DNA from: an uncultured Gammaproteobacteria bacterium
Lineage (GTDB): Bacteria; Pseudomonadota; Gammaproteobacteria; DRJJ01
DNA: 52,966 bases
Assembly (NCBI GenBank): GCA_947258795.1
Contig: CAMYJU010000015.1
Span: 1-52,966 of the forward strand
Reading direction: 5' to 3'
The position numbers and the translations under genes are program-made. Below are positions 1-52,966 of this stretch, in pieces. The stretch's first letter is position 1. Each line of letters opens with the position of its first letter. The notes below the pieces were generated by a model. The model did not search any database, was not told the DNA's origin, and saw only the letters and a program-made list of their open reading frames with translations.

Positions 1-2042
1 TGATGGCGATGATGGTCATTCCGTTGCCGCCGATCCTGCTGGATACCTTTTTCTCGTTCAGTATCGCGCTGGCGCTGACCGTGCTGATTGTCGGTATCTA
101 CGTCCAGCGGCCGCTGGACTTTGCTGTTTTTCCTGCCGTTTTGCTGGTGACCACGCTGTATCGACTGGCACTGAATGTGGCCTCGACCCGTATCGTATTG
201 CTGGAAGGCCATACCGGTAGCGACGCTGCCGGCAAGGTGATCGAGTCGTTTGGCGCGTTCGTAATCGGTGGTAATTATGCCGTTGGCCTGGTGGTATTTG
301 CAATCCTGGTGATTATCAACTTTGTCGTGGTGACCAAGGGTGCCGGGCGTATCGCCGAGGTGCGTGCACGCTTTACCCTGGATGCGATGCCGGGCAAGCA
401 AATGGCTATCGATGCCGACCTGAATGCCGGCATGTTGACCCAGGAGGAGGCCCGCGAGCGCCGCGAAGAGATTCGCAGCGAGGCCGATTTTTACGGCTCC
501 ATGGACGGTGCCAGCAAGTTTGTACGTGGTGACGCGGTTGCCGGCATCCTGATCCTGTTTATCAATATTATCGGTGGTCTGGCGATCGGCGTGGTGCAGC
601 ACGACCTGAGTTTTGCCGAGGCCATGCGCATCTACACCCTGCTGACCATCGGTGACGGCCTGGTCGCGCAGATCCCGGCACTGCTGATATCCTCCTCGGC
701 CGCGATTATTATCACCCGGGTTTCCAGCAAGAAGACCATGGGCGACCAGATGGTCCAGCAGCTGTTCTCGAACCCACGTGCACTGACTATTGCAGCGGCT
801 CTGGTTGGCATTATGGGTATCATCCCGGGTATGCCCAACCTGGCCTTCCTGACCCTGGCGGTGGTCCTCGGCGGCGCGGCCTGGTATTTCCGTGAACGGG
901 CCAGGGAGCGTGAGGCACAGGAACTGTTGCCACCGGAGCCGACTGAAGAACAGGCCAAACCCGAGCTTAAGGAACTGACCTGGGAAGATGTTCGTGCGGT
1001 CGACATGATCAGCCTGGAGGTGGGTTACCGTCTGATTCCGTTGGTCGACCGTAACCAGGGTGGTGAGCTGATGGCGCGTATTAAAGGGGTGCGCAAGAAA
1101 CTGTCGCAGGAGCTCGGCTTCCTGATCCAGGCCGTGCATATCCGCGACAACCTCGACCTGGGGCCGAATACCTACCGTATCCTGCTGCACGGGGTGCCGG
1201 TCGGTGAGGCCGAAATCTATCCGGATCGTGACATGGCGATCAACCCGGGCAAGGTGTTTGGAGCCGTGCAGGGGATCAGTACCCGTGACCCGGCGTTTGG
1301 CCTGGAGGCGATGTGGATCGATCCGAACCAGCGTGAACAGGCGCAAACCCTAGGTTATACCGTGGTCGACGCGAGCACGGTAGTGGCCACCCATCTGAGC
1401 CATATCCTGCAGACCAGCGCGCATGAGCTGCTCGGTCACGAAGAAGTGCAGAAAATGCTGGATGTACTGTCGCAGACTGCACCGAAGCTGGTCGAGGACC
1501 TGGTACCGAAGACTCTGTCCATCGGCATCATCCTGAAGGTGCTACAGAACCTGCTGCAGGAACAGATTCCGATCCGTGATATGCGCACAATCGCCGAAGC
1601 CTTGGCGGAGCAGGCGACCATGAGTCAAGACCCCGTCACCCTGACGGCAGCAGTGCGAAATGCACTGGGTCGATTAATTGTCCAGCATATCAATGGGATG
1701 GGGCCGGAGCTGGCGGTAATGACACTGGATCCGGCGCTGGAACAGATATTGCAGCAGTCTCTACAGACTGGTGGAGAAGGTGGCATGGGGTTGGAGCCCG
1801 GGCTGACCGAGCAGCTCCGTCAGTCGCTGACCCAGCAGACCGGCGAACAGGAGGCCAGGGGACAAGCGGCGATCCTGATGGTATCGCCACTGCTACGAAA
1901 CTGGTTGGCACGGATGTTCAGGCATGCGATACCCGGTTTGCATATTTTATCGTACACCGAGGTACCGGATAACAAGAGCATCAAGGTGATCGCCAGTATT
2001 GGTCAGATGATGAACGAACCGCAGGCCGTCCCGGCACAGTGA
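1..2042 (+). CDS. flhA: Flagellar export gate protein FlhA (5' partial)
   Basis: FlhA is the large inner-membrane protein of the flagellar type III export gate; its cytoplasmic ring docks chaperone-substrate complexes. The frame is open to the left edge, and the first visible residues (MAMMVIPLPPILLD) fall inside the first membrane segment of the family, so about 15-25 N-terminal residues are missing. Visible are hydrophobic helices over about residues 1-305, the FHIPEP-family motif RIAEVRARFTLDAMPGKQ near residue 115, and the long cytoplasmic domain from about residue 320 to the end. It is followed by flhF after 33 nt in the same direction, as in Pseudomonas. Identification is firm; only the start is outside the window. 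Confidence 0.97.
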   Translation, partial: MAMMVIPLPPILLDTFFSFSIALALTVLIVGIYVQRPLDFAVFPAVLLVTTLYRLALNVASTRIVLLEGHTGSDAAGKVIESFGAFVIGGNYAVGLVVFAILVIINFVVVTKGAGRIAEVRARFTLDAMPGKQMAIDADLNAGMLTQEEARERREEIRSEADFYGSMDGASKFVRGDAVAGILILFINIIGGLAIGVVQHDLSFAEAMRIYTLLTIGDGLVAQIPALLISSSAAIIITRVSSKKTMGDQMVQQLFSNPRALTIAAALVGIMGIIPGMPNLAFLTLAVVLGGAAWYFRERAREREAQELLPPEPTEEQAKPELKELTWEDVRAVDMISLEVGYRLIPLVDRNQGGELMARIKGVRKKLSQELGFLIQAVHIRDNLDLGPNTYRILLHGVPVGEAEIYPDRDMAINPGKVFGAVQGISTRDPAFGLEAMWIDPNQREQAQTLGYTVVDASTVVATHLSHILQTSAHELLGHEEVQKMLDVLSQTAPKLVEDLVPKTLSIGIILKVLQNLLQEQIPIRDMRTIAEALAEQATMSQDPVTLTAAVRNALGRLIVQHINGMGPELAVMTLDPALEQILQQSLQTGGEGGMGLEPGLTEQLRQSLTQQTGEQEARGQAAILMVSPLLRNWLARMFRHAIPGLHILSYTEVPDNKSIKVIASIGQMMNEPQAVPAQ

Positions 2043-2075
2043 CGGCGGATGAACAGGTAGGGCAGAGGTCAAGGC

Positions 2076-3326
2076 ATGAAAATAAAACGTTTCTTTGCTC
2101 CTGATATGCGTCAGGCGATCAAGATGATCCGCGAAACCCAGGGCGAGGATGCAGTCATCCTGTCCAACCGCAAGGTGGAGGGCGGTATCGAGATCGTGTC
2201 AGCGGTCGATTATGACTCCAGCCTGTTTCAGGACGTCAATCCGGCGGCTGCTGACGTGACGAGCCAGACTAGCGATTCGTCTGCGGAACATGCGTCGGGT
2301 GTTGCAGGAATTGAAGAACCTGTTGTGGCTGACGAGCCTGTTACTGGCAACCAGAACCAGTCTGCCGCAATCGAGTGGTCACAGGATCCGGCGATTATCG
2401 AAATGCGCAACGAGCTGAAAAACATGCGCGGCGTACTCGAACACCAGTTAAAGAACATGGCCCTGTCCGACCTGGAACGTAGCCAGCCCGAGGCCCCAGA
2501 ACTGGTTAGTCGTCTGATGACCATGGACTTTTCCCGCGAGATGGCCATCGAGCTGATCAAGGGCATGAAACCGGCGAAGCATATCGACGATGCCTGGAAA
2601 GCAACCTTGATGCAACTGGCCCGTCAACTCGAACCGGGCAATGAAAATATTCTTGATCATGGCGGCATCGTTGCGCTGATCGGTGCAACCGGTGTTGGCA
2701 AGACCACCACGGTTGCGAAACTGGCTGCGCGTTTCGCATTACGCCACGGCCAGCAAAACTTGGTGCTGATCTCAACTGACCGCTACCGTATCGGTGCCCA
2801 CGATCACCTGGTGACCTATGGGCGCCTGCTGGGTGTGCCAACCTGCCAGGCCAACAACCAGACCGAACTGAAAGACCTGTTGCAGGATCATGCGGACAAG
2901 CGCCTGGTGCTGATCGATACCGCTGGCATGAGCCAGCGTGACATGCGCCTGAGTGAACAACTGGATACCCTGAATACCAGCGGCCGCGATATTCGTAAAT
3001 ACCTGGTCATGGCAGCCAATGCGCAGAGGGGTGTCCTGCTGCAAACCGTCAAGGCCTTCTCCCGTATCCCGCTGGCCGGCTGCATCCTGACCAAGCTGGA
3101 CGAAGCTATTTCGATTGGTGGAGCACTGGAGGCCGTGATCCGTCACAAACTACCACTGACCTACACCAGCGATGGCCAGCGGGTGCCCGAAGATATCCAG
3201 CCGGCCCGTATCCATACCCTGATCACGCATGCCTTGTCAGCATTGCATAGTGATCATGAGCAGTTACACCAGGCAGCATCCATGAATCATTCAGGTAACG
3301 GACACAGTGCACATGCTTATGTCTGA
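2076..3326 (+). CDS. flhF: Flagellar biosynthesis GTPase FlhF
   Basis: FlhF is an SRP-type GTPase that marks the cell pole for flagellum assembly. The 416-aa protein starts MKIKRFFAPDMRQAI, the usual FlhF start, has a poorly conserved acidic middle (about residues 50-110), and then an NG domain with P-loop GATGVGKTT at about residue 203, DTAGM (G3) near 288 and TKLDE (G4) near 344. The ATG is preceded by a GAGG ribosome site. It overlaps the flhG start by a few nucleotides, which suggests translational coupling. FlhF and FlhG act together: FlhG stimulates FlhF GTPase activity and limits flagellar number. Confidence 0.96.
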   Translation: MKIKRFFAPDMRQAIKMIRETQGEDAVILSNRKVEGGIEIVSAVDYDSSLFQDVNPAAADVTSQTSDSSAEHASGVAGIEEPVVADEPVTGNQNQSAAIEWSQDPAIIEMRNELKNMRGVLEHQLKNMALSDLERSQPEAPELVSRLMTMDFSREMAIELIKGMKPAKHIDDAWKATLMQLARQLEPGNENILDHGGIVALIGATGVGKTTTVAKLAARFALRHGQQNLVLISTDRYRIGAHDHLVTYGRLLGVPTCQANNQTELKDLLQDHADKRLVLIDTAGMSQRDMRLSEQLDTLNTSGRDIRKYLVMAANAQRGVLLQTVKAFSRIPLAGCILTKLDEAISIGGALEAVIRHKLPLTYTSDGQRVPEDIQPARIHTLITHALSALHSDHEQLHQAASMNHSGNGHSAHAYV

Positions 3327-4203
3327 CAGTCATTACTATGATCAGGCAGCCGGGCTGCGGACTATTACCGAACCGAAGCCGGTACAGGTGATCGCGGTCA
3401 CCAGTGGCAAGGGCGGGGTTGGCAAGACCAATATATCGGTCAACCTGGCCATGTCATTGAGCATGCTGGGCCGCTCAGTGATGCTGATGGACGCCGACCT
3501 CGGGTTGGCCAATGTTGATGTGATGCTGGGTCTGAAGCCGGCCTACAATCTTTCGCATGTCATCAGGGGCGAGCGCTCCCTGGACGAAGTCATCATCGAA
3601 GGGCAGCAGGGGCTGAAGATAGTACCGGCCGCCTCCGGCATCAAACTGATGGCCGATCTGGATCCGATGGAACACGTCGGTCTGATCCGTGCGTTCAGCG
3701 AGCTAAGCTGCGATCTGGATACGCTGATCGTGGATACCGCGGCCGGGATAGCCGACAGTGTGGTGAGTTTCACCAAGGCTGCCCAGGAAGTGATCGTGGT
3801 AGTCTGTGATGAGCCGGCATCGATTACCGATGCCTACGCCTTGATCAAGGTGCTGAATATGGATCATGGCGTGCAGCGCTTCCATATCCTCAGCAATATG
3901 ACCCATTCAGCCCAGGAAGGTCACAACCTGTACAGCAAACTGACACGGGTGACCGACCATTACCTGGACGCAACCCTCAGTTTCATGGGCTCGGTCCCGT
4001 ACGATGACTACTTACGCAAGGCGATCAAGCGCCAGAAACCGGTAGTCGAGTCGTACCCACGCAGCCGGGCATCCATGGCATTCAAGAATTTGGCCACCAA
4101 GGCCGATAAATGGCCCAGACCGGAAGCGGCGACGGGCAACCTGGAATTTTTTGTGGAGCGGTTGATTCGCTCCTCCACTCGTCAGGCGGAGACGATTACA
4201 TGA
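3319..4203 (+). CDS. flhG: Flagellar number regulator FlhG/FleN (MinD-like ATPase)
   Basis: A ParA/MinD-family ATPase that controls flagellar number together with FlhF. The deviant Walker A motif TSGKGGVGKTN lies at about residues 28-38, and the MLMDADLGLANVD stretch (Walker A', switch I) is typical of FlhG/FleN. The C terminus is basic. The start is uncertain: in-frame GTG 3307, ATG 3313 and ATG 3319 all precede MSDSHYYDQ. I chose 3319, giving 294 aa and an 8-nt overlap with flhF; none of the candidates has a strong ribosome site. The stop overlaps the fliA start as ATGA. Called FleN in Pseudomonas and YlxH in some annotations. Confidence 0.94.
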   Translation: MSDSHYYDQAAGLRTITEPKPVQVIAVTSGKGGVGKTNISVNLAMSLSMLGRSVMLMDADLGLANVDVMLGLKPAYNLSHVIRGERSLDEVIIEGQQGLKIVPAASGIKLMADLDPMEHVGLIRAFSELSCDLDTLIVDTAAGIADSVVSFTKAAQEVIVVVCDEPASITDAYALIKVLNMDHGVQRFHILSNMTHSAQEGHNLYSKLTRVTDHYLDATLSFMGSVPYDDYLRKAIKRQKPVVESYPRSRASMAFKNLATKADKWPRPEAATGNLEFFVERLIRSSTRQAETIT

Positions 4204-4943
4204 ACGGATATGCCATGTACGCAACTACGGATGAAACAGGCCAGAACGATCTGGTAACAGAACATGTGGCCCTGGTAAACAGAATCGCTTATCACATGGT
4301 CAGTCGCTTGCCACCGAATGTGCAGGTCGACGACCTGGTACAGGCAGGCATGATTGGTCTGCTGGAGGCGGCGCGGAACTACAACCCTTCACAGGGTGCC
4401 AGTTTTGAGACCTACGCGGGTATCCGCATACGGGGATCCATGCTGGATGAGATACGTCGCCTGGACTGGACGCCGAGATCGGTACACCGCAAGGTGCGTA
4501 TGGTGTCCGAGGCGGTGCGCCAGATTGAGAATGACAAGGGTCGTGATGCGCGTGATCACGAAGTGGCGGAGATACTGGAACTGTCATTGGAAGAGTATCA
4601 CAAGATACTGCAGGATGCGGCCGGATGCCGGGTGTTCAGTTTTGAAGACATGAACAGCATGGGTGAAGACCATGAGCCTGGTATGAGTGACGAGAATTCG
4701 GGCCCGCTGGAATGTTTGCAGAACGAAGATTTCAGGCACAATCTGTCTGAATCCATTTCGACTCTGCCGGAACGTGAAAGACTGGTGATGTCCCTCTATT
4801 ACGACGAGGAACTAAACCTGCGTGAGATTGGAGATGTACTGGGTGTCAGTGAGTCCCGTGTCTGCCAGATACATGGGCAGGCTTTAATCAGACTGCGTGC
4901 GCGCATGCAGGAGTGGTTCCCCAAAAATGAAGGTCAGGACTAG
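4200..4943 (+). CDS. fliA: RNA polymerase sigma-28 factor FliA
   Basis: Sigma factor for late flagellar and chemotaxis genes. Region 2 is seen in the stretch around DDLVQAGMIGLLEA and FETYAGIRIRGSMLDEIR, and region 4 in LPERERLVMSLYYDEELNLREIG plus SESRVCQIHGQALIRLR, all characteristic of the FliA/WhiG group. The start at 4200 gives MNGYAMYATTDE and a 4-nt ATGA overlap with flhG, with GGAG 8 nt upstream; this fits better than the longer frame from 4110, which would extend 90 nt into flhG. The length of 247 aa is normal. Several promoters in this window match its recognition sequence (listed separately). Confidence 0.96.
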   Translation: MNGYAMYATTDETGQNDLVTEHVALVNRIAYHMVSRLPPNVQVDDLVQAGMIGLLEAARNYNPSQGASFETYAGIRIRGSMLDEIRRLDWTPRSVHRKVRMVSEAVRQIENDKGRDARDHEVAEILELSLEEYHKILQDAAGCRVFSFEDMNSMGEDHEPGMSDENSGPLECLQNEDFRHNLSESISTLPERERLVMSLYYDEELNLREIGDVLGVSESRVCQIHGQALIRLRARMQEWFPKNEGQD

Positions 4944-4982
4944 CTTAGATGATTATGGAAATATGTAGTGTAGGAGGCTGCT

Positions 4983-5363
4983 TTGGATAAGAACATGAAA
5001 ATCCTGGTGGTGGATGATTTTTCCACCATGCGACGTATTATCAAAAACCTGCTCAGGGATCTGGGTTTCAATAATACCCAGGAGGCTGATGACGGCAAGA
5101 CGGCATTGCCTATGTTACAGGGCGGCGAATTTGATTTTCTGGTAACCGACTGGAACATGCCGGGTATGACCGGTATCGACCTGCTCAAGGCGGTCCGCGC
5201 CGATGAGAAACTGGTCACCCTGCCGGTGCTGATGGTTACTGCCGAGTCCAAGCGCGAGCAGATTGTTGAGGCGGCCCAGGCCGGTGTGAATGGTTACATT
5301 GTCAAGCCATTTACAGCGACAACGCTGAGCGAAAAGATTGAAAAAATCTTTGAACGCGGCTGA
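4983..5363 (+). CDS. cheY: Chemotaxis response regulator CheY
   Basis: Single-domain receiver that, when phosphorylated by CheA, binds the flagellar switch. The 126-aa protein has the acidic pair near D11/D12, phosphoacceptor D56 in VTDWNMPG, the conserved Thr/Ala of MVTAESK and the Lys of YIVKPF. The start is most likely the TTG at 4983, because AGGAGG ends 5 nt upstream of it, whereas the first ATG (4995) lies 17 nt from that site; the protein then begins [12 protein letters not shown]. It follows fliA by 39 nt and precedes cheZ by 13 nt. Confidence 0.96.
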
Positions 5364-5376
5364 GTATGGAGCACGC

Positions 5377-6114
5377 ATGACAACAGAGCATAATAAAGCA
5401 ACCATCGACAAGGCTCAGGAGCTGATTTCAGCTCTTGAACAGAACGATAAAACTTCCATCGATTCTTTGCTGGATGAACTGACAAAACAGCGCGAGACGC
5501 AGTTGTTCCAGGAGCTGGGCAAGCTGACACGAGAGTTGCATGAATCCATGAGCAACTTCAAACTCGATGCACGCATATCAGACCTAACCGAACAGGATAT
5601 ACCGGATGCGAAGGAGCGTTTGAACTATGTCATTACCATGACAGAGGACTCGGCCAACAGAACCATGGATGCCGTGGAAGCGGCGTTGCCAGTCTCAGAG
5701 AACATCAAGAATCGTGCGAACGAATTGCATAACGAGTGGACCCGTTTTCGGGAACGGGATATGAACGTTGACCAGTTTCGCCAGTTGAGCACTGACCTGG
5801 ATAACTTCTTTCCGTTGATAAATGAAGGCAGCACCATGGTGCATGATCATCTGAACAAAATCCTGTTGGCCCAGGATTTCCAGGACCTGACCGGGCAGAT
5901 TATCCGGCGCGTGATTACGCTGGTACAGGATGTCGAAACCAGCCTGGTCGACCTGATCAAGATTGCCGGCAAGCGCATGGCACCGGTAGAGACTGATCAG
6001 GAGGTCGATAAAATCAAGGCAGAAGGGCCGCAGATCCAGGGCCTGGATGATGCAAATGATATCGTATCAGGTCAGGATGATGTGGATGACCTGTTATCCA
6101 GTTTGGGGTTTTAA
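5377..6114 (+). CDS. cheZ: Protein phosphatase CheZ
   Basis: CheZ removes phosphate from CheY-P. The 245-aa protein is mainly helical, with the catalytic motif in HLNKILLAQDFQDLTGQ (active-site Gln in the DFQDLTGQ segment, about residue 168) and the C-terminal CheY-binding helix DDVDDLLSSLGF. I chose ATG 5377 (MTTEHNKA), preceded by GGAG; an earlier in-frame ATG at 5338 would overlap cheY by 26 nt and has no ribosome site. cheA follows with a 12-nt gap. Confidence 0.95.
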   Translation: MTTEHNKATIDKAQELISALEQNDKTSIDSLLDELTKQRETQLFQELGKLTRELHESMSNFKLDARISDLTEQDIPDAKERLNYVITMTEDSANRTMDAVEAALPVSENIKNRANELHNEWTRFRERDMNVDQFRQLSTDLDNFFPLINEGSTMVHDHLNKILLAQDFQDLTGQIIRRVITLVQDVETSLVDLIKIAGKRMAPVETDQEVDKIKAEGPQIQGLDDANDIVSGQDDVDDLLSSLGF

Positions 6115-6126
6115 AGGAGCCGGAGC

Positions 6127-8265
6127 ATGAGTGCAACACTGGACACAGAGGACGAGATCTTACAGGATTTTCTGGTCGAGGCCGGTGAGATTCTGGAGCT
6201 ACTCGGCGAACAGCTGGTGGACCTGGAAAAGACACCGGAGGACATGGACCTGCTGAATGCCATTTTCCGTGGCTTTCATACGGTCAAGGGCGGGGCCGGG
6301 TTCCTGTCACTGGAGGCCATGGTAGAGATCTGTCATCGTGCTGAAGACGTATTCAATATTCTGCGCAACGGTGAAATGACACTTACCCCCAGCATGATGG
6401 ATCACTTCCTGAAAGTGCTGGATATCCTGCATGAACAGTTTGACCAGATTAACAATGGCGAGATGCCTGCTGATGCTGATGCCGATCTGCTTGCGGTCCT
6501 GGATGCGATGACACGCGGGGAGACGCCTGAAGCGGCCCCGGAAGCGGCTGTACAAGAGCCGGCAGCTGACGATCAGGCCGATGCCGAATTCGAACAGATG
6601 ATCGCCGGTATGGATGAAGCGCAAGCCGATGCTGACACACCTGCAGCGGGCTCGGACGTAATTACTGAAGAGGAATTTGATAACCTGCTGGATGAATTGC
6701 ATGGCAAGGGCAAGGGCCCTACCAGTGAAACCGACAAAGCGACAGCAGAGCCGAAGTCGGATGAAATCAGCGAAGATGAATTTGATGCTCTGCTGGATGA
6801 GTTGCACGGCAAGGGCAAGGGGCCGACAGCAAAGTCTGCCAAGGCTGAAGATGAGAAAAAGTCTGACGAGATAAACGAAGAGGAATTTGATGCGCTGCTG
6901 GATCAGTTGCATGGCAAGGGCAAGGGGCCTACTGCCGGCAAGTCGACGCCGTCCAAAGCTGAAGCTGTTAGTGCGGCGCAGCCGGAAAAACCGGCCGAGT
7001 CCGAACCTGCCAAGGTCTCGGAACAGAAACCGGCTCCAAAGAAAGCAGCGGCCAAAAAGGCGGATGCGGGTGCGGCCGGTAAACAACCGGTTAAAACAGT
7101 CGATACTACGGTGCGTGTCGATACCAAGCGCCTGGACGACATCATGAATATGGTCGGCGAACTGGTACTGGTCAGGAACCGCCTGGACAATCTCGAGGCC
7201 AGTCTCGGCAACGAGGATATCAGCAAGGCTGTGTCCAATCTGGACGTAGTGACATCTGATCTGCAGGCGGCCGTAATGAAGACACGCATGCAGCCGGTCA
7301 AAAAGGTTTTCGGTCGCTTCCCGCGTGTGGTACGTGACCTGGCCCGTAGCCTGAACAAGGAAATCGAACTGGTGATGGTCGGCGAAGACACCGACCTGGA
7401 CAAGAACCTGGTCGAGGAGCTGGCCGATCCGTTGATCCACCTGGTGCGTAACTCGGTAGATCATGGTATCGAGGTGCCGGACGATCGTGAAAAGGCCGGC
7501 AAACCACGTACCGGCACCATTACCCTGTCCGCATCGCAAGAAGGTGATCATATCCAGTTGACTATTGTTGACGATGGTGGCGGCATGGACCCGGATAGTC
7601 TGCGCAAGATCGCAGTTGAAAAAGGTGTGCTGGACCAGGAAAGTGCCGCACGTCTTGAGGACCGGGAGTGTTATGCATTAATTTTCGCGCCCGGGTTCTC
7701 GACCAAGAAAGAGATATCAGATGTGTCTGGCCGTGGTGTTGGTATGGATGTGGTCAAGACACGCATCGCAAAGTTGAATGGTACGATCGATATCGACTCG
7801 ATCAAGGATACCGGCACCACGATTACGATCAAACTGCCGTTGACCCTGGCCATCATGCCGACCCTGATGGTCGGAGTAGGTGAAAGAATGTATGCGCTGC
7901 CGCTGACCAGTGTCAGCGAGATTTTCCAGCTCGAAGAGAATACGACCAATATCGTAGACGGTCAGCTGGTGGTGATGGTGCGCAACAGGGCCATGCCCTT
8001 GTTCTATCTGAATGAATGGCTGGTAACCGATCCATCAGAACGAGACAATAGCGGTGAGCAACAGGTCGTGGTCACTCATGTCGCCAATCAGCGTGTCGGT
8101 TTTGTCGTCAACGCCGTAGTCGGGCAGGAAGAAGTGGTGATCAAGCCGCTGGGTGCAGTATTGCGTGGCTTGCCCGGTTTTGCCGGTGCCACGATTACCG
8201 GTGATGGTTGTATCGCGTTGATACTGGACGTGCCCAGCCTGATGAAGGCGCATGGCAAGGGCTGA
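6127..8265 (+). CDS. cheA: Chemotaxis histidine kinase CheA
   Basis: Sensor kinase of the chemoreceptor array; it phosphorylates CheY and CheB. Domain order over 712 aa: Hpt/P1 (about 1-105, phospho-His H51 in FHTVKGGAGF); an acidic then Ala/Lys/Pro-rich linker (about 110-340) with three exact-period 35-aa repeats at residues 179-283; P3 dimerisation (about 345-400); HATPase/P4 with LVRNSVDHGIE (N box), DDGGGMD (G1) and GRGVGMDVV (G2); and a CheW-like P5 (about 575-705). I see no obvious folded P2 (CheY-binding) domain; the repeats occupy that place. The ribosome site is AAAGGAG. cheB follows after 31 nt. Confidence 0.96.
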   Translation: MSATLDTEDEILQDFLVEAGEILELLGEQLVDLEKTPEDMDLLNAIFRGFHTVKGGAGFLSLEAMVEICHRAEDVFNILRNGEMTLTPSMMDHFLKVLDILHEQFDQINNGEMPADADADLLAVLDAMTRGETPEAAPEAAVQEPAADDQADAEFEQMIAGMDEAQADADTPAAGSDVITEEEFDNLLDELHGKGKGPTSETDKATAEPKSDEISEDEFDALLDELHGKGKGPTAKSAKAEDEKKSDEINEEEFDALLDQLHGKGKGPTAGKSTPSKAEAVSAAQPEKPAESEPAKVSEQKPAPKKAAAKKADAGAAGKQPVKTVDTTVRVDTKRLDDIMNMVGELVLVRNRLDNLEASLGNEDISKAVSNLDVVTSDLQAAVMKTRMQPVKKVFGRFPRVVRDLARSLNKEIELVMVGEDTDLDKNLVEELADPLIHLVRNSVDHGIEVPDDREKAGKPRTGTITLSASQEGDHIQLTIVDDGGGMDPDSLRKIAVEKGVLDQESAARLEDRECYALIFAPGFSTKKEISDVSGRGVGMDVVKTRIAKLNGTIDIDSIKDTGTTITIKLPLTLAIMPTLMVGVGERMYALPLTSVSEIFQLEENTTNIVDGQLVVMVRNRAMPLFYLNEWLVTDPSERDNSGEQQVVVTHVANQRVGFVVNAVVGQEEVVIKPLGAVLRGLPGFAGATITGDGCIALILDVPSLMKAHGKG
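6661..6975 (+). repeat. Three tandem 105-nt repeats inside cheA
   Basis: Copies start at 6661, 6766 and 6871, exactly 105 nt (35 codons) apart. Each encodes I-(T/S/N)-E-(E/D)-EFD-x-LLD-x-LHGKGKGPT followed by a more variable Lys/Ala/Glu-rich spacer. The motif half is strongly conserved and the spacer half is not, so selection seems to act on the short helical motif. Confidence 0.9.
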
Positions 8266-8296
8266 GTAGCGCGTGGACGAAAAGGGAGATTAGCGG

Positions 8297-9373
8297 GTGT
8301 CGGTGCGAGTTCTCGTAGTAGATGATTCCGGTTTCTTCCGCCGCCGTTTAACCGAGATGTTAAACAGTGACAAGAGACTGGAAGTCGTTGGTGAAGCAGC
8401 GAATGGTCAGGAAGCGATCGACCAGGCACGTAAGCTGAATCCGGATGTCATCACTATGGATATCGAAATGCCGGTTATGGACGGCATTACCGCAGTGCGC
8501 GAGATCATGAGGCGTACACCGGTTCCAATCATTATGTTCTCATCACTTTCACGCGAGGGTGCCCAGGCAACCTTTGATGCGATGGAAGCCGGTGCGCTGG
8601 ATTACCTGCCAAAGAACTTTGCGGATATCTCTGCCAAACGCGAGGAAGTTGCACAACTGTTGTGTGCCAGGGTATGGCAACTGGGTGCCAGTGGTCTGCC
8701 TCATAAACCGTCAGCTACTGCGCAAACCAAACCGGCCAGTACTTTGGCTACCAGGGTGGGTGCCGCTGCAACCGCAGCGCCACGCAGCAAGACACTGCGC
8801 AAGGGCCAGGTCAAGCTGGTCGCGATCGGTACCTCGACCGGTGGACCGGTGGCCTTGCAGGAAGTACTCACACGACTGCCGGCCGGTTATCCCTATCCGA
8901 TCCTGCTGATACAACACATGCCCGGCTCTTTCACACCGGCTTTCGCGAAGCGCCTGGACTCGATGTGCAAGATCAATGTCAAGGAAGCGACTGACGGCGA
9001 ATTACTGAAGCCGGGCACCGCCTATCTGGCACCTGGCGGCATGCAAATGACGCTCGCGGCCAAGGGTGGCAGTTACCGTGTACAGATCGAACCCGGCAGG
9101 CCAGGGCAGAACTACAAACCCTGCGTCGATATCACCTTTGACTCACTGGCCATGATCGCACCCGGTGCCATCCTGTCGGTCATATTAACCGGTATGGGTG
9201 CTGACGGAACGGAAGGAGCAAGAAGCCTGAAACAAGGTGGTTCGGTGGTATGGGCGCAGGATGAAGCTACCAGTGTAATCTATGGTATGCCGATGTCAGT
9301 GGCCAAGGCCGGGCTGGTTGACCGGGTATTGCCCCTGCAACGTATCGGGGAGGAGCTTGCGGGCCTGAACTAG
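8297..9373 (+). CDS. cheB: Chemotaxis methylesterase/glutamine deamidase CheB
   Basis: CheB removes methyl groups from chemoreceptors for adaptation. Receiver domain at residues 1-120 (VVDDSGFFRRR, phosphoacceptor D55 in MDIEMPVMDG), a Pro/Ala/Thr-rich linker (about 135-170), and a methylesterase domain with the catalytic triad visible as Ser in IGTSTGGPVAL, His in LIQHMP and Asp in TGMGADGTEGA. It starts at a GTG (8297) preceded by AGGGAG at good spacing. 358 aa is normal. No cheR partner lies in this window. Confidence 0.96.
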   Translation: MSVRVLVVDDSGFFRRRLTEMLNSDKRLEVVGEAANGQEAIDQARKLNPDVITMDIEMPVMDGITAVREIMRRTPVPIIMFSSLSREGAQATFDAMEAGALDYLPKNFADISAKREEVAQLLCARVWQLGASGLPHKPSATAQTKPASTLATRVGAAATAAPRSKTLRKGQVKLVAIGTSTGGPVALQEVLTRLPAGYPYPILLIQHMPGSFTPAFAKRLDSMCKINVKEATDGELLKPGTAYLAPGGMQMTLAAKGGSYRVQIEPGRPGQNYKPCVDITFDSLAMIAPGAILSVILTGMGADGTEGARSLKQGGSVVWAQDEATSVIYGMPMSVAKAGLVDRVLPLQRIGEELAGLN

Positions 9374-9395
9374 GCCTGTGCTGCTAGGTACGATG

Positions 9396-10187
9396 ATGAG
9401 AATATGGAGCGTAGCCAATCAGAAAGGCGGAGTCGGCAAAACCACCACCGCGGTTACATTGGGTGGCCTGTGCGCGTTACGCGGGGAACGGACGTTGTTG
9501 ATCGACCTGGACCCGCATGGTTCGGTCACCGCGTATTTTGGTTATGATCCTGAGTCTATCGACAATAGTGTTTACGACCTGTTTCAGCTGAACAAGATCC
9601 AGACCGATCAGGTCAGGCCGCTGATACGGGAAACCAGTGTCGAGCAATTGCATATCCTGCCCGCATCGACTGCGATGGCGACCCTGGACCGTCAGCTCGG
9701 CAGCCGCGATGGTATGGGTCTGATGATTGCACAAACACTGAAGTTGTTAAGCGAAGACTATGAGCAGGTGGTGATCGACTGCCCGCCGATGCTGGGTGTG
9801 TTGATGATCAATGCATTGGCGGCCTGTCAGCAACTGGTTATCCCGGTTCAGACCGAGTTTCTGGCCACCAAGGGGCTGGAGCGCATGATGCGCACCCTGA
9901 ACATGATCGAGCGGTCGCGCCATGAGCCTTTACCGTACATGATTATACCGACCATGTTTGACCGGCGTACGCGGGCTTCCTGGGATACCCTGGGTGTACT
10001 GCAACAGCATTTCGGTCAATACCTGTGGTCATCCTATATCCCGATCGACACCAATTTCCGCGAAGCCAGTCGTGCCGGAAAACCGCTGTGTCATTTCATG
10101 CCATCTTCACGCGGTGTACAGGCCTACCGCGAGTTGTTACAGCAACTGTGCGGTGAGGGTGATGCCAGACAGGTGGCCGCGCTATGA
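9396..10187 (+). CDS. parC: ParA-like ATPase ParC, chemotaxis array positioning
   Basis: ParA/Soj-type ATPase starting MRIWSVANQKGGVGKTTT with the deviant Walker A motif at about residues 9-17 and IDLDPHGSVTAYFG (Walker A'). In Vibrio and Pseudomonas the orthologue in this position (ParC, PA1462) recruits chemotaxis arrays to the pole. ATGs at 9393 and 9396 follow a TAGGT site; a GTG at 9378 is a less likely start. Its stop overlaps the next start as ATGA, coupling it to the CheW-like partner. The symbol rests on synteny and family, not on a specific motif. Confidence 0.85.
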   Translation: MRIWSVANQKGGVGKTTTAVTLGGLCALRGERTLLIDLDPHGSVTAYFGYDPESIDNSVYDLFQLNKIQTDQVRPLIRETSVEQLHILPASTAMATLDRQLGSRDGMGLMIAQTLKLLSEDYEQVVIDCPPMLGVLMINALAACQQLVIPVQTEFLATKGLERMMRTLNMIERSRHEPLPYMIIPTMFDRRTRASWDTLGVLQQHFGQYLWSSYIPIDTNFREASRAGKPLCHFMPSSRGVQAYRELLQQLCGEGDARQVAAL

Positions 10188-10942
10188 GTACCCGTAGCGA
10201 CAAGACGCAACAGGTACTACTCGAACCACAGGATGCACTGTATGCGTATCTCGATGCGTTGTTACAGGAAGTCCCCGAGCACCACAAGGCGCCCGTCAAT
10301 CTCGTAGTGGAGCCGGAGCAACAGGCGGTCGAAGCAAAGCCAACTGGACCGGTTACGGCAGAACCGGAGGCTGTTATTGAGCAGCCGGAAATCGCGGTCG
10401 CCGAAGCAGAGCCGATCATCACTGCGGAGCCAGAACCGGTCAGCAAAGCAGAACCGGTTGCCAGACAGCAAGTACAAACACCTGTCTGGGGTCAGCAACG
10501 TTTCCAGAGCCTGATGTTCAGCGTGACCGGGCTGCACCTGTCGGTACCGCTGGACAAGCTCAATGGTGTCGTACCCTGGGAGGGTGACAAGGTCAAACCG
10601 ATGCCGGGCCATTCCGCGGCCTTTCTCGGGCTTTATCGCCATCTCGGTCAAAACGTCAAGGTAATCGATCTGACGCGTATCGTTGTACCCCCGGCCAAAC
10701 AGGTGGACCTGAAACCTGCCGATGAACGGGTTAAGCATATCCTGCTGGTCGATGGCGGCCGCTGGGGCCTGGCCTGCGACAGTATCAATGAAATCATGGA
10801 GCTCGAGCCTGAGGATGTGCGCTGGCGCAGCAGTGCCAGTAAACGAAGCTGGCTGGCTGGCACCGTCATCGACAGGCTATGTGCGCTACTGGAGCTGGAC
10901 GCGCTGGTCAAAATGCTCGAAACCGGTAAAGAACAGGCCTGA
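10184..10942 (+). CDS. parP: CheW-domain protein ParP, partner of ParC
   Basis: 252 aa: a short N-terminal segment, a Glu/Pro/Ala-rich linker (about 45-100) and a C-terminal CheW-like domain (about 105-240, with VPLDKLNGVVPWEG). In Vibrio, ParP links ParC to CheA through its C-terminal domain and keeps arrays at the pole. The ATG overlaps the parC stop by 4 nt. The domain is not a canonical CheW and ends KMLETGKEQA. A sigma-28-type promoter begins within its last codons and points towards cheW. Confidence 0.82.
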   Translation: MSTRSDKTQQVLLEPQDALYAYLDALLQEVPEHHKAPVNLVVEPEQQAVEAKPTGPVTAEPEAVIEQPEIAVAEAEPIITAEPEPVSKAEPVARQQVQTPVWGQQRFQSLMFSVTGLHLSVPLDKLNGVVPWEGDKVKPMPGHSAAFLGLYRHLGQNVKVIDLTRIVVPPAKQVDLKPADERVKHILLVDGGRWGLACDSINEIMELEPEDVRWRSSASKRSWLAGTVIDRLCALLELDALVKMLETGKEQA

Positions 10943-10953
10943 TTTGCCGATAT
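10927..10953 (+). promoter_or_regulatory. Sigma-28 (FliA) promoter upstream of cheW
   Basis: TAAAG, then exactly 14 nt, then GCCGATAT; 12 of 13 core positions fit the enterobacterial/pseudomonad FliA consensus (TAAAG-N14-GCCGATAA). It overlaps the end of parP and would start transcription near 10960, about 115 nt before the cheW ATG. Confidence 0.75.
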
Positions 10954-11073
10954 ACTGGCATGAAACCTGCACATTATCAGGCAGTCCCCGGAATTGTCTG
11001 AAACTTGACGCGGGTCACCACCGGCAAACAGGCCGGAATAAGCATAACGTGTTGGGTGCCAGAGGGCCGAGAA

Positions 11074-11553
11074 ATGAGCGAAGCAGAAGATATTTTAAAT
11101 AATGACGAGATAATACAATGGGTTACCTTCACACTGGATGGTGAGATCTATGGTATTGAAGTCATCAAGGTACAGGAAGTACTGCGTGTTACCGAGATTG
11201 CACCGGTACCCGGTTCACCCGATTATGTGCTGGGTATTATCAATCTGCGTGGCAATGTCGTGACGGTGCTGGATACCCGTCGCCGTTTTGGTTTGCCCGA
11301 TCACGAAATTACCGACGCTACGCGCATCATTATCATCGAATCCGAGGACAACATCGTGGGAATACTGGTCGACAGTGTTGCCGAGGTGGTGGAATTGAAG
11401 AAATCTGTGATCGAGTCTTCTCCGAACGTTGGCAATGACGAAAGTTCGAGATATATTGCCGGTGTCGCGACACTGGATGGCGAATTGCATATCCTGGTGG
11501 ATATCAACAAGCTGTTGAGTGAAGAGGAGTGGTCCGAGGTCGCCGATATCTGA
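11074..11553 (+). CDS. cheW: Chemotaxis coupling protein CheW
   Basis: CheW couples chemoreceptors to CheA. 159 aa from ATG 11074 (MSEAEDILNNDE), with the CheW-domain pattern QWVTFTLDGEIYGIEV, VPGSPDYVLGIINLRG and GVATLDGELHILVDINKLL. An in-frame TTG at 11005 would add 23 residues unlike the family, so I rejected it. It follows parP by 131 nt and has its own sigma-28-type promoter, so it can be expressed apart from the upstream operon. Confidence 0.94.
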   Translation: MSEAEDILNNDEIIQWVTFTLDGEIYGIEVIKVQEVLRVTEIAPVPGSPDYVLGIINLRGNVVTVLDTRRRFGLPDHEITDATRIIIIESEDNIVGILVDSVAEVVELKKSVIESSPNVGNDESSRYIAGVATLDGELHILVDINKLLSEEEWSEVADI

Positions 11554-11615
11554 TTTCACGATCCTGGCAACAGACAGGAATCAGGTCCGTATGACGGACA
11601 ACAGGGTGCAGGCAC

Positions 11616-11780
11616 ATGGCAGAAGTACCAACCATTAATCAGCCCAAACCGATCTGGCCGATCAGGCGGGATGAGCGCAAGCACCAGGAACCTGAAGACA
11701 AGCAGGACAAGTCTCAGGAAAAAGATGATTCCGAAAAGCCGGATAATTCCCGGGATGGTCACATTGATGAATATGCATGA
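11616..11780 (+). CDS. 54-aa acidic protein between cheW and the DUF2802 gene
   Basis: Small frame from ATG 11616 to TGA 11780, preceded by an AGGG-type site. It starts MAEVPTINQPKPIWPIRRDE and continues as a Glu/Asp/Lys/Gln-rich, probably disordered chain ending HIDEYA. Its stop overlaps the first ATG of the DUF2802 gene (ATGA), as for true genes elsewhere in this operon. My recollection is that similar small proteins with a HIDEY-type end occur at this place in other gammaproteobacterial chemotaxis clusters; this is from memory, not checked. Function unknown. Confidence 0.65.
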   Translation: MAEVPTINQPKPIWPIRRDERKHQEPEDKQDKSQEKDDSEKPDNSRDGHIDEYA

Positions 11781-11788
11781 GGTGGACC

Positions 11789-12187
11789 ATGATCCTGGAA
11801 TGGCAAATAGTTACCGCAATTACTGCGGGCCTGTTACTTTTTAATCTTGGTATTGTCACTGTACTGTGGCGTCGTAACCGGAAACTGGCAGCACAACTGC
11901 ATATCCTGCAGGGTGAATCCACAGAATTACGTCATGAGATCGCCGGCCTGTGCCGTGGTGCGGTCGGTCTGGGTGAGCGCATCAGCCGCATCGAGAACCG
12001 CTCACGCCGACTCAAGTCACGCCAGGAACAACTGGAAATGCGTGACATCGAAACCCGCCCTTATGATCACGCAATCCGCATGGTGCACAATGGCGCCAAT
12101 ATCGATGAAATCATGAAGGTCTGCAATCTCGGTCGTAACGAGGCCGACCTGATCATGACCATGCATCGGGTCGATAAAGCCAGCTAA
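11789..12187 (+). CDS. DUF2802 family protein
   Basis: About 132 aa: one N-terminal membrane helix (ILEWQIVTAITAGLLLFNLGI), a coiled-coil region (about 30-90) and a C-terminal segment IRMVHNGANIDEIMKVCNL followed by GRNEADLIMTMHR, which looks like a small helix-turn-helix and is the DUF2802 signature. Pseudomonas carries such a gene (PA1465 region) after cheW. ATG 11789 has GAGGTGG just upstream; ATG 11777 (four codons earlier, overlapping the preceding gene) is the alternative. Last gene of the chemotaxis cluster. Function not known. Confidence 0.8.
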   Translation: MILEWQIVTAITAGLLLFNLGIVTVLWRRNRKLAAQLHILQGESTELRHEIAGLCRGAVGLGERISRIENRSRRLKSRQEQLEMRDIETRPYDHAIRMVHNGANIDEIMKVCNLGRNEADLIMTMHRVDKAS

Positions 12188-12278
12188 TCTGGCCTTGTGG
12201 CGGCTTTCAGGCCTGATCTTGGCTATCCTGACCCGCCTGATCAGTATGCCTCATAATGCCAGATAAAGGTTAAACCAC

Positions 12279-12305
12279 TTAAGAAATCAGGCAATTGACC
12301 GATAA
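12279..12305 (+). promoter_or_regulatory. Sigma-28 (FliA)-type promoter before a GGDEF-EAL gene
   Basis: TTAAG, 14 nt, ACCGATAA (4/5 and 7/8 matches to TAAAG-N14-GCCGATAA) in the 151-nt gap after the chemotaxis operon. Predicted transcription start near 12312, about 27 nt before the ATG at 12339. Confidence 0.6.
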
Positions 12306-12338
12306 AGACTGGGTAACCACCGGAATATACCAGTTACC

Positions 12339-14372
12339 ATGCTCAATCTTGCCCGCAATTTCTCAGCTACAGGAATCACAAGCATCATTCTGGTATCTAT
12401 CCTGTTCGGCTACCTGTATCGTGAAGATGCGGTCAGCAGGCTGGTTGATCATGTCACGCGTAACAATACGCTTCTCACCCAGGTCTTCGTCAATAGTGCC
12501 TGGGACAGGATGTATTCGTACCTGAATGGAATGCAGCAACTGAGTGGCGAACAGATCCGCATCCATCCCGATACCGGAAAATTTATCAAACTGGTCAAGC
12601 GGCAAACACGGGAGACTGGGTTTGTTGGTGTCGAGATCTATACAAGCAATGGCAACACTGTTTATTCGACCAGTGAAGACCGGCTTGGTACAGATGTGAG
12701 TTCTGCCTCTGGGGTTCGTTCAGCATTTACAGGTCGTTCATCTTCCGGACTGGTGTCGCAGAACAGGACCCTGGATGATGGGGGTCTGTTGATGAACCGT
12801 GTCATGGTCAACACTTATCTGCCGATACGAAGATATAGTGGTCAACAACCTGTGGCTGCCATGCAGATTCAGACTGATGTGACTGATGCGATTTACAGCA
12901 TCGACGAGGCCCGGCATAACGCGATCCTGCTGTGCGGTGTGGTTTTGACAGCGATATTCCTATTGCTGTTGATTCCGGTCAGACGTGCCGACTCTTATCT
13001 GAAAAATCATAGCAGCAAGATCAAGGCCCAGGCGCAAATCATTGAGCACCAGGGCAGCCATCAGGCGCTCACCGGTCTGCCTAACCGGAAACTGCTGATT
13101 GATCGGCTACAACATGCGATGAAGAGCACAAGACGCGGCAAGCACCTGCTTGCCGTTATGAGCATTGATATAGACAGGTTCAAGAATATTAATGATACCT
13201 ACGGCCAGGAATTTGGTGACATTCTCCTGGTCGAATTTGCCGAGCGGCTGAAGCTGTGTATGCGGAAAAGTGACACCCTGGCCCATACAGGCGGTGATGA
13301 CTTTACACTGATTTGTGAACAGATCAAGCATGTGGATGAAGTATCGGAGATAGCGCACAGGTTGCAGGATGTCATCTCGGAACCCTTCAGGATAGCTGAT
13401 ACTGAACTCTATGTAACACCGAGTATCGGTATCATGATGTATCCACTTGCTAAGGATAATGAGAGCGATTTACTGAATTGTGCTGAAGCAGCATTGGTTC
13501 AGGTCAAGCGGGAAGGGGGTAGTGCCTGCAAGTTTTATTCAGTCAACGTTGGTCGTGTTAGCGGTTCTCGTATTAACATGGAAAATGCAATTCGCAAGGC
13601 CCTGGAGCGTGATGAATTTGAATTGTTCTACCAGCCTTTTGTGAACATGAATACGGGCAAGGTGCTGGGTGTAGAGGCGTTGATACGATGGAATTCACAT
13701 GAATTCGGACTGGTTAATCCTAATGATTTTATCCCCTTGCTGGAAGAGACCGGGCTGATTATTCCAATCGGCCGATGGGTGCTTGAGCAGGCCTGCAAAC
13801 AGGGTGTTATCTGGGGGAAAAACGGAATTGCGGACCTGAAAGTGAATGTGAATGTTTCGGTAATGCAGTTTCATAACAGGGAGATTATCTCCCAGGTCAG
13901 AGATGCGCTTGAATCCAGCGGGTTTGGACCGCATTTGCTCAGTCTGGAACTGACCGAGGGAATATTACTTGATGACTATGATCATAAGGACAGGATACTG
14001 GATGAGATAAACGCGACAGGCGTGTCAATCAGCCTGGATGACTTTGGTACGGGCTATTCCTCATTGCAGTATCTGAAACATATCCCGATCGATACCCTGA
14101 AGATCGACCGCTCCTTTATTCAGGATGTCGTTAGTAACCCGGAGGATACGGCGATCGTTGAAGCAATATCCGTGCTGGCCAGAACGCTGAGAATGAATGT
14201 AATCGCCGAGGGTGTCGAGACAGAAGAGCAGTTTGCGGCACTCGGCGGGATGGGGGTCACCGCTGTCCAGGGCTATCTGATCAGCCGTCCGTTACCGGTA
14301 GACCAGGTCGAGAGGCTGTTAACAGATGAGCATGGCATCGGTGCGGAGCTGCTTGCAGCGGTGTCGCCCTAA
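12339..14372 (+). CDS. Membrane GGDEF-EAL protein (c-di-GMP turnover)
   Basis: 677 aa. TM1 about 10-27, a periplasmic sensory region (about 28-195), TM2 about 196-214, then GGDEF and EAL domains. The GGDEF signature reads GGDDF (about residue 318), so cyclase activity is doubtful. The EAL domain looks complete: EALIRW near residue 446, ELTEG, DDFGTGYSSL, LKIDRSF and VIAEGVET, which predicts an active phosphodiesterase lowering c-di-GMP. It follows the chemotaxis operon and has a sigma-28-type promoter, so it is probably expressed with flagella, where low c-di-GMP favours swimming. Confidence 0.9.
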   Translation: MLNLARNFSATGITSIILVSILFGYLYREDAVSRLVDHVTRNNTLLTQVFVNSAWDRMYSYLNGMQQLSGEQIRIHPDTGKFIKLVKRQTRETGFVGVEIYTSNGNTVYSTSEDRLGTDVSSASGVRSAFTGRSSSGLVSQNRTLDDGGLLMNRVMVNTYLPIRRYSGQQPVAAMQIQTDVTDAIYSIDEARHNAILLCGVVLTAIFLLLLIPVRRADSYLKNHSSKIKAQAQIIEHQGSHQALTGLPNRKLLIDRLQHAMKSTRRGKHLLAVMSIDIDRFKNINDTYGQEFGDILLVEFAERLKLCMRKSDTLAHTGGDDFTLICEQIKHVDEVSEIAHRLQDVISEPFRIADTELYVTPSIGIMMYPLAKDNESDLLNCAEAALVQVKREGGSACKFYSVNVGRVSGSRINMENAIRKALERDEFELFYQPFVNMNTGKVLGVEALIRWNSHEFGLVNPNDFIPLLEETGLIIPIGRWVLEQACKQGVIWGKNGIADLKVNVNVSVMQFHNREIISQVRDALESSGFGPHLLSLELTEGILLDDYDHKDRILDEINATGVSISLDDFGTGYSSLQYLKHIPIDTLKIDRSFIQDVVSNPEDTAIVEAISVLARTLRMNVIAEGVETEEQFAALGGMGVTAVQGYLISRPLPVDQVERLLTDEHGIGAELLAAVSP

Positions 14373-14451
14373 GGCCTTGCCCGAGGGGCGAATGATGGAT
14401 ACGGAGCATAATTAATCCATTATAAACAGTAGGATAGAATAATCGGGTGAC

Positions 14452-14478
14452 TCAAGATTATCGTCAAGATGCCGATAA
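14452..14478 (+). promoter_or_regulatory. Sigma-28 (FliA) promoter before the DGC/PhnD operon
   Basis: TCAAG, exactly 14 nt, GCCGATAA (full -10 match; TCAAG is the form often seen at pseudomonad FliA promoters). It lies in the intergenic gap, 66 nt before the ATG at 14544. Confidence 0.7.
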
Positions 14479-14543
14479 TATTTCATGTGGCCACAGCGCA
14501 TCCAGCGCATGACCCGAACTGAAAATCAAACAAACAGTAACTT

Positions 14544-15887
14544 ATGAAAAACAGGATATTGCCAGAGTTTATCCGGCTTGGTGTCAGACAGAAGGTGCTG
14601 CTGGTATTGCTGAGTGTGCTGCTGACGGCCCTGAGTATCAGCGGCTGGTTGGCGTTGAAACAGGAAAAAAAGGACACCTTGAAGGAAATCAATCAGCGCG
14701 GGAATGATATTAGCAGGTTTGTCGCAAAGTCCCTGGCCTACAGCGTCGTTGGTTATGACTACCACACCATCCAGCTGCTATTGGATGAAATTACTATGGC
14801 CGAGGATGTTGGTTATGCCAAGGTGTTCAACGCTAAGGGCAAGACCATGGCAGAATCCGGCCTGCTTCACGAGAGCAATGACTCGAATGTGGTGATGTTC
14901 GCCCAGGATATCCTGCTGGAGCAGGATATAGTCGGCAAGTTGACGCTTGGGCTGGATACAAAATCAACCCTGTATCGGCTTGAGTCACAGAAATTCGCCC
15001 TGGTTAGACGCGAGGCCCTGATCATTATCCTGATTGCTTTCGGTGAATTCCTGGCACTTTCCTATATCATTATCCGGCCGGTCAGTATTATGTCAAAATC
15101 ACTGGACAACAGCGTTGACGAGAATGGCAAGATTGTTAGTTCCGTTCCGGTCACCTCGAAGGATGAGTTTGGTCGACTGGCCATGCAGTTTAACAGGCTG
15201 GGAGAACAGTTGAATGATGCCAATGAGCGACTGCAGACCAGGGTGGATGTTGCGGACGAGAAGCTGCTTACGAACAACAGAATGCTGATGCGCCAGTCCT
15301 CGGAGTTGAAACGTATCAGTGAAGAATTTAAAAAAATGTCTATCACCGATTCTTTAACGGGGTTGTATAACCGAAGGCGGTTTGAGGAGCTGATGGAAAC
15401 GGAAGTGGCAATGTCAATCAGGCATGGGGATACGAACAGCCTGCTGATTATTGACATCGACTATTTCAAGGCCGTCAATGACAAGTACGGTCATCCGGCC
15501 GGAGACAAGGTATTAAAAGAGGTTTCCGGCATATTAAAGGATAATCTGCGTAAAACCGATATCCTGTGCAGAGTAGGTGGTGAAGAATTCGTGGCCCTGT
15601 GCAAGCGGGCAGACAGGTCAGCGGCTTTTGTTGTTGGTGAAAAGCTCAGGACTGAAGTCAGAAACAATATTGTGAAGTTTGATCAGGATGATATAAATGT
15701 GACGATTAGTGTGGGTGTGGCAACGATTGATAAGCAGTCTGAAGGAGTCAGTACCGAGGGCCTGTACAAACAGGCGGATATCGCAGTTTACCACAGCAAG
15801 GAAAGCGGGCGTGACAGGGTGACTCACTATAATGACATGGCCTCGCTAGCTGACTATGATCAGCAACAGAGATCAAACAATACCTGA
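14544..15887 (+). CDS. Membrane diguanylate cyclase with HAMP-like linker
   Basis: 447 aa. TM1 about 17-36, a small periplasmic domain (about 37-155), TM2 about 157-176, a HAMP-like region with coiled coil (about 177-275), and a C-terminal GGDEF domain with the active-site variant GGEEF at about 345-349 and DSLTGLYNRRRFEEL at its start, so an active diguanylate cyclase is predicted. The gap to the next gene is 8 nt, making an operon with a PhnD-like periplasmic protein that may be its ligand-sensing partner. A sigma-28-type promoter lies upstream. Confidence 0.92.
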   Translation: MKNRILPEFIRLGVRQKVLLVLLSVLLTALSISGWLALKQEKKDTLKEINQRGNDISRFVAKSLAYSVVGYDYHTIQLLLDEITMAEDVGYAKVFNAKGKTMAESGLLHESNDSNVVMFAQDILLEQDIVGKLTLGLDTKSTLYRLESQKFALVRREALIIILIAFGEFLALSYIIIRPVSIMSKSLDNSVDENGKIVSSVPVTSKDEFGRLAMQFNRLGEQLNDANERLQTRVDVADEKLLTNNRMLMRQSSELKRISEEFKKMSITDSLTGLYNRRRFEELMETEVAMSIRHGDTNSLLIIDIDYFKAVNDKYGHPAGDKVLKEVSGILKDNLRKTDILCRVGGEEFVALCKRADRSAAFVVGEKLRTEVRNNIVKFDQDDINVTISVGVATIDKQSEGVSTEGLYKQADIAVYHSKESGRDRVTHYNDMASLADYDQQQRSNNT

Positions 15888-15895
15888 GGTATCTT

Positions 15896-16729
15896 ATGAA
15901 AAACTTATCCAGAATAAAGGCGCTACTGATGTTCTTCGCTGTGGTTTCTTTGGTCAGACCGGCCATCGCCGAAGAACCCGATATACAGTTTGGTTCGGTA
16001 GCGATGGATATCCCGGCCGTCATGCATAAAAGACTGACACCACTTACCAGATATTTAAGCGAGTCTCTGGATCGCCCTGTTGCTTTGAGGCTGTCGCCCA
16101 ATATGGGGGCGGCAATCAAGGAGGCAGCTGAAGGTACGGTTGATATCGCTTACCTGACCCCGGTTGCCTATATCAGGGCGCACAAGCAAGGCCAGGCCAG
16201 GATAGTGGCAAAGACGGTCACCAAGGGAAAGGCCTCGTTCCAGTTGATGATCGTGGTCAAGGAAGACAGTCCGATCAGGACGATCAATGACCTGATCGGT
16301 AAGACATTCGCGTTTGGTGACAAGCGGGCATTACTGCAAAGGGCCTCTGTAGTCGGTTCTGGTATCAGTATGGAACAGTTTGCGAGCTACGAGTTCCTCG
16401 GTCACTATGACAACATTGCACGCGCCGTTTACAACGGTGATTTCGATGCGGGGATACTGAAGGACACCAAGGCATTCAAATGGGAAGGCAAGGGGCTGCG
16501 TATCCTGTACAGCTCACCGGATCTTCCACCCTATAACATCGTGGTCAGCAAGAATGTCGATGACAAATTGTTCAAGCAGATTCGTCAGGCGTTCCTGGAC
16601 CTGGATGGCAACAATCCCGAGCATTTGAAGATTATCAAGGCGCTCGACAAGAAGTACGACGGCTTTATCGGCACCAGCGATGCAGAATATAATGTGGTCC
16701 GCGAATTGATCAAGCCATTTGCGAAATAA
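15896..16729 (+). CDS. PhnD-like periplasmic binding protein
   Basis: 277 aa with an N-terminal signal peptide (cleavage expected after about residue 26, VRPAIAEE). The rest is a PhnD/phosphonate-type periplasmic binding fold: MGAAIKEAAEGTVDIAYLTP, RTINDLIGKTFAFGDK, and YNGDFDAGILKDTKAF. No ABC permease or ATPase is nearby. It sits 8 nt behind a membrane diguanylate cyclase, so a sensory role is more likely than transport. The ligand is unknown. The ribosome site is GAGG before ATG 15896. Confidence 0.88.
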   Translation: MKNLSRIKALLMFFAVVSLVRPAIAEEPDIQFGSVAMDIPAVMHKRLTPLTRYLSESLDRPVALRLSPNMGAAIKEAAEGTVDIAYLTPVAYIRAHKQGQARIVAKTVTKGKASFQLMIVVKEDSPIRTINDLIGKTFAFGDKRALLQRASVVGSGISMEQFASYEFLGHYDNIARAVYNGDFDAGILKDTKAFKWEGKGLRILYSSPDLPPYNIVVSKNVDDKLFKQIRQAFLDLDGNNPEHLKIIKALDKKYDGFIGTSDAEYNVVRELIKPFAK

Positions 16730-16756
16730 GTTTGGCTACTGCGAGCAGGTTATTCC

Positions 16757-17428
16757 CTATTTGTTCATGTAGGGCACTAACGCTCGAATGGTTGTTCCTT
16801 TGCCCTCCTCAGAGGAATAGGAAACATAGTAGCCGTGGTCCTTGACGGTTTCGAGGATGCTGGTGGTGCCTACACCATGAATCAGGCCATCACCATGCTG
16901 TGAGAGTATCAGCCTGTCTATTTCATCCTGGGACATACCCCGGCCATTGTCCCTGAAGGTCACAACGACGCAGTATTCCTTCATTTCTATATTAACGTCC
17001 AGCCGTGTGGCACCTGCATCGATGGCATTGCTGACGATATTCTCGCGTATACGAGCAATGTTTTCCGGATTGATGTAGATGAATTTTTCTTCCTTGATTG
17101 CAGAGCAGATTACGTTGATTCCGATATCGTACAATTTTCGTAGTTTTTCATATGCCGGGTTTGTGTATTTGATAAGGTGGTCCTGCACAGAAATAGGCAT
17201 AAAACCCTCTTTGTCAGGTACCTGGTCTGTTGTTCCGGTGCAGGCCAGTGCAAGATCCTTTGATAACTCACGTGCCCGCTGTATGCCTGCCATGGAGCGA
17301 ACTGCGTGTGGATCGTTTTTCAGTTCCGGGCGTTTATCCAATAACAGTTCGAAATACCCGAGTGCCACGCCCAGATGGTTATTGACATCATGATTGATAT
17401 AGCGCATGTTTTTTAGTTTGTCTGACAT
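16757..17428 (-). CDS. Small cytosolic histidine kinase
   Basis: 223 aa with no membrane segment or sensor domain. It starts MSDKLKNMRYINHDVNNHLG, where H13 in NHDVNNHL is the likely phosphoacceptor of a HisKA helix. It ends with an HATPase_c domain: ENIVSNAIDAGA (N box), FRDNGRGMS (G1) and HGVGTTSILETVKDHGY (G2). It is convergent with the DGC/PhnD pair. No response regulator is adjacent. ATG 17428 is preferred; a TTG three codons earlier (17437) is the alternative. Whether it works with the neighbouring pair is inference. Confidence 0.85.
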   Translation of the reverse strand: MSDKLKNMRYINHDVNNHLGVALGYFELLLDKRPELKNDPHAVRSMAGIQRARELSKDLALACTGTTDQVPDKEGFMPISVQDHLIKYTNPAYEKLRKLYDIGINVICSAIKEEKFIYINPENIARIRENIVSNAIDAGATRLDVNIEMKEYCVVVTFRDNGRGMSQDEIDRLILSQHGDGLIHGVGTTSILETVKDHGYYVSYSSEEGKGTTIRALVPYMNK

Positions 17429-17462
17429 GGTCTTCAAAAAATCAGTTATACACTACTAAATA

Positions 17463-17640
17463 TAGAGATAGCACATTGTCATTGCGAGCCGCGTTAGCGG
17501 CGCGGCGAGCATGGAATCCCTTCGGGCTTCATTATGCATAACCTAACCGCCGTTTCGGCGGTTCAGGCCAATCTCCTGGCTGAATAACCGAATTAAAAAA
17601 GATTGCTTCGGCAAGCTGTGCCTTGTATTGACGGCAAATG
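17463..17640. repeat. Possible dispersed palindromic repeat in intergenic gap
   Basis: The gap between the kinase and flhB-like genes starts with GTCATTGCGAGC, has GC-rich palindromes (GCCGCGTTAGCGGC; a perfect 8-bp stem with a 3-nt loop at 17545-17563) and ends with GATTGCTTCGGCAAGC. These end sequences resemble small dispersed repeats common in many proteobacterial genomes. No second copy is visible here, so its repeat status is an inference. The hairpin could also serve as a terminator or stabiliser. Confidence 0.45.
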
Positions 17641-17647
17641 TCCGGAT

Positions 17648-17986
17648 TTATTTTACCGGCTTGTCCGGTAGTGTTGGTAATCCCGGAGCCGGCGCTTTTT
17701 GCGGTACCGGACTGACCTTTCCTGATATCATATAGGTAAACGCTATGACTTCTGCAACCGCGATATACAGGGCTCTCGGGATTTCCTCGCCGAGGTCGAT
17801 CTGTGCCAGAACCTGCGCAAGGATGATATCTTCATACAGGGGGACATCGTTTTCCAGTGCGACACGCTTGATCTCCTGTGCAATCTTATCCGTGCCCTTG
17901 GCGGTCACGCGTGGGGCATTGCGCCCATCATAGAACAGTGCGACAGCCAGGTCTTCTCTTTCCTTGTCTTTATCTTTCTCGCTCAT
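17648..17986 (-). CDS. FlhB C-terminal-domain-like protein (FlhX type)
   Basis: 112 aa matching the cytoplasmic C-terminal domain of the flagellar export switch FlhB/YscU: VALFYDGRNAPRVTAKG, ALENDVPLYED, GEEIPRALYIAVAEVIAF. It has no membrane part, and the autocleavage motif NPTH is absent (the matching position reads REDLAVAL), so it resembles a post-cleavage FlhB fragment (YlqH/FlhX/FhlP group). It ends in a Pro-rich tail. Its start overlaps the stop of the FliK-like gene by 4 nt (ATGA), so they are co-translated. Confidence 0.88.
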   Translation of the reverse strand: MSEKDKDKEREDLAVALFYDGRNAPRVTAKGTDKIAQEIKRVALENDVPLYEDIILAQVLAQIDLGEEIPRALYIAVAEVIAFTYMISGKVSPVPQKAPAPGLPTLPDKPVK

Positions 17987-19470
17987 GCTTTTTCACTGAA
18001 TACGTTTCGGTTAGTGTCCTGATTCAGGATGGCAGGTGGTATGCCGGTCATGCAGGTAATTTGGCCTATACCAATACCGGCGGATTGCAGTTTTTCCTGC
18101 AGGTTTTTCAGGTGCCGGCGGAACAGCATGGTGGTCTGTTCCTGTTCCATCCAGAACACGGCGTTCAGTTCATTCGCGGCCAGACGGACCCGGGCCCGTA
18201 CCGGACCGAGTTCCTCCAGTTCAAACGCGATCTGGATCATCCAGTGCTCAGGTTGCTTTTCGCCGCTGTCACTATCCTGTTGTTCGTTACGATCACGACT
18301 GATGCGCAACTGAAATACATCGGTGCGCTGTTCATGCTTGATCGGCAGTTCCAGTATCCACATCGGTTTTTGTTCTGTCTCGACCGGGTGGGACTGCATT
18401 TGCATGATATTCAGCCGCGACAGGCTGGCCTCGGTCTGACCGAGTAGCAGGTTGAGCAGTTGCCGGAGGCTGTCGGTAGCCTGCAAGGTGGCTGCTGCCG
18501 ATGGCTGCGGGGTGCCGGCATACAGGTTCGCAGGTGGGGGGTACAGGGCCTGCAGGCCCGGTAACAGGCGTGACACAATATCGACCGGGTTGCTGGCGCC
18601 GGCAATAGCTGGGTTACCGCCGGCGGCCAGGTTCAGGCTTAATGGTGCCAGTTTGGCTGCGGCCGGTCGAATGATGGTCGCGGCGATCTGGTTAATGTTT
18701 TCCTGCGACAACGGCCGGGCCGACTGCATCAGTTCCGGATGCAGGCCCAGGCGTTGGGCGTACTGGCTGGCCGGATACGGGATGGTGTTGCCTCCACTAT
18801 CCTGCCTGATCGCATTGACCAGTTGCTGTTGCAGACGTAGCAGCCCGGTCTTGTTGTCGTTACGAATAGATGTTTGCAGGGCCTGGAGCTGATTGGCATC
18901 AATTGCAGGCCTGATCGTAGCGCCGGCTTCGGTCGTTCTGCCCAGGCGGGCGGCCTCGGCCAGTTTACTTTCCAGGAAGATGCCGGATTGCTGGATAGCC
19001 TGACGCAAAACCTCGGGCCGGGAAACACTACGGCTGTCCGGCAGCCTGGCGAGAATGTCCTGGACCACCTTGTGTACCGTTGACGGTAAGCGGTGCGGAT
19101 TGTCCGGGTGCGCCGCCTGTTGCAGATTGGCTAGCAGCGGCGGCAAACCGGACTGTTTCGGCAAGGACGTGCGCAGCAGGCTCTCCAGCACCGCGGCTTC
19201 CGGTAGCGGCCGCAGGATGCGTAGCAACGGTAGTTTGCCGGTCTCGACCACTTCCAGGGTCAGCTTTTCACCAGCAGTAATCGGGACACTGGTCTGGGCC
19301 GAGATTTTCAGATGGCCGATTTGTAGCAAGGCCTGGTTACTGGACAATACTCGGTTGACCACGGCCTGCAGGACTTGTCCGCTGCTCAGCCGACGCAGTG
19401 AGGTGACGTCGCCGGTGAGTTGTACGGTCTGGGCTGTGGGCGCTGGGGTCGGCGGAATCTGGTTAGCCAT
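17983..19470 (-). CDS. FliK-like hook-length control domain protein
   Basis: 495 aa from ATG 19470 (MANQIPPTPAPTAQ); an upstream in-frame start at 19560 gives an extension unlike the family. The N-terminal 350 residues are Gln/Ala/Leu/Pro-rich and low in complexity. The last 120 residues carry the FliK C-terminal pattern: WILELPIKH, ELGPVRARVRLAANELNAVF and LFRRHLKNLQEKLQSAGI. With the FlhB-C-like protein encoded next to it, the pair mirrors the FliK-FlhB interaction that sets hook length. It may be a second copy or a FliK paralogue; the main fliK is usually elsewhere. Confidence 0.82.
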   Translation of the reverse strand: MANQIPPTPAPTAQTVQLTGDVTSLRRLSSGQVLQAVVNRVLSSNQALLQIGHLKISAQTSVPITAGEKLTLEVVETGKLPLLRILRPLPEAAVLESLLRTSLPKQSGLPPLLANLQQAAHPDNPHRLPSTVHKVVQDILARLPDSRSVSRPEVLRQAIQQSGIFLESKLAEAARLGRTTEAGATIRPAIDANQLQALQTSIRNDNKTGLLRLQQQLVNAIRQDSGGNTIPYPASQYAQRLGLHPELMQSARPLSQENINQIAATIIRPAAAKLAPLSLNLAAGGNPAIAGASNPVDIVSRLLPGLQALYPPPANLYAGTPQPSAAATLQATDSLRQLLNLLLGQTEASLSRLNIMQMQSHPVETEQKPMWILELPIKHEQRTDVFQLRISRDRNEQQDSDSGEKQPEHWMIQIAFELEELGPVRARVRLAANELNAVFWMEQEQTTMLFRRHLKNLQEKLQSAGIGIGQITCMTGIPPAILNQDTNRNVFSEKA

Positions 19471-19523
19471 AGCAACAAGTATACGCAAGAATGAAGCTGA
19501 AAAGTGGGCTCTGCAGGCTGTTA

Positions 19524-20087
19524 TCAGTCCATTTGCAGGGATTCGGTATGGTACCGCCATACCTTCACATCATCGGCCCAGTGATCCGACGGCAGGCCGG
19601 CCTTGGTCTTCAGGCTGTTGAAGAACTCGGCAGGCTGCGGCAACGATTCCCAGACACTGGGCAGGTAGGTGCCACGCCTGCCGGCCGATTGCAGGATCAG
19701 GCCGTCGATACCGGGTTGCAGTTGCGCAACCAGGTCCTGCTCGGACTCGAATGACATCGGTTCCGGCTTGCTTAGTATTGAAATGGAAATATCCAGTTCC
19801 GGCATTTCGCGTTCTGTCAGTTGCGGAAATCGCGGATCACGGAATGCGGCGGCATAGGCGTTATCGGCAACATCCTCGACCAGTGGGCGATGGGCCTCCA
19901 GGCTGCCGATGCAGCCGCGAAGTTGCCCGTGGATGCGCAGCGTCACAAAGGCGGCGCCGGGTTCACGCAGTTCTTGCGGATAGTCATTGATGGCAGGTTC
20001 GAGCGGGCCCTGCTCAGTCAGGCCATGTTGTATCGACTCACGTGCGAGTTCAAGCAGGCGCTCTGTAAAAGCAGTGAACAGGCTCAT
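19524..20087 (-). CDS. amrA: AMMECR1-domain protein (AmmeMemoRadiSam system A)
   Basis: About 187 aa from ATG 20087 (MSLFTAFTERLLEL); this start overlaps the MEMO stop as ATGA, so it is preferred over an ATG at 20114. The AMMECR1 signature is seen in AAFVTLRIHGQLRGCIGSLE, NAYAAAFRDPRFPQLTERE and LDISISILSKPEPM. The family occurs in a conserved trio with MEMO and a radical SAM enzyme, all three present here. Its biochemical role is not established. Confidence 0.92.
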   Translation of the reverse strand: MSLFTAFTERLLELARESIQHGLTEQGPLEPAINDYPQELREPGAAFVTLRIHGQLRGCIGSLEAHRPLVEDVADNAYAAAFRDPRFPQLTEREMPELDISISILSKPEPMSFESEQDLVAQLQPGIDGLILQSAGRRGTYLPSVWESLPQPAEFFNSLKTKAGLPSDHWADDVKVWRYHTESLQMD

Positions 20088-20881
20088 GTAGTGTCCGGTT
20101 CGGTCAGGATCCATGCCCCGTAACCGACCACCTGGTCACGTGACCCGGCGGTATCGCCGGAATTGCGCAAATCCAGTGTGGTGGCCTGCATACCACGCTT
20201 TTTGGCGGTCTTGAGCAGACCGTTTAACGGGTAACGTCCGCAGGCATCATCGCTGTGGATGTCCTGGTAATCCAGGGTTTCAATCGCATGGGCGGTATGG
20301 TTATCCAATTTGCGTGCAGTTTCGTAATCATGGTAGTGACTGAGATCGGAACTGATCACAATCAGGGTCTCGGGTCCGTCCCAAACAGCATCCAGCACGT
20401 CGCTAACGTCCTCCGGGCTTGCTTTGCCGACGACCAGGGGGACTAACATGAACTCATCCAGTACCGTCTGCAGGAACGGCAGATGAACCTCCAGGCTATG
20501 TTCGTCATGGTGGGCTGCGTCCAGCTGCACCACGCTGCCCTGGGCAAGCAGGCCGTCGATCGTCTCTCTGTCCAGCGGCACTTTACCCAGCGGGGTCTGG
20601 AAATAATCGGCAGTGCTGATTGCCAGGCCATAAAATGCAATTCGGTGAGCGGGCCCGAGCAAAACAACTTTTTTAATACAGTTATGTATGGGTTGTAACT
20701 GGGCATAGGCACTGGCAGCGACCGGACCGGAATAGATGTAGCCTGCATGCGGAGCGATGATGACCTTCGGGTGGCTGTCTTTGACCGTGCTGTCATGCAG
20801 AAAGGTATTGATCGTTTGCTGTAAAACATCAGCTGCTTCAGGGTAAAACATGCCGGCGACGGCTGCTGGACGTATCATCAT
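20084..20881 (-). CDS. amrB: MEMO-like protein (AmmeMemoRadiSam system B)
   Basis: About 265 aa, related to the MEMO/class III extradiol dioxygenase fold. It starts MMIRPAAVAGMFYPE. Metal-site histidines are visible in IIAPHAGYIYSG, LLGPAHR and in HHDEHSLEVHLPFL. ATG 20881 follows a GAGGGG site; GTG 20887 is the alternative. It is translated together with the AMMECR1 gene and divergent from the radical SAM gene, 164 nt away. Confidence 0.92.
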   Translation of the reverse strand: MMIRPAAVAGMFYPEAADVLQQTINTFLHDSTVKDSHPKVIIAPHAGYIYSGPVAASAYAQLQPIHNCIKKVVLLGPAHRIAFYGLAISTADYFQTPLGKVPLDRETIDGLLAQGSVVQLDAAHHDEHSLEVHLPFLQTVLDEFMLVPLVVGKASPEDVSDVLDAVWDGPETLIVISSDLSHYHDYETARKLDNHTAHAIETLDYQDIHSDDACGRYPLNGLLKTAKKRGMQATTLDLRNSGDTAGSRDQVVGYGAWILTEPDTT

Positions 20882-21013
20882 GATCACCCCCTCGGGTCAA
20901 TAAGCAAACCCTTTGATATGGTGTATCTTTAATATATAGGGATAATTTCAGTCTATTTCAACACGTATGTCAGAGCTGGAGATGGATTCGAGATAGGCTT
21001 ATGGAGTGTCATC

Positions 21014-21019
21014 TATAAT
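21014..21019 (+). promoter_or_regulatory. Possible -10 element before the radical SAM gene
   Basis: A perfect TATAAT lies 26 nt before the ATG at 21046 in the divergent gap between the MEMO and radical SAM genes. I see no good -35 hexamer 16-18 nt upstream, so this is weak evidence. Confidence 0.35.
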
Positions 21020-21045
21020 GTAAACAGGTCTTACGGGATAACACC

Positions 21046-22143
21046 ATGAACACCGAATCACGTGCGTCAAATGTAGTAGCAACCAGGTATTGGCACAAGC
21101 TCGATAATGGCGAGATACAATGTGACCTGTGCCCCCGGGCCTGCAAGCTGAAGGAGGGTCAGCGCGGTCTGTGCTTTGTGCGTGAGTGTCGTGACGACGC
21201 CATCGTGATGACCAGCTATGGTCGCTCCAGCGGATTCTGTATAGACCCGATCGAAAAGAAACCGCTCAACCACTTTCTGCCGGGTTCCCCGGTTTTGTCG
21301 TTCGGGACCGCAGGCTGTAATCTTGCCTGCAAGTTCTGCCAGAACTGGGATATGAGCAAGGCGCGTGAAATGGATATTCTGGCAGACCAGGCCTCACCGG
21401 AAAAGATTGCCAGGGTGGCAGAGGAACTGAACTGCCGCAGTGTTGCTTACACTTATAATGATCCGGTTATTTTTCATGAATATGCGATCGATGTCGCCCA
21501 GGCCTGTCATGAAAAGGGTATCAAGTCCGTTGCGGTGACCGCCGGTTACGTCTGTGAGGAGCCGCGTGTCGAGTTTTACAAATATATGGATGCAGCCAAT
21601 GTCGATCTGAAGGCCTTTACCGAGGAATTTTACTGGAAGCTGACTGGCGCCCATTTGCAACCGGTGCTGGATACGCTGGAATATATCAAGCACCAGACCG
21701 ATGTCTGGCTGGAGATTACCACGTTATTGATCCCGGGCAAGAACGATTCGGACAAGGAAATTGATGAGCTGACCCGCTGGGTGGTTGAACATCTGGGTCC
21801 GGATGTACCCCTGCATTTTTCAGCATTCCATCCGGACTGGAAAATGCTGGATGTGCCGCCAACCCCCTCCGCAACGCTGACACGTGCGCGCAAGATAGCA
21901 ATGGATAATGGAGTGTTTTATGCGTTTACCGGCAATGTCCACGACGAGCAGGGCGAGAGCACCTATTGTCATCAGTGTGGAGAGAAACTGATTGGTCGCG
22001 ACTGGTATGTGCTGACCGAATGGAACCTGGATGAACAGTCCTGTTGTAAAAAGTGTGGTGCCAGCTGTGTTGGTGTCTTTGAAAAAAGGCCGGGTACCTG
22101 GGGTGCGCGGCGCATGCCTGTACAGTTGAAGTCCTATGCCTGA
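21046..22143 (+). CDS. amrS: Radical SAM protein of the AmmeMemoRadiSam system
   Basis: 365 aa. The radical SAM cluster motif is CNLACKFC (about residues 89-96, in FGTAGCNLACKFCQNWD). An extra cysteine set lies near the N terminus (CDLCPRACK...GLC), and another group near the C terminus (CHQCG, CCKKCGASC) may bind Zn or a second cluster. Family members are annotated as PflA-like activases, but the AmmeMemoRadiSam subgroup has no agreed substrate. Divergent from the A/B genes, so all three may share regulation. The C-terminal Cys-rich part is longer than in short archaeal homologues, as far as I recall. Confidence 0.92.
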   Translation: MNTESRASNVVATRYWHKLDNGEIQCDLCPRACKLKEGQRGLCFVRECRDDAIVMTSYGRSSGFCIDPIEKKPLNHFLPGSPVLSFGTAGCNLACKFCQNWDMSKAREMDILADQASPEKIARVAEELNCRSVAYTYNDPVIFHEYAIDVAQACHEKGIKSVAVTAGYVCEEPRVEFYKYMDAANVDLKAFTEEFYWKLTGAHLQPVLDTLEYIKHQTDVWLEITTLLIPGKNDSDKEIDELTRWVVEHLGPDVPLHFSAFHPDWKMLDVPPTPSATLTRARKIAMDNGVFYAFTGNVHDEQGESTYCHQCGEKLIGRDWYVLTEWNLDEQSCCKKCGASCVGVFEKRPGTWGARRMPVQLKSYA

Positions 22144-22232
22144 GTGGATACATTGGACATGGCAATCGGGCGACTCATGGATATAATCAGAGGCTCCCAA
22201 ATATTGCAGTCATCAGAAGATGGAGCATGACG

Positions 22233-23645
22233 ATGGAAAGAGAGATCAAGGATACCCATCAAAAGGCCCTGGCAATCAATCTGGATCTGGCTAATTACGG
22301 CACCATTGCCGAGATCGGCGCAGGGCAGGAGACGGCGCGTTGGTTTTTCAGGGCAGGCGGCGCAGCGGGTACCATCGCCAAGGCGATGTCCGCCTATGAC
22401 ATGAAAGTCAGCGACGCGATCTATGGCAGTGCGTCGCGCTATGTCAGTCGAGAACGCCTGGAATCGATGCTGGATACTGAATATTCACTGGTGCTCGAAC
22501 GCCTGCACGAGAGCCGCGGCCAGTGCAGTACCTTTTTCGCGTTTGCCAATACCGTAGCGGCACGCAGTTTTACCCACAAGACCAATGGTCATGGCTGGCT
22601 GGGTATCCGTTTCCAGTCCAAACCGTTTGAACAGCCCTCTAATATCATTTTACATACCGGTTTGAGTGGTAAAAAACATGTGCGTGACCAGGAAACACTG
22701 GGCATACTCGGTGTCAACCTGATCTATGGCGCCATGCATCTGCATCATGACCCGGAGGTGTTACTGCTGTCGTTGATGGATCAATTATATCCGGAGATGC
22801 TGGAAATCGATCTGCTGGAGTTTTCCGGGCCAGCATTCAAGGGCGTGGACAACAGGCTGGTGGCACTGCGACTGGTGCAGCACAAGCTGGGTGATGCGAC
22901 CATGTTTCTGGCCAATGGCCAGGTGACGCAGGTTTCCGATGCGCTTTGGCGGAAGGCGGTGCTGATTGAACGCAGTCGCTTCAGGCCGCCGACCAAGCTG
23001 ACCATTGATATGCTGGATCGTGCCCAGGCTGCGTTTGTGGAAGATACCGGTATCGACCCGGAGCAACTGGTGGTGTTGTCGGAGATGACGTTGAACGACC
23101 TGACCGCAACCGACAGTGGCGAGATCGACGCACAGGATTTTCTGAACCGTGCCGATATTCTGTGTGCGCTGAACAAGAATGTGCTGATATCCAGTTACGG
23201 CGAATATTACCGGCTGGCGCAATATATGTTTCGTTATACCAAGATGCCTGTTGCGATCGCAATGGGTCTGCCTTCACTGAAACAGATATTCAATGAGGAA
23301 TACTACGAGGATATGTCCGGCGGCATCCTCGAGTCCTTTGGACGCATGTTCAAACATGATCTCCGTCTGTATGTCTGCCCGGAACTGGACAGCAGTACCG
23401 GAAAGACGATTGGTATCAATGATTTACAGGTGGCGCCACACCTGCAGCATCTGCTTCAGTACCTGATTGAGAATAACTATGTCAAACCACTGGATACGGT
23501 GAACGAGGCCTACCTGGCAATCTTCTCCCATGATGTGCTCGATATGATCCGCGCCGGAGAACGGGGCTGGGAATTAATGGTGCATGACGAAGTTGCGGAC
23601 ATCATCAGGCAGCGCCGCCTGTTTCTGAACAGTGATCAGAACTAA
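22233..23645 (+). CDS. Conserved 470-aa cytosolic protein of unknown function
   Basis: Soluble, no signal peptide or membrane helix. Characteristic stretches are YGTIAEIGAGQETARWFFRA near the N terminus, SAYDMKVSDAIYGSASRYVS, and SYGEYYRLAQYMFRYTK and LESFGRMFKHDLRLYV in the second half. I recognise this as a widely conserved bacterial family that I recall carrying conflicting automatic names (for example TonB-dependent receptor or nicotinate-nucleotide adenylyltransferase); nothing in the sequence supports a receptor, as there is no signal or beta-barrel. ATG 22233 is preferred because GGAG lies 7 nt upstream; ATG 22227 is too close to it. It lies 21 nt before the acyltransferase gene, so co-transcription is likely. 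Confidence 0.8.
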   Translation: MEREIKDTHQKALAINLDLANYGTIAEIGAGQETARWFFRAGGAAGTIAKAMSAYDMKVSDAIYGSASRYVSRERLESMLDTEYSLVLERLHESRGQCSTFFAFANTVAARSFTHKTNGHGWLGIRFQSKPFEQPSNIILHTGLSGKKHVRDQETLGILGVNLIYGAMHLHHDPEVLLLSLMDQLYPEMLEIDLLEFSGPAFKGVDNRLVALRLVQHKLGDATMFLANGQVTQVSDALWRKAVLIERSRFRPPTKLTIDMLDRAQAAFVEDTGIDPEQLVVLSEMTLNDLTATDSGEIDAQDFLNRADILCALNKNVLISSYGEYYRLAQYMFRYTKMPVAIAMGLPSLKQIFNEEYYEDMSGGILESFGRMFKHDLRLYVCPELDSSTGKTIGINDLQVAPHLQHLLQYLIENNYVKPLDTVNEAYLAIFSHDVLDMIRAGERGWELMVHDEVADIIRQRRLFLNSDQN

Positions 23646-23665
23646 TATCAAAATAACGTGAATTT

Positions 23666-25546
23666 ATGAAGTCCAATAACCAGTTCCTGTTGTTAAGCCA
23701 GAAACGCTTCCTGCCCTTTTTTATCACCCAATTTCTCGGTGCTTTTAATGACAATGTATTCAAGAACGCGCTGATCATTATGATTGCTTTTCAGGGCGCG
23801 CAGTTTACCGATATCAATGCCAACACCCTGACCAACCTCAGCGCAGGTCTTTTTATACTGCCGTTCTTCCTGCTGTCGGCCACCGCTGGACAATGGATCG
23901 ACAAGACCGAGAAATCCAGGGCGATCAAGCTGATCAAGTTGCTCGAGATCATGATCATGATGCTGGCTGCCGTTGCATTTTATTACGGCCAGCTGTTTAT
24001 GCTGATAGCGCTGTTGTTCCTGATGGGCTCACAGTCCACACTATTCGGTCCGGCAAAGTACAGTTACATCCCTCAGCACCTGAAACCCGTCGAACTGGTT
24101 GGTGGTAATGCACTGGTGCAGACCGGTACCTTTATCGCGATACTGGCCGGCACCATACTTGGCGGTAACCTGATAGCCACAGAACAGGGTCGTATCTATG
24201 TCGGTCTGAGCCTGGTAGTGATCGCCATCGGCGGCTACCTGGCCAGCCTGGGGATTCCACGTACACCATCGGTTGATCCGGGACTGAAGATCAACTGGAA
24301 CATCTTTACCGAGACTGCACGTAATATCCGTTTTATAGCCAAAAAGAAGACCGTGTTTCTGTCGGTATTGGGGATTTCGTGGTTCTGGCTGCTCGGTGCA
24401 ACCTACCTGGTGCAGTTGCCGAGTTACACCAAGGAATTCCTCGGTGGTTCCGAACAGGTGGTGACCTTGTTTCTGGCCATGTTCATGATCGGTATCGGTG
24501 TCGGCTCGATGCTGTGTAACGTCCTGTCCGGTCAGAAGCTGGAGATCGGCCTGGTGCCTTTCGGATCGATAGGCCTGACCGTTTTCGGTGTCGATCTGTA
24601 TTTTGCGAAGCCGGAAGTGGTTACCTTCACAATGATGACGGCGCTGGAGTTCCTGCAACAGCCGCATAGTTTCAGGATCATGGCCGATATCAGTCTGATT
24701 GGTATTTTTGGCGGCTTTTATATCGTGCCATTATTCTCACTGGTGCAGCAACGCAGCGATCCAGCGCATTTGTCGCGTGTTATTGCGGGGAACAATGTAC
24801 TCAATGCCCTGTTCATGGTGTTATCGGCCATCATCGCGATCATACTGGTCAATACCGGTTACACGACTGCACAGATCCTGTTGTTTACCGCAATTGCGAA
24901 TGCGTTTGTCGCGCTGTATATCTACACTCTGGTGCCTGAATTCCTGATGCGGTTTATCGTGTGGATGTTGATCCATACGATTTATCATGTGCGTAAGCAG
25001 GGCTATCAGAATATACCGGACAAGGGACCGGCACTACTGGTCTGCAACCATGTCAGTTATGTTGACCCGATGATCATTGCCGGATGCATACGCAGGCCAG
25101 TGCGTTTTGTGATGTATTACAAGATATATAATCTGCCGCTGATGCATTTTGTGTTCAAAACCGCGCGCGCGATCCCGATAGCCGGGGTTTACGAGGACCG
25201 TAAGTTACTGGATAAATCCTTCGAAGATATTGCCCAGGCACTGGATGAGGACCACCTGGTATGTGTCTTTCCGGAAGGTACGATTACCCGCACAGGTGAA
25301 ATCAACCGCTTCAAGTCCGGTATAAAAAAAGTACTGGATTCGACACCGGTGCCGGTTATTCCGATGGCCTTGCGGGGTCTGTGGGGTAGTGCCTTCAGCC
25401 GCCATAGCAGGTTTTTCCTGTGGCGTATCGCTTACGGTTTCCGCGCCCGGGTGGACCTGGTGATCGACGAGTCGATACCGCCCGATCAGGCCACACCGGA
25501 ATTACTGGAAAAAAAGGTCAGGAAATTGCGTGGAGACAGAAAGTAA
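23666..25546 (+). CDS. MFS transporter-acyltransferase fusion (LplT-PlsC type)
   Basis: 626 aa. Residues about 10-425 form an MFS carrier of the lysophospholipid transporter type (FITQFLGAFNDNVFKNAL at the start, GSQSTLFGPAKYSYIPQHL in the middle). Residues about 430-626 form a PlsC-type acyltransferase with NHVSYVDPM (HX4D motif) and FPEGTITRTG. This arrangement fits flipping of lysophospholipid and re-acylation at the inner membrane. In E. coli the acyltransferase is fused to an acyl-ACP synthetase (Aas) with LplT separate, and many proteobacteria have all three domains in one chain; here the synthetase part is missing and the frame ends cleanly. Acyl donor supply must come from elsewhere. 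Confidence 0.88.
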   Translation: MKSNNQFLLLSQKRFLPFFITQFLGAFNDNVFKNALIIMIAFQGAQFTDINANTLTNLSAGLFILPFFLLSATAGQWIDKTEKSRAIKLIKLLEIMIMMLAAVAFYYGQLFMLIALLFLMGSQSTLFGPAKYSYIPQHLKPVELVGGNALVQTGTFIAILAGTILGGNLIATEQGRIYVGLSLVVIAIGGYLASLGIPRTPSVDPGLKINWNIFTETARNIRFIAKKKTVFLSVLGISWFWLLGATYLVQLPSYTKEFLGGSEQVVTLFLAMFMIGIGVGSMLCNVLSGQKLEIGLVPFGSIGLTVFGVDLYFAKPEVVTFTMMTALEFLQQPHSFRIMADISLIGIFGGFYIVPLFSLVQQRSDPAHLSRVIAGNNVLNALFMVLSAIIAIILVNTGYTTAQILLFTAIANAFVALYIYTLVPEFLMRFIVWMLIHTIYHVRKQGYQNIPDKGPALLVCNHVSYVDPMIIAGCIRRPVRFVMYYKIYNLPLMHFVFKTARAIPIAGVYEDRKLLDKSFEDIAQALDEDHLVCVFPEGTITRTGEINRFKSGIKKVLDSTPVPVIPMALRGLWGSAFSRHSRFFLWRIAYGFRARVDLVIDESIPPDQATPELLEKKVRKLRGDRK

Positions 25547-25689
25547 GCAAAATACACCAAAAACACTATATTTATTGATGCTGGTCAATGCGCCAGTATC
25601 AGGAATTTGTTAGTTTGTGATTAATGGAAAGGTTTACCTCAAACATACAGGGATAGTTCATCAAAACAGAATGAATTGGAGGTAACATC

Positions 25690-25878
25690 ATGACCACAAC
25701 CGTACTCGTATTATTGGCCTTGATCGCCACGATCGCCGCCCTTGGAACTGGAATTAGCTCCATGGTGCATGGCGGGACTTTTGATGACAAGCACAGCGAC
25801 CAGTTCATGATTGCCCGAATCGGGCTTCAGGGTCTGGCTGTTGGAATGATCTTGCTGGCACTGATCGCGACCTTGTAG
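25690..25878 (+). CDS. HIG1-like two-helix membrane protein
   Basis: 62 aa with two membrane helices (about 4-24 and 44-62) joined by a charged loop: SSMVHGGTFDDKHSDQFM, ARIGLQG. The loop pattern GG-x-(F)...S..(L/F)M..R..LQ resembles bacterial HIG1-domain twin-transmembrane proteins, which in the wider family associate with respiratory supercomplexes and cytochrome oxidase. It has a strong ribosome site, GGAGG, before the ATG. Monocistronic by position, with no oxidase genes nearby. The family call is by pattern. Confidence 0.75.
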   Translation: MTTTVLVLLALIATIAALGTGISSMVHGGTFDDKHSDQFMIARIGLQGLAVGMILLALIATL

Positions 25879-26027
25879 ATCACGGTTCCTGTCAATTTTA
25901 AACTGTTCCGAGAAGGAGCAGAGTAGTGTCCTGTAGCGGACAGAGTTCAGCTCAGCCTTGTTTCCTGATATCAATACGCGGCCCGCTTCGTGTAGAATCT
26001 GTTTATTGACAGATTTCAGGCTTGTGT

Positions 26028-26405
26028 ATGTCAGACAGCGTGTTATTCACTATTGTTGAAACGGCAGTCCTGCCGGATTGTGCCGGGGTATACCGGAGGC
26101 TGGGTATACAGGAGTACCGGCCCGATTCGCAGCGCAAGGCGATCAGTCTGCTGAAAAAACATAAGCCGGATTATGTGTTGGCAGAGTTTCAGTACGGCTA
26201 TGGCAATAACTACGCGGGAGTCAATGTCAGTAACCTGGATGTTTTTCTGGCCAGTATGCAGAAATACGCACCACAGGCCAGAGTGATTGTGCTGGTCAGC
26301 AAGTCAGAAAGAGAGCACGTCGACAAGCTGGCAAAGCTGTTCCGTATCGACATGGTGTTGACTCTCCCGGTCAGTGCGCAACAGATTGAAGCGAGTCTGG
26401 TATAG
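26028..26405 (+). CDS. Receiver-like protein without clear phosphoacceptor
   Basis: 125 aa from ATG 26028 (MSDSVLFTIVETAVL). The alternation of hydrophobic strands and helices (PDYVLAEF near residue 51, ARVIVLVSKSE, DMVLTLPVSAQQIEASLV) matches the CheY fold, including the final PV-(S)-A..I that mimics KP-F/L of receivers. The phosphoacceptor position reads AEF and the final Lys is replaced by Leu-Pro, so it is probably a non-phosphorylated pseudo-receiver. No partner is adjacent. This is a structural guess; it could be an unrelated alpha/beta protein. Confidence 0.6.
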   Translation: MSDSVLFTIVETAVLPDCAGVYRRLGIQEYRPDSQRKAISLLKKHKPDYVLAEFQYGYGNNYAGVNVSNLDVFLASMQKYAPQARVIVLVSKSEREHVDKLAKLFRIDMVLTLPVSAQQIEASLV

Positions 26406-26469
26406 CATAGCCTGAAGTTCAGGTCCGGGTGAATTTCAATCGGGTGAGGGCGTCAGGACAGAATCCGAC

Positions 26470-26904
26470 TCAGGATTCTTCCTGTTCTTCTGGGGGCCTG
26501 GTGACGTACTGTGCCCACTTCGAGTTCTCTTTGGATATCAGTCCTTCAACACGTTGCACCAAAAGGGTAAAGGCTTCCTTGATGTTATAAGGTTCAACGC
26601 CGGTCTCGAACAGAAACTTTTCATGTTTCAGGGTTTCGCATGTGGTTCGGTATTCAACCCAGTTTTCCTGAAACTTGTACAGTGTAATAACACTGGTAAT
26701 CACAGCGATAAGCAGGCCTAGCAAGCCAATAGTGAACTTAATAAATGAAAACTCGATGTAGGCTGTTAAAAATGGAATTGATGCGGCGGCAACAAACTCG
26801 AAAATCCGAAGTCGCTTGAACATCGTCTGGTTCCACTGGCTCTTGCGGTCATACCAATCGATCTGATCATCCAGGCGGTTTTTTATATATTCATTCTGGT
26901 CCAT
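26470..26904 (-). CDS. SLATT/DUF4231 two-helix membrane protein
   Basis: 144 aa. An N-terminal amphipathic stretch (IKNRLDDQIDWYDRKSQWNQ), two adjacent membrane helices (about 32-52 and 55-76) and a C-terminal soluble helical part (YKFQENWVEYRTTCETLKHEKFLF). This is the DUF4231 pattern, part of the SLATT group (SMODS and SLOG associating 2TM effectors) predicted to form pores in nucleotide-activated defence systems. It lies 15 nt downstream of the TIR gene on the same strand, the likely signal producer. A short inverted repeat (GAATCC/GGATTC, 26461-26478) spans its stop. No SLOG or SMODS gene is present. Confidence 0.8.
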   Translation of the reverse strand: MDQNEYIKNRLDDQIDWYDRKSQWNQTMFKRLRIFEFVAAASIPFLTAYIEFSFIKFTIGLLGLLIAVITSVITLYKFQENWVEYRTTCETLKHEKFLFETGVEPYNIKEAFTLLVQRVEGLISKENSKWAQYVTRPPEEQEES

Positions 26905-26919
26905 ATCGCTATATCCGAA

Positions 26920-28083
26920 TCAAGCTGCTTTCTGCTCAGTTGTAAATGTCTTACATCCGGGCATGATGGTTTTGATGGCCAGTACGATATCCAGGGCAAT
27001 ATCGGTTAGCTGTGAATCATCGACGGCTACCCATGTGCGTTTCACCCTGTTTGTTTTTATGGTCTCCCTGATTTTGGGAAAGAGCAAGGCAATGCCATAA
27101 GAAAAGATGATCAGCATAAATGCGCCAAATGCCATACCGACCTGTTTGTAGTCTATTTTCCATTGTTGCTGTGCCAGGCTTTTCAGGTTTGAGTTGAAAA
27201 TAAAATTGGACCAACTGCTTGATTCGGCCTGAACAGTAATGCTGCCAGCTTGCTGGTTAATATTGATGCTGCATGCTGGCCCTTTTAATGCCCAGTTATG
27301 TTTTCTGGAGAGGGTGTCCTGTAGTACCGTACCTATTTCTTTTATTGCGCTTTCAACGGTAATGGTAGCAGGTACACTTAATGTGCCGGGTTTACCGGAT
27401 TTTTTATTTTCGGTCTTGCTATCTGGAGTTTGTGAGTCTGAGTCCGTTTTCAGTGAGTCTATTTCTCTTTCTATTTTGGCGAGCAAGTCATCACGTTTTC
27501 TGAAGCGCCTGATGAGTTCGTGTATATCGTCTATATCTTCCTGGTTGGACAGCCCTTGCTTCAGTTCAAGTAAAATTGCGGACTGTTCTTCAAAACCAAG
27601 TTTGTTTCTGGCCTCGATCCTGGTTCTCAGATCACCGAGATATGATACTGGGACCTCGGGTTCGTCCGGTAGCGGATCCGGCAAGGGCCACGGGCCCGGC
27701 AGGTTGCTCAGCGCCTTGTTTAAATCAAACGCAGCCTTCTTGTCCTGTTTCCGGTAGTCAACGTATTGAATGATGGATAGTTCCTTTGGCAACAGGTTGG
27801 TAGAAACACCGTCGGCTACCATGACAGGTAAAATGTTCTTGTTTAGTGAATGTGCATAAAGCCATTCCAGTTTGCAGGCATAGGAATCAAGCGAATGGGG
27901 GGAGACCGAGATAACAAACAGGTCACAGGCCCTGATTTGCTCCAGTATCCTTGTCCACCATGCCTGGCCACCACTCAGTTCCTTGTCTATCCATGTATTG
28001 TATCCCAGCTCGGCGAAATCAGCCGCCAGTGTATTGACGACTTCCTTGTTGTCTCGACTGTAACTTATGAAAATCTCCGTCAT
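26920..28083 (-). CDS. TIR-domain protein with C-terminal membrane segment
   Basis: 387 aa. The TIR domain (about 1-135) begins TEIFISYSRDN and has the putative NADase glutamate E73 in SYACKLEWLYA, the position of the catalytic Glu in SARM1 and prokaryotic TIR enzymes. Then come a Pro-rich hinge (GPWPLPDPLPDEPEVP), a helical region (about 155-210, FEEQSAILLELKQGL and RKRDDLLAKIEREID), a disordered Ser/Lys-rich stretch (about 211-240), a domain of unknown type (about 240-310), one hydrophobic segment (about 320-340) and a basic tail. AGGA lies 7 nt before the ATG. It forms a pair with the SLATT gene. No enzymatic activity is shown here; the call rests on motifs. Confidence 0.85.
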   Translation of the reverse strand: MTEIFISYSRDNKEVVNTLAADFAELGYNTWIDKELSGGQAWWTRILEQIRACDLFVISVSPHSLDSYACKLEWLYAHSLNKNILPVMVADGVSTNLLPKELSIIQYVDYRKQDKKAAFDLNKALSNLPGPWPLPDPLPDEPEVPVSYLGDLRTRIEARNKLGFEEQSAILLELKQGLSNQEDIDDIHELIRRFRKRDDLLAKIEREIDSLKTDSDSQTPDSKTENKKSGKPGTLSVPATITVESAIKEIGTVLQDTLSRKHNWALKGPACSININQQAGSITVQAESSSWSNFIFNSNLKSLAQQQWKIDYKQVGMAFGAFMLIIFSYGIALLFPKIRETIKTNRVKRTWVAVDDSQLTDIALDIVLAIKTIMPGCKTFTTEQKAA

Positions 28084-28192
28084 AAGTGATTCCTGTATTA
28101 CGCCTGTTTATTAAAACCGGACTTCTTGTTGTAGTGGATATAAAGATTATAGCACCGGTTATATATAACGCGTGCATGCTGATCTATACAGA

Positions 28193-29413
28193 TCAATTTA
28201 TGATTATTCTGATGGTCTCGAACACGACAAAGCAAAATGACAGGGTTGCGCCAGTCACCGGAATCCAGACAGGGAAGGTAACGGCATCCGGTTTTTCGGT
28301 TTCTTTTGTTTTTATCCTGACCAGCGCGGCATTGACCAGGAAAAACACGATCAGGATAACAAAGCTGGTCCATTCGGCCAGTTTTTCCAGCGTATGTAAC
28401 AGTCCGAGAATGAGTACAGCAGCGGAAACCAGCAGGGTGGAAAGCACCGGTGTACGCGTTTTCTCATGTACGTCACCGAGGCGGTCGGGCAGCCATCCAC
28501 GCTTGGACAGACCGTACAGAATCCGGGATGACATAATAATCTGAATCAGTGCGCCATTGACTACTGCAAACATCGCAATCAGGGAAATCAGTTTGGCCTC
28601 ACCACCAGTAGCCTGTTTGTATACCAGTGCCAGTGGCGCATCAGTTGCCTTGAGTATGTCCGGGTTCACGGTCAGAACGGAAACCACTGCAACCAGGATA
28701 TACAGTGTCGAGGAGACAACCAGTACCGTAATAATTGCCGTGGGCATGTTCCGCTCGGCATCTTTCGCCTCTTCTGCGATATTGACCATGTCCTCGAAAC
28801 CGATATAGGCATAAAAAGCCAGCATGCCTCCAAGCAGAATTCCGTACCAGGCAACGCCTTCGGCAGGAGGGATAAACTCCGGGAATCTTGCAGGCAGCTC
28901 GGTAAAGTTCCCACCTGCCACCCAGAGCAGCAGTAACAGTCCCGTGATCTCCAGCAGGGTCAGGAAGGCCGCCATCCGTACCGACTCGACTATCCCCCAG
29001 ATAGCCACAAATGCAAGTACGGCGACCATGACACTGAGCGCCAGTGCCCTGGGCACCTGAACGAATTCCTGCAAATAGCCGATAAAGCTCTGGATAATCG
29101 CGGCACTGGAGAGTACGCCGGCCAGTACGATGAGCATACCGACAATCAGGGCCAGTTGTTTCAGACCAAAGCCTTCGTAAACATAAACTGACTCGCCGGC
29201 ACTGACCGGAAAGCGTGAGGAAAGCTCGGCATAGGCAAACGCGGTAAATGTGGCCAGCAGTGAGGCGATCAGGAAGGATAGCGGGGTATACATGCCTGCG
29301 GAGCCGGCGACCTTGCCAACCAGGGCGTATATCCCGGCGCCGAGGATATTCCCCAGCCCGTAAAAGACCAGTAACGGCAAACCAAGTGATCGTTTCAGTG
29401 TTGTTTTAGTCAT
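28193..29413 (-). CDS. APC-family amino acid permease
   Basis: 406 aa with about 11-12 membrane helices. The N-terminal signature LPLLVFYGLGNILGAGIYALVG and the helix 6 region GGMLAFYAYIGFEDMVNIAEE are typical of the APC superfamily (cationic/neutral amino acid transporters). Substrate cannot be deduced. It is upstream of the TIR gene on the same strand with a 109-nt AT-rich gap, so a separate promoter for the TIR/SLATT pair is plausible. Slightly shorter at the C terminus than eukaryotic-type CAT members. Confidence 0.88.
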   Translation of the reverse strand: MTKTTLKRSLGLPLLVFYGLGNILGAGIYALVGKVAGSAGMYTPLSFLIASLLATFTAFAYAELSSRFPVSAGESVYVYEGFGLKQLALIVGMLIVLAGVLSSAAIIQSFIGYLQEFVQVPRALALSVMVAVLAFVAIWGIVESVRMAAFLTLLEITGLLLLLWVAGGNFTELPARFPEFIPPAEGVAWYGILLGGMLAFYAYIGFEDMVNIAEEAKDAERNMPTAIITVLVVSSTLYILVAVVSVLTVNPDILKATDAPLALVYKQATGGEAKLISLIAMFAVVNGALIQIIMSSRILYGLSKRGWLPDRLGDVHEKTRTPVLSTLLVSAAVLILGLLHTLEKLAEWTSFVILIVFFLVNAALVRIKTKETEKPDAVTFPVWIPVTGATLSFCFVVFETIRIIIN

Positions 29414-29567
29414 AAGTTGCGTAATCCCGGTATTTTCAGGCTCTCACACTGTCGCTCCAGTGACAAATCCGTATCAGCCCTGATTTTTGTAATCTTGATA
29501 AAAATAGTCAGGAATAGTTAAATGATATACACCAGTTCTTAAACCAGCATCAACGGAGGTGAGGGTC

Positions 29568-29792
29568 ATGATGCATCGTATCTGTACTACCGATCCAATC
29601 ACTTTGAACGATATCCCGGATCCTACAGGAAAACCCTATATTGTAATGGGGCAAAAGGATAATGATATCGTAGTGTATTTTGAGTCAGAACAAAACCGCC
29701 AGGCCTGGCTGGATATCCCGGTCGAGCACCCGGCGTCTGAACACCGGCTAAACCTGGACAACCCGACCGAGTTGTTCATTGATGAGGGTTGA
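29568..29792 (+). CDS. Small hypothetical protein, 74 aa
   Basis: MMHRICTTDPITLNDIPDPT then a compact, acidic sequence ending NPTELFIDEG; no signal, no membrane helix. A strong GGAGG lies 8 nt before ATG 29568 (GTG 29559 is inside the ribosome site, so not the start). Not recognised as a named family; the pattern of alternating hydrophobics (YIVMGQKDNDIVVYFESEQN) suggests a small alpha/beta domain. It stands alone and is followed by an inverted repeat that may be its terminator. Confidence 0.65.
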   Translation: MMHRICTTDPITLNDIPDPTGKPYIVMGQKDNDIVVYFESEQNRQAWLDIPVEHPASEHRLNLDNPTELFIDEG

Positions 29793-29805
29793 TTGTTCAG
29801 GTATG

Positions 29806-29844
29806 GATGCCCGGAGTATTGCGATACCTATATCTCCGGGCATC
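29806..29844. terminator. Long inverted repeat between convergent genes
   Basis: A perfect 11-bp stem, GATGCCCGGAG pairing with CTCCGGGCATC, with a 17-nt loop, placed between two convergent genes. There is no T-run on either side, so it may be a bidirectional transcript-end stabiliser rather than a classical intrinsic terminator. Confidence 0.5.
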
Positions 29845-29888
29845 TACAATGTGCGGCCTGATACCCGGTGTTGTATCTGAAAGGAACT

Positions 29889-30353
29889 TCAGGCCCGCAG
29901 GATGTTTTGTTTCAGAGATTTGAGATGTTGTGTAAACCCGGCACTGAGTAGCATAAAAGAAGCCATCCAGACCAGATTACCTACTATATATAATCCCTGA
30001 ATCGGCTCGAACTCATTTTTCATATAATAGATCTTGAGTCCAAAAGCCAGGCATGCGCAGGCGAAGCCGAATAGCGGGATATAAGCATATCTGTGTTTTG
30101 CACCCCGGTTTAATGCATAGAGTAACAGGGGTGACAACCACATGTTCAGTCCGGCAGTAATCGCAAGGGTACTGGCAATCTCCTTGGCTCCGGCGTGCTG
30201 GGCTGTAATCAGATGGATAAACGGAAACAGGTCAGTAAGCTGCCAGAGCCAGCCTCCCAGCCAGCCGGAAAAAGGCCGGTCGGACCAGGGCATTATCAAG
30301 GAGACCAGATACAGAAACCACGCGGCATATATCATACTATTATTCTTGGGCAT
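29889..30353 (-). CDS. Hypothetical membrane protein, 154 aa
   Basis: Four predicted membrane helices (about 8-22, 55-82, 88-108, 122-142). It starts MPKNNSMIYAAWFLYLVSLIMPW; the N-terminal pattern Y(A)-WxLY..SL(I)-P with W-x-G-W-x-x-L resembles small YidC-independent membrane proteins often found as singletons in proteobacteria. I do not recognise a named family. Divergently arranged genes do not help: the next minus-strand gene upstream is a DUF2799 lipoprotein. Function unknown. Confidence 0.6.
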   Translation of the reverse strand: MPKNNSMIYAAWFLYLVSLIMPWSDRPFSGWLGGWLWQLTDLFPFIHLITAQHAGAKEIASTLAITAGLNMWLSPLLLYALNRGAKHRYAYIPLFGFACACLAFGLKIYYMKNEFEPIQGLYIVGNLVWMASFMLLSAGFTQHLKSLKQNILRA

Positions 30354-30398
30354 GTATGACGCTCAATATCAATGTAAAAACTCCAGCTGATTCAGCGG

Positions 30399-31022
30399 TC
30401 AATAATGATGCTGATTTTTAATATGTGTCACATGATGTGATTGTTGCTCTACCTGATGCTCCAGGTCATGTATGTTTTCCTGCACGGTACCCATCTCAAT
30501 GGTGATATCCCTGGTTTCCTTTAGCGTCTGACGTGCATCCGCTTTGGATAGTTTGCCGCTAATCAGCAAATCTTCTTTTTCCTTGAGGCTTTTTTTCAGG
30601 TGAATATGGTGCTGGTGTTGACGTTGCAGCTCATTTCTCAGGTATTGCAATCGCTTTCTGGCGCGAAATAGTTCCAACCCATGCTGATAGGCAACCAGGA
30701 ACAAAGGTTCATTATAACCGGCACAGACACCATTATAGCGGTGGCCGGAAACACCCAGTCTGTATCCCCTGTACGGAATACAATAATGCGTCAGGCCTTG
30801 CGCACGTCCGGCATTGTAGGCCTGAAAATCCGGACTAACCCCGTGTTCAGCACAGGCCTTGCGATGGTCGCCGATACGGTTAGCCAGATAACCCCTGCTG
30901 CCATCCTCATACCCAATGACATGCCAGTCAGCTGCACGGCATTCGTCCTTATCCAACGTAGCACAGGCCGATAAAACCGGAATAAGACTGGCTATCAGCA
31001 AGTATTTGATCGTGTTGGACAT
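30399..31022 (-). CDS. DUF2799 lipoprotein
   Basis: 207 aa. Signal peptide with lipobox LSAC (cleavage before C19), then the DUF2799 pattern: CRAADWHVIGYEDGSRGYLA near the N terminus, HRKACAEHGVSPD, YNAGRAQGLTHYC and YRLGVSGHRYNGVC. The C-terminal third is a charged coiled coil (about 120-200) rich in Gln/His/Lys. An outer-membrane-associated lipoprotein of unknown role; the E. coli relative is YfjS/YafL-like only in size, so no symbol is given. Confidence 0.85.
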   Translation of the reverse strand: MSNTIKYLLIASLIPVLSACATLDKDECRAADWHVIGYEDGSRGYLANRIGDHRKACAEHGVSPDFQAYNAGRAQGLTHYCIPYRGYRLGVSGHRYNGVCAGYNEPLFLVAYQHGLELFRARKRLQYLRNELQRQHQHHIHLKKSLKEKEDLLISGKLSKADARQTLKETRDITIEMGTVQENIHDLEHQVEQQSHHVTHIKNQHHY

Positions 31023-31133
31023 GGTCTGTTTTCAAATGCTGTTTGAATGGTCATTAGTTTCAGTATAGTACGAATTTTTTGGCTATTGGATCAGAGGGCC
31101 TGACTATGAAGGGCTGGTGTTATCCACACGCGG

Positions 31134-31589
31134 TTAATCTTGTGTGGTGTTTCTGGTCAAAATCCTGTCCAGGTGATTGGCAAAAGATTTGCGGTCTGCC
31201 TGGCTTAATGCTGCAGGACCACCGGTATTAACACCGCTGGATCTTAATGTATCCATGAAATCCCGCATATTCAGGCGAGCCCTGATATTGTCAGCCGTGT
31301 ATAACTCACCACGAGGGCTGAGCGCCAATGCGCCTTTATCGATCACTTCGGCTGCCAGGGGTATGTCGCTGGTGATGACCAGGTCACCACAGTTTACTCT
31401 GTTGACGATCTCATTGTCGGCAACGTCAAAACCTGATGATACTTGCAGAAAGGATATATAACGGGATGGTGGTATGCGCACTGGCTGGTTGGCAATCAGG
31501 CTTAACTGTATGCCGGTACGATTCGCTGCCTTGAACAGAATATCCTTGATCGCAACAGGACATGCATCAGCATCAACCCATATTTTCAT
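31134..31589 (-). CDS. YaiI/YqxD family (DUF188) protein
   Basis: 151 aa starting [19 protein letters not shown], the usual start of this family, so ATG 31589 is chosen rather than the longer frame from 31655, which would overlap the upstream antiporter gene. Other family features: [25 protein letters not shown] and [13 protein letters not shown], a PIN-like fold with conserved acidic residues suggesting a nuclease. It lies 13 nt behind the antiporter gene on the same strand. Confidence 0.92.
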
Positions 31590-31602
31590 ATAAGCAAGCT
31601 TA

Positions 31603-32763
31603 CTAACGTGCCCGTTTGATGGCAAGCCGGGTAAAGACAGGGCCGATAATTTCAAAAAAGATAGTCGAGCCGATGACGATTGTCAGCAGGATCTGGCGAA
31701 ACTCCGGAAAGTGGTTGGAGGCAACCAGCGCCATACCTATTGCGACACCGGCCTGTGGCAGCAGGGCAACCCCCATCCAGTTCTTTGTGATTCTCCCGGC
31801 CCTGCTGAGCTGACAGCCGATGCGTGCACCAATTATTTTTCCTGTGGCACGAAAAAGAATATAGACCAGACCAATCAGACCAACATCCTTCAGGGCATCG
31901 AGTTCCAGTGATGCGCCGGCAAGAACAAAAAAGATAACCATAAATGGCCATTCGATCCCTTCAATAGCATGAAACGGATATTCATGGTGCCTGGCTAGAT
32001 TGGCCACTACCGCACCCAGTACCATTGAAGCTATCAGAAAGGACACTTCCAGCCAGATGGCGATGCCACCGCAAACGAATACCAGACCAACGGCTTCGGA
32101 CAGAATAGGTTGACCGGATTTTATCCTGCCGGTCAGGTAGGCAGCAGGGAGTCCAAGCAATACACCCAGTATAACCGCGCCGCCAATATCCTTTACTGCG
32201 AGTAACAAGGTGGATGTCTGCTCAGTAGAGCCATTAATGGTCATCACCAGTGACATACCGATGCCGAACAGTATCGCAGCCCAGATATCATCCAGTGCAA
32301 CGATTGAAAGCAATAGATCATTGAACGGTGTTTTCTGGTCCGTTTCGATAACGACATCCAGTATTGCCGCAGGAGCGGTGGCCGATGCGATACAGCCTAG
32401 CAGTATCGCCACCTCCGCTGACAACCCTGCCCATATCAGGCCGATGCTGACAAACAGCGTTGTGAGCAAGGCGGCGCTAATCGAAACCATCAATACCTGG
32501 CTGGCCGATTTACTGATGGTGTCCTTTGTGAGTCTGCCACCTAGTAGAAATCCCACCATTAACAGTGCCATATCAGCAATGATCTCAAAGCGTTCTATGA
32601 ATACGGACGGGACAATATCCAGGGCCTCCTTGCCGATCATGACACCAAACAGCAACAAGAGTGTTACACGGGGCAGAAAGGTGCGGCGTCCCAGTGTTGA
32701 GGTGATCAGGCCCAGCAACAGGATGCCACCCAGGGTTAACAAAAACTGCGATGCCGGCTGCAT
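31603..32763 (-). CDS. CPA2-type cation:proton antiporter
   Basis: 386 aa of about 11-12 membrane helices. It has the pattern of the Na+(K+)/H+ exchanger fold: [16 protein letters not shown] (discontinuous helix region) and [12 protein letters not shown] with an acidic pair (DD) typical of the ion-binding site, and [14 protein letters not shown] near the end. There is no TrkA-N or other cytoplasmic domain, unlike the KefB-type gene at the right edge. Ion specificity is not visible. Likely operon with the YaiI-type gene downstream. Confidence 0.88.
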
Positions 32764-32886
32764 AGTGGTTCTGTGCCTGCGTGTTCCGATACTTACATAT
32801 TAAACCAGAAACGCTATTTTGCCTTTTCAATATATCCTTCTGGCACACAAGATATATCATGAAGGAGGTGGGAGTGTCAGGATATT

Positions 32887-33416
32887 TTACAGTCGTGCCT
32901 CCCGGGTAGTATTTGACCATAAAATCTGATTCAGGTCGCGACAAAACTGTGCCGCGTCACGTTTTGTATGTCTGGAATCCAGGCGGCCGAGTTTCAAGTA
33001 TGGTGAAGTATTCGTTGGCATTGTCGGACACTGAGTCCGACATCATGATGATGTTCCAGATAGTTTTGCAGAAGCTTGCCATTCCATGCGTCCTGGCTAT
33101 ATCCCAGTTCACGAGGTAGTTTCAGGATGTCTTTCTGGACCTGCCTGAGTTGATCGTCACGCAGTTTGGCTGGACGCCCGGTTTTTTGATCATCCCTGAG
33201 TCCGTCTATACCATATTGTTTATAATAGTGAGCCCAACGCTCAACAGTTCTTGGGTGTTCGTCAAACCATTCTGCAACCTGGTAGCAACTGAACCCCTGA
33301 GCAAGCAATAACATACAGTGTATGCGATGCAAAAAGCGATGCTGGTGATTTTGGGCTACTTCCTGCCTGATAGCAGACTGTAATACTAAGGTATTAGGTA
33401 CTTCCAGTTTTCGCAT
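32887..33416 (-). pseudogene. IS630-type HTH protein with probable frameshift
   Basis: The intact frame 33416-32994 encodes 140 aa: MRKLEVPNTLVLQSAI, QGFSCYQVAEWFDEHPRTVERW (helix-turn-helix) and RQCQRILHHT. Relatives of this IS630/Rpn-type HTH family continue for about 30-40 basic residues after the RQCQR(L/I)xH motif. Here the frame stops, but another frame carries on directly with LKLGRLDSRHTKRDAAQF and reaches a stop at 32887, giving about 176 aa in total, the expected family size. A single indel near 32996-33005 would explain this. There is no DDE transposase domain and no flanking inverted repeat that I can see. Confidence 0.6.
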
Positions 33417-33633
33417 CGCCGTGGTCCCTTCTTGATCGAAAGCAATACGCCTGAGCCGAACTATAAAGCCGAGTTTAGCCTAATCATGAGCAGTTATGCG
33501 GCAAGACTTTTGTCGTAGGTCAAGAAAGGCTTAACTTGGTATATAGCTTGACTGTTATTTGGCTAGCGTTGTGGCGCTACTAATCAGTATCCCTTGTCAT
33601 CAAATATTACCTACTTAAGGAGAGGATATACTC

Positions 33634-34263
33634 ATGAAGATAATGCATGCTGTGCTTTTGTTCCTGATCCTGGGTGTTTTGTCAGCCAACTCGAATGCCC
33701 TGATGTTGACCATGGAGCCCTCATCGACATTGATTTATGAAAACGATCCCGTATCGGTTGATATTGTTATTTCTGGACTCGATGCTGGTGGGCCAGAATC
33801 ACTGGGTGCATTTTCAATGGATGTTGTGTGGGGTGCCACTGTACTGGATTACGATTCGATCGAATTTGGCCCTTATCTGGGCAACCCTGATCCACTGGCA
33901 TTTGAGAGCGTTATCAGTGTCGATGATTCCAATGCCACCGGTAATCCTGCTGTTGTATCGCTGTTGGAAGTGTCACTGTTATCTTCCCTGGAACTGGACA
34001 TGATACAGAGCGACAGTTTCACATTGGCGACAATGAATTTCACAGGGGCTGCCCCCGGTTTCACTTTGATGAGAATGGAGAATGTTGTACTCAGTGATGC
34101 CTTTGGTAATGTGTTGGCTGATCCTGTGCTGGTGGGAACAGGTATAGAGGTGACGGAGCCTTCACCACTGGTAATGTTTATTTCGGCAGCTTTGATGTTA
34201 GGTTTCTTGATCAGTCGACAGTCTCGGGGTCAGTCACGTATATCTATTGATAATAGAGCCTAA
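33634..34263 (+). CDS. Cohesin-like exported protein with PEP-CTERM-like tail
   Basis: 209 aa. Signal peptide (about 1-22), then a cohesin-like beta-sandwich (about 25-170): DPVSVDIVISGLDAGGPESL, LGAFSMDVVWGATVLDYDSI and SFTLATMNFTGAAPG follow the pattern of type I/II cohesin domains. The C terminus is EPSPLVMFISAALMLGFLIS followed by RQSRGQSR, that is a proline motif, a hydrophobic helix and a basic tail, as in PEP-CTERM/exosortase substrates. A very good ribosome site (AAGGAGAGG). It is 21 nt before a dockerin-bearing gene, a natural partner. No exosortase gene is in the window. Confidence 0.75.
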   Translation: MKIMHAVLLFLILGVLSANSNALMLTMEPSSTLIYENDPVSVDIVISGLDAGGPESLGAFSMDVVWGATVLDYDSIEFGPYLGNPDPLAFESVISVDDSNATGNPAVVSLLEVSLLSSLELDMIQSDSFTLATMNFTGAAPGFTLMRMENVVLSDAFGNVLADPVLVGTGIEVTEPSPLVMFISAALMLGFLISRQSRGQSRISIDNRA

Positions 34264-34284
34264 TGCAGTACTGGGAGGTTTGTG

Positions 34285-36432
34285 ATGAATAAAAAATACA
34301 TAGCCTATTTATTGCTGGTATTTGGCTTAACGCTGATGGGTAGTACAAGGGGTGATACACTTTTACCAGGAGATTTTGTGTTAGGCACACAGCTTAGTCT
34401 GTATCACTTAAGTGCATCCGATGATAGCAAGTCATTGCTTGCAGCTGATTTTACGACTATTTCCGGTATTGCGATTACCCCGGGAGGACGTGAAATATTC
34501 ATCTCGGACCGGGATGGCGATCTGTTGATTAAGGTCGATCCGGAAACAGGCGCTAAATCAAAGGTTGATTCAAGCTATGACTTTATCGACCCTCATGGTG
34601 TCGTCATTGACTCGGACGGTAAGCTTGTTGTACTGGATAGAGGGGGGAAGGCTGTAGTACGTATTGACCCAGAAGATGGCAGTCACGAGGTGATTTCATC
34701 ACCTGCTATACACTGGAATTTTCCAAGAGACCCAACTGATATAGAAATCAATGACAACGGTGATATCTTTTTAGTCAGCAGTCGGGCAGGGGAAGGTGTT
34801 ATCAGGATAGATGCGGTTACCAATGAATTATCCACAGTATCTTCAGGCGGTGACTTTATCAATCTGTTTGGTATCACACTGAATCAGGATGGTGATATTT
34901 TTGTTGTTGAATGGCTTGTCCCTGGTGGTACGGTTTTCCATGTAAATCCAAATACGGGTGATCAGACAGTCGTTTCCAGTGGTGGTGACTTTCGAACCCC
35001 AGTAGATATAGCACTGGGGCTTAATGAGGAAATATATGTTGCCGATGCAGAAGCCTTTTTCGAAGGTGCGCTATTTCAAATAGATCCTGAAGATGGATCA
35101 CAGACTATTGTTTCATTGTCTGATCAGGACCGGGAACCCTTGGGCTTTCTTCAGGTGGCTATCGTCGAACCTGGTGAAGTCAGATTTAAGGTTCTGAGTG
35201 ATAATACCTGGAAATCTTATGATTCTTTCCAGTCAGGCTGGCATTTACCGGGCTTTGATGACTCCGGGTGGCGCAATGCGTTTGCCCCTTATCCTGATTC
35301 CGGAATACCGCCCGGTAACATCATACCTGGTACCAATGCTGTGTTCATGTGGGATTTCCCGGCGTATCCACCTGATCCACCACTGAATGGGCATGATGGT
35401 CCAGATGAAACCTGGTACAGGAAGACGGTTTCCATCCCGGCAACCAGCGATAATATTGTAGATGCAACGGCTATTATTGGGGCCGATGACGACTTTGACT
35501 TCTATGTAAATGGAAACCTTGTTTTCTCGGACCGGGATGGGACTGCTGAGACAGCACCCTTTGTTCTCGATATCAAGTCCTACCTGCACATCGGTGATAA
35601 TCAGCTTGCAATCTATGCAAAAGATGCGTTGCCACTGCTTTTTGAATGGGTTCTTGTTGACATGACTATCGATGTTAAACTGACGGGGATTAAAGGGGAC
35701 TTCAATAGCGATGGATGCATTGACCGGGGTGATCTGACGATATTGATCAACGAGCTTCGCAATCCGGCACCGGATTCACAGGTGTTCGATCTTAACCTGG
35801 ATGGTGTGATCAATGTGGCCGATGCCAGATTCCTGGTCACCCTGTTCACCAATCCGCAGGGTATCGCATGTGACCAGAAACTTGATATAAAATCAACGGC
35901 TGCATTTACGGCCAGACTGCTTGATGGCCATAATGTCGTTGTCGGTACCGGGGATCGAAGTACCTTGTTCGTTAAAAAGTCAGCTGAGGACAGGGTGGTT
36001 CTGGAATTTGATGTATCGAACCAGGCGCCAAGAACTGATCCAGTTTACCTGAACTTTTATACAGACAATATGGATCGCCCGAATTTTTCCGTATTGTCCT
36101 TATATGTGTTTGAGGCAGATGGAATTGTTCGGGCAGATGATTTTTTCAAGACAGATTATTATTTATTCTCATTTACCGATAATGGTGAAAGTCCTGAAAA
36201 CTATGATCCTGTTATATGCACAGCAGGAGGTCCAATTCCACCAGGTTGTAACAATAATCATTTTTCTGTGGATGTTACAGAGGTATATAATTACTTTGTA
36301 GCCAGAGGTAAGCAGTTTGTCGGGTTTTTAATTCTGGCTGAGACTACGGATGCCCGATATGTCATGAATGGAGGCGATGTGCTCCAGCCTGCGTTAAGTT
36401 CAGAGCTGCTTGAAGCATTACCTGTCCCATGA
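34285..36432 (+). CDS. Exported beta-propeller protein with dockerin domain
   Basis: 715 aa with a signal peptide (about 1-25). Residues about 30-300 are repeated blades of a Vgb/NHL-type propeller (IEINDNGDIFLVSSR, ITLNQDGDIFVVEW, IALGLNEEIYVADAE), each followed by a (G)xxxxVSSGGDF-like turn. Residues about 300-465 look like a galactose-binding jelly roll (WHLPGFDDSGWRNAF, TWYRKTVSIPA, DFDFYVNGNLVF). A dockerin-type repeat pair follows (about 472-530): DFNSDGCIDRGD and DLNLDGVINVAD, both with the Ca-binding D-x-N-x-D-G pattern. The last 180 residues resemble a DNRLRE-type beta domain. ATG 34285 has GGGAGG 6 nt upstream. Catalytic activity is not evident. Confidence 0.8.
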   Translation: MNKKYIAYLLLVFGLTLMGSTRGDTLLPGDFVLGTQLSLYHLSASDDSKSLLAADFTTISGIAITPGGREIFISDRDGDLLIKVDPETGAKSKVDSSYDFIDPHGVVIDSDGKLVVLDRGGKAVVRIDPEDGSHEVISSPAIHWNFPRDPTDIEINDNGDIFLVSSRAGEGVIRIDAVTNELSTVSSGGDFINLFGITLNQDGDIFVVEWLVPGGTVFHVNPNTGDQTVVSSGGDFRTPVDIALGLNEEIYVADAEAFFEGALFQIDPEDGSQTIVSLSDQDREPLGFLQVAIVEPGEVRFKVLSDNTWKSYDSFQSGWHLPGFDDSGWRNAFAPYPDSGIPPGNIIPGTNAVFMWDFPAYPPDPPLNGHDGPDETWYRKTVSIPATSDNIVDATAIIGADDDFDFYVNGNLVFSDRDGTAETAPFVLDIKSYLHIGDNQLAIYAKDALPLLFEWVLVDMTIDVKLTGIKGDFNSDGCIDRGDLTILINELRNPAPDSQVFDLNLDGVINVADARFLVTLFTNPQGIACDQKLDIKSTAAFTARLLDGHNVVVGTGDRSTLFVKKSAEDRVVLEFDVSNQAPRTDPVYLNFYTDNMDRPNFSVLSLYVFEADGIVRADDFFKTDYYLFSFTDNGESPENYDPVICTAGGPIPPGCNNNHFSVDVTEVYNYFVARGKQFVGFLILAETTDARYVMNGGDVLQPALSSELLEALPVP

Positions 36433-36577
36433 AAGCAGTCGTTCTGGTGCTGAATTGATCGTCCCGGAGAGGGGTACAGGCATGTTTCGGTGGCGCCAGG
36501 TAAAGATCAGGCCTGTTGACAATATGATCCTCTGTCCGGAGTGTAATGAACCTAAGCTGTTATCAGCTTTCGGGTAT

Positions 36578-36823
36578 TCATGGGTTATCCGGGTCGCTGG
36601 GACCAGTCGTCACCCAGATGCCGTAGTCACACCGTAATAATGAGCTGCCACTCTGGACATAGGTGCCATGCGGGTACTCTTTACTATTGAAGAGGCACAC
36701 CGGCTCGCCTGGCAGCTCCTGTTTCAGGTCTTCGGTTTCTTCTGTGGATTCATCTGCGATGGGCGAATTTTTCAGCTCAGGGTCTGGAGCCCCTACGTCC
36801 GGATAAGATTTCTGATCAGACAT
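36578..36823 (-). CDS. DUF1496-like small protein, 81 aa
   Basis: Starts MSDQKSYPDVGAPDPELKN; the first half is acidic and probably unfolded, the second half reads EPVCLFNSKEYPHG, then VQSGSSLLRCDYGIW. The CLxxxKEYxxGxxxxxGxxxxRC pattern resembles DUF1496 proteins. An AGGGAG ribosome site precedes the ATG. There is no signal peptide, unlike many family members, which are periplasmic. It is convergent with the dockerin gene. Function unknown. Confidence 0.6.
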   Translation of the reverse strand: MSDQKSYPDVGAPDPELKNSPIADESTEETEDLKQELPGEPVCLFNSKEYPHGTYVQSGSSLLRCDYGIWVTTGPSDPDNP

Positions 36824-37178
36824 CTCTGGTATCTCCCTTTCCTATCATACATTTGAGTATACCATACAGTTTGTACCGCCAGAATATGACATTAGGTGGT
36901 TCTTGCAAGTGGGACAACTGCTGCAATCCAGATGCCACCAAATCAATAATATGATAAGTGGTTATATAACCTGTATCAGTGAAATTTAATCAATGGGTGG
37001 TAAAGAAATCCTCATCACAAGACTGGCAATATTTGTGAGATTTACCAAACGTACAAATGGGTTTGAGGGTTACATTACCTTGTATAATTTTGTGAAATTC
37101 CACAATTAAATCAGATCTATAGTATGCATAATTGAATATACCTGTTAAAGTAAGCAAATATAGTTATTGGCATGAAAG
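36824..37178. other. 355-nt AT-rich intergenic region
   Basis: Between divergent genes (DUF1496-like on the minus strand and a GGDEF-EAL gene on the plus strand). AT-rich, with several short A/T tracts and poor palindromes. I find no coding frame with a ribosome site, no clear sigma-28 promoter (TAAAG at 37146 lacks a -10 match at the right distance) and no tRNA. It probably carries the two promoters, which I cannot place. Confidence 0.5.
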
Positions 37179-39725
37179 ATGCCTGATGCAGTGTATCGCA
37201 TATGGTGTCAATTATACGATAAATTCACAATGTGGTTCCAATCCAGATTCAAGTCCTTACGCCTGCGCTTTATAGTCATGACAGGCGCAGTCACATTACT
37301 TATTTTAATTACTGCGTTTTACTCTATTCTGGAATTAAACCAGACACGGTCAATATCAGAAGCCAATTTAATCCAGCGTCAGAAAGTGCTTGTCGTGACA
37401 AAGCAGATTCGTCTGCTTCTAAGTCATATGTACAAATCCATGGATTTATTCCTGCTTGAGCCATCAGAAGAAAAATACAAAAACGCGATGACTGATAATT
37501 ATGACCGTGTTCTTAAGGAGATTCAGTCGTTATATACCCTGGATGTGTCAAGAAAGAGTAAGCTGGACGAGGTCTCAGACAAGCTATCTGGTCTCGGAAA
37601 TCAGCTTGAGGTCCTGATACAGACAAGACGTGACCCTGCTAAGCAGTATCCTTCCATGAATGTAGGTAGTGAAGTCATGCAGCCTAACAGAAACAAAGTA
37701 AATAATGCGTTCGGTATCGCAATTGAGGAGTTGGAGTCAGAAAATACGCTTACTAAAAACCCTGAAGTGTACCAATCTATTACAGAGGCAAGACATTTGT
37801 GGGGCCAGTTGTTATCCAATTTCCGGCTGTATCTTGCTAATCGCGTAGGTTCATTCAATGTGGATTCACTGAGTGTTCAGGAAAATGGCATAGACACTCT
37901 TTTCACTGAATTGAATGTCAGACTGGAAAAGATACTGGAACTGGATGAACAAGGTTTACTGGGTTTTGAAACAGCAGATGCCATGAGTGAAGCGAAGCTG
38001 GGTACTACCGCATGGTATAACGGGTTTAGGCATGCCAGAGAGATAAACAGGTCAAATCGCTGGCGTATGGACTCCGTCATAATCCAGACCGAAATTGCAC
38101 CCAGATTTGAACAGATTAATGACCTGGTAGATGAAATAGAAAAACAGCACAGCGCATCGCTTGAAGAAGACATCGATAACATCAGTGTCATTGCCGAACA
38201 AAGTAACTGGAAACTGCTGTTCCTCGCATTGATGTCGGTTGTTTTTATGTTTCTGGTAGTGCTGCTTACCCAGAAACTGGTTTTTACCCCAATAGTATCG
38301 GTGTCGAGGGCGATGAGAGCGCAGGCGATGGGCAAGAGCACGCAGGACCTTCCTCCCGGCAGAACGACAGAAACACGAGGTCTGATTGACGCGTTTAACG
38401 AAATGTACCGTCAAATCAATGTTCGTCAGTCAGAGCTGGAGTACCGGGCCATGCATGATGCCCTTACGTCCTTGCCGAACAGAACTCTGCTGTTTGACCA
38501 CATTCAGCATGATATACAACTGGCACAGCGATTGAATCAGCAGGTATGTCTAATGATGATCGACCTTGATCGATTTAAAGAGGTCAATGATACCCTTGGC
38601 CATGCTGTTGGTGATATGTTCCTGGTCGAGGTAGGGAAGCGTCTTTTATCGGTATTGCGTGAAACAGATACGGTAGCCAGGCTGGGTGGGGATGAATTTT
38701 CGGTACTGCTCCCGAATATGGGAGAGGTAGAAGCAAAAGATGTTGCAGGAAAAATCCTTGCTGCGCTAAATGAGCCTGTGAAAATTGAAAGATATGAACT
38801 GCCATGTTCTGCCAGTATAGGAATTACCAGCTATCCGAAGGACGGACAGGATGCGAAAACCCTGTTGCAGCACTCAGATGTTGCCATGTATATGGCCAAA
38901 CGCAGGAAAACAGGATATGCAATCTATGACAAGGATAAGGATCTTTATAGTCTCAAACGGCTTGAGCTGGTTAATGAGCTGCGTGAAGCTATAGATAAAG
39001 ACATGCTGTCACTAGTGTTTCAGCCAATAGTAAACATGCAGGATAAGTCATTGCTATACGTTGAGACCCTGCTGCGCTGGGAACACCCGGTGCATGGTGC
39101 CATTTCCCCGGATCAGATCATTGATATGGCGGAGCAAACAAATCTGATAGCACCACTGACTTACTATATTCTGGAAAAGTCATTACAGCAGAGGAAAAAA
39201 TGGCAGCAGCACGACAAGGCTATACAAATATCAGTTAATCTCTCCATGCATAATCTGCGTGATAAGGATCTGGTTGATAAAATCAAAACTATTCTGCATA
39301 AGAATCAATTATCAGGTGAAGGTCTGCTTCTGGAGATAACCGAAAGTGCGATGATGTCGAATCCAGGCCAGGTCATCGATGTACTGGCAGAACTGGAGGA
39401 CCTGAATATTCAGGTGGCCGTTGATGATTTTGGCACCGGATTTTCGTCCCTGTCTTATCTGAAAAAGCTGCCGGTACATGTACTGAAAATCGACCGGTCT
39501 TTTATCTATGATCTTGAGAGGGATTTGAACGACCAGGCGATAGTGCGGGCAACGCTGAGACTGGGGCATGACCTTGGTCTGAAGGTGATTGCGGAAGGCG
39601 TAGAAACACGAGAAGTGCAGAATTTCCTGCAAAAAGAAGGCTGTGATGCGATTCAGGGATACTATATCAGTCCGCCAGTAACGGCTGCCTCACTGGGGGC
39701 ATGGCATGGTAAAAATTACCATTAG
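37179..39725 (+). CDS. Membrane GGDEF-EAL protein with large periplasmic sensor
   Basis: 848 aa. TM1 about 29-49, a helical periplasmic sensor (about 50-345), TM2 about 347-367, a HAMP-like region (about 368-425), a GGDEF domain with canonical GGDEF (about 506) and DRFKEVNDTLGH, and an EAL domain in which the signature is ETL (E629, YVETLLRW), with the catalytic set ITESAMM, DDFGTGFSSL, LKIDRSF and VIAEGVET kept. Both activities are possible. The start is not well supported by a ribosome site; ATG 37230 (MWFQSRF) is an alternative. No FliA-type promoter is seen, unlike others in this window. Confidence 0.9.
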   Translation: MPDAVYRIWCQLYDKFTMWFQSRFKSLRLRFIVMTGAVTLLILITAFYSILELNQTRSISEANLIQRQKVLVVTKQIRLLLSHMYKSMDLFLLEPSEEKYKNAMTDNYDRVLKEIQSLYTLDVSRKSKLDEVSDKLSGLGNQLEVLIQTRRDPAKQYPSMNVGSEVMQPNRNKVNNAFGIAIEELESENTLTKNPEVYQSITEARHLWGQLLSNFRLYLANRVGSFNVDSLSVQENGIDTLFTELNVRLEKILELDEQGLLGFETADAMSEAKLGTTAWYNGFRHAREINRSNRWRMDSVIIQTEIAPRFEQINDLVDEIEKQHSASLEEDIDNISVIAEQSNWKLLFLALMSVVFMFLVVLLTQKLVFTPIVSVSRAMRAQAMGKSTQDLPPGRTTETRGLIDAFNEMYRQINVRQSELEYRAMHDALTSLPNRTLLFDHIQHDIQLAQRLNQQVCLMMIDLDRFKEVNDTLGHAVGDMFLVEVGKRLLSVLRETDTVARLGGDEFSVLLPNMGEVEAKDVAGKILAALNEPVKIERYELPCSASIGITSYPKDGQDAKTLLQHSDVAMYMAKRRKTGYAIYDKDKDLYSLKRLELVNELREAIDKDMLSLVFQPIVNMQDKSLLYVETLLRWEHPVHGAISPDQIIDMAEQTNLIAPLTYYILEKSLQQRKKWQQHDKAIQISVNLSMHNLRDKDLVDKIKTILHKNQLSGEGLLLEITESAMMSNPGQVIDVLAELEDLNIQVAVDDFGTGFSSLSYLKKLPVHVLKIDRSFIYDLERDLNDQAIVRATLRLGHDLGLKVIAEGVETREVQNFLQKEGCDAIQGYYISPPVTAASLGAWHGKNYH

Positions 39726-39994
39726 AATGTTAAGAAATCTTGATATTAAGCAATGATTTTTATTATTTGGCATGCATAGAATAAAGATAACAGATAAAAA
39801 AGATCACCGGCCGCCCTGTAGCAGGTCAATTATTTACCATGATAAAAGAGGGGGTAGTTTGCTTTAATATGATTTTGTCATGTTCAGGAAGGATTGCTCA
39901 TTGCCAGCCTTCAAAATCTGAACGTGTTTTTTTTGAAAGCGTGGCAATCACTGTTATATTTATACAGACACATACAATGGTGAAAGGAGGGGTT

Positions 39995-40765
39995 ATGCCC
40001 AACGGCGAGCAGGTAATCGCATTTAATGCAAGAGAAGACAGGCGGGAACAGGAGTTCAAGCAGGTTTGGGTTGAAGAACTGGATGATGTCTTTGCGGATG
40101 TAGCCCGTTACTACGATCGTGCCAACTATGTGGCCAGTCTGGGACTCTGGAACTGGTTTCGAAAGCGATTTATCTCGACTATCGAGGTGCAAAGCGGCCA
40201 GAAGGCACTGGATGTTTGTGCCGGCACCAACGCGATAGGTATCGCGCTCCTGAAAAAACAGCCTGACCTGCAGGTCCATGCCATGGACCGTAGCAAGGCG
40301 ATGCAGGCAGTGGGGCAGGACAGGGCTCGCAAACTAGGCATGCATATCGACAGCACTATTGGTGATGTACATACCCTGCCGTTTCCTGATAACTATTTCG
40401 ATGTGGTTACCCTGCAGTATGCGTCCCGTCATTTACGCATTATGGATGTAGCCAGTGAGGTAAGACGTGTGTTGAAGCCCGGTGGGCATTTTTATCACTG
40501 TGACATGCTGCGACCGGCGAACAGATTCGTAGAGTGGAGTTACTATGCCTATTTACGGTTCTGTCTGAACTTTACCGCGATGGTGTTTCGCAGCTCAACG
40601 TCTGCGCACGGATGCAAGGAATATTTTATCAGTGCTTTGCGCATGTTTTACTCGGCTGATGAATTTACGCAATTGCTGACCGATGTCGGATTTGAAGAGA
40701 TTTCAAGCAAGACTATATTTTCCGGTATGATCGGCTATCACAAGGCAATGAAACCGCTGGAGTAA
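39995..40765 (+). CDS. Class I SAM-dependent methyltransferase (UbiE-like)
   Basis: 256 aa from ATG 39995 (MPNGEQVIAFN), with AAAGGAGGGG just upstream; the frame is open to 39839, but that stretch is AT-rich and reads unlike the family. SAM-binding motif I is ALDVCAGTNAIGIAL (about residue 69), with the acidic partner in VHAMDRSKAM. LPFPDNYFDVVTLQYASRH and VRRVLKPGGHFYHCDM are typical of MenG/UbiE methyltransferases. The N-terminal part (WVEELDDVFADVARYYDRAN) also fits UbiE, but UbiE identity is not certain because the true ubiE normally sits with ubiB/ubiJ, absent here. It precedes a hypothetical gene by 28 nt. Confidence 0.8.
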   Translation: MPNGEQVIAFNAREDRREQEFKQVWVEELDDVFADVARYYDRANYVASLGLWNWFRKRFISTIEVQSGQKALDVCAGTNAIGIALLKKQPDLQVHAMDRSKAMQAVGQDRARKLGMHIDSTIGDVHTLPFPDNYFDVVTLQYASRHLRIMDVASEVRRVLKPGGHFYHCDMLRPANRFVEWSYYAYLRFCLNFTAMVFRSSTSAHGCKEYFISALRMFYSADEFTQLLTDVGFEEISSKTIFSGMIGYHKAMKPLE

Positions 40766-40793
40766 CGGCGGCTATACTCTGACCGGGAGGGCC

Positions 40794-41432
40794 ATGAACA
40801 GGGTCGAGCTGTTGTGCGTAATGGATCGCTTCATGATGGAGGCTTTTAGCAAGCGTACAGTCGCTGGCCTCAGTCAGCACACCCTGTTCAGGCTGGCATT
40901 ACCTCCTTTTCAATCTTTCCTGGATATCAATGTCAGAAAGGAAATCGAGAAAGACAAGCTGATTATCGCAACAGCATCGAGTCTTGGTCAGGACAGGAGT
41001 GGGCCAGGCCCTGAAGATGTAGCCTGTCTGCTGAAAAAGGCGCGTGAGATTGACGAATCATTTGTTCGCAAGGCCGCAATCTTTCCAATCAATATACGTA
41101 TTCAGTATCAGGATATCGAGCACTATCGGCGTGAGCGTATCGAGATCATGCTGGATGCCAGTTGGCGAATCCTGCAGCAATGGCAGGGCAGAAGGGCATT
41201 TCGTGCAGTTGTGAGTGAATTGTATAGCGAGGAACAGTTCAAAAGCCTGATACATGAGATACTCAGTCTTTATGCGATGGAGACGCGTATGTTGAGTCGT
41301 TCAATCAAGATGCCGCGCCTGTTCAGCGTTGGTAGAGATGCATTGACACAGACCATCAGCAGGGTAATGGAGCAGGAGGCGCAAAGCCTGACAGGCTCAT
41401 TGACCAGCAGGGTGTTCAGGCGCAAGCACTGA
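40794..41432 (+). CDS. Hypothetical protein, 212 aa
   Basis: Basic, helix-rich cytosolic protein with no signal peptide; starts MNRVELLCVMDRFMMEAFSK and ends SLTSRVFRRKH. Features: LARDxQ-free middle, HYRRERIEIMLDASWRILQQW and a region LYAMETRMLSRSIKMP. GGGAGG stands about 7 nt before the ATG and it follows the methyltransferase by 28 nt, so the two are likely co-transcribed. A strong intrinsic terminator follows at 41452. I do not recognise the family. Confidence 0.65.
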   Translation: MNRVELLCVMDRFMMEAFSKRTVAGLSQHTLFRLALPPFQSFLDINVRKEIEKDKLIIATASSLGQDRSGPGPEDVACLLKKAREIDESFVRKAAIFPINIRIQYQDIEHYRRERIEIMLDASWRILQQWQGRRAFRAVVSELYSEEQFKSLIHEILSLYAMETRMLSRSIKMPRLFSVGRDALTQTISRVMEQEAQSLTGSLTSRVFRRKH

Positions 41433-41451
41433 ATATCACATCAGCGGGATG

Positions 41452-41494
41452 ACTAACGGCAGACAGGCAAGACCTGTATGCCGTCGGTCTTTTA
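41452..41494 (+). terminator. Intrinsic terminator after the methyltransferase operon
   Basis: A 17-position imperfect stem (15 paired, GACTAACGGCAGACAGG with its complement), 5-nt loop CAAGA and a TTTT run right after. It lies 19 nt after the stop of the 212-aa gene. Confidence 0.85.
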
Positions 41495-41517
41495 ACAAGG
41501 ATGGGTATCCGGCCCGT

Positions 41518-41700
41518 TTACTGCTTCATGATGCAGTGTTTGGCGAAATCCGATGCCTCGTTCGCCGTCCATTCACCTTTTGGCTTTTCTTTCATGTTGG
41601 TGCACCATTTATCACTACCCACTTCAGCAGTGCATGCAGACAGGCCCAGCATGAATACAACAGCAAATGCGAGGCTGAGATACTTGTTGAGTATGTTCAT
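41518..41700 (-). CDS. DUF3012 small lipoprotein
   Basis: 60 aa from ATG 41700 (MNILNKYLSLAFAVVF). Signal peptide with lipobox LSAC, then CTAEVGSDKWCTNMKEKPKG and WTANEASDFAKHC, the DUF3012 signature with four cysteines including the lipidated one. A longer frame to 41778 adds unrelated residues before the signal peptide and is rejected. Outer-membrane or periplasmic; function unknown. Confidence 0.85.
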   Translation of the reverse strand: MNILNKYLSLAFAVVFMLGLSACTAEVGSDKWCTNMKEKPKGEWTANEASDFAKHCIMKQ

Positions 41701-41907
41701 TGAGTTGAGACTCCAGGTTGTCTGTATAGAGATCCAGGTTAAACGCCCAGGCAGATCGAGACAAGTAACCGGGTGCAATTACGGATTAAATCATGGACTT
41801 CACAGTCTATTTAGCCGATTTGTGACCTGCTTCCTGTACGCTGCAACGATGCCGCTTGTTAATTCATGAGCCGGCTTGTCTGCCCATCGATCAGCAATAT
41901 CCTGTTA

Positions 41908-42417
41908 CTATTCCGATCCGAATTCAATATCCTCACGCACGGCATCGATTCCGGCATTGGCACAGTCGTGATCAGCATCGCCTGGCGTCTTGTTGCTCGG
42001 TGCACCCGACACGCCGACTGCACCATACATATAGCCCCCGATTTTCACAGGCACGCCACCACCGACCAGCGACAGCTTCGGGGTTCCTTTCAAAAATGCC
42101 AGGCGTTTGCTCAGGTCTATGGTGGCTCCCTGAAAGGTCGCCGCCGTATAGGCCTTGTACTCTGATATGGTGATGGTATGTGTACCAGCCAGCGGATTGC
42201 GTGCGAAGGCTAGCAGGTTGCCATAGCGGTCTGTGACCGCTACCGATACCTGGTAGCCCTTTTTCTTGCAATCGGCTTCTGCGGTGGAGGCTATTTTTAC
42301 GGCAACCGGTGCGGTCATGAACCGGGCACTGACATAGGGGCCGTCCTTGGCGGGATATGCCGTGTTAGTAACGAAGAACAGGTTGATAACAAGCAGGCCG
42401 GGTATGGTAATGCGCAT
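41908..42417 (-). CDS. GlcG/HbpS family protein
   Basis: 169 aa with an N-terminal signal peptide (about 1-22). The GlcG/HbpS (heme-degrading or DUF336) fold is recognised from AEADCKKKGYQVSVAVTDRY, GNLLAFARN, TFQGATIDLSKRL and SLVGGGVPVKIGGYMYGAVG. Family members bind heme or act with glycolate oxidase; neither partner is present here. The signal peptide suggests a periplasmic heme/small-ligand-binding role. Confidence 0.9.
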   Translation of the reverse strand: MRITIPGLLVINLFFVTNTAYPAKDGPYVSARFMTAPVAVKIASTAEADCKKKGYQVSVAVTDRYGNLLAFARNPLAGTHTITISEYKAYTAATFQGATIDLSKRLAFLKGTPKLSLVGGGVPVKIGGYMYGAVGVSGAPSNKTPGDADHDCANAGIDAVREDIEFGSE

Positions 42418-42501
42418 ATCGCTTCCCCCTGGTAGTTCATTGGTTTACATGGTGTCACTACGAATTAATATCCAGTATAGCGAATTGACGAATAAATTCT
42501 G

Positions 42502-43665
42502 TCATATGCGTTGTTCCAGTAGCAGATCCATGACCTGGATCAGCTTGGGAATGTCTTCACGTGTCAGATGCACGTCCACATGAGCGAAGCCATCAATTAA
42601 AAACAGTCTGACCTGTCTCTGAGGCAGGATGCGAGCCAGTGCCACGCTTTCGGTATAGGGAATAATATTATCACTACGGCCATGTAGCAGGATGACCTGG
42701 GCCTTCAGCTCAGACAGATCGTGGCCTGCCGGGTTAATGCTTTCAAGTTCCTTTCGCATCAAGGGTGAGAGCCGGTCAAGCAGGGCCGGGAGCCTGGACG
42801 GGTCCTGGTTGATTAGCAGGTTCTGAAGTGCATTGGCATCGTCAGCAAGTCCTTTTAACGGAGTCAGGTCCGAACTGTCCTCCGCCTCACTGAGTTCCCA
42901 TATGAAGCTACTGAGTCGTCGTCGGTCCGAATCATTGTTCAGTAACCCGGTATTTGACAGTCCGAATACCAGTGCGGCATAAGAGTGAGGGCTCAAATAC
43001 TGCCACTGGTCTCTTTCACTTGTGCGGTAATAGCCTGTGGTGATATAGGATGCGATACTTTCCAGGTTGTAGTAGCCGCCCAGTGTCATGATAAACCTTA
43101 CCTGTTCCCGTATATCGGGTTGCAAGGCTGCCAGCAGGACTGGTCCGGCCCCATAGCTGAATCCGGCTATACCCGCTCGGCCACCAGGAGCCAGTTCAGG
43201 CCGGGATGTCAGATAGGCAAAGGCATCGGCTACTTCACGAACATTGACAGCACGTATCTCCAGCCGGCGCAAACCGGGTAGCTCAGGCACCAGTACCGCA
43301 AAGCGCAGGCGTCCCAGGGTATGAGCCAGTCTGACCAGGCGGGCATCATCCTTGCCGGCTGCAACCACACCGGGCACCAGCACGATGCCTGCCCGCGGGC
43401 GCTCGGCAGTCAGGTACAGGTCTCCGGTGTAGTGGCGACCGTAGATCTGATAGGCGATTGTTTTCCGTTCCGGTATCGGGGTTTGTTGTTTGAGCCTGCT
43501 GCTCTGACCGGCGACGAGATCCTCCAGGGCCAGGACGGCCTCGCTGTCACCGGGCAGATGAGGTGTGCACGCGCTGATGATCATCAAGCAGGGTAGTGAC
43601 ATGGCGACAAGAATGAGTGGCCATGCCACCAGGTGGACGGCCCTGTTTGTACGACACTGGCTCAT
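42502..43665 (-). CDS. Lipoprotein-like alpha/beta hydrolase
   Basis: 387 aa. N-terminal hydrophobic stretch with a lipobox-like IISAC (about residues 29-33), so probably a lipoprotein. Hydrolase features: VLVPGVVAAGKDD (oxyanion region), nucleophile elbow GFSYG, acid HGRSDNIIP and base GFAHVDVHL near the C terminus. The insert at about 200-310 forms a lid-like region. Substrate unknown; a carboxylesterase or dienelactone-hydrolase-type fold is likely. The RNase T2 gene lies 61 nt upstream on the same strand. Confidence 0.85.
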   Translation of the reverse strand: MSQCRTNRAVHLVAWPLILVAMSLPCLMIISACTPHLPGDSEAVLALEDLVAGQSSRLKQQTPIPERKTIAYQIYGRHYTGDLYLTAERPRAGIVLVPGVVAAGKDDARLVRLAHTLGRLRFAVLVPELPGLRRLEIRAVNVREVADAFAYLTSRPELAPGGRAGIAGFSYGAGPVLLAALQPDIREQVRFIMTLGGYYNLESIASYITTGYYRTSERDQWQYLSPHSYAALVFGLSNTGLLNNDSDRRRLSSFIWELSEAEDSSDLTPLKGLADDANALQNLLINQDPSRLPALLDRLSPLMRKELESINPAGHDLSELKAQVILLHGRSDNIIPYTESVALARILPQRQVRLFLIDGFAHVDVHLTREDIPKLIQVMDLLLEQRI

Positions 43666-43725
43666 ACACTGATCATAGACGATGCGAATCGAATCGTGCC
43701 TGGACCCGATGCAGAACAGTGCTGA

Positions 43726-44733
43726 TCAGTTCGCAAACCCAATCGGGTCGATCCTGAACGAACCATTACAGCCTGACTTGAAATCCGGGTTGGCCCGCAA
43801 CACTGCGGCACCCAGTAATTCACCCTGAACCAGGTTTTTCGGCAGATTGATATAAATATCGACCAGGTTTCCACCCTTGCACTTGAGTCGCATGCGTTTG
43901 TGAGCATTTTCTCCCAGGGCGCAATCAACCCTTTTATAAAAGTCTGTTTCGTCGACCTGTTTGCCGATATTGCGTGAGATAAAATAGGCAATACCGGACT
44001 CATTGAATTGTCGCGTCAGGTCACTGGCGATTTGATGGTATTTATCAATAGACCATTTCGTCTGACAAGTGCCATGCTTGTGCCATTCGTGTCGTTGCAA
44101 ACAGGAACCCGCCCTGGCGCTGGGCATGACCTGTTCCAGTTCAAGTCGTATTTCCGTTGCCAGGCTCAGTGCCGGATAGTCACAGAAGTGTCCGGGTTTG
44201 TTCCTGACTTCGCCGCAATAACCATAACCGGTACCGCAGGACTTTTTATTCGGCCATAAACCATGCAGGGTGAAATTGCGTGCCTGGTAGGCCTTCTGAT
44301 CTGTAACATGACATTCCGGTTTATCGCGATGGGTTTCACAAAACGCGGGTTGCCAGCTCAGGGCCAGCTTGTAACTGTCTTCCTGTCCGGAAGTATTGCA
44401 GGCCCCGGAAGGTTGCGAGACCGGTCCTGAGCCTATCTGGACGTTAACCGTGCCGCAATGATCGGCAACCCAGCGCAGGGTCGGGCTGGCATTCTGGATG
44501 TGAACGCGGTACCAGCCGGGATTGACGGGTCGATTGACCTCAGACACCAGGTAGGTCTGGTCGACGACAAGTTTTGTATTATCCGGATTGGTGCGCTTGT
44601 TTTTGGAAACGTAGGCCTCGCAGGTCTGTGTTGCCTGGATAGTGCCTGTCGCGGACGTGCTGGCAAGCGATGGCAGGCTGACCACCAGCGTGATGATTAG
44701 GGTCCATATTTTGATAAGTTTGAATATATTCAT
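43726..44733 (-). CDS. Secreted RNase T2 family protein
   Basis: 335 aa. Signal peptide (about 1-24, LPSLASTSA), an N-terminal SH3-like domain of about 75 residues, then RNase T2: FTLHGLWPN (CAS I His) and QRHEWHKHGTC (CAS II with both His and Glu) are intact, so a catalytically competent endoribonuclease is predicted. Eight or more cysteines suggest disulfides. Related to E. coli RNase I (rna), but with an added N-terminal domain. It precedes the hydrolase gene on the same strand. Confidence 0.92.
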   Translation of the reverse strand: MNIFKLIKIWTLIITLVVSLPSLASTSATGTIQATQTCEAYVSKNKRTNPDNTKLVVDQTYLVSEVNRPVNPGWYRVHIQNASPTLRWVADHCGTVNVQIGSGPVSQPSGACNTSGQEDSYKLALSWQPAFCETHRDKPECHVTDQKAYQARNFTLHGLWPNKKSCGTGYGYCGEVRNKPGHFCDYPALSLATEIRLELEQVMPSARAGSCLQRHEWHKHGTCQTKWSIDKYHQIASDLTRQFNESGIAYFISRNIGKQVDETDFYKRVDCALGENAHKRMRLKCKGGNLVDIYINLPKNLVQGELLGAAVLRANPDFKSGCNGSFRIDPIGFAN

Positions 44734-44862
44734 GATGCGTCATTCCTTTGTGTGGTCAAGCAGGATACAGGAGGATACGGTTTTCAGTATGCCCTGTAGT
44801 ACATGATAAATATTGACTGTCAGGGCCCCCGTTTCAGGTGGTAGCTATACATGGTTCCCCAG

Positions 44863-47766
44863 TCAGTCGAGTTTACTGCCAATACCTTTGTTTTTAATGA
44901 AATCAGGTGCTTTTTCGGGCAGGCCGATATAATAACCCTGTGCATAATCTACGCCCATTTTCCTTAATTCATCAAGAATCTTCCCATCTTCGACCCACTC
45001 GGCAATGGTGTATATCTTCATGACCCTGGCAATATGAACTATCGATTCGATAATAGCCCTGTTCATGGGGTCGTCTATGAGTCCACTGATAAAACGCCCG
45101 TCTATTTTCAGGTAATCCACCGGCAGGTTTCTGAGATAGGCGTAAGAGCACAGGCCTGTACCAAAATCATCCAGTGCAAAGCGGAAACCCTTTTTCTTCA
45201 TGCGTTCTATGAACTTGATGGCCTGCGAAAAATTTGTAATGGCGGCGGTTTCGGTTATTTCAAAACAGATAGTGTTCGGTGAAATATCATACCGGTCGAT
45301 CATGGATGAAATATAGCTGTAAATATTATCATTGCCAATACTCAGACCTGACAGGTTGATTGTATACAGCATATCCTCGCTACTGGATCGAACCTCTTTT
45401 GAATAGTGGCGGTTAATAAACGAGAATGCATTTTCTATTACCCATTGATCTATTGGATACATCAGGTTGTAACGTTCTGCGGCGCTTATGAATGAGCCTG
45501 GCAGTAGTGTTTCACCTTTTTCATTTCGCATCCGGATTAACAGTTCGTAATGTTTGCTGCTCTGTAAGGCGTCTTTCAGAGGCTGGATGGTCTGACGGTA
45601 CAAAACAAAGTCGTTTTCATTAAGCGCCCTGCTAATTTCAGATAGCCAGCGCATTTCACCCTGGTGGGATGCGATGGCAATATCGTCTTCCTTGTATAGA
45701 TGTATTCTGTTTCTGCCAAGATCCTTGGCCACATAGCAGGCGGAATCAGCTGCCTGTAGCAATTCATAGATGTCCCTGCTCATGGCGTTAATTGGGACCA
45801 GTCCGATACTGGCGCCTACCTCGAATACATTGTCTTCCCATGAAAATCGAAAGGACTTGATGCCGGAAAGCAGCTTCTCGGCAATTTCCACTGCCCGTTC
45901 CATGCTGCAGTCCAGTAGCAGGATTCCGAATTCATCACCACCCAATCTTGCCAGTGTGTCGCTGCCCCTGATTTCCGACTCCAGTCGGATCGCCAGTTGC
46001 TTGAGTAATTCATCGCCGGCCATGTGACCACAGGTGTCGTTAATGATTTTGAACTGGTCGAGATCCAGATAGCAGAGTGCGTGATGTTCATTATTATTGG
46101 TGGAACTATCCCAGGCGTTTTTCATGCGTAGCTCGAATTCGCGCCGGTTGACCAGGCCGGTCAAGGCGTCATGACTGGCCTGATAAGAGAGTTGCCTGGC
46201 CATGCCTTGCAATTCATGTGCTTCATCCTGTCTCTGTAATTCCAGAGCTATCCTGTTGGCAAAAATCTTGATGATCGGTTTCAGGCCTGTGTCAGGTTTC
46301 ATGGGTTTGGTATCCATTACCGCAACCACTCCCATAGGTAAGCCTTCAGGTGAAACCAGGGGAGTGCCAAAATAACTCTCGATATCCATAATTTTCGAAC
46401 TAATATAATAAGGATATTTTTCACGGACATGCTCGCTGATCAGGTCTTCCTTCAGGTCCAGCACATCTAGACAGGGTGTTCCTTCAAGTTGATATTCAAA
46501 ATCCTCAATAAACCGGGTGCCGTCCCAGGCCGCATAGGATTTTATTCGTGTCTTGTCGGTATCGGCAAACAGGCCAATAAAGGCGTATTTAACGTCAAAT
46601 AACTCGGCAAGGTTGATCAGGCATTTGTTGAAAAATGATTCTTCCCTGGTGAAGGCAAGACCCTGTTCAGCCAGTGATGCCAGTATCGACTCGGCACGCT
46701 CCCTGGTATTCACTTCATTCTTAAGCGATTCCTGGGTGGTACTGATACGATGGTTCAGTCTGAGCATGTATAAAATGGCCAACGTCAGGAGTGCAATAAC
46801 GACAGTAACTGTCAACAAAACCAGTCCGTACTGGTGTACCAGACGTTCAAACGAACCCATCGTAGCCATATGGTAAGGCCCTACACCCAGCTCTTTAAGC
46901 AGATTTTCAACCGGCGTGTAGTCGAGAGGGCTGATCCAGCCTATATATTTCCCGTTTATTGCTGCAGTTGTATCCTGGCGAATAGCAAACAGGGTAGCGA
47001 CAACCCTTGTTTTGAGCTGGTCGTCCATTTTTCTGATCGCTGAGAACAGCCATTCGGGATACAGTTCGGTACTGTGCAGAAAAGGAAAATCTTCTGAGTG
47101 TTTTAGCCCTATTGGCTTCAGTTCTGACAGATCAATTTTTCCGGCAGCTGCCATACGTTCAAGCATGTCGGTGCGTACAGAACCGGCGTCTTTCTTTCCT
47201 TCAATTACAGCGTAAACTACATTTTGCTGTTTTCCGCCGGCAAAGCCCAGTTCGCGGAAGTCGGTATAGGGGTTGATGTTGTTTTTCAGCAGTTCACGCC
47301 ACGCGACCCGCCAGCCACCAAATCCGAGTTCGTCTGCCCCTATAAATGTCTTGCCCTTGAGGTCTTCCAGTCTATTGATGTCGTGTCTGTCAGCCCGGGT
47401 AAAGATAACCGAGCCGAATTTTGAATAGCCCTTGCCTTGTCTTTTGTTTACCAGTGTGGCCAAGGGTTGGACATTGTAGCGGATCTTGTGTTCTACGGCA
47501 GAGGCCGGGTTGGTAAGGCAAAAATGAAACTCGCCTCTGGAAATAGCCTGGTTAAGGGAGCTGTTGTTTTCAAAGGGTGTCAGTGTAAACCGGTAGCCGG
47601 GTATATTTTCCGTCAGGTAATCTGCTGTTGCCTGCCACTGCTTCAGCGCTATTTCGGCACCCTTGTTGGCTCTTAGTGCGATACGTATTTCTTCTTCGGC
47701 AGTTGCCATACCGGAAAAGAGCAGGGAGGTGAATATAGTCAGTAAACAGTAATACTGCTTGATCAT
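44863..47766 (-). CDS. PhnD-GAF-GGDEF-EAL fusion sensor
   Basis: 967 aa. Signal peptide (about 1-23), a PhnD-like binding domain (about 24-295: EIRIALRANKGAEIALKQW, KTFIGADELGFGGWRVAWRE), TM about 307-330, a coiled linker, GAF (about 380-515), GGDEF with canonical GGDEF near residue 610 and an EAL domain whose signature reads ELL (about 738). Other EAL residues are mostly kept (EITETAA, DDFGTG, LKIDGRF), but the usual IAEGVE is IAEWVE. So cyclase looks intact; phosphodiesterase is uncertain. Periplasmic ligand binding probably feeds to c-di-GMP output in one chain, the fused counterpart of the two-gene pair at 14.5-16.7 kb. Confidence 0.9.
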   Translation of the reverse strand: MIKQYYCLLTIFTSLLFSGMATAEEEIRIALRANKGAEIALKQWQATADYLTENIPGYRFTLTPFENNSSLNQAISRGEFHFCLTNPASAVEHKIRYNVQPLATLVNKRQGKGYSKFGSVIFTRADRHDINRLEDLKGKTFIGADELGFGGWRVAWRELLKNNINPYTDFRELGFAGGKQQNVVYAVIEGKKDAGSVRTDMLERMAAAGKIDLSELKPIGLKHSEDFPFLHSTELYPEWLFSAIRKMDDQLKTRVVATLFAIRQDTTAAINGKYIGWISPLDYTPVENLLKELGVGPYHMATMGSFERLVHQYGLVLLTVTVVIALLTLAILYMLRLNHRISTTQESLKNEVNTRERAESILASLAEQGLAFTREESFFNKCLINLAELFDVKYAFIGLFADTDKTRIKSYAAWDGTRFIEDFEYQLEGTPCLDVLDLKEDLISEHVREKYPYYISSKIMDIESYFGTPLVSPEGLPMGVVAVMDTKPMKPDTGLKPIIKIFANRIALELQRQDEAHELQGMARQLSYQASHDALTGLVNRREFELRMKNAWDSSTNNNEHHALCYLDLDQFKIINDTCGHMAGDELLKQLAIRLESEIRGSDTLARLGGDEFGILLLDCSMERAVEIAEKLLSGIKSFRFSWEDNVFEVGASIGLVPINAMSRDIYELLQAADSACYVAKDLGRNRIHLYKEDDIAIASHQGEMRWLSEISRALNENDFVLYRQTIQPLKDALQSSKHYELLIRMRNEKGETLLPGSFISAAERYNLMYPIDQWVIENAFSFINRHYSKEVRSSSEDMLYTINLSGLSIGNDNIYSYISSMIDRYDISPNTICFEITETAAITNFSQAIKFIERMKKKGFRFALDDFGTGLCSYAYLRNLPVDYLKIDGRFISGLIDDPMNRAIIESIVHIARVMKIYTIAEWVEDGKILDELRKMGVDYAQGYYIGLPEKAPDFIKNKGIGSKLD

Positions 47767-47968
47767 GCGTACCAGTTCATTTTTTCGAGTTTAGACCGAA
47801 TACCAGGAAAGATTGACGAATAAAACTTGCTACGTAAAGTTTATATATAGCACAGGGATTTTATGTATCGCCAGAACGACAGGGCATTAACCCGTTATAT
47901 AGGGTTGAGTCACATAAAAATTGTTAAAAATTGTTTCGAAGGGTCAGGTATCGGCGCTGCAGCCAAAT

Positions 47969-50083
47969 TCAGCCGGTTTCAGGCAAGGCTGGGATGGCCT
48001 CTTCGGCATTTTTCAAATAGCCGAAATCACTGCCTGAGCGGTATAGCTGGTCAAAATCATCCTGATTCAGTGGCCTGCTCAGCAGGTAGCCCTGTACAGA
48101 TGTGCAGCGCATCGCGGTTACAAAATTGAGTTGCTGGGTAGTCTCGATTCCCTCGGCAACCACGTCTAATCTCAGGCCGTGTGCAAAGCTGATGATTGCT
48201 GTGGTAATGGAACGCTTCTTGCGGTCACTAACGATATCACGCAGGAAGCTGCGGTCAATTTTCAATGTGTCGACCGGTAACTTGCATAAATAGTTAAGTG
48301 AAGAATATCCGGTACCGAAATCATCTATGGTCAGTTTGACGCCCAGTTTTTTCAGGGCCTGCATGATTTCGATGTTGCTGTTAATATCATCGATCAGGCA
48401 GCTTTCCGTCAGTTCCAGTTCCAGAAATTGTGCATCCAGACCGGTTTCCTTTAATACGGAATGCACGGATTCGTAAAAACCGGGCTGGTGAAACTGAATG
48501 GCTGATACATTCACTGCGACGCGTAGTGGCGGCAGTCCGTGGTCTTGCCATTTCCTGGCATGTTGGCAACTTTCTTTTAGTACCCATTCTCCAACCTGGA
48601 TAATTTTACCGGTTTCTTCGAGTATCGGGATAAACTGATCGGGCGGAATCATGCCGTGTTCCGGATGCTCCCATCTGATCAGTGCCTCCATGCCATGCAT
48701 GACCCAATCGTCAAGACATACCTTGGGCTGGAAGAATACCCTGAACTGGGAATTGGCAATTGCAATGTTAAGGTCCTTTTCCAGTTCATAACGCTTACTG
48801 CCATGCTGGAGCATGTCCGGCGAGTAGTAATGGTATGAATTCCTGCCCGACTGTTTGGAGAAATACATGGCTGCATCGGCCTTTTTAACCAGGCTTTCGG
48901 CATCGTCATCACAAAACGGATAAACAGACATCCCGATACTGCAACTGATAAAGACCTCGTTCTGGCCAAGATGGAATGGCTGGGCCAACTGGTTGACGAT
49001 GCGCTGTGCAACATGTGTCGAGGTTTCAATGTTGTTCAGGTTTTCAAGCAGTATGGTAAATTCGTCCCCGGATATACGACTGACGGTATCGCCGGATCTG
49101 ATGCAACCATTAAGTCTGCCAGCAACTTGTCGCAGTAATTGATCGCCGGCCTCATGTCCGAGGTTATCGTTGACTTGCTTGAATCGATCCAGGTCAATAA
49201 ACATCAGTGCTGCTAATGTCTGGCTGCGCGTTGCAACCTGCATGGCATGTTCCAGTCGTTCCATGAACAGCACCCTGTTGGGTAGTCCGGTCAGGCTGTC
49301 ATAAAAGGCCACGTGGCTGATTTGCTCGGTTACCTTCTTCTGAACCTCGTTCTGTTCCTGGATAATGCGGTCTGCACGTCTGACCACGAAATACAGGACA
49401 AAGAACAGGACTGTCAGGGTTGTGACAACACCGGCAATGACCTTGGTCTGGGTCTTGTTGATTTCGCCAATAATCGGTGTTACGTCTTTATACACCTCAA
49501 ACACGCCATTGATACGGTTGTTTTTACCAGTCCTGATGGGTACATAACTGGCGATCACATTGCGATTCTGGATAAATTCGTTCTGCGCATAAATCTTGTC
49601 GCGGAAAGACAGCTTACTGATAACCTGGCCGTTTCTGGACTTCATAAACGAGCGGTGTGTGCGTTTTGATTTGCCGATCTGCTTGAAGTCGGAAGAGAAT
49701 ACGGTCATGCCATCCAGGTTGTAGATCTTGATTTTCAGGACATCGAGTCCCATGACCTGGTCGTTGATAAACTGGTCCAGTTCCCAGGTTGTGGCATGGG
49801 AACGTATTTCTTCCGCTTCCAGTTGATCGGCTTGCTCGATAAATGAAGCAAACTGGGGCCAAACCATATGCGCTAGCACCTGGGTGAGGGCGATATTGCT
49901 GCGTTCCTCGCTCAGGATCAGGTTATCGATCGAAATCTGGCGCACCCAGGTACCCAGCAGCAGGCTGGTAATGATTACGCTGGCCAGGCTGATTACGGTG
50001 TAGTTGCGTAATAGCCTGAAAGAATTGGGTATTTTACCAGCAGCCAGGTGGCTGGTATCCAGTGTTGTACCAGATTTTCGCAT
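47969..50083 (-). CDS. Membrane GGDEF-EAL protein (flagellar-regulated)
   Basis: 704 aa. TM1 about 28-48, a periplasmic domain (about 49-217), TM2 about 218-238, GGDEF domain with SGDEF in place of GGDEF (near 335-339; SGDEF variants can be active) and an intact EAL domain (EALIRW near 464, ELTESC, DDFGTGYSSL, LKIDRSF, VVAEGIET). A sigma-28-type promoter lies 34 nt upstream of the ATG, so it belongs with the motility regulon. Architecture is close to the 677-aa protein at 12.3 kb, so the two may be paralogues. Confidence 0.9.
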   Translation of the reverse strand: MRKSGTTLDTSHLAAGKIPNSFRLLRNYTVISLASVIITSLLLGTWVRQISIDNLILSEERSNIALTQVLAHMVWPQFASFIEQADQLEAEEIRSHATTWELDQFINDQVMGLDVLKIKIYNLDGMTVFSSDFKQIGKSKRTHRSFMKSRNGQVISKLSFRDKIYAQNEFIQNRNVIASYVPIRTGKNNRINGVFEVYKDVTPIIGEINKTQTKVIAGVVTTLTVLFFVLYFVVRRADRIIQEQNEVQKKVTEQISHVAFYDSLTGLPNRVLFMERLEHAMQVATRSQTLAALMFIDLDRFKQVNDNLGHEAGDQLLRQVAGRLNGCIRSGDTVSRISGDEFTILLENLNNIETSTHVAQRIVNQLAQPFHLGQNEVFISCSIGMSVYPFCDDDAESLVKKADAAMYFSKQSGRNSYHYYSPDMLQHGSKRYELEKDLNIAIANSQFRVFFQPKVCLDDWVMHGMEALIRWEHPEHGMIPPDQFIPILEETGKIIQVGEWVLKESCQHARKWQDHGLPPLRVAVNVSAIQFHQPGFYESVHSVLKETGLDAQFLELELTESCLIDDINSNIEIMQALKKLGVKLTIDDFGTGYSSLNYLCKLPVDTLKIDRSFLRDIVSDRKKRSITTAIISFAHGLRLDVVAEGIETTQQLNFVTAMRCTSVQGYLLSRPLNQDDFDQLYRSGSDFGYLKNAEEAIPALPETG

Positions 50084-50116
50084 CGATCCAGAATCAGGTA
50101 GCGGAGAATACCCATC

Positions 50117-50143
50117 ATATCGGCTTAATCGCCTGAATTTTTA
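50117..50143 (-). promoter_or_regulatory. Sigma-28 (FliA)-type promoter before a GGDEF-EAL gene
   Basis: On the minus strand: TAAAA, 14 nt, GCCGATAT (4/5 and 7/8 to TAAAG-N14-GCCGATAA). The predicted transcription start is about 25-30 nt before the ATG at 50083, the same geometry as at 12279-12305. Confidence 0.6.
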
Positions 50144-50260
50144 GTGCTAATTTATCAACACTCGCACGTAATCTATTTAAAACTGAACAAAATTCTGAGA
50201 TTCACTACGATATTTTCTGCCTGGCTGGGATCTGATGCCATTCCGGCTATTGGGCCGGAT

Positions 50261-51061
50261 CTAGCATTTTGGCTTGCCTTTGCCTGGTTTGATGGTAATG
50301 GTTCCGGACATTGGTCCGACGACGCCATTTCTGTTCGCGTAGGCTTCCTTGTATTCATATTTAACAGCTTTCCTGACCTTGAATTTGATACAGCCGGTCA
50401 ATTTCGATATATGCGTTTTCCAGGGTGACCATTTGTTACCGTCCATGGATCCCCTGACATATGACACTATAAAGGCGGCCTCTGCCGGTGCCTTGGTTTC
50501 ATCGTAGGTATTTGACACAGTCAGCATCTCAACTTTTTGCGGCGTATATCTACGCTTGGGTGCAAAGCGTGATGGTTGCTGCTTGTGAGGGCCATCAATC
50601 CATTCACACACAGCAGCCAGATCGTAGTTGCTGCGCATGTATACCCAGGCTGTTTTCTTGTCTATTTTCCTGATTATGGATCCCAGGCAGGGTTCACCGA
50701 TTGGTGCGCGCTCGGGTATGTTCTTGTTGCGGGGGATGTGCTTTAGCGGACTATCCGGCGAATCGCTGATTGGTGCTAAACGCCAGATCTTGCCAGACTT
50801 GCCTGCACCCTCTTTCATCTCACAGGCACCGGCAAGCGGATAATTGTTTCTCATATATACCAAGAAGGTTGTCTTGTCTATGCGCCTGATTACTTTACCC
50901 TGACATGGTTCTCCTACCGGAGCACGCATGCTTATATTCGGATTCCGCGGAATAAATTTCATCAGGCGATCCGGGTCATCACCATCCGGAGCAACCTGCC
51001 ACGCGGCAAATGACGTCGATTGTGTTAACAGGATCAGATACAGGAGTCTGGTTTTCATCAT
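50261..51061 (-). CDS. Exported protein with duplicated 62-residue domain
   Basis: 266 aa. Signal peptide (about 1-20). Two similar units follow at about residues 21-82 and 93-154, 72 residues apart, each with two Cys and the pattern (F/H)IPRNxNIxxRAPxGEPC, IR-(R/K)-IDKxT and VYMRxNYxLAxxCE. The C-terminal part (about 165-266) looks like a fibronectin-type or similar beta domain ending PGKGKPKC. Start: ATG 51061 or 51058; a TTG at 51064 is less likely. I do not recognise the repeated domain. Secreted or periplasmic; function unknown. Confidence 0.7.
   Translation of the reverse strand: MMKTRLLYLILLTQSTSFAAWQVAPDGDDPDRLMKFIPRNPNISMRAPVGEPCQGKVIRRIDKTTFLVYMRNNYPLAGACEMKEGAGKSGKIWRLAPISDSPDSPLKHIPRNKNIPERAPIGEPCLGSIIRKIDKKTAWVYMRSNYDLAAVCEWIDGPHKQQPSRFAPKRRYTPQKVEMLTVSNTYDETKAPAEAAFIVSYVRGSMDGNKWSPWKTHISKLTGCIKFKVRKAVKYEYKEAYANRNGVVGPMSGTITIKPGKGKPKC
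50603..51004 (-). repeat. Coding duplication of a 72-codon unit
   Basis: The two copies cover 51004-50819 and 50788-50603. The encoded units share most Pro, Gly, Cys and Arg positions, whereas the spacer between them is Gly/Lys-rich. DNA identity is lower than protein identity, so the duplication is old. Confidence 0.75.
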
Positions 51062-51245
51062 CAAACCAGAAACTATAATAACTGGCGTTGGATGTCCACT
51101 ATACGGGTGCAGACCCTGTGCACATCGAACATGATTGCAGTGGATGTCCGGATTGGACTGCTGACAGGTTGAAATTGCAAAATTTCCGGTTTTGTACCAG
51201 TTCTAAATAGACGTTTCGTCGAGCGATATGCTAGCCTTTTAAGTA

Positions 51246-52966
51246 ATGGACTACGGCCATCTTAATAATATCCTGATACTTTTTTCCGCTGCGGTTGCAG
51301 TCATTGTATTATTTCTCCGATTACGATTGCCTTCTATTCTTGGCTACCTGGCAATCGGGGTTGTCATGGGGCCATTTGGTCTGGGGTGGATCAGGGATAT
51401 TGAGTATATCCGCGCATTTGCAGAATTTGGCGTGGTCTTCCTTCTATTTACGATTGGACTGGAATTCTCGCTGCCCCAGATGGTTCGTATGAAAGGGGCT
51501 GTGCTGGGTCTCGGCTTATTCCAGGTATTACTAACGACCCTGGGTACTGCTACGGTGGCCTGGTACATGGGATTTTCGACAGAAAGCGCCCTGATAGTGG
51601 GCGGTGTGGTGGCCATGTCATCGACTGCGCTAGTCATCAGGCAATTAACCGATCAAGTCGAGTTGCATTCCCGCCATGGCAGAAATGCGGTAGGTATTCT
51701 GTTGTTTCAGGATATTGCTGTCATTCCGTTCCTGATCCTGGTGTCGATAGTCAGTAGTACCGGATCGGAAAAGGCGTTCATTTTGATCGCACAGGCTCTT
51801 GGCGAAGGTATCCTTGCCTTTATCATGATCCTGTCGGTAGGCCGCTGGGTGTTGCGGCCGCTGTTCAGGGGGATTGCCAAATTCAGATCCACCGAATTGT
51901 TTACCCTGACTGCCCTGCTGGTAGCACTGGGTGCGGCGGCGATTACTCATCAGTTGGGACTGTCTCTCGCGCTGGGTGCGTTTCTGGCAGGCATGATGTT
52001 GGGTGAAACCGAGTTTCGTCATCAAATCGAGGCGGAAATCCGCCCGTTTCGTGATGTGTTACTAGGACTGTTCTTTATCACAATCGGCATGTTGCTGAAT
52101 ATCAGGATATTCCTGGACCAGTGGCCAACGGTGATTTTGTTACTGACTTTGCTGATCTTTTTTAAACTGGTCCTGATCACCGGGCTTTGCCGGATTGCCG
52201 GGTGGAACAACGCGGTTTCGCTACGTACAGGACTGGTGCTGGCGCACAGCGGTGAATTCAGCTTTGCCATATTGACGCTGGCATATACCGCCGAGATTTT
52301 TCCTGCCGATTTTACCCAGTCTATCCTGGCGGCGATTCTGATCAGTATGGGCCTGGCACCAATCATCATTCGCTATAACGACGGTATTACAAAAAGGTTT
52401 TTCCCCAAAGGCGCCGTGCAGAGCCGAAGAGCGATCCGGGAAAAAGTCAGAGATACCGCAAAAGACCTGTCACACCATGTGATTATCTGCGGGTACGGTC
52501 GTATTGGTCAGAATATCGCACACTTTATTGAATGTGAGGGTATTAAATATATCGCGATGGATCTCGATCCGGTACTGGTTCAGAATGCGATCAAGGCGAA
52601 AGAGCCGGTAACCTATGGCGATGCGGCTAGCAGTCACATATTGCGTGCAGCCGGTCTGGAGCGTGCATTGGCGGTTGTGATAACGATTGACGATCTGGAT
52701 GCGGCATTAAAAATCCTGTATCGCGTTCGTGAGGAGAATACCGATATACCTGTACTGGTTCGGACCGCCGACGATTCCCAACTTGAGACATTACAGCAAG
52801 CCGGCGCCACAGAAGTCGTACCGGAAACACTGGAAGCCAGTCTGATGCTGTCTTCGCATTTACTGATCAGTCTTGGTATACCGATATCCATGGTTTTTGC
52901 CAGGGCCCGGCAGATCAGGCGTGAACGATATTCATTATTACATCAACTGTTCCCGGGTGAAGATGA
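51246..52966 (+). CDS. KefB-type cation:proton antiporter with TrkA-N domain (3' partial)
   Basis: At least 573 aa; no stop before the window ends. It starts at ATG 51246 (MDYGHLNNILILFSA) and has about 12 membrane helices. CPA2 features include GYLAIGVVMGPFGL and GEFSFAILTLAYT. After about residue 410 a TrkA-N (NAD-binding Rossmann) domain begins with HVIICGYGRIGQNIA and continues through the window edge; family members often add a TrkA-C domain. KefB, KefC and YbaL are the candidate names, and glutathione-gated K+ efflux is known for KefB/C, but I cannot separate them. No start-site signal is strong. Confidence 0.9.
   Translation, partial: MDYGHLNNILILFSAAVAVIVLFLRLRLPSILGYLAIGVVMGPFGLGWIRDIEYIRAFAEFGVVFLLFTIGLEFSLPQMVRMKGAVLGLGLFQVLLTTLGTATVAWYMGFSTESALIVGGVVAMSSTALVIRQLTDQVELHSRHGRNAVGILLFQDIAVIPFLILVSIVSSTGSEKAFILIAQALGEGILAFIMILSVGRWVLRPLFRGIAKFRSTELFTLTALLVALGAAAITHQLGLSLALGAFLAGMMLGETEFRHQIEAEIRPFRDVLLGLFFITIGMLLNIRIFLDQWPTVILLLTLLIFFKLVLITGLCRIAGWNNAVSLRTGLVLAHSGEFSFAILTLAYTAEIFPADFTQSILAAILISMGLAPIIIRYNDGITKRFFPKGAVQSRRAIREKVRDTAKDLSHHVIICGYGRIGQNIAHFIECEGIKYIAMDLDPVLVQNAIKAKEPVTYGDAASSHILRAAGLERALAVVITIDDLDAALKILYRVREENTDIPVLVRTADDSQLETLQQAGATEVVPETLEASLMLSSHLLISLGIPISMVFARARQIRRERYSLLHQLFPGED

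Follow-up and report, generated by a model that had tools for sequence, protein, structure and literature searches.

Two adjacent genes of an uncultured gammaproteobacterium, here called P1 and P2, are likely to encode a cohesin–dockerin pair in which a single, sorted cohesin would clip a cargo protein to the cell surface or to exopolysaccharide. Binding, tail processing and location are inferred in this reading. The pair lies within a 52,966-nt stretch of DNA (hereafter, the window), taken from the forward strand of contig CAMYJU010000015.1 in the assembly of an uncultured Gammaproteobacteria bacterium (DRJJ01, GCA_947258795.1).

The P1/P2 gene pair and its surroundings

The features of the two genes, in window coordinates, are as follows.
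33634-34263 (+): P1 ORF, 209 aa
33634..33699 (+): P1 signal-peptide-like N-terminus, aa 1-22, read from the residues (MK, hydrophobic core, ANSNA)
33700..34152 (+): likely P1 cohesin domain, about aa 23-173 (PF00963 matches of homologues, profile matches in the PDB, fold of relative L050, pLDDT)
34153..34230 (+): P1 PEP-CTERM-like sorting tail, TEPSPLVMFISAALMLGFLISRQSRG (conservation of P176 and P178, sub-threshold TIGR02595 match, PF07589 matches of homologues)
34261..34263 (+): P1 stop codon
34285-36432 (+): P2 ORF, start ATG at 34285
34285..34356 (+): P2 signal-peptide-like N-terminus, likewise read from the residues
34357..35169 (+): P2 NHL-type beta-propeller (PF01436, 45.5 bits for the segment by itself; Foldseek)
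35170..35685 (+): P2 GH2 N-terminal-like sugar-binding jelly roll (PF02837, 28.6 bits on the isolated segment)
35686..35883 (+): P2 type I dockerin (PF00404; 56% identity to the dockerin of the L023 pair)
35698-35733 (+): P2 Ca loop 1, DFNSDGCIDRGD
35788-35823 (+): P2 Ca loop 2, DLNLDGVINVAD
35884..36429 (+): P2 C-terminal domain, weakly DNRLRE/Disaggr-repeat-like (NF033679 and PF06848, both sub-threshold)

P1 and P2 are separated by 21 nt and share a reading frame, and a ribosome-binding-like motif (GGGAGG) precedes the P2 ATG. The two ORFs, their adjacency and their spacing had been proposed in an earlier note made from the sequence alone, and all were confirmed. A search for a sigma-54 (-24/-12) promoter 5' of P1 gave a score no better than those of random window positions. 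The N-terminal part of an IS630-family transposase (76 bits; 32994-33416, -) lies immediately upstream of the pair, and a same-genus genome (G001, 81% complete) lacks both P1 and P2; given these two observations, a recent gain of the pair is possible. Downstream, a GGDEF/EAL protein is encoded at 37179-39725 (+), although a cyclic-di-GMP tie to surface display is a mere thought. Elsewhere in the window (26920-28083, -), a protein with a transmembrane segment has an N-terminus that looked TIR-like, by eye only.

P1 as a probable cohesin

P1 is likely to be a member of the cohesin family, judging from the fold of a relative and the profile matches of its homologues, with P1 alone remaining unmatched. 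Searched by itself, P1 matched no Pfam family, including Cohesin (PF00963); its own genome gave no matches to PF00963, and P1 as a single query matched nothing among the genome contigs. A P1 relative was found in a second genome (E 5e-8), and the resulting two-sequence profile, run on 369 genomes of the class, identified 12 positive genomes whose family members were aligned (alignment A2). PF00963 was matched by nine of these 12 members (best E 2.7e-7), and the top PDB matches of the A2 profile were cohesins (C. cellulolyticum scaffolding protein 1g1k, 2vn5 and scaffoldin C), with modest E values of 0.02-0.06. The cohesin of locus L048 scored 25.4 bits, above the PF00963 gathering cut-off of 24.1, and P1 is 39% identical to homologue L023, which lies beside the dockerin gene of genome G285. 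The cohesin-like sandwich claimed in the earlier note is supported by PF00963 for most of the family, and P1 itself gave no match.

Structure prediction was consistent in the relative L050, whose cohesin was modelled by AlphaFold2 with pLDDT mostly 92-98 and superposed on CaCohA2 (6kgc) with a Z score of 17.5 and an rmsd of 2.0 Å over 139 residues. The top 48 entries of this fold search were all cohesins or cohesin-bearing chains. In the AlphaFold2 model of the window pair, most of the P1 region had pLDDT of about 88-97; propeller matches filled the whole list in the fold search of this model and none was returned for the P1 part.

P2 carries a type I dockerin within a propeller protein

By profile, the P2 module is a genuine dockerin of type I, and both of its Ca loops are intact. 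Dockerin_1 (PF00404) scored 32 bits against a cut-off of 22.9, and 36.4 bits in the genome-wide search, where P2 was the sole match. Both loops are canonical, with acidic or amide residues at loop positions 1, 3, 5 and 12, and their aspartates are invariant or nearly so across the dockerin alignment (A3). Matches of the A3 profile in the PDB included the cellulosomal dockerin 2y3n (1.1e-6), with EF-hand proteins weaker; the two best matches were chains named serine protease, each carrying two such repeats. The dockerin helices were predicted with pLDDT of about 57-74 in the window model and 84-96 in L050. The claim of two Ca-binding dockerin repeats in P2 was thus upheld, since both loops fit the Ca-ligand pattern, with Ca binding itself an inference from the sequence.

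The identities of the remaining domains were established with differing strength. NHL scored 36 bits in whole P2 (cut-off 20), and Foldseek matched the window model to Pizza/NHL propellers (E 5e-12). The GH2 sugar-binding-like domain (PF02837) scored 26 bits in whole P2, and only the segment alone, at 28.6 bits, passed the cut-off of 28. The P2 C-terminus reached 12.7 bits with NF033679 and 15.5 bits with PF06848, both under cut-off. The propeller and jelly roll described earlier therefore held, whilst the DNRLRE-like end is weak and sub-threshold only. P2 gave no match to plasmids.

The putative P1 sorting tail and the exosortase

The C-terminus of P1, which ends with TEPSPLVMFISAALMLGFLISRQSRGQSRISIDNRA, is called PEP-CTERM-like only, because the tail scored 7.3 bits against TIGR02595, below the cut-off of 16. 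In the A2 alignment of the tail, P178 is invariant and P176 nearly so, and PEP-CTERM (PF07589) was matched by 10/12 family members. About 10 additional residues follow the basic cluster of the P1 tail.

The exosortase of the same genome exceeds the PF09721 and TIGR02602 cut-offs. Its best match is XrtA (174 bits), under that model's cut-off of 208. It lies in a row of genes encoding PrsK (TIGR02916), PrsR (TIGR02915), the XrtA-like exosortase (TIGR02602) and PrsT (TIGR02917), and the genome encodes at least one further protein with a clear PEP-CTERM tail (L005, VSEPSALYLLGLGLLGLIFTRKRKA). The presence of this cluster is shown; processing of the P1 tail is inferred. The earlier reading of the tail as PEP-CTERM-like was therefore not borne out at cut-off for P1 itself, was borne out for most homologues, and an exosortase is nonetheless present.

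Across the class, an exosortase was present in 117/369 genomes, in 9/12 P1-positive genomes and in 12/14 dockerin-positive genomes, the last being a significant excess over the overall occurrence (P = 3e-5). None was detected in three P1-positive genomes, G126, G196 and G285, the last of which is only 85% complete.

Conservation of the pairing

The adjacency of P1 and P2 is far above chance, as a dockerin gene adjoins P1 in 11/12 P1-positive genomes among the 369 of the class. Besides the window, the neighbourhoods of the 11 other P1 homologues were inspected, and in 10 of them the cohesin gene has as its same-strand neighbour a gene for an exported protein with a dockerin (the two are about 0.8 kb apart in L025). 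Genome G126 (L024) has a lone cohesin/PEP-CTERM gene, with no dockerin of this kind and no detected exosortase. Run over the same 369 genomes, the dockerin profile gave 14 positives, 11 in common with P1. In two further genomes, G139 and G347, the dockerin gene is immediately followed by a divergent gene of the cohesin/PEP-CTERM type (E 4e-25 and 3e-10), so 13/14 dockerin-positive genomes are paired. The association was highly significant (Fisher test, P about 6e-22), uncorrected for shared ancestry, though many families are spanned.

An independent scan of species genomes used only five dockerin sequences (A4) as query and returned 42 loci, some of which (L033, L047, L048) are the same as loci of the class survey. 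The cohesin profile matched an adjacent or near gene in 27/42. These paired loci span Nitrospiria and Thermodesulfovibrionia (so reaching Nitrospirota), Deferrisomatales, Zoogloeaceae, Accumulibacter and Methylocaldum. No cohesin was found nearby by profile in the other 15/42 loci; at three of these the dockerin gene instead adjoins a gene for another PEP-CTERM protein. The co-occurrence of the two genes was therefore positive in both directions, and the gene order and kept pairing are shown. Cohesin distances were correlated with those of the partner dockerins (Mantel r 0.40, 0/2000 permutations), a result confounded by shared ancestry.

Two particular arrangements were observed among these loci. 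In L052, L053 and L059 a dockerin gene is followed by a PEP-CTERM gene to which the cohesin profile matches in the tail only, and which may represent another type of partner for dockerins. In L055, from Nitrospirales NPIRA02, two cohesin and two dockerin genes occur in a row.

Cargo variety and gene geometry

The cargo attached to the dockerin differs greatly between loci. This includes a glucose/sorbosone dehydrogenase (L023, in G285), a subtilase (L026), weak Ig-like domains (L027), IgGFc-binding and Big_1 domains (L028), a giant repeat protein (L029), a GDSL lipase (L030) and, by eye, an RHS/PASTA-like protein (L032); the cargo of L022, L025 and L031 had no Pfam match. At the window locus the cargo may be non-enzymatic, as suggested earlier, whilst the dehydrogenase, subtilase and lipase show that sister loci do carry enzymes. 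The G285 protein and P2 share no cargo homology outside their dockerins, which are 56% identical over 61 aa; this shows that dockerin and cohesin travel together whilst the cargo changes. Many of these dockerins escape current models, with Pfam Dockerin_1 significant in just 2/18 sister cargo proteins scanned. The IgGFc_binding domain (PF17517) was found as dockerin cargo at two separate loci, L028 and L037.

The position of the dockerin within the cargo protein was strongly associated with the side on which the cohesin gene lies (P = 3e-7). With a C-terminal dockerin, the cohesin gene was downstream in 18 cases and upstream in three; with an N-terminal dockerin, it was upstream in 15 and downstream in none. 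In almost every case the end that codes for the dockerin points towards the cohesin gene, as though both were one movable cassette, which remains a possibility; the geometry could also reflect transfer of one piece of DNA without any binding. The window locus itself breaks the rule, its dockerin being internal to P2. Cargo with a C-terminal dockerin stops at most a few residues after it, which leaves no room for a sorting tail and agrees with a cohesin supplying the tail. At one locus (L028, 7328-17493), dockerin genes flank a single cohesin gene on both sides, with the dockerin C-terminal in the upstream protein and N-terminal in the downstream one.

Proposed mechanism and rival explanations

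In the proposed mechanism, P1 would be exported and its C-terminal tail handled by the XrtA-type exosortase of the genome, leaving a single cohesin exposed on the cell surface or within exopolysaccharide. P2, which lacks a sorting tail, would be exported via its own signal peptide, and its dockerin would bind the P1 cohesin in a Ca-dependent manner, holding P2 in place. The cargo on display would be the propeller and sugar-binding domains, which would probably serve to bind sugars or matrix. Physical binding, Ca dependence and the role of the cargo are inferred. For structure prediction of the pair, read-through chains were made of P1, stop and P2 from the window and of the same arrangement in L050, with stops read as Q or W; these are artificial and no biological read-through is claimed. 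AlphaFold2 folded the domains, and the pTM values (0.55 and 0.40) were too low to support a fixed arrangement or to argue for an interface; direct binding is not shown. The earlier proposal that P1 holds P2 at the surface in a non-cellulosomal role is thus supported by the domain identities, the exosortase and the co-occurrence, and the binding itself is not shown.

Among the alternatives, a release of processed P1 into exopolysaccharide, with the pair then cross-linking cargo to the matrix by analogy with proposals for flocculation PEP-CTERM proteins, differs from the preferred explanation only in final location, and the two overlap. It remains possible, there being no direct evidence of location. 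In its favour, the PEP-CTERM protein PepA promotes polysaccharide retention and floc formation in Aquincola (PMC9850573), PEP-CTERM systems are tied to EPS loci (PMC1569441), and P2 has a GH2N-like sugar-binding domain. A complex could also form with P1 uncleaved and kept in the inner membrane by its hydrophobic tail, acting as a periplasmic tether. The weak PEP-CTERM match of the P1 tail and its extra residues after the basic cluster speak for this, as do G196 and G126, which keep a tailed cohesin without a detected exosortase. However, it is unlikely in view of the PEP-CTERM matches of most homologues, the PrsK-PrsR-XrtA-like-PrsT cluster and the co-occurrence of dockerin and exosortase.

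The two genes might instead simply be transcribed together, without any binding between their products; the dockerin would then be only a Ca-stabilised module or bind another target. This view is favoured by the absence of a confidently predicted interface and by the existence of dockerin loci at which the neighbouring PEP-CTERM gene does not encode a cohesin. We consider it improbable, given that the adjacency is reciprocal and recurs across numerous families and phyla whose cargo is unrelated, and that the genome has no other cohesin by PF00963. The same two domain families would also serve a genuine cellulosome-like system that breaks down polysaccharide, but such a system is all but excluded: there is one cohesin per anchor and one dockerin in the genome, no multi-cohesin scaffoldin was found in the genome by PF00963, and the cargo is mostly not glycoside hydrolases.

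Relation to known systems and significance

The pair resembles cellulosomal pairs (CaCohA2-CaDoc0917, 6kgc; C. cellulolyticum, 1g1k) in its cohesin fold (L050, Z 17.5 and 16.6) and in a dockerin with two EF-hand-like loops. Unlike cellulosomes, the P1/P2 system has one cohesin per anchor, an exosortase-type tail, a Gram-negative host and one cargo per locus, with no scaffoldin. Cohesins and dockerins outside cellulosomes have long been listed, with function unknown (PMC5244752, citing Peer et al. 2009); P1/P2-type genes differ from these listed modules in that they lie side by side with a kept geometry, their cohesin bears a sorting tail and the cargo varies. P1 shares a signal peptide and PEP-CTERM-like tail with proteins of the PEP-CTERM/exosortase XrtA system (PMC1569441) and PepA (PMC9850573), and its genome shares the PrsK-PrsR-XrtA-like-PrsT genes of the former. 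It differs from that system in having no sigma-54 promoter signal found upstream. PEP-CTERM proteins were described as mostly encoded in single-gene operons (PMC1569441), and the founding PEP-CTERM paper (Haft 2006, PMC1569441) mentions neither cohesin nor dockerin. In the literature collection searched, which did not include Peer et al. 2009, PEP-CTERM combined with cohesin or dockerin was not found, and exosortase and dockerin were met together only in work on methanotrophic archaea. Within these limits, the components are known and the combination of one anchor with swappable cargo appears to be undescribed.

A bolder reading, towards which the balance tips only slightly, is that these loci represent a widespread, undescribed plug-in system for surface display in Gram-negative bacteria, with an exosortase-sorted single-cohesin anchor and dockerin cargo encoded next door, in which the cohesin gene and the part coding for the dockerin would stay linked so that fresh cargo could be slotted in. 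The pairing as a conserved system is new, and its side-by-side halves in dozens of unrelated bacteria suggest, as an inference from sequence alone, a general way to fix proteins to the surface or matrix. This would possibly explain how exosortase bacteria attach proteins that have no sorting tail of their own, and the pair could serve as a ready-made Gram-negative display tool. A two-gene anchor/cargo unit tied to exosortase sorting gives non-cellulosomal cohesins and dockerins a concrete and easily tested role.
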